NCBI GenBank assembly: GCA_000697665.1
Contig: KL197734.1
Coordinates: 22,290 to 84,837 of the forward strand
Origin: Jaapia argillacea MUCL 33604
Lineage: Eukaryota; Basidiomycota; Agaricomycetes; Jaapiales; Jaapiaceae
Direction: 5' to 3'
Length of the DNA: 62,548 bases
Below are positions 1-62,548 of this stretch, one piece after another. How positions within the stretch are numbered: the first letter of the stretch is position 1; each line of letters opens with the position of its first letter. The notes beneath the pieces were generated by a model. The model did no database searches. It was not told the DNA's origin and was given only the letters and a program-made list of their open reading frames with translations. A program made the position numbers and the translations under genes.

Positions 1-1300
1 AACGGCGTCGGCGTATGAATAGGCTGGGTCGCGAAGGTAACTGCAACGGTATTTGCTGGTATAAATTTTGGTGGTCATATACTGGATGTCGAAACTAGTC
101 TCGAGCGTCTTGACGTGGTATAGGTCGGTGTCGACGTCGGATACTCCTGCGCTGCCGTATGCAAGCAACAAGGGCGGTTGGTAACGAGAAAGTCTTGAGC
201 TAATGTCAGCAACAAACAACAACCAGGGATGTGACTGGCAGCAGCGCTGGATGATGAGTGCGAGTAGCGATCAAGGAGTAATGAGGTCGACCGATGACAC
301 ACAAGAGTGGCTGGTTTGGAATAGACCAGCTCAAGACTGGGGTTTGCATTAAGATGGTACAAGCTTATATACTACATGGCTAGCTAAGAATAGTCCGATG
401 GTGCAATAAGGCGTCATACCGAGATCTTAACGCTACTGGTTAGAATACTAACGAATGTTCTACGTGTCAGGTGATCGAAAGTAAAAAGAACGTGACATCG
501 TGTCTCGACGAATCTTAATTAACATGGGGTGTGTGGGCGACCCGCTCTAATCTACAAATTCGAGGACTTATCGGTGTGGTAGGTGGTGTCAAAGACCAAT
601 ATTTCACCTCATGCTTAATATAAGAGACACGCCCGTGAAGCACGATAGCGTACATGCTTGACTGGTCGTGAATCATGCCTCATGTCCCGTCGGAGCACCA
701 TCGTCTGTTGATCGCAGGGTTCAATCATAGCAACGGGTCACTTGAACGGATGACAACACATTATTTAACGATTTGCCGACGCGCTCGGGTTCGAAGGAGC
801 TTGGAAAGACGTACGAAGTATGGTGTCGAATCGTTGTTCCTTCGTAAGTGCCCCCCTTTAACGCCAAGGACGGAATCGGATCCATATAGACCTCCAACGA
901 CAGGTGACACAGGGATGATCGACAAGTACATGAATCCCTCAAGATCCGTCCTACAGCCTCGAGGCACATTGCAAAGCCAATCGAAAACATGCTAGTTCAC
1001 AGCGCCTGGGACACTACGGAATGTGAATAAATTGAACGGCCTAGTATTTGTGCACTCCGAGTGTGGGGGCGAAGAAAGACCCACAACGACGGGCTGAAAT
1101 ATCTGGCAATGTTGCTGACGTCCTTGAGCAAGTCTGATTGGTGGGAGAAGCGAAACGCATCCGTGGGCGTCGCGGTCGAACGAACGCTAAATTCTCATCG
1201 CAGGACCTTGTCCAATTGTGGTCATGATCGAGTTCCCCAGATTCTGTAAATATGTTTCCGGCAATCCTATTTCATCATAACCGTACACATGACAGTCTAC
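1..1300. other. intergenic region, no gene recognised
   Basis: Reading frames here are short, overlap on both strands and show no recognisable family, intron pattern or codon bias. I see no gene up to the P450 promoter. Confidence 0.5.
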
Positions 1301-1308
1301 TATATAAG
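1301..1308 (+). promoter_or_regulatory. TATA box of the P450 gene
   Basis: TATATAAG lies 45 nt upstream of the chosen ATG at 1353 and is followed by a pyrimidine-rich leader. The spacing suits transcription starting around 1330 and supports the ATG in the strong context ccaccATGG. Confidence 0.5.
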
Positions 1309-1352
1309 CACCCACCTCGTTGCTCTTCAAGCTCCTTCCAACCCCCTCCACC

Positions 1353-3373
1353 ATGGCCATCGTGGAACTCATCCGACAGGCCGATTGGGTCCAGTTGGCC
1401 CTCCTCCTCCCCGTCGTCGTCGCGCTCGCTCATGTCGTACCCTACTTACTCGACCCACACGGCATCCGTTCATACCCTGGTCCTTGGCTAGCTAAGTTCT
1501 CCGACTTTTGGTTGGGACGGGTAGCTGCACAAGGACACCGTTCGGAGGTTGTCCATGAGATGCACAAGAAATACGGTGGGTCACTCATCATGTTAATGAA
1601 TTGCGTTACCCATCCTTTGGCATTTCGCAGGCACCTTTGTCCGCCTCGCTCCCAATCACCTATCTATCTCCGACCCTGACGCCCTCCAAGTCGTTTACGC
1701 CCACGGAAATGGTTCCCTCAAGTCTGATTTCTACGATGCGTAAGTCCCCTTTCCTGCCCACAATGAAAGTAAATCCCAACCTTTGCATTGGCTGAATAGG
1801 TTCGTCTCCATCCACCGTGGCCTCTTCAACACCCGGGACAGAGCACAACATACCAGGAAACGAAAAATCGTGTCTCACATCTTCTCTCAGAAGAATGTAC
1901 TCGATTTCGAGCCTCATGTTCGGCTTTATGTTGGTCAACTCATCCAAGTATGGGATCGTCTCTACGACAAGGCCCTCAAAGGTCAATCTGGGAATGAAGG
2001 TGATGGTTGGACAGGAAAGGATGGTCGTCTGTGGCTCGACGCTCTCCCTTGTGAGTCTAACTCTACCACCTGCCCCCTCGTGATGTCTTCTAATCTTGAA
2101 TGCGGATCATAGGGTATAACTACCTCGCCTTCGACATCATCGGTAAGTCTTCATCTTCTGCTCCAACAAATACCTTCTAAACCCATACCTTCCCAGGTGA
2201 CCTCGCATTCGGCTCTCCATTTGGCATGATAGCAGCAGGCAAAGATTCCGCCGCCGTGGCCCTCTCCACCAAAGATGCAATGCAATCCTACGGCAAAACA
2301 GACTCACTCCAAACCCTCCACCTCCCCGCAGTCCAAATCCTAAACGACCGTGGCGAATACTCCGCCTCAATGGGAGTCCTACCCCCATGGCTCCGTCCAT
2401 ACATTCAAAAATTCCATCCGTGGTATAGGAATGGGAGTAAAGCCGTGAAGAGTTTGGCGGGGTTGGCTGTGGCTGCTGTTGCGAAGAGGTTGAATAATCC
2501 GACTGAGAGGGTTGATTTGCTTAGTCGGTTGCAGGCGGGGAGGGATGAAGAGGGGAAACCGATGGGGAGGGAGGAGTTGACTGCTGAGGCGCTTACTCAA
2601 CTTATTGCTGGGTCCGATACGACGTCCAAGTAAGTTTTCTTCCCCATCTGATTGCACCTTCATCGTGAGTTGTATGCTGATACGTCGGCGTTTAGTTCAT
2701 CGTGCGCGATCACGTATCACCTCGCAGCGAACCCCGCCGTCCAAGCCAAACTCCAAAAAGAACTAGACGAAGCATTAGGAACCGACGACGACCCAGTCTC
2801 CTCCTTCGACCAAGTAAAACGTCTAACCTACTTAGAAGCAGTCATAAACGAAGTCCTTCGGATCCACTCGACGTCCGGTATCGGTCTTCCACGAGTCGTT
2901 CCAGAGGGTGGTATGACGGTTTTGGGAAAGACGTTCCCGGAGGGGACGGTGTTGAGCGTTCCGTCGTATACGATTCATAGGGATGTTCGAGTTTGGGGGG
3001 ATGATCCAGAGGTGTTTAGGCCTGAGAGGTGGCTTGAGGGGGATCAGGGGGAGATGCAGAAGACTTTTAATCCGTTTTCTTTTGGACCTCGGTGAGTACT
3101 TCGTTGGTCTTGGTTGGTGTGATGTTGACTGTGGGGGTTATAGGGCTTGTGTGGGCAAGAACTTGGCGAATATGGAGTTGTTGGTTATCATTTCGTCCAT
3201 CCTTCGGCATTATGATTTCGTCTTGCGGGAGCCTGGTAAAGAGGTACGTCGTGTTCTTTCTTACTCGGTTTGGGCTTGGCGTTGACGGATGCGGTTTGTA
3301 GCTCGAGACTGCTGAAGGCTTCTTAAGGAAGCCGTTGAGGTGTATGGTCGGTCTCAAACGGAGGAACGTTTGA
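1353..3373 (+). CDS. cytochrome P450, CYP53-type benzoate 4-monooxygenase
   Basis: Haem monooxygenase predicted to para-hydroxylate benzoate and related aromatic acids in the ER membrane, using a cytochrome P450 reductase. Eight exons (1353-1575, 1631-1739, 1800-2050, 2113-2142, 2197-2629, 2696-3091, 3144-3243, 3302-3373) total 1614 nt, giving 537 aa with frame kept at every junction. The N-terminus has a hydrophobic anchor (VQLALLLPVVVALAHVV) and then the PGPW proline hinge. The I-helix oxygen-binding motif is AGSDTTS, the K-helix ExxR is EVLR, the PERW motif follows, and the haem-cysteine loop is FSFGPRACVG, split by the intron at 3092-3143. Length and all landmarks are complete. CYP53 is assigned from overall resemblance (HGIRSYPGPWLAKFSDFWLG, EVVHEMHKKYG). 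Basidiomycetes use this family to detoxify plant-derived benzoates. The substrate is inferred; the P450 class is certain. Confidence 0.9.
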
Positions 3374-3738
3374 GGGTGGGGGTAGGTGACAATGTACGTT
3401 ACTCAATCTTGTACGCACACGACCCTGGACCTGGATGAACGCTCTCGATTTTGTTTGTATAGTAGTCAAAATTTTACCATTCCGTATTGCGTTATCATTC
3501 CATATAGTGCTGCCCATTCCATAAAAGCGTTCGGAGTGGACAGGACAGAAAGAGTATGGAATGTATCGCGAGATATGATTGGCCAGCCTAAAATACATAG
3601 GGTTAACTTCGTCGATCGTTCTATCTTTTGCCCATTATAAGCAAACGCTCCCATGACCCCCATCTCCTCCAAACGACTCTTCCCCCCTCCCTCCGCCGAA
3701 CACCACATAGCAGCGGAATGCTCATAGCTTGACGCATT
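3374..3738. other. intergenic spacer
   Basis: This is the 3' side of the P450 gene and the promoter side of the next gene. No gene or repeat is seen. Confidence 0.5.
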
Positions 3739-4561
3739 ATGGCTTTAGGACCTTATTACAATAGTTCATCCATCTCCGCCACTCCCACCTCTTCTACCTC
3801 ATCCAGCGCTCCACCAACCGATAACAGCGGTAACAGCAGCAGCAATGGAACCAACGGTTTCTTCGACAGCGCAGCCTCACCCCCTCTCATCCTAGCATTC
3901 TTGGCTATCGGGTTATTCGCTATCGCGACAATGGGAGTGGTAGGCTGGAGACGATTGAATTTGGGACGAGGGTTGATCTTGACGCCCTTTGGGGTAGAAA
4001 TCGTGAGACCGCATGCTGCGATGGAGATGAGACAAGCTGGAGTTGAGTTGGGTGAGAAACCGGGGTTGTGGGATCTTTGGACTTTGGGTGGTAAGGGGAG
4101 GTGGGACCTTGCTTTGGTGAGTTCTGATTTATCGCAAACACTCGCTGCTTGGTTTGTGTGTTAATGGGTTTTGTTACTTTTGGTCCGTCTTGTAGCCCAT
4201 TGGCGCTATGGTTATGCCGTTACATGTAGGCGACGAGAATGGTCAGCACGGTCATTCGAGTGCCACCCCTTCATCTTCATCTCGACATCTCCTTCAATTC
4301 CGACGACACCATCGACAAACCCCTATTCCGCACCCCGACGTCAACGCAAATGACCCCAACGTCATGCACTCACGTTTACAAGTGGCCATAGCCATAGCCA
4401 TGCCATCACCACGAACTCGACACCAGCCTTCTCCCTCGGAGGATACTACGACAACTGGGAGCTCGGCGGAAACAAGGAGTTCGAATGAAGAAGAGAGTTT
4501 GGAGTATTGTATTGGATTGTATCAAGTACCCTGGCATGAACGATTAGATGGCTCTTGTTGA
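3739..4561 (+). CDS. small single-pass membrane protein, unknown function
   Basis: Two exons (3739-4116 and 4196-4561) join in phase 0 across a canonical intron (gtgagt to tgtag), giving 247 aa. Residues 1-45 are rich in Ser, Thr, Asn and Pro, like an O-glycosylated extracellular stalk. Residues about 48-70 (PPLILAFLAIGLFAIATMGVVGW) form one transmembrane helix followed by basic RRLNLGR, which predicts an outside-to-inside topology. The cytoplasmic part is His- and Ser-rich with low-complexity stretches. Many basidiomycete genomes encode such Ser/Thr-stalk single-pass proteins near other genes, but I recognise no named family. No N-terminal cleavable signal is visible. The gene is real by intron and composition; its function is open. 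Confidence 0.65.
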
Positions 4562-4701
4562 TCTTTATGCTGTTCGGGACTGTAGCGTTTGGTGGACGTA
4601 TCATCATTGTAATTTCTTGTCGATGAAAACACAGAAGGAGACTCAGAATCTATATTTCGTGTTCTTTATCACGAATGGTACATGAATATCAGAAGAGGCC
4701 T

Positions 4702-11851
<7,150 letters not shown>

Positions 11852-12150
11852 CAGTTCGCTTGCTTAGAATGTATGCCCCCAAACAAATGCGAGGAGGTCT
11901 TTTGACCAAAATTTGAGAACGGAACCGAGAGACAAGTCAGTAAACAAGTCAGAGATAGCTTAGGCAAGAATACCTTGCGACCACATGGGTGCATGGGCGC
12001 GGATTATTAACGGCGGAATTGGTGACGGCATGCGTCGTGACAGCTTCGTGTGACAAGCGCGTGTCGTAACGGTCACCAATATTTCCTCCCTATCAGACGC
12101 GTCCACCTCCTACATAACCACTCTCCGTTTTCTGGAAACCCTTGCCTATC
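11852..12150. promoter_or_regulatory. divergent promoter between ABCC gene and primase
   Basis: Only 299 bp separate the two start codons, so transcription is divergent from shared upstream DNA. The segment from about 12000 to 12110, rich in GTGACG, CGTGTC and AACGGTCAC motifs, recurs in altered form at about 19885-19960 upstream of the primase pseudogene. The duplication therefore took the promoter along. Confidence 0.5.
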
Positions 12151-13653
12151 ATGTCCACAGAGGAAGTCGAAGGGGTTACCCCCGAAGTTATGCTTGCTTT
12201 CTATCGACGTCTCTACCCTTTCAAATCAATTGTAAACTGGATAAACCACGAGCATACACCCACGAAGCTCTTCACTCACCGCGAATTTGCTCTTACACTC
12301 GAGCGCGATGTCTATCTCAGATACCAATGTTTTGAAACCGTCGAAGAATTCAAGAAGAAAGTCTGCTCGTTGAACCCAACGAGATTCGAGATCGGTCCCG
12401 TTTACTCGGTGAAGGTGATTATATGCACTTCATTTGATGAGTGTAAGGCTAATTTTGCGAGTGAGCCAGCCCAAAGACAAGAAGAGCGCCAGGCAGCAAG
12501 CGTTCACTCCCTTACAACGCGAACTAGTGTTTGATATTGATATGACCGACTACGACACCGTCCGTACATGTTGCAAGGAAGCCGGGATCTGCAAACGATG
12601 CTGGGCATTCATCGCAGCAGCAGTTCGAGTACTCGACTCCTCCATTCGCGACCAGTTCGGCTACAAGCATCTCTTGTGGGTATATTCCGGTCGACGTGGT
12701 ATTCACTTATGGATATCAGACAAAGAAGCCATGGAGCTGACGGATGAGCAACGGAAGGCTATCGTTGGTTGGATAGCAGTGATTCAGGGAGGGAAAGACA
12801 TGCACAAGAAGGTGAATGTTCGGCAGGGCACGAAACCGCTACCCCCTTCGCTGCAGTAAGCGTCTTTACCTCCCGTTGTCCACCATTCTAACTAACCATT
12901 GGCAGAATGGCGCTAGAGCCCCTCGTACCCTGCTTCGGGGATCTGATTCTTGCCGACCAAGATTGCTTCAAGAGCGACGACGGTTGGGAAGACCTTCTCC
13001 ACCTCATCCCCGACAAAAACATCGCCGAGATCCTTCGAAGGAAATGGAACAAAGACGATGGTCGCTCGTCAGAAGACAAATGGGACGACCTCAAGTCCGA
13101 AATTAAGAAGACCGACAAAGGTTCGCCGACCCGCGTAAGCCTTCTGAGTCGCTCAATGCTTTTGCTGGATCCTGAGGTCTATGCCCGTGTACAGGTCAGC
13201 CTCCAGGCAGCGATGGAAGACATCATCTTACAATACACGTACCCTCGAATCGACGCCGAAGTCTCGAAACACCGCAACCATTTACTCAAGGCACCCTTCT
13301 GCGTCCACCCCAAAACCGGACGAGTCTGCGTTCCGGTTGACCCCCAACTAATAGACGATTTCGATCCGGAGAAAGTACCCACAGTGGGCCAACTTTTGAA
13401 AGAGCTGGATAAAGTCGTTACTACGCAAGATATGGAGGGTGCTGAGCATCATTCCGGTGCGTTCCTTCTCACTTGGAGCGATCATGCCAGGACTCACCAA
13501 CTGCCTCGACCTGGTCTAGATTGGGAAAAGACGTCGTTGAAGCCGCATGTAGATATGTTGGATAGACATGCTATGGCACTCATGGACCAAGTGAGGCGGT
13601 CCAAACGTGCTGCAGGTTGGTTTTGTACTATTCCCCCTCCCAGCGGATCTTAG
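12151..13653 (+). CDS. PRI1: DNA primase small (catalytic) subunit
   Basis: Catalytic subunit of the nuclear primase-polymerase alpha complex that makes RNA primers. ATG 12151 starts exon 1 (to 12414). Exon 2 begins at 12470 with PKDKKSARQQ and ends near 12857; its last codon is completed by the A before ATGGCG near 12906. A further intron near 13458-13520 removes an in-frame stretch and restores DWEKTSLKP. The catalytic carboxylates sit in VFDIDMTDYD, followed by the zinc-ligand segment RTCCKEAGICKRCW and the primase signature YSGRRGIHLWISDKEA. Order and spacing match eukaryotic PRIM1. The C-terminus is uncertain: the stop at 13653 assumes no further splice, but an intron after KRAA could join sequence near 13678. 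It is intact over the diagnostic region, unlike the copy at 19981. Confidence 0.88.
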
Positions 13654-15097
13654 CTCACGTTGTTCTGCATTATTAGACCTCAGCTGGTGACTTGTTGACT
13701 GGGATCGAAGAATTATGCTTCTGTGTACCGATACGCCCATTTTCCAGTCGGAAACATTTGTACACGCAACGTTTGGAGTACCATGCCTTGGAATCCTTTC
13801 ATCTGTGTAGGACGTGTACAAGCAATCCACTCTCCCGAGGTGAAAAAATCGAGCTCCTCTCAGAGGCGTGAGATTGGTTGGACTCTTCGTCCATCTCCTC
13901 ACGGTGATCTCGAGACGAGATCCGGACGCCTATTTGGAGGGTTGAGAGTAAGACCATAAGTACCGAGACACCAGCGAGAGTGGAGGGAAAACGTACCTCA
14001 GTTTTCTGTGTCATCGACCAATATCACTAGTGTATCCACTTGACCTCTTCGTTTCTCTTTCCTTCCCGAGTACGGAATACGTTTCCCAGACTCATCGTCG
14101 TCTTCATCTTCAATCCAGACTCCAACAGACGAGGCCACAGACCAATCAAAACCCAACAATCATTGCCGCTTTATCTCTTCTGCTTTCAAGTCTCAACACA
14201 CCCTGACAACCCATAATCATCGCTGCTAGTGGGGATTGGCATATTGATGCAGGGATGCGCGACCGCAGAATACTGGTTGACCTCGGGATCAGGATGTGGG
14301 TTGGGGCAGAAGAAGATCGAGAAATGAGGATGTTGGGCCTGAATCGAAGACTGAATATACAGTATGTTACCCGTGTCGGGCTGGAGGCCGCTGTGCACTA
14401 ATTCACCCACCTCACGGTCGAAAGCTAATCGCTTCCCGTCCCCGGCCCCTTGCATTCGTAGGATTCAAGAGCGCAAAGCCGCTGCTAGCAGCCGCCGTCG
14501 TGGCCACGAGGCGAACAACTCCCGAGCTATGCTACAAGTGGATTCATAGACACCAGTGCAGGAGGTACGTCTACGGTCTATCTATATTCCATGGTTTGAG
14601 AAGCCTCGTTCTCAGTCAGCTCGCCATTCTTGCCCATTCTTGTAATCTTCCAGGCGCCCAAGTTCCAAATACTGTTCTTGTCACATCGCCGTATCGCCGT
14701 ATCACCGCATGTTATCGAGTTCTACAAGTATTCTTACACCCGTGAAACCGATATTTCCGCTGAAGACCACCGTGTCGTTGGCTATGTATTGGTTAGCCCA
14801 CAGATATCATTATTTTGGAATCTCGAAATGTGTATAGGCTGGCGTTGTGTCTTCCCCGCCCATGATCGACAACAAGCGCCAGCGTCCTTCTGCGGCATAC
14901 TCCTAGTTCCTCCGCAGATCTCGCGATAATCATGTCCTATCATGGGCAAGATTCATGCCTTCCTGCAGTGCACTCCTGCGACATGAAGAGAACGTGTTTG
15001 ATTGGTGCCTTTGTAGCTGTTTGGAACCGGCATATTTGAAGTTAGGGAAACGTGTAAGTCGTCGCTCCGAGTCCTCCATCTCTCAAACCTGTAAGAT
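13654..15097. other. intergenic region with primase 3' homology and a repeat fragment
   Basis: About 13670-13830 is matched by 22820-22960 downstream of the primase pseudogene, so it belongs to the duplicated primase unit, either as a last exon or as 3' flank. About 14170-14480 is a fragment of the degenerate minus-strand segment repeated at 18.3-19.9 kb and 25.4-27.7 kb. The remainder shows nothing recognisable. Confidence 0.5.
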
Positions 15098-17181
15098 ATG
15101 TCCCTCCCTTCCCAAAATTCTACAAGCCTAGCCGTTCAAGAACCCCCGAACGATGCTCCCCTTCAGTCGACCACAAGCCAAATCTTTGAGGATTGTGATA
15201 GGTAATCCTCTTCGTTCCTTGATCCCTTGCCTATTGCTCAATCGTGCTTCAGATTCCGCGTCCTTCTCGTTGGCAGGGTAACTTTTCATGCTTCATCGCT
15301 CGAACCCACCGTTCACCCCCAGAATAGTCTGGAGTGGGAAAGTCGTCTCTTATCAACGCCATCTTCGATGTCGATGATGCGGTAATTCTTCCGCGGCTAT
15401 GAACCCACACTCGCTAATCCTTAGGGCGTCCAGTCTGTTCAACACTACGCAGCGGGAGAAGCCTCAATCGATGAAGAAATAACATCCCCCCAGAATCCAA
15501 GATTTGTTTTACATGACTCTCAAGGGTACCAGCCCGGGGACGTCAAAAACTTCGAGACACTCAAGAGGTTTGTTGCGGAACGCAAAAAAATGCCGGACAA
15601 GAAGGATAGGATCCATGCCATCTGGTGCGTGTCGCCACCCTTCAACCTCGAGTACCATTGACAGGCGTGATACCAGGCTGTGCATAGCAACCCCTTTTGC
15701 TGGATCGCGAGTATTGGAGACTGGAGATGAGAAGATCTTTGACTTAGATCTTGGAAAAGGTAGGCCCCTTCATTAACATGCATCCAGCAACCTACCAAAC
15801 TCGTTATAGTTCCCGTCGTCGTTGTTTTTACAAAGTACGATGTGCTCGTGGCGAAGCATCGCCAGAAGCTCTGTCAAGATAAGGTGGATCATGCAGAGAT
15901 TGACGAAAAATGTGGAGAATTGGCGAGAGAAGAATTCGACAAGACCTGTATCTGTCCGTTACAACTGAAAACGAGAAACCGCTTGGTCTTTCATGTCCCC
16001 CTATCCAGTGCGTCGGATCGTTGCAACAATCTCTGCTCGTGTTGACTTTGTGTTACCCATAGCGAAGCGAGGATATGAAGATTCGCTTCTTACTCTTGTG
16101 AAACTCACACAGGACCATATGGGAGGCTCGACACTCGACAAACATCCGAAACACTCACTTCCCGGCTTCCTTTCTTGGCGGCGTGCTGCGACCCCTGAGC
16201 CCTCGTCGAACAACAAAGTAGAATTTTCCGATTCTGTTGCCCTCGTCTTCGGCGTGGCGCAGCGAGTAGATCCAAATCTCAAAATCCATAATTCCATAAT
16301 GTGAGTGGAGTTTCATCTGGATGGGAACCGTCCATCTGACGATGTTTCGGTTGTTAGCGTTGGCCAAAAGAGTGCGCCCTTCATTTTAGTGACATAGGCC
16401 GATGGACTTATCATTCTCTCGCTCCAGAGTACTGGAGCGGTATAGCGACGGGCGCTCATTTTTTTGGTAGGCGTCTAGCGGGTTGTCTGACTGTACTTCG
16501 CGATGACATTGTGAAGATCTGGAACATTCGCGGTCTGGAGGGGGTGCGTATCGTTGACGTATTCCGAGTGGTCTTAGATCTACTGACACCCCAAAACAAG
16601 TTTTTGCTCGGTCCGGAATTCAAAGCCGAGATTTCCAAGGTCGTGGAGGAATTGAGCGATAAAAACGCTACTACTGTAAATCCAATTGCGCAAGCAGGAG
16701 TAGTGGTCGGTCTGGTGGCCAGTGTTGCGCATCCCGCTGCTCCCATCACTGTGCCCATCGCTGCTGGAGTGTTGCTGGCTGCCTGGGCGTACAACTGCTA
16801 CACAAAAACGTGAGGATCGAATTCTCTTTGTTAGCATTATGCTGATCTTTTTCCAGGCCAGGCACCGTGCGATGCCTCATGGCGTACATTGTCGGCCTAA
16901 TAGTCATCATGCAACAGGTCTTCGACCTTCCGCAAAACCCTAACGACGATGCGCCGTCACACGACTCGGCACTGGAGATCGTCTCAAAGTACCACCAATC
17001 GCAGAAGCGACGGACCATTCACACCGCTATTAGGACCTTCGTTGATGACAAGAATATATGGGAATACGCTAAGAAGGATATCGTTTTCGAGCGAATCGTC
17101 TCCTTGATCAAGGAACATTGTCCGAGCTCCAGTGAGAATGGAGAACCTTTGGCGGCGCCTCCTGAAGTCGAGAGTGCTTGA
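15098..17181 (+). CDS. basidiomycete G-domain (P-loop GTPase-like) protein with membrane tail
   Basis: Ten exons (15098-15201, 15253-15277, 15328-15381, 15425-15624, 15665-15759, 15810-16007, 16063-16300, 16358-16371, 16428-16809, 16857-17181) sum to 1635 nt, 544 aa, with no frame conflict. The P-loop is GRSGVGKSS, split by the intron at 15278-15327. G3-like HDSQGYQPGD and G4-like FTKYD follow, so this is a GTP-binding fold of the kind expanded in Agaricomycetes. The C-terminal half carries YWSGIATG, DDIVKIWN and a small-residue hydrophobic segment (AAPITVPIAAGVLLAAW) that may insert in or associate with membrane. Exon 8 is only 14 nt, so this family already tolerates very small exons. Function is unknown; immune-like or signalling roles are often guessed but not shown here. 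Confidence 0.85.
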
Positions 17182-17979
17182 GGTGTAGAATTTGCTTCAT
17201 CCGTGTACCATGTATATTTTATCCAATCTTCTGAATTATCACCCCTGCACCGTCAGAGGGGGCAACTCAACTACTCAGATTGATGCCTGTGGTGTGTTGG
17301 TTTCAACACAGCGAATCGTAGAACTTGGCAACAGCGTTATAATACAAGACGTCCAGAATATATCTGAGGCCCCGTGGCAAAGGAAGTAAAAGGAGGAGAT
17401 AGGCCGAGGCACAGATGGGTGTAAACTTCTAGATAGCAGTGCAACGACGGAATGACGAGGCTGAACTCAGGTCACAGACCAGGATTTCGCTGATGCAACT
17501 GGAGAGAACCTGGTCAATATGTCCCGGCAAGAACAACGGCACTTGGAGTTCAACACACCTCAGTATCGGACCACCTTCAAAAAATCTAACTTCGTCCTCC
17601 TTAACTTCGAACACGCATCGCCGGTATTCTTAATCAACTTCTGTCATGACCCTGTATAGTTCAGACTCCAAGTACCTGAGTTACCTCCAGGAGCAGTGTT
17701 CAGCAAATGTCAGAGCTCTTTGCGAATGACGCGTCAGGTGTCACAACGAAGCCTTCGAAATGGGAGCCCTGGGTGGAAAGATGAGACATTTGTCCGTCGA
17801 GAGTTTGGACCTTCAACGCTCGATCGACGAGTGTCTGCTTAAACGCAGCTATCTACACCACAAAGCCAGGGTTAGCAAACGATTCCAAGTGTAAGTAGGA
17901 GAAAGCGTGAGACAAACCTCGTCCTGGAGCTCCTTCCCCTTGTCACTCTCCTTCGATGCAGGCACGAGACTACTCAGAT
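17182..17979. other. intergenic region
   Basis: A few 60-aa frames on both strands with no recognisable family. It may hold exons of the degenerate minus-strand gene that follows, but I cannot support a model. Confidence 0.35.
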
Positions 17980-19880
17980 ACAATCAGCTCCACACTCCAG
18001 CTGGACCCAAGTATGTCTGCATCCTGACCAAGATCATCAAATCCGTATCCTCACCAACACGGTCGCCGATGATGTACCTGGAACCAGCAGGGGCGGGTGT
18101 GGGTTGTTTACTGAACGTCGAAATCAATGAATCTAATCGGGTTCGTGTGAGACCAAGGACTGCGACGGGGTGATGCTCGGGTTTCAATCCCGAACCTCGG
18201 GTTGGGGACAGAGTGGACGATCGAGAGGGGTGGGTTATGAGAACATTCGGGGGGACGAGGTGCGAGGGTGAGCTTATGTCTCCGGCCCTGGGAAGTCAAG
18301 AATAAGTAATAGCAAACGTGGGGTGAGTCGAAGGGAAAGAACCCACAAACTAGGCTCGGGACTAGTCAACCGGGTCGTGATCCCAATTTCACCTTGCTTT
18401 TCGCCATTCACCCTACCCTCATCGCCGCCCATCCTCGAGTTAACACCGTTCATGCCATTCCTTACGGCTTCGATCTACCGAGCCTGAACCTCAACATCTC
18501 CTGGGAGAAGTTGAGTGAACACCAAACTCATTCCTTCTTTGCTTTGGCCCTCTTGCAAACTAAAATCAAGTCGAATAACCGTCAGGTTCTTGAATCAAGG
18601 GTCCGTTACGGCGTGATAGCGCACACCCCGACAGACGCTCGCCAACCGTGAACTGCGTGTTCCGTCTGCCCTGTGGATCTGAGACTGTCCCCACGACACC
18701 TGCACGGATTGCATGCGCAATTCAGTTGATAATTTCGTGCCAATTAAGATGAGCGGTACATACGTACGTCGGAGGTTTGCGATATATGCGACCAAAATTG
18801 GCAGGTTTAGGAATGACACCGTTTTGATCGCAACTCTGAACTCTGAATTGTTGGTCCGTGCATTTGGATCTCATCATTCTACAATGGCGATCCATCTCCC
18901 ATTCTGTGTGAAGATCTCCACGCCGCCAACAATTCTTCAAGGTGAGACAGCTTTCCAGCCCATACGTAGTCCCTGCGATGTGTTCGTTGATCTCGGGACG
19001 TGCCAAGTGTCGAGCCGAATCCCCTATTCCTATTTGCTCTGGCCTAACAGATTAAACAGGACTCTAACAACAGAACACAGTGTAAGAGTTCTGCAAGACA
19101 CAACCACGAAACATACCTTGAGCCTCAGCCGGCGGATCCGCTCAATTCGAATCGTCACTCTTCATCCACCGTATGGGTGGGATGACATACGTCTCTTAAG
19201 ACAGTGGGCTCGCTGGCAGCCCATAGCAATCCCAGCAAGCGGAGCTTGGCATGTGATCCGGGAAGGAAAGGCCTCGACGGGTGCTGCTAGATTGAACGGA
19301 ACGATGAGCTGAGTAACGGATCGAGACCAAATCGCAGAATTGAAAATGAGGGCGGGAGATTCGATGACTTAAATACGTGTGAGTTATGTCAGGCGAACGA
19401 CTGAGGAGGTAGATGAACGGTAACCCACCCACCTCGCGGTCGATAGATCCCGCTCTAGCCTCTCTTACACCTCTCTGGACGGTGGCGATACGCTCCCGTG
19501 GCTCGTTATGGCTCATTATACCCTGTTACTTCGTGCAAGTGAGCATGGAAGGGGAGGGTGAGTGGATAGCACCTGAGTCGAATATGAACATACAGAAACA
19601 CTGAATAAATTCTTCGAGGGATCTCTGGGCAGTATCCAATGCTAATCCCTTACTGAGAAACTCTCCCCGATTCTTGGAGCTGCTGGGTTCATGAGTGCGC
19701 GGCATGGTACTAGGTAGAGGTTTGACGTTGTCGTGGAAAGTTATTGGATCGATTCTCACCCTGTAGCAGGTGTGGTCTGGTGCGATGGTAAATGTAATAC
19801 TCTTCAAGTCACCGGGTATTCATCGAGTAGGTAGAACGTCGTTAAATCATTAGGGCCGAATCAGAGCGAAAGAGGCTCAC
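17980..19880 (-). repeat. segmental duplication copy A, degenerate minus-strand gene
   Basis: Long patches are recognisably the same as in copy B (about 25430-27700), in the same order: a block near 18060-18360 matching 25480-25700, a block near 18810-19010 matching 26610-26830, a block near 19220-19260 matching 27010-27050, and a block near 19430-19640 matching 27225-27460. The best-looking coding remnant reads on the minus strand around 19526-19807 (EFLSKGLALDTAQRSLEEF). Stops and frame breaks suggest decayed gene copies. I do not recognise the family. Confidence 0.5.
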
Positions 19881-19980
19881 GAGATTCTGGTGCTGTGATG
19901 ACAGACGCGTGTCATAACAGTCACGTCGTTGTGACTTCGACGAGCATGATCACAGCTTGAGCTCCTGGATTTTTCCCTCC

Positions 19981-22960
19981 CATGTCCGATGACGAGGTTG
20001 ACGGTGGTACTCCAGACGCCATCCCTCCTTTCTATTGGCGTCTCTACCTTTTCAAGTGAATTGTAAACTGGATAAACCACGAGCATACACCCACGAAGCT
20101 CTTCACACTCCGCGAATTTGCTCGTACACTCGAGCGTGATGCGTATCCAAGATACCTGTTAAACCCGACCAGGTTCAGGATCGGTCCCGTGTACTCGATG
20201 AAGGTGAGTATATGCCAGTACTGTTCATCTCATGAGTGTAAGGCTAATTCTACGGCTGAGCCAGTCCAAAGACAAGAAGAGCGCCAGGCAACAAGCGTTT
20301 ACGCCTTTACAACGTGAACTGGTGTTTGATATCGATATGACTGACTCGACGCCGTCCGTACGTGTTGTCGAGAAGCCGGGATCTTTAACAGGTGTTGGGC
20401 CTTCATCGCAGCAGCAGTTCGAACACGACGTTCCTCCATTCGCGACCAGTTCGGCTACAAACATCTTTCATGGGTATACTCCGGTCGACGTGGTGTGGAT
20501 ATCGGACAGGGAAGCTATGGAGTTGACAGACGAGCAGCGCAAGGCTATCGCTGGTTGGATAGCTGTAATTCGGGGAGGGAAAGATATGCGTAAGAGGGTG
20601 AATGTTCGCCAGGGCACGAAACCACTATCTCCTCCATTGTAGTAAGAGCCTTCACCTCCTGCTATTCACCGGTCTAACCAAACGCGGGAAGAATGGCACT
20701 AGAGCCCCTCGTACCCTGCTTCAGGGACCTGATTCTGGCCAACCAAGATTGCTTCAAGAGCGACGATGGTTGGGAAGACCTCCTCCATCTCATCCCCGAC
20801 AAAATCATTGCTGAGGTCCTTCGAAGGAAATAGAACAAAGAAGGTAATCGCTCATCAGAAGACGAATGGGACGATCTGAAGTCCGAAATTAAGGAGACCG
20901 ACAAAGATTCGCCGACCTGCGTAAGCCTTCTCAATCGTCTCATTGCTTTTTCTGAGGTCTATGCCTGTGTACAGGTCGGCCTCCAGGCAGCAATGGAAGA
21001 CATAATCTTACGATAAACGTACCCTTGAATCGATGCCGAAGTATTAAAACACTGCGACCATTTACTTAGGGCACCCTTCTGCGTCCACCCTAAAACTGGA
21101 CGAGTCTGCGTTCCTGTCGACCCAAACTAATAGATGACTTCGATCTGGAGAACGTACCGACTGTGGGTCAACTTCTGAAAGAATTGGATAAAGTTGCTGC
21201 TACGCAGGATATGGAGGGTGTTGAGCATAATTTCGGTAAGCCTCTTTTCATCTTGGAGCGATCATGCCAGGACTCATCAACTGCCTTGACCTGGTCTAGA
21301 GTGGGAAAAGACGTCGTTGAAGCCGTGTGTATATATGTTGGATAGATATGCTATGGCACTCATGGGCCAAGCGGGGCGGACCAAACGTGCCTGCAGGTTG
21401 GTTTTTTTTACCATTCCCGCTACTTTAGTAGTGGGTCTTGTAGTGAGGTATTGTCCGCAGAGCTCCCCGCCATTTTTCGACTGCTTATCAATTTGTGACC
21501 ATTTGTGACTGCCTTATTGTTTGAGCCATCCGTAACGCTTTCAGTTCCTTGTCGTTGAAATCGCCCCTCGCCTTCCCTTCCAACTTTGTTTCCCTTCGTC
21601 CCACCATGTCTGCTCCCATCTCTGTCCATGGCTCCTATCTTACGCATTCTGCCAACATCCTTCTCAATGTCCAGCAACCTCACTCGCTCCTATCAATCAA
21701 CTTTGCGAATTGGCATAATCTGCCACCCCGATCCCTGGTCAACACCACCGGAGTTGCATCCATCGTTGCTTCTGGACTCGCTGTCATCCACACACTTCAA
21801 GGCTTCTATCACTCTATGTTTCTGCTCTCCGTCATCCAACTCCGAGGAGTTGATGTTGTCCTGGTTCGAATCCTTCCGTCCATTGTTCAATACGTGACTA
21901 CGTCTGGGCACTTGCTGCCCCCCTCGTCTCCACTATCGATGGGCCATGTCTGGATTCCCTGACCATGTTAGTTTCATGTCTGTCTACCGGTTTCTTTCCA
22001 AGACTTGCATCGTTTCGTCAGCCACAGCTGGGGTGTCGAGATCGACTCACCCCGCTATGTCCTCTCAAGCACATTGCACTTCGCCTCACACTACACCTGT
22101 GTTTCATGCCGCACCTTCTAGTCTATCTAGTCCTTCAGCATCAGGCTTATCTTTGTCGGGTTAATCCATGACCATCCTGTTGACGATATGCTTTGGGACC
22201 CTACCTCGCCCTCTTTTGTATTTACGTGCGACGAGGATGTCTTACACGCTTCTCTTGATGTCCACGGTATCCCTCACTCCTCGTGGTCTCTCAATGTCCT
22301 TGCAGAGTCCAATCTCCCCATCGAACCTTGCCCTGTACTCAGCCTTCCCAGTGCATCAGCTTCCCGGACCTCGGCCATGGCTGCCTTCGAGGTCTTCGAG
22401 TCACCTCAGAAGAAGAAGTCAATCTGATTCATGGTGATATTGCCTGGGCTCGAAAAAGTTGGACTTCCGTTCAATTCTTTTGTTTTTCTCGCCATCACGA
22501 ATTATCCTTTGTGAGGGAGGACATCATCCTCCCTCATGTCTTTTACGTGGTTTACAACACGGTAAACCTTTTTGTCTCGTTGCTTCTCAGTATGCACAAT
22601 CCCTCTTTGTTCTTCCACCGACCTCCTTATGTATTTCTTTGCGCAACGAGTCGTGAAAACAATTCAACACTAATTGTCATGTCCCAGCTGCTTGATGGTG
22701 TGTGCGCATGCAATGCCTTGATGGCTGTGTAGATTCTCAAGTATGTAGCGGGCTCTGCCGCGTATGCGGCCTTTTGCCTTATTCACCCTCCCAGCGGTTC
22801 TTGGCTCACCTGTTGCGTTATTAGACCTCAGTTGGTGATTTGTTGACTGGGATTGTGAAGCTGTATGCTTCTGTGTACCGATATGCCCATTTTCCAGTCG
22901 GAAACATTTGTTCACCGCAACGTTTGGAGTACCATGTCTTGGAATCCTTTCAATTGAATT
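19981..22960 (+). pseudogene. duplicated, dead copy of the DNA primase small subunit gene
   Basis: Nucleotide-level copy of 12151-13830, still aligned through exons and introns. Visible lesions are: an in-frame TGA at 20057-20059 where the intact gene has TCA, a small deletion that shifts the frame directly after the catalytic VFDIDMTD motif near 20340, a TGG-to-TAG change near 20831, a loss around 20950 and a frame break near 21125. After about 21415 homology stops for roughly 1.35 kb and resumes near 22787 to 22960, so an insertion split the copy. It cannot make primase, and the intact gene remains at 12151. Confidence 0.85.
21416..22786 (+). mobile_element. ~1.35-kb insertion inside the primase pseudogene, unclassified
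   Basis: Its borders are inferred by comparing the two primase copies: homology is lost after the ACCATTCCC-like sequence near 21411-21418 and regained at CCTCCCAGCGG near 22787. An 8-bp inverted match (CCCGCTAC at 21416-21423, GTAGCGGG at 22745-22752) lies at or near the ends, but no clean target duplication is visible. Plus-strand frames inside (for example 21606-21962 and 22188-22427) look like pieces of one broken protein. I recognise neither a transposase nor a reverse transcriptase. It may be a decayed transposon or a captured segment. Confidence 0.5.
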
Positions 22961-23358
22961 TGATGATTCCTCCACTGGAGGCCGTCTGGTGACTCTGGTC
23001 AGCGTAGATTGGTTGTGACGCATTGTGACGATCGCGGTCGTGTACAGTCACGGAGAGCACCTGACCAAGTCGCGTCCCTCAATTTCAAATCTCGCGGGTC
23101 CTGAACAGGATATTCGAACAAGGATCAAGAAAGGACCGAAGATGTTCTAATCCCATCTCAACCGGCTCTTGTCCTTCCCTCGCACGTCTACATCCACTCA
23201 CCGTCACTTTCCAACGACTGCATAAATATCATCGTCAAGATGGCTATTCGTGCGTCACTGCCGCTTTACACAGATAATCGACAAGAGCCGATGCAATCAC
23301 CGATCCAGTATCCTCAACCCAGCCAGCTAGAGGCAGGTCCCTTCGAAGACCCATCGAG

Positions 23359-24425
23359 ATGAAGGATATGACTCTGGAGCAGCTCAGGCAGCACCTCGGG
23401 GTAACCATGAGGGAGCTTGATCGTATGAGGGTTCGTGGTCCCCACCATGTATGTTGACGATTGACTGAATAACGTGATTCTTCAGGAGAAAATCCATGGC
23501 ATTGCTAGCCAATACATAGACGTGACTCTGACCTGGATCGAGCAAGACCCTCTTGCTCTGGAAGCCTTCAAATCACAGGTATAGTCCCTTTTGATTTTGC
23601 ACAAGGGCCTGCGGTTGATGGTCTCTTTGGAGGTCTTGGAGTATATCCCTGAGTTGACGAAATTTGAAGAGGCTTGGCCCTTTCAAGTCATTGCCAGAAA
23701 CTGGTTGAAACGGGCACGCAGGTGTGGGTATCACAACATCATCTCTACGCCCCAATGATGACATGCTTGCAGTTAAATCGAATAAATTGCTCATCGCAGA
23801 GAAGCTCAGACTCAAAAGTGATGGGAACGATCCATCCGTTGTCGTGAAACAAGAAGATCTCGTACCGCCAATGCCAATGCGCAAGCGTTACGTTCGCCCG
23901 AACCGCGTGAGCACAATCCAAACCCAACCGCAGTACATGACCATAACATCACATTAGGCATACGTCGATCTTAGCGCTTGCACCCGTCCCACTTTGGGCA
24001 ACCCAACTATGTCGGCTTCCACATCATCTTCTCTTCCCTTTGCTCCGCCCTCTACATCTACCTCCTCTACATCGATTTCCTCGTCCTCCGCATGGGCACC
24101 CTCATCCTCTGCATCGACTTCCCTGACCGCTCACGCATCTAATTCAGCTGGTGGAACTGGACACGGGAGTACCTCGAAACTCCAACCTCCCTGCAATAGT
24201 CAACCACTGGATCCCGCAGATGCCGTTAAAGATTGGCTGGCCTTTCATGGAATCGAAGGCCTATACCCGCAATTTGCGGACGCCGGCATAGTAAATGCCG
24301 CCAAACTCGCATTCTCCGTTAGTTGGTCCATGGGGAGACGAAGGAAACTATGTGACCGGATTCTGAGTGCGAAGGAAATGTCGTTTTACCACGAAGCGCA
24401 ACTCAAGGTAGCCCTCGGTCTTTGA
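23359..24425 (+). CDS. hypothetical protein with Ser/Thr-rich linker and possible SAM-like C-terminus
   Basis: Spliced model with an uncertain start: MKDMTLEQLRQHLGVTMREL near 23359, an exon around 23486-23580 (EKIHGIASQYIDVTLTWIEQ), one near 23776-23908 (KLLIAEKLRL, KRYVRPNR) and a last exon from about 23957 to the stop at 24425. The junction at 23909-23956 (gtgagc to cattag) is phase-compatible and makes RPNR-AYVDLSACTRP. The last exon holds a long Ser/Thr/Pro stretch, then a compact domain (WLAFHGIEGLYPQFADAG) that resembles a SAM fold by eye only. No named family is recognised, and the upstream ATG at 23240 could be the real start. Confidence 0.4.
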
Positions 24426-24584
24426 GCTGACCATTTTGGTGTGTTGTATGTCGCGGTTGTACTGGCTGACGAAATGCGGATACGTGTATTTGTTTCTTTC
24501 ACCGTGTTGTATTCTCTTGACTATATGCCGTAATCGGATTTACCTAACATTCCAAGTCCAAGGCAGAAGCTTGTCGATCGGTGA

Positions 24585-25244
24585 ATGAGTGGACAGTTGT
24601 CGTGCTTGTTGCAAAACGTCACTCGATACAACGGAATTCGTGAGGTTCAAGGAATGTTGTGGGCTTCTTCTACTTGGATTTGGGCTGTGGCAGAAGAGCA
24701 ATCGGATGATGGAGAACATCGAATGGGATGGGCTACTTTTGTTAGATCACGTCCCCCTTACTCGAAACCAGGGCTCACAACTGCGCCATCACCCGCCGAG
24801 TTTTACCAACTCTTCGTCAAGCCTCTGTTACCACTGTTCCGAATTACGTCCATCAAGCTCGTTCCTCCACCTTCCATTGGCAAAATCCTACAAAGCAAGA
24901 CCCTTAAGGCGCGAGCCTCGCAGCTTCGAACGCAGGCCCAGGGATGGCCTCTCCTATCGGTGGAGCCCAGTAACTGGCGAAGGAGGTTGGATAGAAGGTT
25001 CCAACCTAGAAAAATCGACCGAATGACCATCAACTTTATCCGTGCAAACGGTTGTGTATGCGAAGACAACAGGCTTGTAGACGTTGGACAGAGAGTCGAA
25101 CTATCTCCGGTGGGGAAGGGGCAAGTACAGTACATCCGAGCGAGGTTTGAAGCATCGGAGATGAACGAAGTGATGACAAGGGAGTGGGACAGACGGGCCC
25201 GATGTGGATGGCCTGACCAGGGAGTGGAGGCGCTGGTGGCATAA
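24585..25244 (+). CDS. hypothetical protein, single exon, 219 aa
   Basis: Open frame from ATG 24585 to a stop at 25244. The C-terminal half reads like real protein (KIDRMTINFIRANGCVCEDN, then a VDVGQRVELSPVGKGQVQYI segment) with mixed hydrophobic and charged residues and no low complexity. Competing long frames exist on both strands over the same DNA, and no family is recognised, so this is the more likely but unproven coding frame. Confidence 0.3.
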   Translation: MSGQLSCLLQNVTRYNGIREVQGMLWASSTWIWAVAEEQSDDGEHRMGWATFVRSRPPYSKPGLTTAPSPAEFYQLFVKPLLPLFRITSIKLVPPPSIGKILQSKTLKARASQLRTQAQGWPLLSVEPSNWRRRLDRRFQPRKIDRMTINFIRANGCVCEDNRLVDVGQRVELSPVGKGQVQYIRARFEASEMNEVMTREWDRRARCGWPDQGVEALVA

Positions 25245-25429
25245 GTTTTAAAGTTACTCACATTCCAACACAAGAGACGAGGGCACATACCATGTAACAC
25301 TGAACGATCATAGCCAGTTTATCCCTTCTGCTTCGATTGAGGTCTCAACACACCCAGTCCTTCGTCTTTCACCGCCTCGATCTACTCTCAATCGCCATGC
25401 ACTCTTTGTTCCTGTGCGCATTGGTCTCC

Positions 25430-27700
25430 AGCCCCACTGAAATCATCAGGTTTCATACCATCGCCAGCGCGATCCCTACAATGAACCCGGAGTGGTTAGT
25501 GGCAGTGATGGGCTATTTACTGAACGTCGAACTGAACTCGGATTGCGGTTGGAGTAGGCGATGTAGAGGGATGGGTTACGAGTACATTCGGCTGGGCGGG
25601 CTGTGAGGTGCCTCCGGCCCTAGACGGTCAAGAATAAGCAACAACAAACTTGGGGCGAAGCGAAACAGGCGAACTCACAAGCACGGTTGGGGATTACAAC
25701 CAGCTCAGACCAGCTCAGTACCCCACTCTCCTCACCACCGATCCTCGACACAACGTCATTCAACTCCTTCCTCGCCGCTTTGGCCTCTTTCTCCCGAGCC
25801 TCAAGCTCTTCTCGGAGACGTAGAGATTCTTTGGACCCTGATTCCACCTCTCCATTGTAGTTGTGAGACCAGGTTTGGAGGACCAAAGGGGCGAAGGTGG
25901 CGAAAGGGCCCGGATATAGAGTGCTTGAAGGGAGATATTTGGAGGGAACAGGCGGAGGAGAGGGAGGAAAGGGTTCGGCATAGGCTACTTGAAGGGACCA
26001 CAGCTCAGCTGGGAGCACTATAGATCACCAAACACTGAGACCATATTTCGAAACAAGTTGGGAACGTACCTCGGCTTTCGTTATCCTCGACGCTGTCATC
26101 TTAACGCCACTACTAAACCGGCGGCCATTCATGATCAAACGCTGAGTGCGTGCCCCTGGTTTTCATCTTCTTCTTCCTCCTAAGCCCGGCTTCGATGCCA
26201 TGTAGCTGTGACGTCTACTTCTAAGCGTGTCGTAGAGAATGCTTGTGAGACTCATTTGTCGAGGGTGTCCTCATCTGTGAGGCGTGTCGCGACGGGTGGA
26301 GGATAGACTATTCTTGAATGGGAGGGCGAGCACATGAACGAGGGTACGAGGATAGGGACGTGTATGACGTACAGTACACTTCTCGGTGTCGGGGGTGAAC
26401 CGGTGAAGGTTGAAGTATCAGGGGGCATCGATTTGGGGAAAACTTGAACTTGGTCTTGACTCTTCATGCATACGATTAAAGAATAAGTGTTGGGGAAAAA
26501 CGACTGAGACAAACAAGTTTTAACAAGGGTTCAGTTCGCCCAGGAGTCATTTCGTCCACCGAGGAATGACGCCTTTGCGACAAGGCAACTCAACGCATCC
26601 CAATTTGGCAGGATCAGCAATAACAAGGTTTTGATCACAACTCTAAACTCAAATTTGTTTCCAGATGGTGCGTACGCCTTGGTTTTCGTACAATCTACGA
26701 TTACAACTCGGGGGACCCATCCGCTGAGTATCTGTATGCTGTCACCCAGAACATGCTTCTTGGAGTTGCAGCATGCGTCAATTCCTATACGTTCCATAGG
26801 CTCCTGCGATCTATTGGTTGATCTGGGGGGTATGCCAAGTAGTATCCAGCCGAATCATCTATCCCTTAATTCTAATTCGTCACATTCATCAGACTTGTCC
26901 CAGAGACAACCGCAAAACCTACCTTGGACCGTATTCAGCCAGCCGATTCTCAATGACGGTGCGTCTCTTCCGAACACGCACTCGTCTGCTTAAATAACAG
27001 GCTCGCTGACAGCCCATAGTCATCGCATCTAGCGGAGACTGGCATATTAATATAGGAATGAACGACGTCTTGGGTACGGCATCTGAATCTTCATCGTGGC
27101 CGCAGAAAACTGGTTGATCTCGGGATCGGAAGATCGGGTTGGGCAGAAGAGGATCGGGAACTGTAGTAGGGACAGAATCGAAGACTCGTAGTCGTGTCAG
27201 GCCAATGGAGGCAGTTAGACACCAATGTACCTACCTCGCAGTCGAATGATCCTGCTCTAGGTTCTCAATGCCTCTGGATGGTGGTGAGTCATTCCCGTGG
27301 TTCATTATACCCTAGTACTTCGCATGTGGGAACATTGAATGAGGTCTAAGACGATGGAGCGAGCGAGTGGTTATCCAGCTAGAGTCGATTGCGAACATAC
27401 GGAAACACTGAATATGTTGTTCCCGATATCTCTTGGTGACATCCGATGCTAATCACTCCCCACGAAGGCGTCCCCGACGCTGGCAGCCGTTGAATTCAAG
27501 AGCGCACGCGGCATGGTAGCGGTTTGACTCTGTCGTGAAGGATATTGTATAGATCCTCACTCTGTCGAAGTTGTTGGGCTGGTGCGTCGATCTTGGGTTT
27601 AATGCTCTTCAAGCGGCCAAGGTTTCGCCTAGCGGGTAGAATGTCGTCAGATCAGTGATGTCGAATCAGAACGAAGGGGACTCACATTCGGTACGAAATC
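25430..27700 (-). repeat. segmental duplication copy B, degenerate minus-strand gene
   Basis: Partner of copy A at 17980-19880, with the same blocks in the same order. One minus-strand stretch (about 25720-26018) still reads as a protein-like exon with a charged helical segment (LRLREELEAREKEAKAARKE), suggesting a coiled coil. Elsewhere stops interrupt. A shorter third fragment lies at about 14170-14480. The parent gene family is not recognised. Confidence 0.5.
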
Positions 27701-30584
27701 CTGGGAGTAGTCCTATGGACCCGAGCCACGAAGCGGCTCACATTCGAGAAGTTGGGAACCACCTTATCTTAGTGAGTCCCCCATTCCTTCCCTTCTCCCT
27801 CTCCGTCTCCCTTCCATTAGCTGACCTCCCTATCCGATAAAATAGTTGCGTGATCCCCGACACTTGTGTGTATTACTGTATATGTTCGAATGTACTCAGG
27901 AGGCAGTGCGAAGATCATGAGCGGTATCGGAGAAGGATGTTGTACAGAACGTCGTTTTGTAGGTGTTGGAGTGGTGAGTCGATCCGAAATGTACTTCGTG
28001 TTCTTCAAACGACCAGGTATTTATCTAGCAGGTAGAACGCCGTCAGATCACGGGGGGCCGGATCAGAACGACAATGACTCACATGTGAGACGACATTAGA
28101 GTTGGATGGCGAGTGGAGGCGGCCATAGGAACCTGAGCCAGCTGCCCTTCATACTACCTCTACTTCGACGACCTCGTTTTCATCCCCAGCTTTAATCTCT
28201 TCCCATTCCCCGGTTCATGCTGGGGGTAATGATCCCAGTGGAATGCCGAGAAGCTGCAGGCAGGATGTGTTTGATATTCTGGTCAGATTGAGAGGCTAGA
28301 GAATAGGGAGGAAGGTCCCGAGACACGAGGTCGGGGACCGGCAATCGCGTCTGTGCGTCAACGACCGGACACTGGGAAAGAAAGGACATGAAGGGGTGAG
28401 TCCAAATGGGAAGGGAAGGAATGGTTCAACGTACTGATGGTGGTCTTGACCGGCATGATGTTAGCTAAGAAACAGAACATTCCGGCCTGCAAACGTAGAC
28501 CCGCACGCTGTCCACGCGCGGGACGACCAGGACTCATTGAAAATCCATCTGGCCCAAATTTCGGTCATCTCATGCCAGTTCCACATCGATCGGTATAGCA
28601 CCCTTTGCTCGCATGATCCCTCTTTTGAAAACTACCCTCCATTCACATCCATCTCACACACGCGAAGGCGGTGACAGCTGAAGTCGGGAGCGTCGTTTGC
28701 TTACCTCATGGAAGCTGAGGAATTTAGAGTGAAACTCGCTTCGCTAGGGAAGAATGTATATGTTCCGGCAGTTAAAATTGTGAAGGCGACGTGAGCTCGT
28801 TCTAGATGCTGCAAGCAGGACTGGCAGGGGATTACCGAAGCAATGGCGAACTCTACGGCGGGGATCAGCAAAAGCGCCTACGATGACACAACAAGAGCAC
28901 GAACCCACGAGCCGTTGATCCCCCATGTGTGAGTTCCATATTCCGTGCTTCCTCGCTCCCAACCTCCCTCTCGCCTCCATCCACGCGCTGCCAACCCACT
29001 TTCCATCTGCTTGACCTCAGGCTCGTCGTTCCAGAAACCTCCTGGGTATTCGTTGAGTCGTGATATGGCTCCTCGGTTTGGGAACAGTTGGCGGATAAGA
29101 GGCGTTTGCGTGAGTGATAGGGAGAAAGGTATTTATGGACCTGAATCGGAAGATGGCGTTGGTCGGCCCTTATGGCCCTACATTTGTTGACGATCTGTGA
29201 TTCGAATTATGTTAATAAATCCAAGAAGTCTTCGATTGACATCGAGCACGTCGGTTTCTCGATTGACTAACATAAATACTCACATCACACTCCAACGTTC
29301 ACCCAACCTCAAAGTGATCTTCACCATAACTCCCTACTCCCAGTTCTTCTACCCGTTTGTCGTTCAGGGTGGTGTTGAGATATTTCCTCTCGATGATGAC
29401 AGTTCTTGGTTTCGGAGCCACGATGCGTAAAACACTGGTGGGGGGGTTCGAGACGTTCTTCTCGGAATAGTGGCAGACGCTATCCAAGGTGTAAAGCCGC
29501 AGCGGAGAGGGTGTAGTGGGGAGGGTCGAGGTTGTACATTGATGGGTTGGTCACACCACAAAAGCTATTGGGGCGATTCGCTCGAATCAAGCCTCAGTTT
29601 CACAGTATATGCGCTTCGGTTCTTCTTCAGCGACTGAGAGATCGGGGTAAAACCCCACTAGGACGGCATCGTGATCGCGTTGTGCCACCACTGCCTAACT
29701 GAAGGTGGGAGGGGCGTCGGCGTGACTGGTGAAGGAGGGGAAGGGGGAAGACGGATGTAAAGATCGGGTCGACCGAGAAGTGATCGTCTAGCGCGGATAA
29801 GTCATAATTGACTGACAGAAAAGATCATGGATACACGCACCTGGATGGTAGCCGTGCGTCAAAGTTCCTTCCTATTCCTCAGAATCTCCCAGCCACACAA
29901 CCCATCGTCGCAGGCTTCGTGTCTCCACCGCCCAGCCAAAACCTCCGGGTGTCTTGCCTCTTGCCTGACGCTGGATGATACTCGGCACTCCCGACGCACA
30001 TGTCGCAATCACAGTGAGCAGACTCTGGTGTCGGGGATATGGATAACCCCAGGTCGGTGCAAAGCAGCATGTTGAAAGGAGATCGTCTTCTTCAGCGGGC
30101 AGAGAGCGTTGGCTGGTCTAGGCCGGGGAGTGGAATGGTGGTGGGTGTCCGAGGTAAAGACATTTGCCGATACAGATTCTGGGATAAGAAATACGGGTGT
30201 CACAAAAGGACAGGGGACAGAGGGGCGTAATGGGCTGGCACTTACATTGGCGATCCACTTGACCGTTACAAAATTCGACGACCGTGGCGATCGACCTGTC
30301 AGATTGATGATTAATCGATGATTGTGGGGCAAACCAAGCGCCCACAGATTGATCACGAAGGAACAAGGTCGGAGAGACGAATGAGAGCCAACGGGATGCA
30401 GCGCGCCAACAGAGACGATCAATGCCATTCGATGAACGTTGAGAGGGAGGAGGTTGCACGTGCAACTGGCACGAGGTGATGTACTGACTCCGCTCACGGC
30501 AGCTTCTGATTGTCTACCTTGCCATCCAGCGCCTCTGTCGACGTCGAGTCTTCAACCCATCTCATTGATCTATCTACCGCCAAC
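27701..30584. other. intergenic region, no supported gene
   Basis: Reading frames are at most 162 aa (30009-30497, minus) and are contradicted by equally long frames on other strands. Short stretches near 27720-28110 resemble the flanks of the segmental duplication. No RNA gene or complete transposon is seen. Confidence 0.4.
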
Positions 30585-33492
30585 ATGTCTGCCATCCAAG
30601 ATGTTGCTCGAGTCGTCGACGTCGAAGACGAAACCACCTCCGAAGCTGGCCATCGGGAAGTCATCGATATCATGGCGCTTCGAGCCAGCTGCCCTCAGTT
30701 CCGAATCCTCGTCATCGGGAAAGCCAATGCAGGGAAGACGACCATCCTTCACAAAGTGTGTAACGCAACGCCCGAGACCAAGCCGATTGTCTATGATCAT
30801 CGCGGCAAAAAAGTACGTTTTGATCACCTTAGGGATTGCGAGCCGACAGTGCTGAGAGTCTCTCAGTTGAGGAAGTCCTGGTTCAAAAAGCCAACTTCAC
30901 AGGTTTGAACTGCTTCTGGATTCGCGATTCATAGACGAGAGTGACATGTTCTCTTCGATGGCTAGCGTGGAGAGCACAATATCGAGTACCAAATCACCTT
31001 CCCCGGAAGTCACTTTATATTCCATGACTCCCGTGGGTTTGAGTCAGGATCTGTAGAAGAGATGGAGATAGTTCGGAACTTCCTTAAGGAGCGGTCTGAC
31101 CATGGCAGTTGAAGGACAAAGTACATGCAATTTGGTGAGAATTGATGTTCCGAGAATTTCGTGACTTATGTACAATTGTATTCAGGTATTGTGTTCCGAT
31201 GGATGATGCCCGACCACTTTCAGACCCGGAATTGAGCTTTTTCAAGGAAGGAACTTGGGGGGGTAAGCTCTTTATACGGGAGCAAGGTGAAGTCTAACTT
31301 GTCAATCTCCCCAGTTCCTGTGATTGCAATCTTTACCAAATTCGATGCTCAAATTCTTCAGGCTTTTGCAACACTTGAGGATAAGGATTACAATATTGAG
31401 GAAGCAAACCGAGAAGCTGCTAAATTTGCAGAGATAACCTTTCAGAAGGAGTATTTATCCAGGTTGAAATCAGTGCCTTATCAGCTGAAGGGATGGATGT
31501 GTCTGAAAGGTAATTTAAGCTGCTAATAGGCCCTTCTATAAATATATGGCTGATGAAATATCCACAGATATGGATAAACCAGAAAACAACTGTTCTGAAC
31601 TTGTTGAAAAGACTGCTGCTGCCATTGATGACAATGATTTGCGCAGCTTGTTCATTTCTGTACAAGCAAAAGATTTAAAGCTTAATATTAAACAAGCAAT
31701 CAGGTATTGTGGTAAAATTGGTTATATGGTATGGCATTAACAGGGATGACCTTTTAGAAATGCACTTAACGTGACTGAAGAAGCAATTGATCAAAGGTTG
31801 GGTTTTGAAGTGCTTCTACTGTTTCCAAAATTCTGGGTAAGTTATCAGCCATATTGACTGGTAGTTGAAGTGAGGTACTAAAATCTACTAGGATGTGAGT
31901 ACTATGCTGATAGATCTAGACATTAGACTCATTATTTGAGTTTGGTGGTGTTCATGGCCTATTAGGAAGTAAGTGCTTAGATGAGGGTCACTTACCTTAT
32001 ACTCATTACCTGATCTGCTTTTACTGGCTTTTATTACCTGCTAGTATGTGAGTGCTTAGATGAGAGTCATTTATCTTGTGCTCATTGCCTGATCTGCTTT
32101 TACTGGCTTTTATTACCATCTAGTTTGTGAGTGCTCAGATGAGGGTAATCTATCTTGTTCTAATTGCTTAACCTGCTTTTGCTGCCTTTCATTGCCTACC
32201 AGTCTGTGAGTGCTCAGATGAGGGTGGTCTATCTTGCACTCATTACCTGACCTGCTTTTGCTGCCTTTCATTGCCTATCAGTTTGTGAGTGCTCAGATGA
32301 GGGTGGTCTATCTTGCACTCATTCCCTGACCTGCTTTTACTGCCTTTCATTGCCTATCAGATTGTGAGTGCTCAGATGAGGGTGGTCTATCTTGCACTCA
32401 TCACCTGACCTGCTTTTGCTACCTTTCATTGCCTACCAGGATGTGAGTGCTCAGATGAGGGTGGTCTATCTTGGACTCATCACCTGACCTGCTTTTGCTG
32501 CCTTTCATTGCCTATCAGTGGGTGAGTGCTCAGATGAGGGTGGTCTATCTTGTACTCATTACCTGACCTGCCTTTGCTGCCTTTCATTGCCTACCAGGAT
32601 GTGAGTGCTCAGATGAGGGTGGTCTATCTTGGACTCATCACCTGACCTGCTTTTGCTGCCTTTCATTGCCTACCAGGCTGTGAGTGCTCAGATGAGGGTG
32701 GTCTATCTTACACTCATTATCTGGCCTGCTTTTTCTGCCTTTCATTGCCTACTAGCAAGTGAGTTCTCAGATAAGGGTGGTTGATCTTCTTCTCTCTCAT
32801 GGATTAATTTTTGGCCTCCATTGTTTAATAGGAAGTTTGTGGTTTTGTTACTCATGTGTACATGACACTTACTACTAAATCTGCTCCAATTCTTCTCCTC
32901 TCTACCTCTAGATTGTAAGTTTCAAGTGGCTCTGATTTTCACACTGTAGCTATGGTTTAATTCACTGCTTTCAGATTATATGCATACTCAACATCACTAT
33001 GCACTCCTTTATCCCACCTTCACTTTTATATCATATTCTAGGATTCATGTCTCATTGACTTGAAGTCAGCTCTCAGGTTTGAAACCACTAATTTTGTAAG
33101 TACTTATTTACTTACTTCATTTTTCACTCCACTTATTGATCCCTTTAATCAGTATTTCCCCTCAACCTATATCTATGCCCTTGCTGGTATTCTCACTCCA
33201 ATTTACATCTTTTTTACTGTTCTCACTTTATGTACTAGTCATGCTTATAATTGGCGAGCATGCTCAGAAGTTGTATGAACCCACCTTTTCCAAAGCATTC
33301 ACCAAGGCCAGCAAACAATGTCAAACTTCTGGAAAAATCCAGAATCTTCAAGGCTGTCTTCAGAGCAGCTTCAATTCTACTAGGTCTAATGAGGAGACTC
33401 ATGAATGGCTTTTTCAACAAGTGGTCCAAAACCTACTGGTATTTTTATTATTATCAGCCAGCTTGATTTTACTTAAGCATTTCAACTTATAG
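30585..33492 (+). CDS. G-domain (P-loop GTPase-like) protein carrying a single-codon exon array
   Basis: Exons 1-6 (30585-30812, 30966-31134, 31186-31262, 31315-31509, 31568-31703, 31758-31836) encode the GTP-binding domain: P-loop GKANAGKTT, HDSRGFESGS, LKDKVHAIW-YCVPMDD, G4 IFTKFD. Then come 14 candidate 3-nt exons (31892-32914). C-terminal exons are 33042-33095, 33153-33186 and 33239-33492, giving a hydrophobic segment (TYIYALAVMLIIGEHAQKLY) and a helical tail, a layout typical of this family. The three last exons total 342 nt and stay in frame with the array. Exons 1-6 total 884 nt, one short of a frame: a -1 frameshift lies near 31100-31108, just before LKDKV. It may be sequencing error or damage, or be bypassed by a weak alternative intron 31094-31185 that restores frame but deletes LKDKVHAIW. 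About 422 aa. Confidence 0.7.
31892..32914 (+). repeat. array of 14 single-codon (3-nt) exons in a 79-nt periodic intron array
   Basis: Candidate exons and codons: 31892 gat, 31966 gaa, 32045 tat, 32124 ttt, 32203 tct, 32282 ttt, 32361 att, 32440 gat, 32519 tgg, 32598 gat, 32677 gct, 32756 caa, 32832 gaa, 32912 att (coordinates are first bases). Each is preceded by AG and followed by GT. Introns starting at 31969, 32048, 32127, 32206, 32285, 32364, 32443, 32522, 32601 and 32680 are all 76 nt; the flanking ones are 55, 71, 73 and 77 nt and largely unrelated in sequence. The last is 127 nt (32915-33041), or 60 nt with a further att at 32975. Each repeated intron has GTGAGT or GTAAGT, a CTGAC-like branch site in most copies and a pyrimidine-rich YAG end. 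All codons are phase 0 after TTC TGG at 31836. The encoded peptide would be DEYFSFIDWDAQEI. Splicing is inferred, not observed. Confidence 0.65.
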
Positions 33493-33549
33493 CCTCTTTG
33501 AATATCTCCACATCTGGCTTCAAATTCAACTTCATGTTTTTTCTGTTTA

Positions 33550-33938
33550 CTGTACCATTTCGATCACTTCGGCATGTCACACGTCACAAGGCCCTCTGCC
33601 GGACGAATTTTAGGTGTTGGTCACCAGTCACCGGGACCCCTGCCGAATCGAAAATTCGGTTGTCACAAGGCATGACATTTCAAAAAATCGCCCAGGTACA
33701 TTTCTGGGCTCGATTTTGGCGTTTTCGGGGCTGTTTGATGCCGTTTTCGTGCTAATTGGGCTCATTGCTACTGGTAGCATTGCACTAAAGTGGTATAACA
33801 TCCAAACAATACAATTTCACCCACCAAGTGCCGAAATTTTCATTTTGTCACAGGCCTCAATGCAAAGTGCCGAAATGACGAATCGAAACTTCGTGGTCAC
33901 AGGTCACAAGCGCTGCCGAAGTGATCGAAATGGTACAG
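33550..33938. mobile_element. MITE, Tc1/mariner-like, 389 bp
   Basis: Perfect 25-bp terminal inverted repeats (33550-33574 and 33914-33938, starting CTGTACCATTTCGATCACTT) flanked on both sides by TA (33548-33549 and 33939-33940). Internal sequence is rich in GTCACA/TGCCGAA motifs in both orientations and has no coding capacity. TA duplication and length fit a non-autonomous Tc1/mariner element. It sits 57 nt past the stop of the array gene, in its 3' UTR or downstream intron. Confidence 0.85.
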
Positions 33939-33940
33939 TA

Positions 33941-35307
33941 TATGACTGTAGTGCCTTATGTAGGATAGCTTTGTTGTTATGAGAGGGCTTTAACTGCTGT
34001 AGATCAATATCCAGACTTGAGAACCAAACGTGCCATATCCGCAGTTTCGGATTCCGGCTCAATCACTGATTCCCTGACAATGCTCCATCGTCTCATCCAG
34101 ACATTACTACACCTCCTCGGAACACTATTTGGAACACTTTTCAGCACGCTCTCTATGATTCCCCTCATCTCTAGTTAATTGTATTCCACTTTGCAGAGTT
34201 GTGCTCGATCTCTTGGGTAAACTCGTACCACATTCTGGAACCCTCCTGGATCAAGGATTGGTAGGATACATCACCTCACACCCACACCATTGACCTTTAC
34301 TCTCAAGGCTGTTCCACTGACTTCGCCTCACTGACTTTCCTTGTCACCGGTTTTGCTCGTGATCACTCCTGGTACTTTCTATTATGTCTTTCTCTTTTCT
34401 TATGTCCTTCACCTTGCTCTCTATGCTGGACTTTTCCTTAACAAGGATTCGAATCCGGGATATTCAATTTTCGTCAGTATTTTTTGTTTCCTCAATTTTC
34501 ATTACACATTCCCTGGCTCATAAATACCAGCCTGTCTGTAGTAGTTGAACATTGAGAATTATACTCTCTTTCACTCCTGAGTCTATTGTTGTGTCTCCAT
34601 TGTTTCCGCTTGTTTCCCATTGTCTTCCGTTGTCCTTTGTGTTCACTCTCTTTGTCGCCCTCATCATCCTTATCATTCCTAACTGCACTTGCACTTGTCC
34701 CTCCCTCATCGCATCTTCCCTTTGGTCTAACTTCTACATTCCGGAAGTTCACTAATTACACTCTCTACCCCTAGGAGCATAGTACCTCGGAAACCCCCTT
34801 ACATTGGGATCCAGTGGGAATCATTACGCTTTCCTGGGTATCTACGGAAGGTATCTATCGGAATCGACTACAACCTACCATACCATTTCCCCTCCACCCC
34901 CTCGCAGTCGGATCGTATTTCCTTCCGGCGTGCAACCTGTCAAACCAACTTACACTGCCTAGCAGACGACTGAAAGCCAGGTGCAAAGACAGGATGTGGA
35001 AGGCCAGGAATTGCAGCAAGAGAAAACCTAAAATCCATATGAAGGTGTTGTATCAGGGCTTGCAGTCACCAGTCAAATGCATTGCTGGTCGAAACAATAT
35101 GTTGGGGAAGACACTGGCATTGGTATGGACTTGGTGAATATAAGGTATAAAGAATAAATTTCAATCCTAGAATACATACTCGTAGAACACAAGAATGGTG
35201 CCAAACAAAACAAGTGTAAGGATGAGAGTGGTGAGAAGTTGAGCAAAATCCAAAATGATAGCCACCTGCATTCACAAAACCATACGCAATTATAAACATC
35301 ATCAACT
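33941..35307. other. AT-rich intergenic region
   Basis: An open stretch near 33990-34178 (RAISAVSDSGSITDSLTMLH and a hydrophobic end) could be a further 3' exon of the array gene if the intron-like segment 33440-33491 were used, but I cannot support that. The rest has no recognisable gene. Composition stays AT-rich to about 34780. Confidence 0.35.
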
Positions 35308-38300
35308 CTAATACCCATTACCAGGTCCGCCAACCATCTGCTGTACATGTTGGATCTGTTGCTGCTGCATCGAGGGCGAAGTCATCGGCGGCTGTGTTGG
35401 TCGTGGAGGGGTGGTCTGCATGGTTTGCATCTGCGGTGAGGCGGTATTATGGAGGTGAGGGGACATCGAATGTGCCATGAGATGAGGAAGATGGGTGTTG
35501 GGAGGGGAACCCTGTCCGACGGAGGGAGGTCGCGCCATCATCGTAACGCCGCCGCGAACACCATTTGCAGAGGGTGCCCGCGCGGGAACACCGGCGACGG
35601 CGTGAGCGAGACTCGGACTCGACATCGACCCGTTGACGAGAGTGCCGTCCATCCCATTCATGCCCACACCATTGACAGAGGGTGGTCGCTGTGGGTGCGA
35701 ACTCCATTGCATCTGCCGTTGCGCTGGTAGCTTAAGGTTCATCGCCATGTTACCCAAAGGTAGGTTGAAGTTCGCGCCTGGTACGACGTGGCCCATATAG
35801 GGACCTGGTCGAGGTTGCATATTGCCGCCATTGGCGGAAACCATGAACTCCTGCCCAGCCTGCGCCGCAAACGCAGATTTGATGTTCTGCATCTGCTGGA
35901 GACTCAGAGCGTTATGGTGGCCATTCGTCAGATGCATGTACGGCGATCCGTTGGGAAGCGTGGGATAACCGTTAACGGCGGGCACATGGAAACCGTTGGG
36001 GATCGTGATTGCATGAGGCTGTGGCTGCGGCTGCGGCTGAGGTGGGGGACGCATAGGAGATGAGGTGAGGGGGATTGATGCAGGGAGTTCGGGGGAAGCG
36101 GCGACGACCTCGACCTGACTGGTATGAGCTGGTTGCAACGCAGAATCAGACACAGGAATCGTGACTGGCGTCGCGGGTTTCTGCACTTCATTCTCGGAGC
36201 TGGGAATGGGTGATGGACTGGCGCCGTTGGTGCCGTTGACCTGAGGCGGAGGGGGGCGTGGAGGTGAGGATTGCTGCGGGACAGCGTTGGATTGCACACT
36301 AGGCATACCGGGATGATTCGTCGGCCGTAGCCCTCCGTTCGAAGAGATACGCATTTGAGGTACGACGGCTGGGGGTTGCATCATCTTCAGCGATTGCATT
36401 GAGATCGGGGTCCCATTAGCTGTCATCGCGTGGTGCAACGCGGCGATCGGTGGGGCCATTTGGCGTTGCATAAGGTCCCGTCGCATAGTGGGAGAGGGCC
36501 CCAACCTAAATGGGAGGAACGCCGACTGTCGACCGTCAGGTGCGGTGACAACGATGGATGCATCAGTATTCAAGTTCTGATGATCGAGGTCGTGTAACAA
36601 CGTCATCGTCTGCCGCAAGTACCTGCACGAGCCATCAGGATGAAGTCATCACAGAAAAAGACGGGGACATACTTGGCATCCCATTCATCAACGAGAACGC
36701 GGTCCCGTTCCTCGGCGCCCTCCAATCCCACAGCTGGCCCATCGTCATCATCGAACTGCCACCGATCCGATAGGCGCCATGCACGTTCACGATCATCTGG
36801 AGATGCGTCCTCGTCCACCGTAATGGCATGTTTACCACGCATCTCCCGCCGCCCCATCGACAGCCGCGATGACCGGACGTCGGAGTGTCGGTCGAGGAAT
36901 AGTCGTCCTCCTCGTCCGCGTCGCATCCGCACAGATCGGCAGCTGGGTAATGTATCGTCTTCGTCCGTGGACTGTTCCTTCGCGACGGACTCGAAGGGTG
37001 GGATGGGTTTGTAAAACCGTTGAGCGTACGGGATCGGCATCGGTTGATAGGGGTTCTAAGGTGTTAACGGGTCAGTGAAAACGAACACATTGGAAACGAA
37101 TCGAAATTCGCTCACCTCGACCATATCTTCCCAATGGTGGTCCCGTTCCTTCTTTTCGCTGAGGTGAAGTTCGATCTGCCGGTTAATATTGGCAAATCGT
37201 TCGCGAGGCTTCATCATGACTTCCGCATGCGGTGACGGCGAACCCAGATCTCCACTTTCACGAGTCCGAATCTTGATCGAGGCGGAAAGACGTCTGTGAA
37301 CATACCCGTCAGTCACCAGCGAACACCAGAGAAAAAAGATGATACATACGTTGCCGTGGAATCCGTTCTTGGTCTCTTGGGCACCCTCTCCTTATCGTGA
37401 AGTAGCTCAAAGTCCTCCGGCGCACCCATCATAGGGTACTTCCTCTTGAGATCAACGAATGCCATCCGTTTCTCCCATACACCCTGCCCAACCTTAATAG
37501 TTGCTCTCTTAACATTCTCTCGGTCGATAACTTCCTTGGCAAGTTCCAGGGATGAGAGGAGTTCCGTTTGTAGACGCATGAGTTTGTCGGAGTAGGACAC
37601 TTGAGAGGTCCTCGTTTTGCGAACAGCCTTGAGCTCGCGTCGTCGGAAACAGATGTAAGACTCATTCTTTACGTCGGCCTCGTCCAGCTGAAACAACCCA
37701 GTTAGGAAAAGGACACTGAGGAGGGCAGAGTGAAACATACATTCAACACTGGAATGATTCTGTGGCCGCCACGCTCTAACCGACGCTCTTTCCAGTAAGG
37801 ATAGATAGCTTTCGCCAGACTGAGCAGGTTCTGAGGTGGAGGGGTCCACTGCGGGACGGCGAAAGCAGCGAAGAATGGTGGAGGGAGGGGAGATGAGAAG
37901 GTTTCTTGATAATCCGAAAAGGGAGGGAAAGCCATCCCTTGCTCGAGGCCCTACAGAAGATGTCAAAACATACTCTCATTCATTGGAGAGATTGCACATA
38001 CGTGATGGAGATATTCCGTCTTGTCGTGGGTCACCTTCTCGAATATACCCATCACAAGTTCAAACTGGTCCTCCGTAATAGTGAGCGGCTGGGGGACGTC
38101 CGGTTCTTTACCTTTCGATTTGGCGCTACGTTGCGTCCACCCGGAGCGCGTGGTGGCGCCGTTCGATGAGACAGAACCCTGCACGCTCGTCCCCTCACCA
38201 CGAGCCTCTTCGTTGTTCTTGTCGAGCCACTCTTTGTCGCGCTCGTCCATATAGTAGGTGAAACCATTGGCGAGGGCATTTGTACACGATTCCTCGACGG

Positions 38301-38820
38301 TTTCCGACGTCTTGACATAGTTATGCGGGTCGGTCCAACGTCCCGATGGGTACAATTCCTCATATCCCTCAACAATACCGGTGGAATCAGGGATTGGGAT
38401 AAATGCGGCAGGAGCATCCTTCGTCTTCTCCGCCCCTCTAGTCGACCGATTGCCGTTAGGCTGATTCCGCTGCGAGGCGGCAGAGAGTACAGCCTGAAGA
38501 TGGTGCTCCTATGCGCCACAAAGAATATTAGTCAGCATCGCACACCATCAGTTCCCACGAGGGGCAGCCAATCAGAAGACGCCACGCCCCGCAGTTTCAA
38601 CAAGGAGGCGACAACGGCGACGAACGACGATAAAAAGACTTACATTAGCGTCCTCAGCGTCAACGCCAGCGGTGGATACGACCCTGGCCTTCTCCTCATC
38701 TTCATCCAGCACAATCGCATCGCCATCGATGTTGCCATTGATAACCTTGAGACGGGTTTTGTTGGTGACTCGGTTGCGATTTCGGAGAGTAGATGTTCCC
38801 GAGATGTGGTTTCGAGGCAT
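35308..38820 (-). CDS. EPL1: enhancer of polycomb-like protein, NuA4 subunit
   Basis: Scaffold of the Piccolo/NuA4 histone acetyltransferase that holds Esa1 and Yng2 on nucleosomes. It starts at ATG 38820 (MPRNHISGTSTLRNRNRVTN, the basic N-terminal EPcA region), then GYEELYPSGRWTDPHNYVK and the diagnostic YYMDERDKEWLDKNN. An acidic/basic middle part contains ICFRRRELKAVRKTRT and the conserved KRATIKVGQGVWEKRM. Later exons are near 37314-37690, 37056-37290 and 36603-37055, and one long last exon (about 36618-35308) encodes a Pro/Gln/Asn/Met-rich low-complexity tail ending MVGGPGNGY. About six introns, frame consistent at those I followed. The tail is typical of basidiomycete EPL1 and evolves fast. 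No damage seen. Confidence 0.88.
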
Positions 38821-40552
38821 ATCATGGAGAATAGCAAGAGGTATGGAGGGGAAAAAAACAGGTGAAGCAGGAGCGGCTGGGTTGGGTGGTCCGCCTCTTG
38901 CGTGGCAGCGACGGCGCTACGGATTCGGATGGTTTCAAAGCGTCGGTGAATTGGGCCGAGAATCGCCGAAATACTAAGGTTTTATGTAACCCTCGCGTGC
39001 CAAAATTGGGCTTTTTTAGGTTATTTGGCCTGGACAAATATCCGCGCCGTTGTGGCCGGAAGGATCGCAGCCTTACTGTCGTGGCGAGGAGCTGCAAGAA
39101 AGGAGTACAGCTAGGGTCAGTCAGATATCACTCCGTGTACGGGAATCGAGTTGGATTTGCTACAATAAATTCAGTTCACCATTCTGTTCCGGATAGAGCG
39201 CTCAGTGTGGCGTACCTGATAAGAGATACATGATGTCTTGATGCCCAATTTGATGCGATTTTAGCTGCGTCACAGAGCCGGAAGACAAAAAGGTCGCACA
39301 GATAGAGTCTAAAAGCACCACTTCAGCACTTGCCGGCATCAAGATTGAAGAGGTAACTCACAAGTAACAAGATATCCGAGTGCAGCGTAGCACCGTTTGT
39401 GATTCAGCGTGGACGACCAAACGCCATCTCTGTGTCCATCGCGCCCGAAATCCATCCTAATGGGTGCTGGCAGCGAGGCGGAGGATGACGAAGCCGAGGC
39501 CCGCAAGACGCAAACAAATGAGTGTCTCAAGTTCAGCGCAGCACTATCAAATATCCCAAGCGGAACATCGATCAGTTGCTGGGAAGGTGAACAATATAGT
39601 GAGCAACGAAAGATAGAACGATGTCACCATCACACTCCGTGGATTCTCACCTGGGATGGTCCAAGCGCAACTCGGAAGGAAACGACCACTCATCGTCCGA
39701 CCACTTCGCTATCAGCGCAACTACAACCAGAGATTTAGAGGAGTATTGATAAGGAAGGAAGAGACTAACCGAAGGATCGAAACGTTCGGCGTTGCCGCCC
39801 ATGCATGAGACAACACAACAACCCCTCCACCCATCAGTGAACAAAACCATCAAAAAACCTCCCGCCTCATGTTTCCCAACAATACCTCTCAACGAGCTAC
39901 AAAGTACAGAAAAACAAAGCCTCATCAGTTCCTACTTTTTCAGAGAGAAAAGATGATCCCGAACTCATTGCACATCACACCCCCCAAGACTGAAAAGGAG
40001 AGAAGAACCGGGATTGACTTACGCTGATACCACTAGAACTCGAAAGTTGCTCAGATCTTACTGGGTTTTAGCTAAGGGAGCAGATGGTGGTGAGCTGGCG
40101 ATTGGAGGCATGGAAGCGAGAGCGGTGGGCATGAACGGAATGTGGAAGCACAAGAGGACAAGGGTCGCACGGGGGGCGTGCATGTGCGCCACAGTCGTAC
40201 ATGTCCACGTGGGATTCCGAGAACTTGACGCAAAAGGAACTCAGCCTTCGTTTGGACTTATAACGACGTCGACGTCTCACATGCACCTTGCCCTTTCTTA
40301 CTTATGGATCATTGGCAAGACCGTCCGGCAGTACTCTGTCGGCATGAAACACTCAGAATATGCTGACAATCCCAACCCTTCCCTCACATCTGAGGGTGAA
40401 ATGCAGTTGTCGGGACAGAGAAGCCTCCGCGTTCCTGGCACAACACCGGAGTGTGTGGGGGATCGAAGAAGCAAAGGCAGAATGAGAAATTGATGATGTG
40501 AGCTGACTGTTTCTGTTGCGATACTATACTCACGTCTTCTGCTCATTTCCAG
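38821..40552. other. intergenic region
   Basis: Shared 5' side of EPL1 and unassigned sequence. Short frames on both strands only. A 159-aa plus frame (40014-40493) has no recognisable features and is probably chance. Confidence 0.4.
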
Positions 40553-40924
40553 GATCCAACCGAGGTTCTGGTGGATATGCGCCATATGTTCGTCTTTACC
40601 TTCACGGTTGAAAATACCGACACTAAAATCTATTTTGGTTGCCCCGAAGCGGTCATCCTCAAACATTGTTTTAATTTCATTGTGATGAGGGCGTTTAAAG
40701 GTCGTATAAATGACCGCTTAGCTCTCGTGTGGATCCCCACCTTGCCCGTGCTCTCAAAACGTGAACGGTCAGATTTTGCCATGATCGTTTACCAGGGCAA
40801 GGACGAATCGGGTTTCTGTATATCGGGGGTGCTATCCGACTCCTCTGCGGATACGTATGCTCCGAGGTCGGGGAATGTGAATGTTTCTTGCGCGCCACGA
40901 CTCGAGCGAGGAGCTGGCGGATGA
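40553..40924 (+). pseudogene. FunK1-like fungal kinase N-terminal fragment
   Basis: After a 3' splice-like end (TTTCCAG at about 40546-40552) the frame reads DPTEVLVDMRHMFVFTFTVE then NTDTKIYFGCPEAVI and FNFI. This resembles the conserved segment before the kinase core in basidiomycete FunK1 proteins, where a beta-rich block of the kind FTxEDTxxxLWF precedes FDFI. Nothing upstream or downstream matches the rest of the kinase: no HRD or DFG motif is found nearby. I take it as a remnant. The assignment rests on motif memory only. Confidence 0.35.
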
Positions 40925-41658
40925 GCTGGTTGGAACATCCCTTCGACTTCTGGCGGTATTTTTCTGGATGTTTGCAGTGTCGTAGCTCTCGAAGTATTGC
41001 ACAGTTGGGGTTGGGTCCACCGCGATGTCAGCTCCAGCAATATTGCGAGTTGACTGATTGAAGACGCAACATCTCCTATGGATGTTCTAATGAACTCCGG
41101 CCCGCGGTACGCTGCAGGCGTTTCTCGCCAGCTTCTACATGTCGTGTCTGACACGCGATCCTACTTCGGGATTCGGATGATGTGTCCAACAGCTCATTCC
41201 CCCAGTGCCAAGGCAGCGGAAGACAGGAGACCTCATACAAGAACTATCTTCTGAGGCGTTCTGCACTCGACAAAGTACTTATTCCCGACGATTGAATTAT
41301 AATACTCGGAATATGAACCATGTTTCCGAAAAATGCAGAACCCATACAGCACATCTGAGTCGAGAAAGAGTACATTTTGGCCAGCAACCCCACGTTGGTA
41401 CCCTCCAAGTGTCGCGGTTGGGAGGTTCTCCTGGCCGCCGTAACCTGAGCAAGCGCGTCGCAATCACGTGACAGTCGCGGTTGACTGTTTGATGTGACCA
41501 TCGTGACCCTCACCAACCACAACCTCCTCGCCGCCGTAGTCGATATCCAACGTCCAGCATCGTCGACCGGCCACCGTCGCTAAGACTGTCCAACAACTCC
41601 ATCACCTACGAGCGACGAGGAAATCTCATCCGGACAAGAACCGGTATTGGACCCCTGA

Positions 41659-44600
41659 ATGGCGCACAAAGTCAAGATCGCCGCCCGTCTACGTCCAAGA
41701 CTGGCAGGCGAACTTGAGGATGATTCGATACACATCATCAAAGAAACTGGTGGGAGTGCCATATGTGTTACGAATCCAAGAGATTCGTCTCAGGTGTTCA
41801 AGTTTCCGTACGTCCCCCTGTCTTCCCCTCAGAGACTGATGTGGTTGACCATCTTTCAATGCTTGGTGTCCGTAGTTTCACGTCTTGTTACGACCAATCG
41901 TCGACCCAAGAAGAGATATTTGACAAGGATGTGAAGCCTTTGATTGATGTTGTGTTCAGTGGTGTTGTGAGTCTTCCTTCGCTGTGGAACCCGGGTCAAG
42001 GAGGGGCTGACTGAGTGATGGTAGACGGTAACGATATTTGCGTATGGAGTGACTTCTTCTGGCAAGACACATACCATGCAAGGGACTAAGAGTGATCAGG
42101 GTGTCATTCCGCGAGTCGTACGGGTGCGTATCTTTCCCCTCTCTCGCCTGCTCAAAGAAACTCCGTACTAAACTAAATGTTATAATCCTGCCCACTTAGT
42201 CCCTGTTCTCAAAACGAGCTCACCTCCCCCCAAATCAAACTATTGCCTTCACCGTCTCTTACATTGAGATATATAAGGACGAAGTGTATGATTTATTGGT
42301 TAATAGGGATAACGTACGTTTGCCCAATCCTCTTTCTTGTCTCCTTTGTCACTTTCCTCATCTGCAATTTTCCCTCGACTCGTTTCATGCGCCGTCCTCT
42401 GACCATCGCCCCGTCTCTTCCCTCCTACCATCCAGGCACCAAAGCTCCCCGTTAGGGAAAACGACGCGGGCCAAGTCTTCGTCGCAAACCTGACAAAGAC
42501 GGAGATTGGGAGTGTGCAAGAGTTTGATGGACTGTATTCGTATGTCCCCCTCTGTCCCGCTTCCTTCACGGTATATCTCATCTTCTTAACCCCCCTCCCC
42601 ATCTCGCAGACGAGCGACAAAGCATCGTTCAGTAGGAGCTACAAACCTCAATAGAGCTTCGTCGAGGTCACATGCAGTGTTGACGATCGAAGTCGCCATT
42701 GGGGATTTAGCGAGTGATATGAGTATGTTTTATGATCCGCCTTATCTCTCATCCTGTCTTCTTCCCTTCACCTTCACCCCAATTACTTATTTTGACATTC
42801 GTTTTTGTTAGCCTTGACGGGGAAGATCAATTTAGTGGATTTGGCGGGATCTGAGAATAATAAGGTTCGTTCTGACCCTCCTCATTCCTACCCTCCTAAC
42901 CACAATGACGGTATTTTTTTGATAGCTAACGGGCAACGATGCCTCACGAATGGCGGAAAGTGCTGCTATTAATAAATCGTTGAGTGTGTTAGGTCAGGTC
43001 GTACATGCTTTGAACCAGGGTGCTGTGAGTGTTGCTTCTCCCCTTCGTCTTTCTCCTACTTTTGGCGAATCTCCAACCACTGCATACATTCACTTCTTCC
43101 TTGTGAAACGTGTCTCGCTCCATCCTTACCCTTCCCAAACGTCTCCGCCACTAACCCCCTCCTACAAAATCAGTCGAGGATCCCATACAGAGACTCGAAA
43201 CTTACGCGATTGTTACAAGATGCACTTGGAGGTTCTGCTGTTGGGCTATTGATTTGTAATTTGGCGCCTGGGATGAAGTTTAGGCAGGATACGCTCAATA
43301 CTCTCAAGTAAGTATTTTGATCCGCCGACTTTGAGCTTCTTTTAGCGGGGTCTTGAATGGGGTTTTTTTGGACAGTTTTGCGGTTAGGACCAAGAATGTC
43401 GAGAATAAGCCCGTTGTTAATGAACGTGGTGAGTGCCTTCTCTCCTTTTCCAACCCAAGACTCTTGTACAATGTCACGGCTAACTTTGATTGTGTAAAAA
43501 GACAATAGACCCGCTCCGAAATTACATTTCGCAGCTCTTGCCCCGTCCGCTCCGAAACTGGCTCCCGCGGGTGTTGCGCTCGGTGGGGGAGGGGGAGGAG
43601 GGGCTTCGAGACCTTCGCTTGTTCCCAGGCAGTCCATTGCGCCTAGGATTGGTGGAGGGGTTGGGCCGTCGAGGATGCCGAGGGGTTCGATGGTTGGTGC
43701 TGGGGGCAGTGGGTATCAGAATTTTGCGGTAGCTGGTGCTGGTATGGGTAAGGGAATTGGTGGGATTAGTGAGGAGGATATTGATGCTCGGGTACGTCTT
43801 TTTGTTTCGTTCGCTAACTATGGTGGTGATTCTGAATTTTCTTTGGTCGTTGATCAGATTGCGAAAATGGTGGAGAATGAAGTTACTCGGAGACTTGAAG
43901 AGAAGGAACGGGAAAGAGCTGACAAGGCTAAAGCTGAGGAGGAGAGACGTGTAAAGGAACAGGAACTACAACAACGGGAGGAAGTGAGGAGCTCGACTCC
44001 GCCTGCGGTACAGAGTGAGGGAAGTTCGCAGACGTTGTTGCCCAGTGGAGTTTTGACGCCTTTGTTGAAACGACATGAGGATTTGGATGTGGAGTTGAGG
44101 TCGAGGTTGCAGGAATTGGAGAAGAAGTTGTACGTACCCCCCCCCNNNNNNNNNNNNNNNNNNNNNNNNNNNNNNNNNNNNNNNNNNNNNNNNNNNNNNN
44201 NNNNNNNNNNNNNNNNNNNNNNNNNNNNNNNNNNNNNNNNNNNNNNNNNNNNNNNNNNNNNNNNNNNNNNNNNNNNNNNNNNNNNNNNNNNNNNNNNNNN
44301 NNNNNNNNNNNNNNNNNNNNNNNNNNNNNNNNNNNNNNNNNNNNNNNNNNNNNNNNNNNNNNNNNNNNNNNNNNNNNNNNNNNNNNNNNNNNNNNNNNNN
44401 NNNNNNNNNNNNNNNNNNNNNNNNNNNNNNNNNNNNNNNNNNNNNNNNNNNNNNNNNNNNNNNNNNNNNNNNNNNNNNNNNNNNNNNNNNNNNNNNNNNN
44501 NNNNNNNNNNNNNNNNNNNNNNNNNNNNNNNNNNNNNNNNNNNNNNNNNNNNNNNNNNNNNNNNNNNNNNNNNNNNNNNNNNNNNNNNNNNNNNNNNNNN

Positions 44601-45430
44601 NNNNNNNNNNNNNNNNNNNNNNNNNNNNNNNNTCCCTCCGGTTTTTCGCGTTGAATATGCCCTAGTGAGAGGGATAATAAGGAGATTCGGCTTGCGGATG
44701 TTTTGAGTCCGGTTTCGAGGAAGAAGACTGGGAGGGCGTATGTTGCTCTTGCTCGAGCACATTCGGACAAGTGAGTGTTTTCTGTCAATTGTTTTTCGGA
44801 TAGGGTTGAGCTGATGTTGGTCGAAGGGGTGACTTGCATGTCGCGCTGGAGTTGTATAGGAAGGCGTCGACTTATGTTACTGATAACGTCAAGCTGCAAG
44901 AACGGTGAGTTTATCTTGGTTATATCATGGGATTGGGTCGTTGACATGAGTTTCCTTTTTGTAGGATTATTGAGATTGAGTGGGCGGTCAAGAATGGGAA
45001 GGACTTTAGACCTTCACCCAAGAGGTCTAAGAAGAACAAGTCAAAAAAGAGGGAGAGGTCGAAAGGATTGGAAGGAGAGTCTAGCTCGACTTCGACTTTG
45101 CATTCAAGCTCGCACAACATGACAGGCGGGACTTCACTTGAAACGCACTTTGAAGAACCTGAGGGTGCTATGGAGATTGATGAGGAGAGCGAAGTGATGG
45201 ATATGGTTGTTGTCCAAGGCGATCACCAAGGTCAAGGTCGTTCTCAAGTCAGGTTTGGCTCGGAGTTGACGAATAGGGGCGATGGTGGAGATGAGTCGAG
45301 GGTTGGTACTCCTGCTAAGAAGACGAGAAGTGGGAAAGGGAAGAGGAAGAGTGCGGAGGTTGTGAGTGATGATGAGTGGGAGCCTCCTGCTCCTGTTAAG
45401 AGGGGGAAGAGGAAACTTGCTGTGTCTTGA
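41659..45430 (+). CDS. kinesin-10 family motor, KIF22/Kid-like
   Basis: Plus-end microtubule motor, in this family usually chromosome-arm associated during mitosis. ATG 41659 ([15 protein letters not shown]) opens the motor domain. P-loop [11 protein letters not shown] near 42050, switch I NRASSRSH near 42655, switch [15 protein letters not shown] near 42840 and 42930, then [18 protein letters not shown] and [20 protein letters not shown]. Numerous short introns. The SENN-TGN form of switch II is the reason for the kinesin-10 call. A Gly-rich linker and a coiled coil ([20 protein letters not shown], near 43870-43940) precede the assembly gap. After it, a TPR-like helix pair ([20 protein letters not shown]) and a Lys/Ser-rich nuclear tail end at 45430. 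Residues are missing in the gap, so total length is unknown. Confidence 0.88.
44146..44632. other. assembly gap (487 N) inside the kinesin gene
   Basis: A run of 487 N starts right after a C homopolymer (nine C, 44137-44145). Translations that run through it are meaningless. The gap lies between the coiled coil and the C-terminal TPR-like region of the kinesin. Confidence 0.98.
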
Positions 45431-46144
45431 TATGTCGTTTGGTTTATGGTATTGGTTTTATGATTTATGATGTAGAGTGCATATATTTGGGTGTGGTGAA
45501 GTTGAATACTATTCATCAGTTCAGCGCAAGTTCAGCGTGAGGTTACATGTGTTGGATGCGGTGTCGTATGTTATCGTGTTATGGTTTCGCCTGGCAGGAT
45601 GTCTCGCTGTGATCAATCCCACAACCGAGGCTGTGTACGCAAGCTACTACCTTCTGTGTCGGGACCTGCGACGGTTACAATCTGTTACAATTCTCCTTCG
45701 GGTTTCGCGGTGCTGTTCGGTGTCTGTACATGTGCAATTATATATGACTCTCCCATGGCCATGGATGTAATTGTTCATACTTACGACCATAGGCACGAGT
45801 GCTCGAATGGCGAATGTTCGTTCCTGGATCCATGATGATTGTAAGCTTACCGGAGGCGGCGGAGCAACCCTCGAGCCGATGATGTGAGTTTGCCCCGCCT
45901 GACTGGTCTTGCATGAACTTTACCTCCTTCGTCCAGGGCTTCCTCTGCCTTCTGTCGCATTTCACAGCCTCCATAACAGTCGTGCCTGATAATATGCTAA
46001 TCGCTATGTCGATATCGATCTACCAATCGGATTGGCAATCAGCACTGTCCGTTGGCGGTGCCTGCCTTTATGCAGCCTCGAGGTTGGCGTTACTTCTACG
46101 CCAGTTCCTGTATAAGCACATCGTCCTCTTCCGCTCTGCTCCCT
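45431..46144. other. intergenic region
   Basis: Frames of up to 115 aa overlap on several frames with no recognisable family. Probably the promoter side of the membrane-protein gene at 46145. Confidence 0.4.
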
Positions 46145-48482
46145 ATGCAGCCCTTCGAGCGCTACCGTCTGGTGCTCCACCCCTTTCTCCTCGTCTTCAC
46201 TGTCGGTTCTGCCATTTCCATCGCTATCGCTTGTTCACCCTTCAACTATGGGCACACTGACCGCCCTTTGATGATTGCATACGCGGCCGTCACGCTTATA
46301 TCGATTATGAGGTGTGTGATGTTGTCGAACCCGCCGAAACCCTGATTCGAAACCCTGAAAGTGCGCTGGTATCCTTCTGGCGTGCGCACACCATTCTATC
46401 GAGCTTCTGGGTAGAGCTCATTTGGCTTGCGTGTTTGACTGGACTCTTTGCATGTGAGTAAACCCGTGTGTGATACCAACCGTCAAACTGATGCCGGTAT
46501 TTTCTCCACGCAGTCGGATCCTACAGTCACACAGACGTCTTTACCTACGCCGCATATGTATCACCTTCGTTGTTCTACGCTCTGGTCGTCGCCTGGACTT
46601 TTCAGACACTTGGTGCTGCTGCAGGTGCAGGCTTGATCGTAGTGCTGATAAGAATGACTTGGTGGAATCCATCACGCCGACGCAATAACTCTGACTTGAA
46701 TCTGTCTGGGATTCATGCAGTTATTGGAGCTCCGAGAACTTTGGATGACCGTCGCTCCCTGCTTCGTGACACTATTGGGGGCATGCTCTTCCGTCACACC
46801 ATATTCCGCAAGCAGAGGTATGTATTACTTTCAATAATCAATATGATTGTTTACCAACGTGATAATCCAGATATGAATCAATCTCGATTGCCCTCATCCG
46901 AGGATTCGTCGCTTTCATGGCCCTTACATGGATTCTCATCTATGCCGTGGACTCCTTGATGGTACTCCCGCTAATCGAAAGCGCATTTCTTCCCGTACGA
47001 TCCACAGCCAATGTGCCCCTATGGCAAGCCCCCTCCAAGTTTGGTATCGCGAGTGCCCGTGGTCTTGATCTTCTCAGCGCGTCTGTCCTGAATGACGTGG
47101 CTTTTATATTCGTGGGTACCCATGACTTATCATGTCGAGCCACTGCTGAGAGGGTTGCAGGGTCAAATGTCATATGGCTATTCTTTTCCTGTCGCTGACG
47201 ACGTGCCTTTCTTTCCCACGGATTTCATACCAACGCCCCAAGGCACAACCCTCAGTGCAACTGCGATCTTGATGAACGGATCTTCTAGTGAGCGCGACGT
47301 TCTCTATGTTGTATTGTCTAACCTTCCCCTTAAGTTCCTTGCCTTCAATCCACCATCACATGGGATCCTATCAAGTCCCCGGTTATTTCTGGAATCGGGC
47401 TAGACCCACCACCTGCTATTCGACACTATCCAATGCTCAACTGTGGTCAGTTCTACGGTAAGCCAAGTCTATCAACCCGTTGCATAGGACTGAGTCCCTA
47501 ATATAGAAAATACAACGGTACAACAAATTCAGCTCGTTATCGATTACTCGACCATAAACCAGTCGAATATCTCGACCGACATCAATTTCTACACCATCCA
47601 ACACGGTTCGTTAGACATGGTGAATACTGAAAGCGAACTCTTTGACCTAGTAATACCGACCGTCTCTGCCTTTCCAATGCCATTGGGTGCACGATTGCGT
47701 GGGACAACTTTTTTGGGCGCGCGTCGCGTCATGAAGCCGTCTTGGAAAGATGTTCTGGGAGTGGGAGCGGTGAGCACCGAGCTCATTGAATAAATACCAT
47801 TTTCTGACCTACCACCAAGGACTTCTTAACCTTCAACACGTACACCCATGGTAAATGGGCTCATCCCCTCAATCCATTGCTTCGTCTGACATAAATCCTC
47901 AGGTAATCTCATCGCCGATCGCGCGGCGGAGCTGGCGTTCCCCGAAAACGTATCGACACTTCTTCTGTCTCCCGCAGTCGACTTCACAGACTTCATCATC
48001 CAAGAGGATTATCGACAGCATACACTGATCGTCGGCCTCGCGTCTATTGGTGGTCTTCTTACCATCATTGAAGGCGGTTTTGCTATGCTCTTTGGCATGA
48101 CCTTGTTCCAGGTCCTCCTAGGTTCGCATCCTACCTTCTGTTTGTCGTTCAATGAATTCATCATGCATATATTCTAGGTTCCAAAGTCATCTCACCGTTT
48201 GGTGCTCTAGGCATCATGATGCGCGAGAAGTTACGCCGCGCTTTGCACGAACAGTATCCTGCATTGCGCAGACAGATGCAGGAAGGTGGCATAGCGACCT
48301 TCTTGTCTGATGTTGCTGTCGACCTCAGGATCCTCGATGATGATGCCCCCCGAGACTCAAATCCTCCACTGGTCAAGTACACGGGAGTGTGGCCTGCCAC
48401 ACCGGGATCACCAGTCTACGAGTTCACGACCCTTTACAATCCCTATGACGGCGAACAGACGAAGATGAAATCTTACCAATGA
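46145..48482 (+). CDS. multi-pass membrane protein, tandem paralogue 1, unknown family
   Basis: Spliced gene whose exons align one for one with the gene at 51642. It starts MQPFERYRLVLHPFLLVFTV, followed by several hydrophobic helices (ISIAIACSPF, LIWLACLTGLFA, LFYALVVAWTF, AFMALTWILIYAVD). The conserved loop IPRTLDDRRSLL-like (here GAPRTLDDRRSLLRD) and FRHTIFRKQRYESISIALIR come before a large extracytosolic region. The C-terminus has HTLIVGLASIGGLLTIIEGG and the conserved end ISPFGALGIMMREKLRRALH, then a short tail to the stop at 48482. The arrangement (four or five N-terminal helices, a large loop, one or two C-terminal helices) is one I associate with uncharacterised Agaricomycete membrane proteins; no function can be given. 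Exon borders in the loop were not all resolved. Confidence 0.7.
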
Positions 48483-49189
48483 TGCGGTACGGAGCAAGAC
48501 CAGCTGCCTCATCAGGTGTATGTCGGTTGGTTGGGTGGAGGGGTTGAACATCACTTCCTTGAGGACCTAATTTCCCAGATGGACAGAGCGTCTGTCGGTG
48601 CTAATCATACATTGAAACAAAGCGACCATCCATTGAGGGGTCGGTGAAGTCGACCGATGAAATCCTGTTCTGAAGGGTACATACTTATTCGAGGTTGTCA
48701 TGTGTCCTCGTCCACGCTTGTTTACTTTATTATGATAATGTCCGAGCGGAACTTGTTTGTACTGCAGACTTATTGTCCGTCGAATCCTCCGATCTGATAT
48801 CGGACAGTTGTCAATGCACGCAAACATCTGCACCAATATGGCACGGGTGTTTGGCATCACAGGGCTGTTCCATCGCGATGACCGACTCTCAGCAGTGCCA
48901 CCAGCCTGAGGACGAGAAATATTCGACGCACTACTTGCCTTGACGACTGCCAGCTCCTCCTGGCAACACCACGACTCCTCTTCGAATGAGTACTTGAATT
49001 GGTATGCTGTCTCCAGTTTTTTATACGGACTTAATTGCGAGGAAAATGGGAGTGGTGTCTCGTTCTGGTTTGGCTTTAAAAGTCTATCTCGCCATCCCAC
49101 TAATATCGCTCGCATAAATGGGCTACACAGTCCTTACCAAACTTCTGTCAGATGCCTCGGACGAAATCTCGTCCCTCCCCTGTGCCTGG
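48483..49189. other. intergenic region
   Basis: The 182-aa minus frame at 48567-49115 has no recognisable motif and is probably chance. No other gene is seen before the transposon. Confidence 0.4.
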
Positions 49190-49197
49190 GTTCCGTA

Positions 49198-50990
49198 TAG
49201 TGTACGGGGAATTTGGGCTTGTTAATTAACATCGGTTGATTAACATGGGTAAATCAACGTTTATCAACCCGCTCAACCAAGACCTCCAGAATGACAGGGT
49301 AAATCTTGGTTAATTTGAGTCCATCGTTAGAGACCGATGCGCCACTCAATTAGGCAAGCACTCAGTACCGGAAGACTTGAAGCATCAGCTCAGAAGTTAT
49401 GCGAAAGGCGAGGAGCCTTCCAACCGTAAGTTTCGGGAAGGTGAAACCAGTCAGGATTGGGCAGTGGAAGGCTGTCCAGATCGCCATTCCTTCGAGACAT
49501 TTTTTCCGATTCTGCATTAGCTGTCGAGAAGCTGGTTCAAATCTCACAGACAAGGGGGGTCAGACGGGTACCACCGATCCAGCCAAGACCACCGCAAGCC
49601 GGAAGTTAGATTGGGGCAATTCTGAGGGTCTTTCACCCCTCGTACCGTCAGAATGGGTCTGAACGTCGATTCGGTGTAATTGACTGGTTAATTAGGGCGA
49701 ATTTTACCAGGGGTATATACACAAATCGTAAGATCGTAAGATCGGCTAACGGCGAATGCTTACGTTTTGAGTCATTCTTCCCGGGCTCTCGGGAGGCTTC
49801 TCGGAGAGGTATCTGCAGCTAAAAATACCCGGATTTCTGAATTAGGCAATAGCACAATATAATTGTAAAATCAACCAGCAAAAGGGAAATGCTTCTTCAG
49901 GAGCAGACTAATACCCAGAGAAAGTCAAAGAAATATCAGTCATTAGGGGGATTAGATGGCTTTTTGGGTATCAATTCAAGCAAAAACTATTAACCCAGAT
50001 TCTTCAAACCAACTAACTGAGCACTAATTTTGCTGTCAGGGATTGCACCCCCGAACCCTCACTGGAGGCGTCTCCCAGACTTCCCTAGCTCTAACCAGCC
50101 TAACTCTAACATTGGGGGTTCCACCCCCAAACCCCCATACTGGGGGTATCCCCCAGACCCCCCTAACACCAACCAACCTAACTCTAACCTCAAGGGTTAC
50201 ACCCCCGAACCCCCATACTGGGGGTATCCCCCAGACCCCCCTAACATTAACCAACCTGCCTCTAACCTCAGGGGTTACACCCCCGAACCCTGTACAGGAA
50301 GTATCCCCCAGACCCCCCTCACACTAACCAACCTAACTCTAACTTTGGGGGTTACACCCCCAAACCCCCATACTGGGGGTATCCCCCAGACCCCCTCACA
50401 CTAACCAACCTGACTCTAACCTCAGGGGTTCCAACCCCAAACCCCCGATACTGAAGATATCCCCCAGACCCAACTATAACCAACCCAACTCTAACCTTGG
50501 GGGTTGCACCCCCAAACCCCCCAGAAACGAGACAGCAATGTCCCTCTGCCGAGCAATGGACCTAACTTTAACCTAACCTAACCAACTACCAGGGAGGATA
50601 CACCTCCAAACCCCCAGAATAACTATACTGAATTGCAGTTACAATGTATTGTCACTTCTTGCCTGCGGAAAGTCCATCAATCCCGGGAGAATGAGCTAAA
50701 TAATCATTTTGCATATTTTTACTCAATCCGCTAAAAATAGGAGCACGTGACAAAGCAGAATCCTGTCGTTGCACGGGCGGAGGCCACCGCTCGCTTAGAT
50801 AAATTTGGCCAGGCACCATCTTACGATTTACGATTTGTGTCACTACCTTTTTACCAGTTAATTAGCGTTGATTTACAGATAGTACCCGCCGTTATTTTAC
50901 AGTCATTTACATGGGTTAATCTCGTCGTCCTCGCTCGGCCTGGTAAATTTACTGGTCAGTTTCGGAGGATCTGAAATTCCCCGTACACTA
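49198..50990. mobile_element. non-autonomous hAT-type DNA transposon, 1793 bp
   Basis: Ends are inverted: TAGTGTACGGGGAATTT at 49198-49214 and its reverse complement at 50974-50990. Both ends are flanked by an exact 8-bp duplication GTTCCGTA (49190-49197 and 50991-50998), the hAT signature size, and TIRs starting TAGTG suit hAT. Subterminal DNA is rich in GTTAAT and GGTAAAT motifs in both orientations. No transposase frame exists; the centre is a G/C-rich minisatellite. An intact duplication suggests recent insertion, between the two membrane-protein paralogues. Confidence 0.88.
50030..50525. repeat. hairpin-forming minisatellite, about 7 units of 75-78 bp
   Basis: Successive GGGGTT anchors fall at 75-78-bp steps from about 50043 to 50504. 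Each unit joins a TAACCAACCTAACTCTAAC-like spacer, a GGGGGTTNCACCCCC arm and, in most units, the palindrome CTGGGGGTATCCCCCAG. Both can fold as hairpins and the G runs could form quadruplexes. It lies wholly inside the hAT element. Confidence 0.85.
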
Positions 50991-50998
50991 GTTCCGTA

Positions 50999-51641
50999 TA
51001 CTTATAACTCGAACATATGGTCACATCCGCTGACTTCATGTTGCCGCCCTGCATGGAGATTTGTGTTTCGGTATGCACGTAAACTGTTTGCAGTGCTCGT
51101 AGGGTTGGATAAGATTCGTGTCGAATCAATATGAAGTGTGCTTATGGGCAAGAAGACCATTCCCATCACCATTGACTCTCCCCAAGTCACGGTGGCAACA
51201 AAAATAAACTTCCTATCGGGTACGTTCTGTATTTGCTACATTGGCGCTCCTAAACGCCTCGTACCTGACCAGATCATGTACAAACACACAGTCAGGTGTA
51301 TCGGACCAAAGCTCCATCCGACCTTATCATGATTTCACCCACATACACCAAGTTCTGCTTCCTGCTTGTGAGAATGGTGATTGAATGTACGTACCCTCCT
51401 TGGTTGCTCCTCCCCTGTCTCCGGTCTTGTCCCTCCTTTTTTTCCTGGTAGTCTAAGGGACAAACATCCCGAGTACTACCGGTCGTCACTTCCTACCTCC
51501 AGTACCTGACGTCGGTCGGTAGATTGGCCGACTTCTTGATGTCCAAAATTACCTTGTACCATCGGAGTTGTACAATTGTCAACTTCCGAGCAGGTATAAA
51601 TGCAGCTGACTTTACCTCAAGACGTTCTCCCCTAGCTCACA
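50999..51641. other. intergenic and promoter region of paralogue 2
   Basis: No gene recognised. A GTATAAATG motif at about 51594-51602 precedes the start codon at 51642 and may be its TATA element. Confidence 0.4.
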
Positions 51642-53983
51642 ATGCAGGTCATCCAACGCTATCGTTTGGCACTCCATCCATTGATCGCCATCTTGGCTTT
51701 GGGTTCATGTATTTCAATCGGCGTCACTTGCTCCAATCCCAACTGGGACTTCTTAGCTTCAGACGAGGCCTTCATGGCTACTTACGGATCTGTGACACTG
51801 ATCTCAATCTTAAGGTATGTAGTGTCATTCAATCTGCCGAGCACTGACCCTAGCCCTTGCCAGTGCCATGATCGCCATCCGGCGTGTGGGAACCGTCTTG
51901 TCGAACCTCTGGCTGGAGCTCATTTGGCTCGCCTGTTTGGTTGCAGTCTTTTCTTGTGAGTGAGGCGCTCCACTTGGAATCTCTATGGCCAGCTGATGCC
52001 GGTTTCTGCTTTGCTTAGTCGGATCGTTCAACTACTACTACTGCTTTGGCTTGGCGCCGTACCTCTCCAGTTTCCTATTTTTCACCATGGTGGTAGCTTG
52101 GGTTTTACAGACAGCCACTGCCGCCACAGCTTTGAGCTTGATAGTGGTACTGACGAGACTCACTTGGTGGACCACATCACCCCAACGAGAGAGAGCTGCA
52201 CCTAAGCTGTCCGGACTGCGTGCCGTTATCGGAATTCCAAGAACGTTGGAAGACCGTCGTATTGTTCTCCGTGATGTTGTTGGGGACTTCTTTTTCCACC
52301 ATTCTATATTTCGCAAACAGCGGTAAAGAATTCCACACCCTGTTTATCCCCCATGAAATATTACTGACGTGTTGGAATCTGCAGGTATGAATCAACTTCA
52401 ATCGCGCTGATCCGAGGTTCCGCTGCATTCATCGCCCTCTTGGGAATCACACTATACGCACTAGACCTCTTGGTGGTTCTGCCCCTCATCGAAAGTGCAT
52501 TTCTGCCAGTGCGGTCCTCAGCGACCGTTCCTCCCTGGCTATCCGATGTGAAGAGCTCCTCGATCAGCGCCCATGATCTCCAATTGCGCAGCCAGCCCGT
52601 TCTCGACGATATTGTGTTTGTTTTTGTAAGCCGCACCCGGTCGCCATGCTCTTTTCACTTGAGCTCCAACTGACCGAGATTCAGGGTCAAATGCAGTACA
52701 ACTATTCAACCTCGTCCCGCTATCCCAGTGGACCGTTTTCCCCAACCGACTTCAAGCCAGTCTCTGCTGGTGCGAATATCAGTGCATACGTGATATCATT
52801 GGATGGGTCGAGTTGTGCGTAATTCGGACCTCGGCGCTGTATATGTCTGACTCTATTCTCAAGTTGCATGTCCCCAATTCACAACCCCGTGGGTCACGTC
52901 GAATTCAAGCCTATTCAACGATGCTGCAACTCTCAATGAACCAGATACGACGCGGGTATACACTGGCCTCAACTGTAGCCAACAGGAGTCAAGTAAGCCA
53001 GATGTCTCCATCCTTCGCATAGTACTAACTGCCCACCGCAGACCAGGTAGCGGCGCGATACATTCAACTCGTTGTAGATTATTCCAATGTTACCCAGTCC
53101 AACGATACCAGCGATATCAGTTTTTATATGGTTCAAAATAGCTTTTTCATTTCGCCAGAGACTTCGAAGTCCTTCTTCGACGAAGTGGTACCATCCGGCC
53201 CTGCCTTCCCGATGACTATAAATGCACGGTTGCGAGCGACGACCTCCATGGGTGGGCGTCGCATCATTAAACCGTCGTGGAAGGATGTTCTCGGCGTGGG
53301 AGCGGTGAGTGTCATTTCACCTCATTCACGTTGCAACCTCGTCTGAAATATTACTTAGAACTACATCGACTTCAACACATACACCCAGAGTGACTAATCT
53401 CATCTACTTATGCGACGGTTCACTTGCTGATTTGCCATAGCTAATATTGTACCGGACACTACGGCACAAACGACTTACCCAGACAACGTATCAACACTCC
53501 TCTTGTCTCCCGCTATCGACTTCTCGGATTTCGTTAATCAAGAGGATTACCGACAACACACCACCCTAAGCGGGCTTGCATCTATCGGTGGTCTGCTCAC
53601 CATCATCGATGGTGTCTTTGCCATCTTTTTTGGCAAGACATTATTCCAGGTCATCCTCGGTATGTTATTCGGTTCCTTCCCCAGCCAAACGCGTGACCTC
53701 ATCTGTCTTGTGTTTAACAGGATCCAAGGTTATCTCGCCGTTTGGTGCTTTAGGAGTCATAATGCGGGAGAAAATACGCCGTGCGTTGCACGAACAATAT
53801 CCCGCGTTGCACGACCATGTTCGTGCAGGTGGCATGGCGACATTTTTGGGCGATATCGCTATCGACCTCAGCATCCTAGAGGATGACCCGCGCAGCGATG
53901 CTCATCCGCCTATTCACCCTGCGGCGGTAACATCGGTGGGGAGTGGATCACCAGAAAAAGAATCGAAGAGCAGTTATGTGTAA
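51642..53983 (+). CDS. multi-pass membrane protein, tandem paralogue 2, unknown family
   Basis: Closest relative is the gene at 46145; both have the same exon order and landmarks. Start MQVIQRYRLALHPLIAILAL, helices ISILSAMIAIRR, LIWLACLVAVFSFGSF, FLFFTMVVAWVLQTATAATA, the loop GIPRTLEDRRIVLRD, FHHSIFRKQRYESTSIALIR, then helix ALLGITLYALDLLVVLPLIE. A long extracytosolic section has Asn-rich glycosylation-like sites (NVTQSNDTSD). The motif RLRATTSMGGRRIIKPSWKD is shared with paralogue 1 (MKPSWKDVLGVGA). The C-terminal helix SIGGLLTIIDGVFAIFFG is followed by ISPFGALGVIMREKIRRALH and a stop at 53983. Divergence is moderate, so the duplication predates the hAT insertion between them. Function unknown. 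Confidence 0.72.
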
Positions 53984-55128
53984 TGAAATCTTGCTAGAGT
54001 TGTCACCCCCAACTGATAATGTATTTCCTCAATGAATTTATTACGACTCCATGATTTGAGCCATAGCTCCGTAGTTGGATGAACGTCGGCGGGGACAACA
54101 ACCTCCTATTCCTCGGCGGGCAGATAAGGGCGCGTGTCCCGGGCTGCCGGTTATGAGTCGGTTAGCTCGACGCGAAGCGATTACTAGCTCATCTTGCAGA
54201 TGAAGTCCCACAACAGAATGAATTCGCAAGATCGTGAGGCTTGATCTATCGAAATGATCAGATACCTCCACATACAATTGATGGAGGTAGCATATACGAA
54301 GTTCGGTGTCAACTAGAAGTACTTCATAAAATGGGATTGCGGTGGTGTTTCTTGCTCTTCACGTTTGGAGTATCAGAGCGATAGAGGGAAGGTCATCCTA
54401 CCACCGAGGATGGTGCATAAGACCAGATGTAACGTATGGAAGCTGCAACCGCAATGAGCATCCACTGCGGCAAATACATTCGCAGGGGATACAAGATGCT
54501 AGACAACCTAAGCGAAACGACGAAGAATTCTTTGGCGGCAACCAGGTGAAGCACGCGTCGTAGTGGAGATTGCACAAGTCACCAATTTTATTCTGGTCTA
54601 TCAGTGTTGCTGGCTTTGGCTTTAGTGATGGTTGGTTTTTAATTGACAAACCCGTAACATTTGGGAACCAAGCAATGTGCTTGCGCCGTAGCTGGCTCGT
54701 GATAAAGCATTGGTAGGAGGATGCCTGAGGATGCCTATGGGTTGTTCGGACTGCGATGGTGACAAGGGTTCTTGGCCGAAATACGGCGGCAAGGGGGATT
54801 TCTGAAGAGGGAGATGAAAGCGAGAGAAAAAGAAACGGATACGGGTACTTGACTCAAGGATCGGTGTTGGCGTTGGAGGAGGGTTGCCACGTGGCAAATT
54901 ACGGCCCCCAAGCTCCGTTGTTTCCCGCTGGACATGGTGAGTAAAAGTTTGAGCGTCGTTGGTCATCCAGCCGACCCCAATCCCAGGACTTGTTCCATCC
55001 GCGCACTTTTTTCTCTTTAATTCTCTCACCTTCGTACCATTCAACCCTCCCCCACGCCGTCCACGGTGTCCGACTTCACCCGTTCATAGTTATTATCGCG
55101 TCAGGAATCACCTTTGCTCCACACCACC
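53984..55128. other. intergenic region
   Basis: Contains only overlapping short frames on both strands. The last 100 nt are pyrimidine-rich, typical of the leader of the DLD gene. Confidence 0.45.
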
Positions 55129-57190
<2,062 letters not shown>

Positions 57191-58109
57191 GCCCTTGGGG
57201 ACTGAGTTGTAGGCATGCTGGTTGCGCGGATGAGGTGTGGGAGTCATCGGTGTTGTTGTTTGGGATACTGTTATGTTCGAATGTTTTTATGTCGTTTGTT
57301 ATCTTACTTTCCAACCCTTAGAGTCGTTGTGTGTCATGCCTTTGTTGGATGGGCGAACTGAAGCTTCTCCTTGACTTCTGTCAGGGAGGTCACTGTGCCA
57401 CCCATGATCCTCAAAACAGTCATTGAAGATCCTGATTCCCCCTTGAAACCCTGTACCAAGTTCTTTAGCTTTCGACGAGTGTGCTGTGGGGGGTTAGGGT
57501 TGGGAGTTGGTGGGCCGTCCAACAAGCCATTAAGCTCGCTCGAGGGTGATGCCCTGAACCACTTTCAAGTTCTAGTCCAAAGGACTGATAAGTATTACAA
57601 CCAACGCTCGCTTCATCTCAACTCTAGGTAACTTACTTGGTATCCCATCCCACTGTTCAGAACTTGAATTTTTTCGCAACCTTGGGTGAGTCGGTGTCGT
57701 GAATGTGTGGCGACGCCACCTGGTTGTGGTTTCCTTCACTCGTCATTTCGTGGTTGCTAACACACCCGTGACACCCGTTCTGTTGAAGGTGTTGGTCGTC
57801 GATTGGCGACTCCGATACGACGATTGCGATTGCGCCAGAGCACACGTTCCAACGACGAGGGTGGATTTCCGGTGGCCAAAATTCACCTTGTCCGGGAACA
57901 CGTTGCAGGTATCAATTCAAGCCCACATTGAGCGATGGGTTGCTGTGTTCTTGAGTACCGCTCAATTGTATAAATGGTAGCCTCACTCACCTCACGATAC
58001 ACTAACTCAGTGCTCCCTTGATCGTCCACGGCAAGTACCCCCAACCGACCTTACAGACTCCCACCCCCGCCCTTGAACGCTTCCCAGCAGCCGACCATCG
58101 ACGCAAGAC
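57191..58109. other. intergenic region
   Basis: No recognisable gene; short frames only. Confidence 0.4.
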
Positions 58110-58520
58110 ATGACCGCCACATCAAAGAATCACTTCAGGAATCACAAACATCAAACGAAACTCCACCCGAAACAGGAAATTATTCCTCGATCCAAACATG
58201 ACCTTGGGCTTCAACCCCAGCCTCGATCCTCGCAGCGGGTTCAGCCGAAATCAGAGCAAGAGATCACCCCCCAAACCCAGCTCCAGATCACTCCGCAACT
58301 CGGGATTCAAGCCACTGGGCAACCTGAGCGTCAGGTTGCCCCACAGGGAGAGCTCCGGCCCATTTGGGAATCCGAGCTTTTGGAGATACTTGTGCCCGAT
58401 CCCGAACAATACCATCCCCAGCGGAATAATGGAGAAACATTTCCAACTTGCTGGTTCTGCACAGAAACCTTGCCAAAGCTACCCCCGTGTGGCTGCTCAT
58501 GCTGTACACTCCCCAATTGA
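58110..58520 (+). CDS. hypothetical Gln/Pro-rich small protein with Cys-rich end
   Basis: 136-aa single-exon frame: a basic start (HFRNHKHQTKLHPKQ), a Gln/Pro/Thr-rich middle with repeated QxxxTPQ-like units, then a C-terminal CWFCTETLPKLPPCGCSCC segment that could bind metal. Another frame of 111 aa overlaps it, so coding status is doubtful. No family recognised. Confidence 0.25.
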   Translation: MTATSKNHFRNHKHQTKLHPKQEIIPRSKHDLGLQPQPRSSQRVQPKSEQEITPQTQLQITPQLGIQATGQPERQVAPQGELRPIWESELLEILVPDPEQYHPQRNNGETFPTCWFCTETLPKLPPCGCSCCTLPN

Positions 58521-58794
58521 GGGCAAGTTGTGAAAGTTCGGCATCGGTCAACATCGACAGACTGAGATGGCGCTCAGTGACGGGAATCGTATTTTCAAAA
58601 TCGCAGAAAGATGTACAGGTTAGGTTATCCTAATGAACACACCATGCATGTGAATGATACATACAGATGTATATGTACAGTTTCTTTCTGACGGAATCTC
58701 CGACTGGTCGCGAAACGGACGATGTCCATGGATGACCATTTGAGCAAATAGAAGACGTGGATAGGAGATTCGTTGAGTCCAGCAACAGCAATAT

Positions 58795-61700
58795 CTAATT
58801 GAACAAAGATTTAACTTGAGAATCTCGGTAGAATCCTTTGAAGGTCTCCCAGTTCGCGGCGTCGCCATAAAGGAGATTTAGCACGAGGGGTGCCATCCAC
58901 TTTGCCAACCGGTTGGGGAAGCGAGAGCAGCGGTACACCAGCTCCATAAGCGGAGTGCCAACAATTTGGGAGAGGGGCCTGTGCGAAGCATCTCTGTATC
59001 CCGATTCAACCTCCTTTTCTTTAAGGGCATTGGTGAAGAGTAAACAGAATTCCGTGGTCGCCTCTCGTCGCACATCGCTCATCCCTGGTGGTCGAGCCAG
59101 CTCCGGGATGATGGAAAACCCCTCTAGAGGGATCGTCTGCGCTCCAGACCAATCAACAATACCAACCACATTGAAGTCATCGTCCAGGAGTATGTTTCCG
59201 TGGTGGAAATCTAGATGACACAGCGGAAACGGACCATATATGTACTCCTCGAGAACCATGGAGGGTATCGCATTCTTGAATACCCAACAGGCGGTGGTCC
59301 AATCGTCGTCATCTGGATGTTCCTCCATTATTTGGTCGTTCGTTGTTTGTCGCACAGAATAGAAATACTCCAGCGAGCTTGAGAAGGGGCCGTTATAGTC
59401 GGCGTCGGGGCCGTCAAAAGAGATGATCGTGGGCTCTTCATCGAGATTCGTGCCACACCAAGGGAGACCAATTTCAGGGAATCGTATCGTGCTGATCTGA
59501 TGATAGTAATCAGCCAGTTGGGTCGCTATTTTCTTCCTATGTTCAGGGGGTACGGTTTGGGAAAACGGCCCGGTAAGCGAACATCCCCGGATAGCATCCA
59601 TAAGCATGTACTGAAACCCGAATTCGTTCTTCTGATCAACGTCGTACCCGTATATCCGAGGCACGGGTACGGATATCCTCTCTCTTACAATTCGCATCGC
59701 AGCCATCTCGCTGAGCATAGATGTTGTATCGAGGTTGTCATCCGGCAGCGCAACTCGAGCAATCCAGCGAACGGAGTCGGAGAAAACAAGTTCAAAGACG
59801 ACATTGTTGTAACCGCAAGCGAACTTCGTCACATCCACAGAACAGGTCGGCGTGCCGAGCGACTTGCTCGAGGGGGAGTCATCCAGAACCACCCTCTCAT
59901 CGGAGAGGTGCGCCTTTTCTCTGAGGGACAATGCTCGGGATGATAAGAACGAGAAATTGCCTTCGGTTATGACTCGTTGAAGGCGTTTGGTATGAGGGTG
60001 TTCAGGGTCCCTGGAAGAATGGGTCCAGTATTCACTGGGGTATCGAGCTGAGTCTGCACGGCGAGACGGCGGTGTCATAACTTTTCTAGGCTCAGACTGC
60101 AAGAAGACGATGAGAAAAGAAGAGTATTGCAGTAGAGGGGTGCTTACTTCTGAGTCCCGTTCACGACGCATCAAACACATCAAATAGCTAATTTTCCTCC
60201 ATCTCCGCAAAAAGGTCTCAGGAGGAACAATATCATCCGCGTCCTCGACCCTGCTCCCATCTTCGTCATCTTCGTCACTACCTGAACCATCTTCATCCAT
60301 TTCGTCATGTTTGAACAATTCTTGATCCCAACTCCAGACTTCCCGCGACCAGCGGCAGGTCAGTCGATTGTATCGATGAGGGAAAACCTTTGCCAAGTAA
60401 TGAGCAACAGAGCCCATGTCTCTCGCCACAGGAGAAACGGACACATCTAGCAGGACTGGGCCACTGAAAGACGCCTCAGCCGTTTCAGGCGCTGGGACGG
60501 TCCAAGCGTTGACTGGGATAGCAAGTTCTCGCATATTGGGGCAATGCTTCGCAAATAGTTGGAAACACGCAAGCGTGACACGCAGTCGGAATGGTTGGCG
60601 TTCATTGAAAGATTCGTATGGCGCCGAAGCCAGTCGAACCACTTCGAGTTTCGGGGCATGACGTATGATCACTTCCAATTCATCATCATCGACATCAAGG
60701 GGAGCAGCGTGATTGATGTGAAGCACGACAAGATCCCGCCATCTGGACTGCAGAGGAGCGAAGAAATTCGGACCAAGGGCAGGATCCCATCGGTTCAACT
60801 CTGCGACATCAAAGAAGTTAAGCTCTAGGTGGGTGGGGGAGCGGAGATGCGGGAATGAGGATGCTGCTAGAGCGTCCCGAATCACAACTGGACCTGGAAG
60901 GAAGCAAGAGACGGAAAGTTTCGATATACCGCCGAAGGCTGGGTGGAGCTGTAGCAGCTGACCGAGAGAGGCCAGGGGGATATTCGCTTCTATCTTTTGC
61001 AAAGAAGAGAAGTCGGAGGTCTGAGCCTCGAGGACACCAAATGTTCCATCGTGAACAGGATGTTCGATGCTCAACTTTTTGAGATTTGGTAGAGACGCCA
61101 AGGATGAGATGGTCTGCTCTGAAACCAGGCGCATAGGGAGACGGATGTGGTCGAGTTGCAGTGCAATTTCGCTGACATCCGACAACTGCCGCTGAATATT
61201 TGAGAATTCGAGAGGTGTTGCGGAAAGGTCATCCGCGAATATTTGCAACGACCTTAGGCGAGGTAGAAGTGGCACGGCGTACTGAAGAGCATCGGCAATA
61301 ATCTGGATGCATGATTTGCGCCCTCGAATGGCTAGGGTGGTGATGTCGGGGCGAATAAACGAACGAAGGTGCAGCACAGCGTTAGCCGTTGCCAGAGGAT
61401 CGAGGGAGAGGCTGAGAGTCGATAATCGGGGAAATGCAAACGAAGCACCGGGTGACGACTCGCGCTCGATTTGCGACAATAGTTGGGAGTGGAGGTGGGT
61501 GTCGACATTCAATGTCCTGATGCGCTTCGAATAAAAGCGGAATCTCTCCCATTCTCCATCCGACGGGGAACCGAGTGTCAACCCATGTTCGATATCTGAG
61601 GTATCGTCCATCGGAAGGATACTGAGGAGGTGCTTCACGCTGCGCACGTCGCTCCAAAGAAAGTCTAGGGCAACCTCGGAGAACGTTTTGCACGTTAGTG

Positions 61701-61806
61701 CGTAGGAGAGAAGATGTCCTTGCCATCCACGATAGGGAGGGGAGTCTCGGCGAAGGTTCTCGCATATCAAGGATATGAGCTCGCACAAGCTGAGAGCTCG
61801 ATGCAT
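58795..61806 (-). CDS. F-box protein fused to an aminoglycoside-phosphotransferase-like kinase domain
   Basis: One open frame of 1003 aa from ATG 61806 to 58795. Residues 1-65 (LCELISLICENLRRD, LLSYALTCKTFSEVALDFLW) form an F-box, the Skp1-binding adaptor of SCF ubiquitin ligases. Residues about 80-480 have LRR-like hydrophobic strands (LPNLKKLSIEH). An Asp/Glu-rich stretch follows (DEDGSGSDEDDEDGS). From about residue 565 an APH/choline-kinase fold appears: NNVVFELVFSDSVRWIARV, VPVPRIYGYD, catalytic loop CHLDFHHGNILLDD and metal site VGIVDWSGA. Between the halves, 60097-60147 (+ coordinates) is a perfect 51-nt GT-AG intron that is also open in frame, so spliced (986 aa) and unspliced proteins are both possible. 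Alternatively two adjacent genes were annotated as one, with the second starting at MTPPSRRADS; no stop or promoter supports that. Confidence 0.78.
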   Translation of the reverse strand: MHRALSLCELISLICENLRRDSPPYRGWQGHLLSYALTCKTFSEVALDFLWSDVRSVKHLLSILPMDDTSDIEHGLTLGSPSDGEWERFRFYSKRIRTLNVDTHLHSQLLSQIERESSPGASFAFPRLSTLSLSLDPLATANAVLHLRSFIRPDITTLAIRGRKSCIQIIADALQYAVPLLPRLRSLQIFADDLSATPLEFSNIQRQLSDVSEIALQLDHIRLPMRLVSEQTISSLASLPNLKKLSIEHPVHDGTFGVLEAQTSDFSSLQKIEANIPLASLGQLLQLHPAFGGISKLSVSCFLPGPVVIRDALAASSFPHLRSPTHLELNFFDVAELNRWDPALGPNFFAPLQSRWRDLVVLHINHAAPLDVDDDELEVIIRHAPKLEVVRLASAPYESFNERQPFRLRVTLACFQLFAKHCPNMRELAIPVNAWTVPAPETAEASFSGPVLLDVSVSPVARDMGSVAHYLAKVFPHRYNRLTCRWSREVWSWDQELFKHDEMDEDGSGSDEDDEDGSRVEDADDIVPPETFLRRWRKISYLMCLMRRERDSEVSTPLLQYSSFLIVFLQSEPRKVMTPPSRRADSARYPSEYWTHSSRDPEHPHTKRLQRVITEGNFSFLSSRALSLREKAHLSDERVVLDDSPSSKSLGTPTCSVDVTKFACGYNNVVFELVFSDSVRWIARVALPDDNLDTTSMLSEMAAMRIVRERISVPVPRIYGYDVDQKNEFGFQYMLMDAIRGCSLTGPFSQTVPPEHRKKIATQLADYYHQISTIRFPEIGLPWCGTNLDEEPTIISFDGPDADYNGPFSSSLEYFYSVRQTTNDQIMEEHPDDDDWTTACWVFKNAIPSMVLEEYIYGPFPLCHLDFHHGNILLDDDFNVVGIVDWSGAQTIPLEGFSIIPELARPPGMSDVRREATTEFCLLFTNALKEKEVESGYRDASHRPLSQIVGTPLMELVYRCSRFPNRLAKWMAPLVLNLLYGDAANWETFKGFYRDSQVKSLFN

Positions 61807-62202
61807 CTCTGATAAGCTGGGATCAATACCATACTTGAAGTATCCCAGTTCTCGAAGAAATTCTTACAGGTGAAATGTGTCGAAGCAATTGAGTGGGCAG
61901 CCGGGAGTCAATGCGCGACTGGAGGATCGCTCGACAGGGGATGCTCGGGAAACAGGAACAAAAGGCGATGAAGTGAAACATCATGATAATTGAATCGAGT
62001 ACAAGAACGATGAGGAAACAACTGGCGCCACACGAACACTCCGGCCTCTCAAACGACTTTGGTTTGAACACCGGTAGCGGAAGACTCGTCGAACAATGGC
62101 TCCGGTGCAGTGTCTGGAATTTGAAATGGAAAATTCGGTGAAATCAAAAACTCACGTGAGCTGTCATAGGGGCACTGAAGTGGGTAGGTCTCAGAAGCCA
62201 TA
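61807..62202. other. intergenic region
   Basis: Promoter side of the F-box gene. No other gene seen. Confidence 0.45.
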
Positions 62203-62277
62203 TGGCGGAGTGGTTAGAGTGTGATGTGACTTGATGTGTTTTGTCTTGAGACCGGGGTTCAATCCCTGATGTAAGTG
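62196..62277 (+). repeat. tRNA-derived unit (SINE-like head or tRNA relic)
   Basis: A perfect pol III A box TGGCGGAGTGG (62203-62213) and B box GGTTCAATCC (62256-62265) at tRNA-like spacing, with a paired T-arm (CGGGG/CCCTG). The flanking 7-mers that should make the acceptor stem do not pair, so it is not a normal tRNA. Short SINEs in fungi carry such heads. Confidence 0.5.
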
Positions 62278-62432
62278 AATGATACTTTTGTTTTTGCCTC
62301 TTTTTCGGTGTGGTTCCTCCCCTGGACCAACAGCCCTCTACAATATTTTCGTAAATAGTATGGGGCATGATCTTATTGATGAAGATCTAATGAAGTGACT
62401 GGTTAGAAGCGCACAGGCGGTGAACTCAACGT

Positions 62433-62513
62433 CTGTACAAAGAGATAAATCCTCAGACAAGGCTTGTTAGACTTGATCTATTAGAAAGGTAAATACCTGT
62501 ACAAAGAGATAAA
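62433..62513 (+). repeat. short direct repeat at the right edge
   Basis: CTGTACAAAGAGATAAA occurs at 62433-62449 and again at 62497-62513, a 64-bp step; the window ends 35 nt later, so more units may follow. It may belong to the tail of the SINE-like element. Confidence 0.6.
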
Positions 62514-62548
62514 CTACAAGACAGGTTAGTCCAAGAAGTACATAGGAT

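Follow-up and report, generated by a model that had tools for sequence, protein, structure and literature searches.

The closest described counterparts of the gene architecture investigated in this study are the expanded NACHT-ANK (nank) genes of the truffle Tuber melanosporum, reported in 2012 (Fungal Biol 116:261, as cited in PMC4986451, PMC3689799, PMC10197012 and PMC9815663). In the passages of the citing papers that concern them, these genes are described to contain tens of codon-sized, alternatively spliced 3-bp exons, for which a role in diversifying a recognition domain at the C terminus was proposed. A second point of reference is provided by the WD-repeat NLR genes of Podospora (hnwd, HET-D/E/R), which, in an excerpt of the same literature, are portrayed as carrying repeats under concerted evolution with a few hypervariable positions under diversifying selection (PMC4986451). 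The splicing of 3-nt exons appears feasible since, according to the available text of the respective reports, even exons of a single nucleotide are spliced accurately in APC11 of Arabidopsis (PMC4674806) and, in a fungus, in CYP621A of Fusarium (PMC12940212). As far as these texts describe them, both tiny exons occur singly and, unlike the exons described below, not in arrays. Runs of small symmetric exons are also characteristic of fast-evolving genes such as the schistosome micro-exon genes and the aphid bicycle genes, whose exons encompass more than one codon and are not separated by near-identical intron repeats. In a search of the literature, we have seen no report of arrays of single-codon exons from GTPase genes, nor from any basidiomycete.

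The locus described here is found in Jaapia argillacea MUCL 33604, within a stretch of 62,548 nucleotides (contig KL197734.1, positions 22,290 to 84,837), which we refer to as the window and to whose first letter positions in the gene relate. A first-pass annotation of this stretch had proposed a gene with 14 consecutive single-codon exons and had stated that no gene built from such a run has been described, a view that does not stand in light of the tens of 3-bp exons reported in the excerpts on the truffle nank genes. The kind is already known from truffle NACHT-ANK genes, and its occurrence here is a striking variant, not wholly new. As far as the excerpts allow a comparison, both systems share the tens of 3-bp exons, the affiliation with an expanded family of P-loop NTPases and the presence in a filamentous fungus, and 3 of the 33 listed array places of the present genome also stand after NACHT-type matches. 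In contrast to what these sources describe for truffle, 25 of the 33 follow matches to G-domain GTPases in a genome of the Agaricomycetes, an affiliation also indicated by 46 matches to DUF6533 (present in 0 of 14 control genomes), and the gene in the window matches the family MMR_HSR1 and did not qualify as NACHT. The architecture reported for truffle is now seen in a GTPase family, in a second fungal genome with about thirty array places. Beyond the comparison that the truffle excerpts permit, the variation of codons against that of introns is measured in this study, with splicing predicted from the genomic sequence. The arrays share with the Podospora genes, in the form in which the excerpt presents them, the alike repeats with a few hypervariable positions, but whereas the constant part of the repeat there forms a protein scaffold, it is here an intron that would be spliced away to leave the variable codons behind. 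The intron beside every codon offers a built-in yardstick. To judge from the sequence, the architecture is real and remarkable, and it most likely encodes a hypervariable peptide with one codon per exon.

Table 1. Exons, introns and array units of the G-domain gene, with positions in the window.
Feature	Position	Strand	Basis or remark
Exon 1, G-domain gene	30585-30812	+	translation, paralogue matches, MMR_HSR1 match of the typed protein
Exon 2 (LRKSWFKKPTSQ)	30867-30902	+	similar to type-A paralogues by eye
Exon 3, DSRG motif	30966-31134	+	paralogue comparison
Exon 4 (YCVPMDDARPLSDPELSFFKEGTWG)	31186-31262	+	paralogue matches
Exon 5 (PVIAIFTKFD)	31315-31509	+	paralogue matches
Exon 6 (DMDKPENNC...IKQAI)	31568-31703	+	matched in 15 other family segments
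Exon 7, phase 0 end at PKFW, directly 5' of the array	31758-31836	+	paralogue matches
Intron preceding the first single-codon exon	31837-31891	+	55 nt
Array units 1-5	31892 GAT, 31966 GAA, 32045 TAT, 32124 TTT, 32203 TCT	+	
Array units 6-10	32282 TTT, 32361 ATT, 32440 GAT, 32519 TGG, 32598 GAT	+	
Array units 11-14	32677 GCT, 32756 CAA, 32832 GAA, 32912 ATT	+	
Last array intron	32915-33041	+	127 nt
Exon after the array, phase 0, DSCLIDLK (DSCLIDLKSALRFETTNF)	33042-33095	+	matched in 2 paralogues
Additional tail exon (YFPSTYIYALA and one base)	33153-33186	+	conserved block by eye, phase
Last exon, C-terminal, hydrophobic stretches, ending in a stop codon	33239-33492	+	paralogue matches

The properties of the array are reflected in the 14 trinucleotides, each located between an AG and a donor, that were found on the forward strand between 31892 and 32914 when the region 31837-33041 was read and scanned (Table 1). 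The 13 introns between them measure 71, ten times 76, 73 and 77 nt, and the repeat is recognized by Tandem Repeats Finder with a period of 79 nt and 10.6 copies. Our rescan bears out the earlier observation of 14 consecutive AG-NNN-GT units with ten introns of exactly 76 nt, and also that the edge introns, among them those of 71, 73 and 77 nt, differ from the repeat while preserving the 3-nt spacing. The proposed phase 0 of the array is equally in place, with the preceding exon ending in phase 0 after PKFW, a feature matched in five other type-A loci, and the following exon opening in phase 0. In translation, the 14 triplets encode the peptide DEYFSFIDWDAQEI. The donor following the codon GAA at 32832 (GTTTGT) is weak. 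The last array intron contains cag-ATT followed by ATATGC, whereas ATG or ATT precedes GTATGC at this place in C30:97001, C30:285001 and C8, and the window gene may have lost a unit of its array here. Unlike the interior codons, which vary among paralogues, the edge codons, part of which rest on weak splice scores in C4, C8, C13 and C32, are partly common, with CAA and the final ATT, for example, being found in the window (with GAA between them), in C30:285001 and in C8. A reading of the array as continuous coding sequence was rejected, the longest stop-free stretches in the six frames of 31837-33041 extending over 36-59 codons.

The array is embedded in a gene whose upstream exons encode a G domain, in which we take the sequence GKANAGKTT in exon 1 to be the P-loop, and PVIAIFTKFD in exon 5 presumably contains the TKxD motif. 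The typed G-domain protein, which comprises 258 residues of which about a dozen differ from those of the window, matches MMR_HSR1 (PF01926) between residues 40 and 133 with 27.3 bits at a cut-off of 21.9. A PDB sequence search with the G-domain protein retrieved weak matches only (best GTPase Der, E 0.0022), and PADLOC returned two weak matches for the typed protein (best mad8, E 1.2e-4) and zero for a NACHT-type piece. Compared to five of five type-A paralogues, exon 3 of the window copy has one base fewer at about 31098-31110. The G-domain frame of this copy is broken as assembled and an intact frame was not found, which reflects either a dead copy or an assembly error; by eye, the paralogue C30:97001 reads through the same region. 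The continuation of the reading frame claimed in the first-pass annotation is thus retained across array and tail, but not in exon 3, and the tail, which consists of three exons, requires 33153-33186 for its phase, an exon that was absent from the earlier C-terminal model.

Similar arrays are abundant in the genome to which the window belongs (43.7 Mb, 95 contigs). With the window array as DNA query, we have obtained 12 matches, all of which are located in arrays (C26, C30, C53, C8 and C1), and those that were fetched obey the triplet rule. The genome was further searched with a pattern consisting of a donor, 58 to 84 nt, AG, NNN and another donor, with the reversed pattern serving as control. 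A spacing of 3 nt gave 377 matches compared to 49 in the control, with no excess genome-wide for 4 nt (110 versus 113) or 6 nt (96 versus 98), where the first donor was GTGAGT in the 3-nt pattern and GTRAGT in the other two, each compared to its own reversed control. Of the spacings 3, 4 and 6, an excess is thus seen for 3 nt alone, and 2 of the 110 matches at 4 nt adjoin arrays (C24:181067 and C32:136211). For defined triplets, the respective numbers are 53 versus 0 for GAT, 63 versus 5 for TAT/TTT and 46 versus 6 for GVA, with a few of these matches lying outside arrays. The pattern TRR matches 8 times compared to 10 in the control; seven of the matches are TGG in arrays and the sole stop is a TAG in C5 that is part of no array.

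By hand, at least 33 array places were compiled from the matches listed. Among these, C24:401945, C13, C20 and C48 are represented by one listed match each and C50:133864 by two, with C13, C20 and C48 having been admitted for an array-type intron beside the single match, whereas lone matches without such an intron (such as C9, C10, C44 and C49) were left out. The G-domain matches are located on the same strand, 157-2801 nt upstream of their 25 arrays, the NACHT-type (NPHP3_N) matches 1.2-1.6 kb upstream of their three, and the remaining five listed places are assigned to neither type. Conversely, 12 of 37 listed G-domain places showed no array. Compared to the 14 codons in the window, the longest chains comprise 33 codons in C6, 24 each in C3 and C30, and 22 in C22. 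The latter (C22:368001-372300, L078) is located 3' of a NACHT-type gene and has a modal intron length of 67 nt, and two more arrays on C22 also stand after NACHT-type matches. The NACHT-type piece of L078 alone is below the Pfam cut-off (NPHP3_N, E 0.03) and the model exceeds it in the adjoining C22:372191-372598. This model also matches 9 of 14 prokaryote controls. The label rests also on motifs recognized by eye. Elsewhere on C22, matches extend over 3.9 kb (597928-601811), many of them spaced in multiples of 70 nt, and this is possibly the longest array with an estimated 50 or so units. One exact pattern of the window intron type has zero matches in IMG/VR.

Whether the triplets behave as codons was analysed in a set of 194 triplets from 18 chains in 15 of 17 genome segments, five of the segments containing N runs. 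The segments C30:285001 (with an irregular array) and C1:519175 (ending in N) contributed no chain, and a 16th codon of C53, at the contig end, lies outside its chain. None of the 194 triplets is a stop, compared to 10.1±2.4 (minimum 3 in 2000) when positions are shuffled within arrays. If the frame is slid along the unit, 7 of the 24 alternative offsets, in conserved parts of the intron, are likewise free of stops. The absence of stops is therefore meaningful only in view of the high variability of the triplet, with the shuffle test carrying the weight. Different but synonymous pairs are rarer than in shuffles (28 versus 49±9, P 0.0055) and pairs of identical codons more frequent (173 versus 102±9.5 in position shuffles), the latter indicating that the triplets act as units, to which shared descent could contribute. 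Third positions are T in 113, A in 48, G in 29 and C in 4 cases, and the commonest codons are GAT (32), TTT (19) and TAT (13). On the basis of sequence, the assignment of the triplets as exons of one codon each, set between regularly spaced introns, is well supported. In one array on C3 (1749506-1754040, L022-L037), codons for D and L alternate (DMDLDLDLD), as in an amphipathic strand.

A pronounced feature of the arrays concerns the relationship between codons and introns. In a divergence table that leaves out chains of fewer than four units and odd-length introns, the pairwise divergence within arrays of at least seven units is 10-28% for intron cores (72-90% alike) and 56-76% for the first two triplet positions, except for 40% at position 2 in C32. 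Pairs of introns less than 3% apart have the downstream codon in common in 0 of 13 and the upstream codon in 1 of 13 cases, the 13 pairs not being independent of each other, and in the other divergence bins the downstream codon is common to 5-10% of pairs, with 6.4% at random. Codons and introns vary nearly independently, although not wholly so, since the flanks of same-codon pairs are slightly more alike in seven of eight arrays (0.103 versus 0.131 in C30, a raw difference). Adjacent codons are identical in 13 of 140 cases compared to 13.3 by chance, and there is thus no direct trace of a duplication of units. In the eight arrays, neighbouring introns are slightly more alike than distant ones, with distance counting more in the window array, C3 and C8. 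The left and right halves of introns correlate in C8 (0.54), C3 (0.48) and C26 (0.93), with little correlation in the remaining five arrays. Informative intron variants are nearly unlinked in C30, C53 and C6 and somewhat more linked in C3 and C22. Transitions account for 65-80% of the changes from the intron consensus, and those from C to T and from G to A are over-represented in six arrays (122 versus 40 and 51 versus 14, respectively, in the introns of C6). This pattern can be explained by recombination of units or by recurrent mutation. Tandem duplication combined with ordinary drift was rejected as the whole story, as introns that are almost the same seldom carry the same codon and adjacent codons coincide no more often than by chance. 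The bias towards C to T and G to A is reminiscent of repeat-induced mutation.

The fetched introns fall by eye into five types, which are mutually unlike apart from their splice signals and all of which accompany 3-nt exons. They comprise the window type, a type found in C3, C6, C1:1058k and C4, another in C12, C27 and C13, a fourth in C18 and C32, and a fifth in C22. Modal lengths range from 67 to 76 nt, and GC-AG introns account for gaps of double length in C12 and C13. The donor is GTRAGT in 176 of 194 units, a count favoured by the selection of chains on splice-site scores and spacing (not on the triplet), the acceptor is CAG or TAG in 193 of 194, and, in six arrays, most units have a branch-like CTNAY at a distance of 12-45 nt from the 3' end. 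The six introns 5' of exon 7 are 51-63 nt long and none has a GTRAGT donor (GTACGT, GTTTGA, GTGAGA, GTAAGC, GTAATT and GTATTG), and GTAAGT is found in the intron at 31837, just before the array, and in that at 33096. Strong donors in the array seem to compensate for the absent exonic signals. Since every array exon is symmetric and in phase 0, the frame would be kept if one or several of them were skipped. An irregular junction was noticed in C30:285001-295000 (L013), where, near 4661-4893, a single nucleotide separates two 76-nt introns, which would cause a frameshift unless skipped.

We consider it probable that the array encodes a hypervariable peptide following the G domain with one residue per exon, which is diversified by recombining introns and which likely serves in non-self recognition. 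The window gene would be a member of an MMR_HSR1-type GTPase family, about 25 members of which would carry arrays between G domain and tail. Each residue of the array would be encoded by its own 3-nt phase-0 exon and spliced into the mRNA, with strong donors permitting the removal of the short introns one after another despite the tiny exons lacking exonic signals. The alike introns could act as homologous spacers, in which recombination adds, drops and reshuffles codons while the frame is kept. Selection for changed residues would render the codons diverse and conversion would keep the introns alike, and alternative splicing could enlarge the repertoire by in-frame skipping of exons, as is reported for the truffle genes. 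The resulting peptide might offer a fast-evolving recognition surface for non-self, with the GTPase acting as switch. More tentatively, and in our view rather doubtful, the arrays could constitute a generator of receptor peptides in which recombination handles are combined with a choice of exons and which operates in the unrelated families of GTPases and NACHT-type NTPases for non-self recognition. The handling of up to 33 successive 3-nt exons by the spliceosome and the use of introns as handles for the shuffling of single amino acids both become testable. Such genes may often be misannotated, as both gene prediction and read mapping have difficulty with exons of 3 nt.

The alternatives to a recognition peptide of this kind are not all mutually exclusive. 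It is unlikely that the array is a minisatellite within a single intron of 1205 nt, whose triplets never enter the mRNA and whose splice signals are inherited from a duplicated intron. Any donor could join any acceptor and a skipping of the whole array is possible in frame, which, together with the broken exon 3 of the window copy, would accommodate this scenario. Still, variation in a plain repeat is not expected to approach saturation in precisely the three letters that separate AG from GT, and such a repeat would accept stops, which are missing from the codon set. It also would not account for a rule that is kept in several dissimilar intron types, in at least 33 array places and in the edge introns of the window array, in line with the initial argument that a plain minisatellite would not extend its spacing to unrelated neighbours. 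Somewhat less remote is the possibility that the triplets are included in the mRNA but act as a frame-neutral spacer, with a sequence that is relaxed and not selected for change. The narrow composition, with few codons and T at the third position dominating, and the excess of identical pairs would be compatible with a spacer, but a relaxed site should have stayed linked to its intron, whereas introns less than 3% apart have different codons, and the deficit in synonymous differences also argues against relaxation.

A different kind of alternative concerns the origin of the arrays and is compatible with a recognition peptide encoded by the present gene. Mobile, introner-like introns might have invaded an uninterrupted exon at each codon boundary, in which case the codons would be old and the introns recent. 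This would conform to a codon identity that hardly depends on intron similarity and to the resemblance between introns, which in most of the eight arrays is scarcely greater for neighbours than for distant units. We regard it as improbable, since spliced introns may sit in any phase, yet spacings of 4 and 6 nt are not in excess, and since all 12 matches obtained with the window array as DNA query are confined to arrays and the flanks of same-codon pairs are slightly more alike in most arrays. In addition, no uninterrupted homologue was met in our search within this one genome.

Besides the array, the window contains other repetitive features. Just 3' of the G-domain gene, perfect inverted repeats of 27 nt, 339 nt apart (33548-33940), resemble a MITE-like element, and another tandem repeat, with a period of 78 or 233, is located at 50036-50521.
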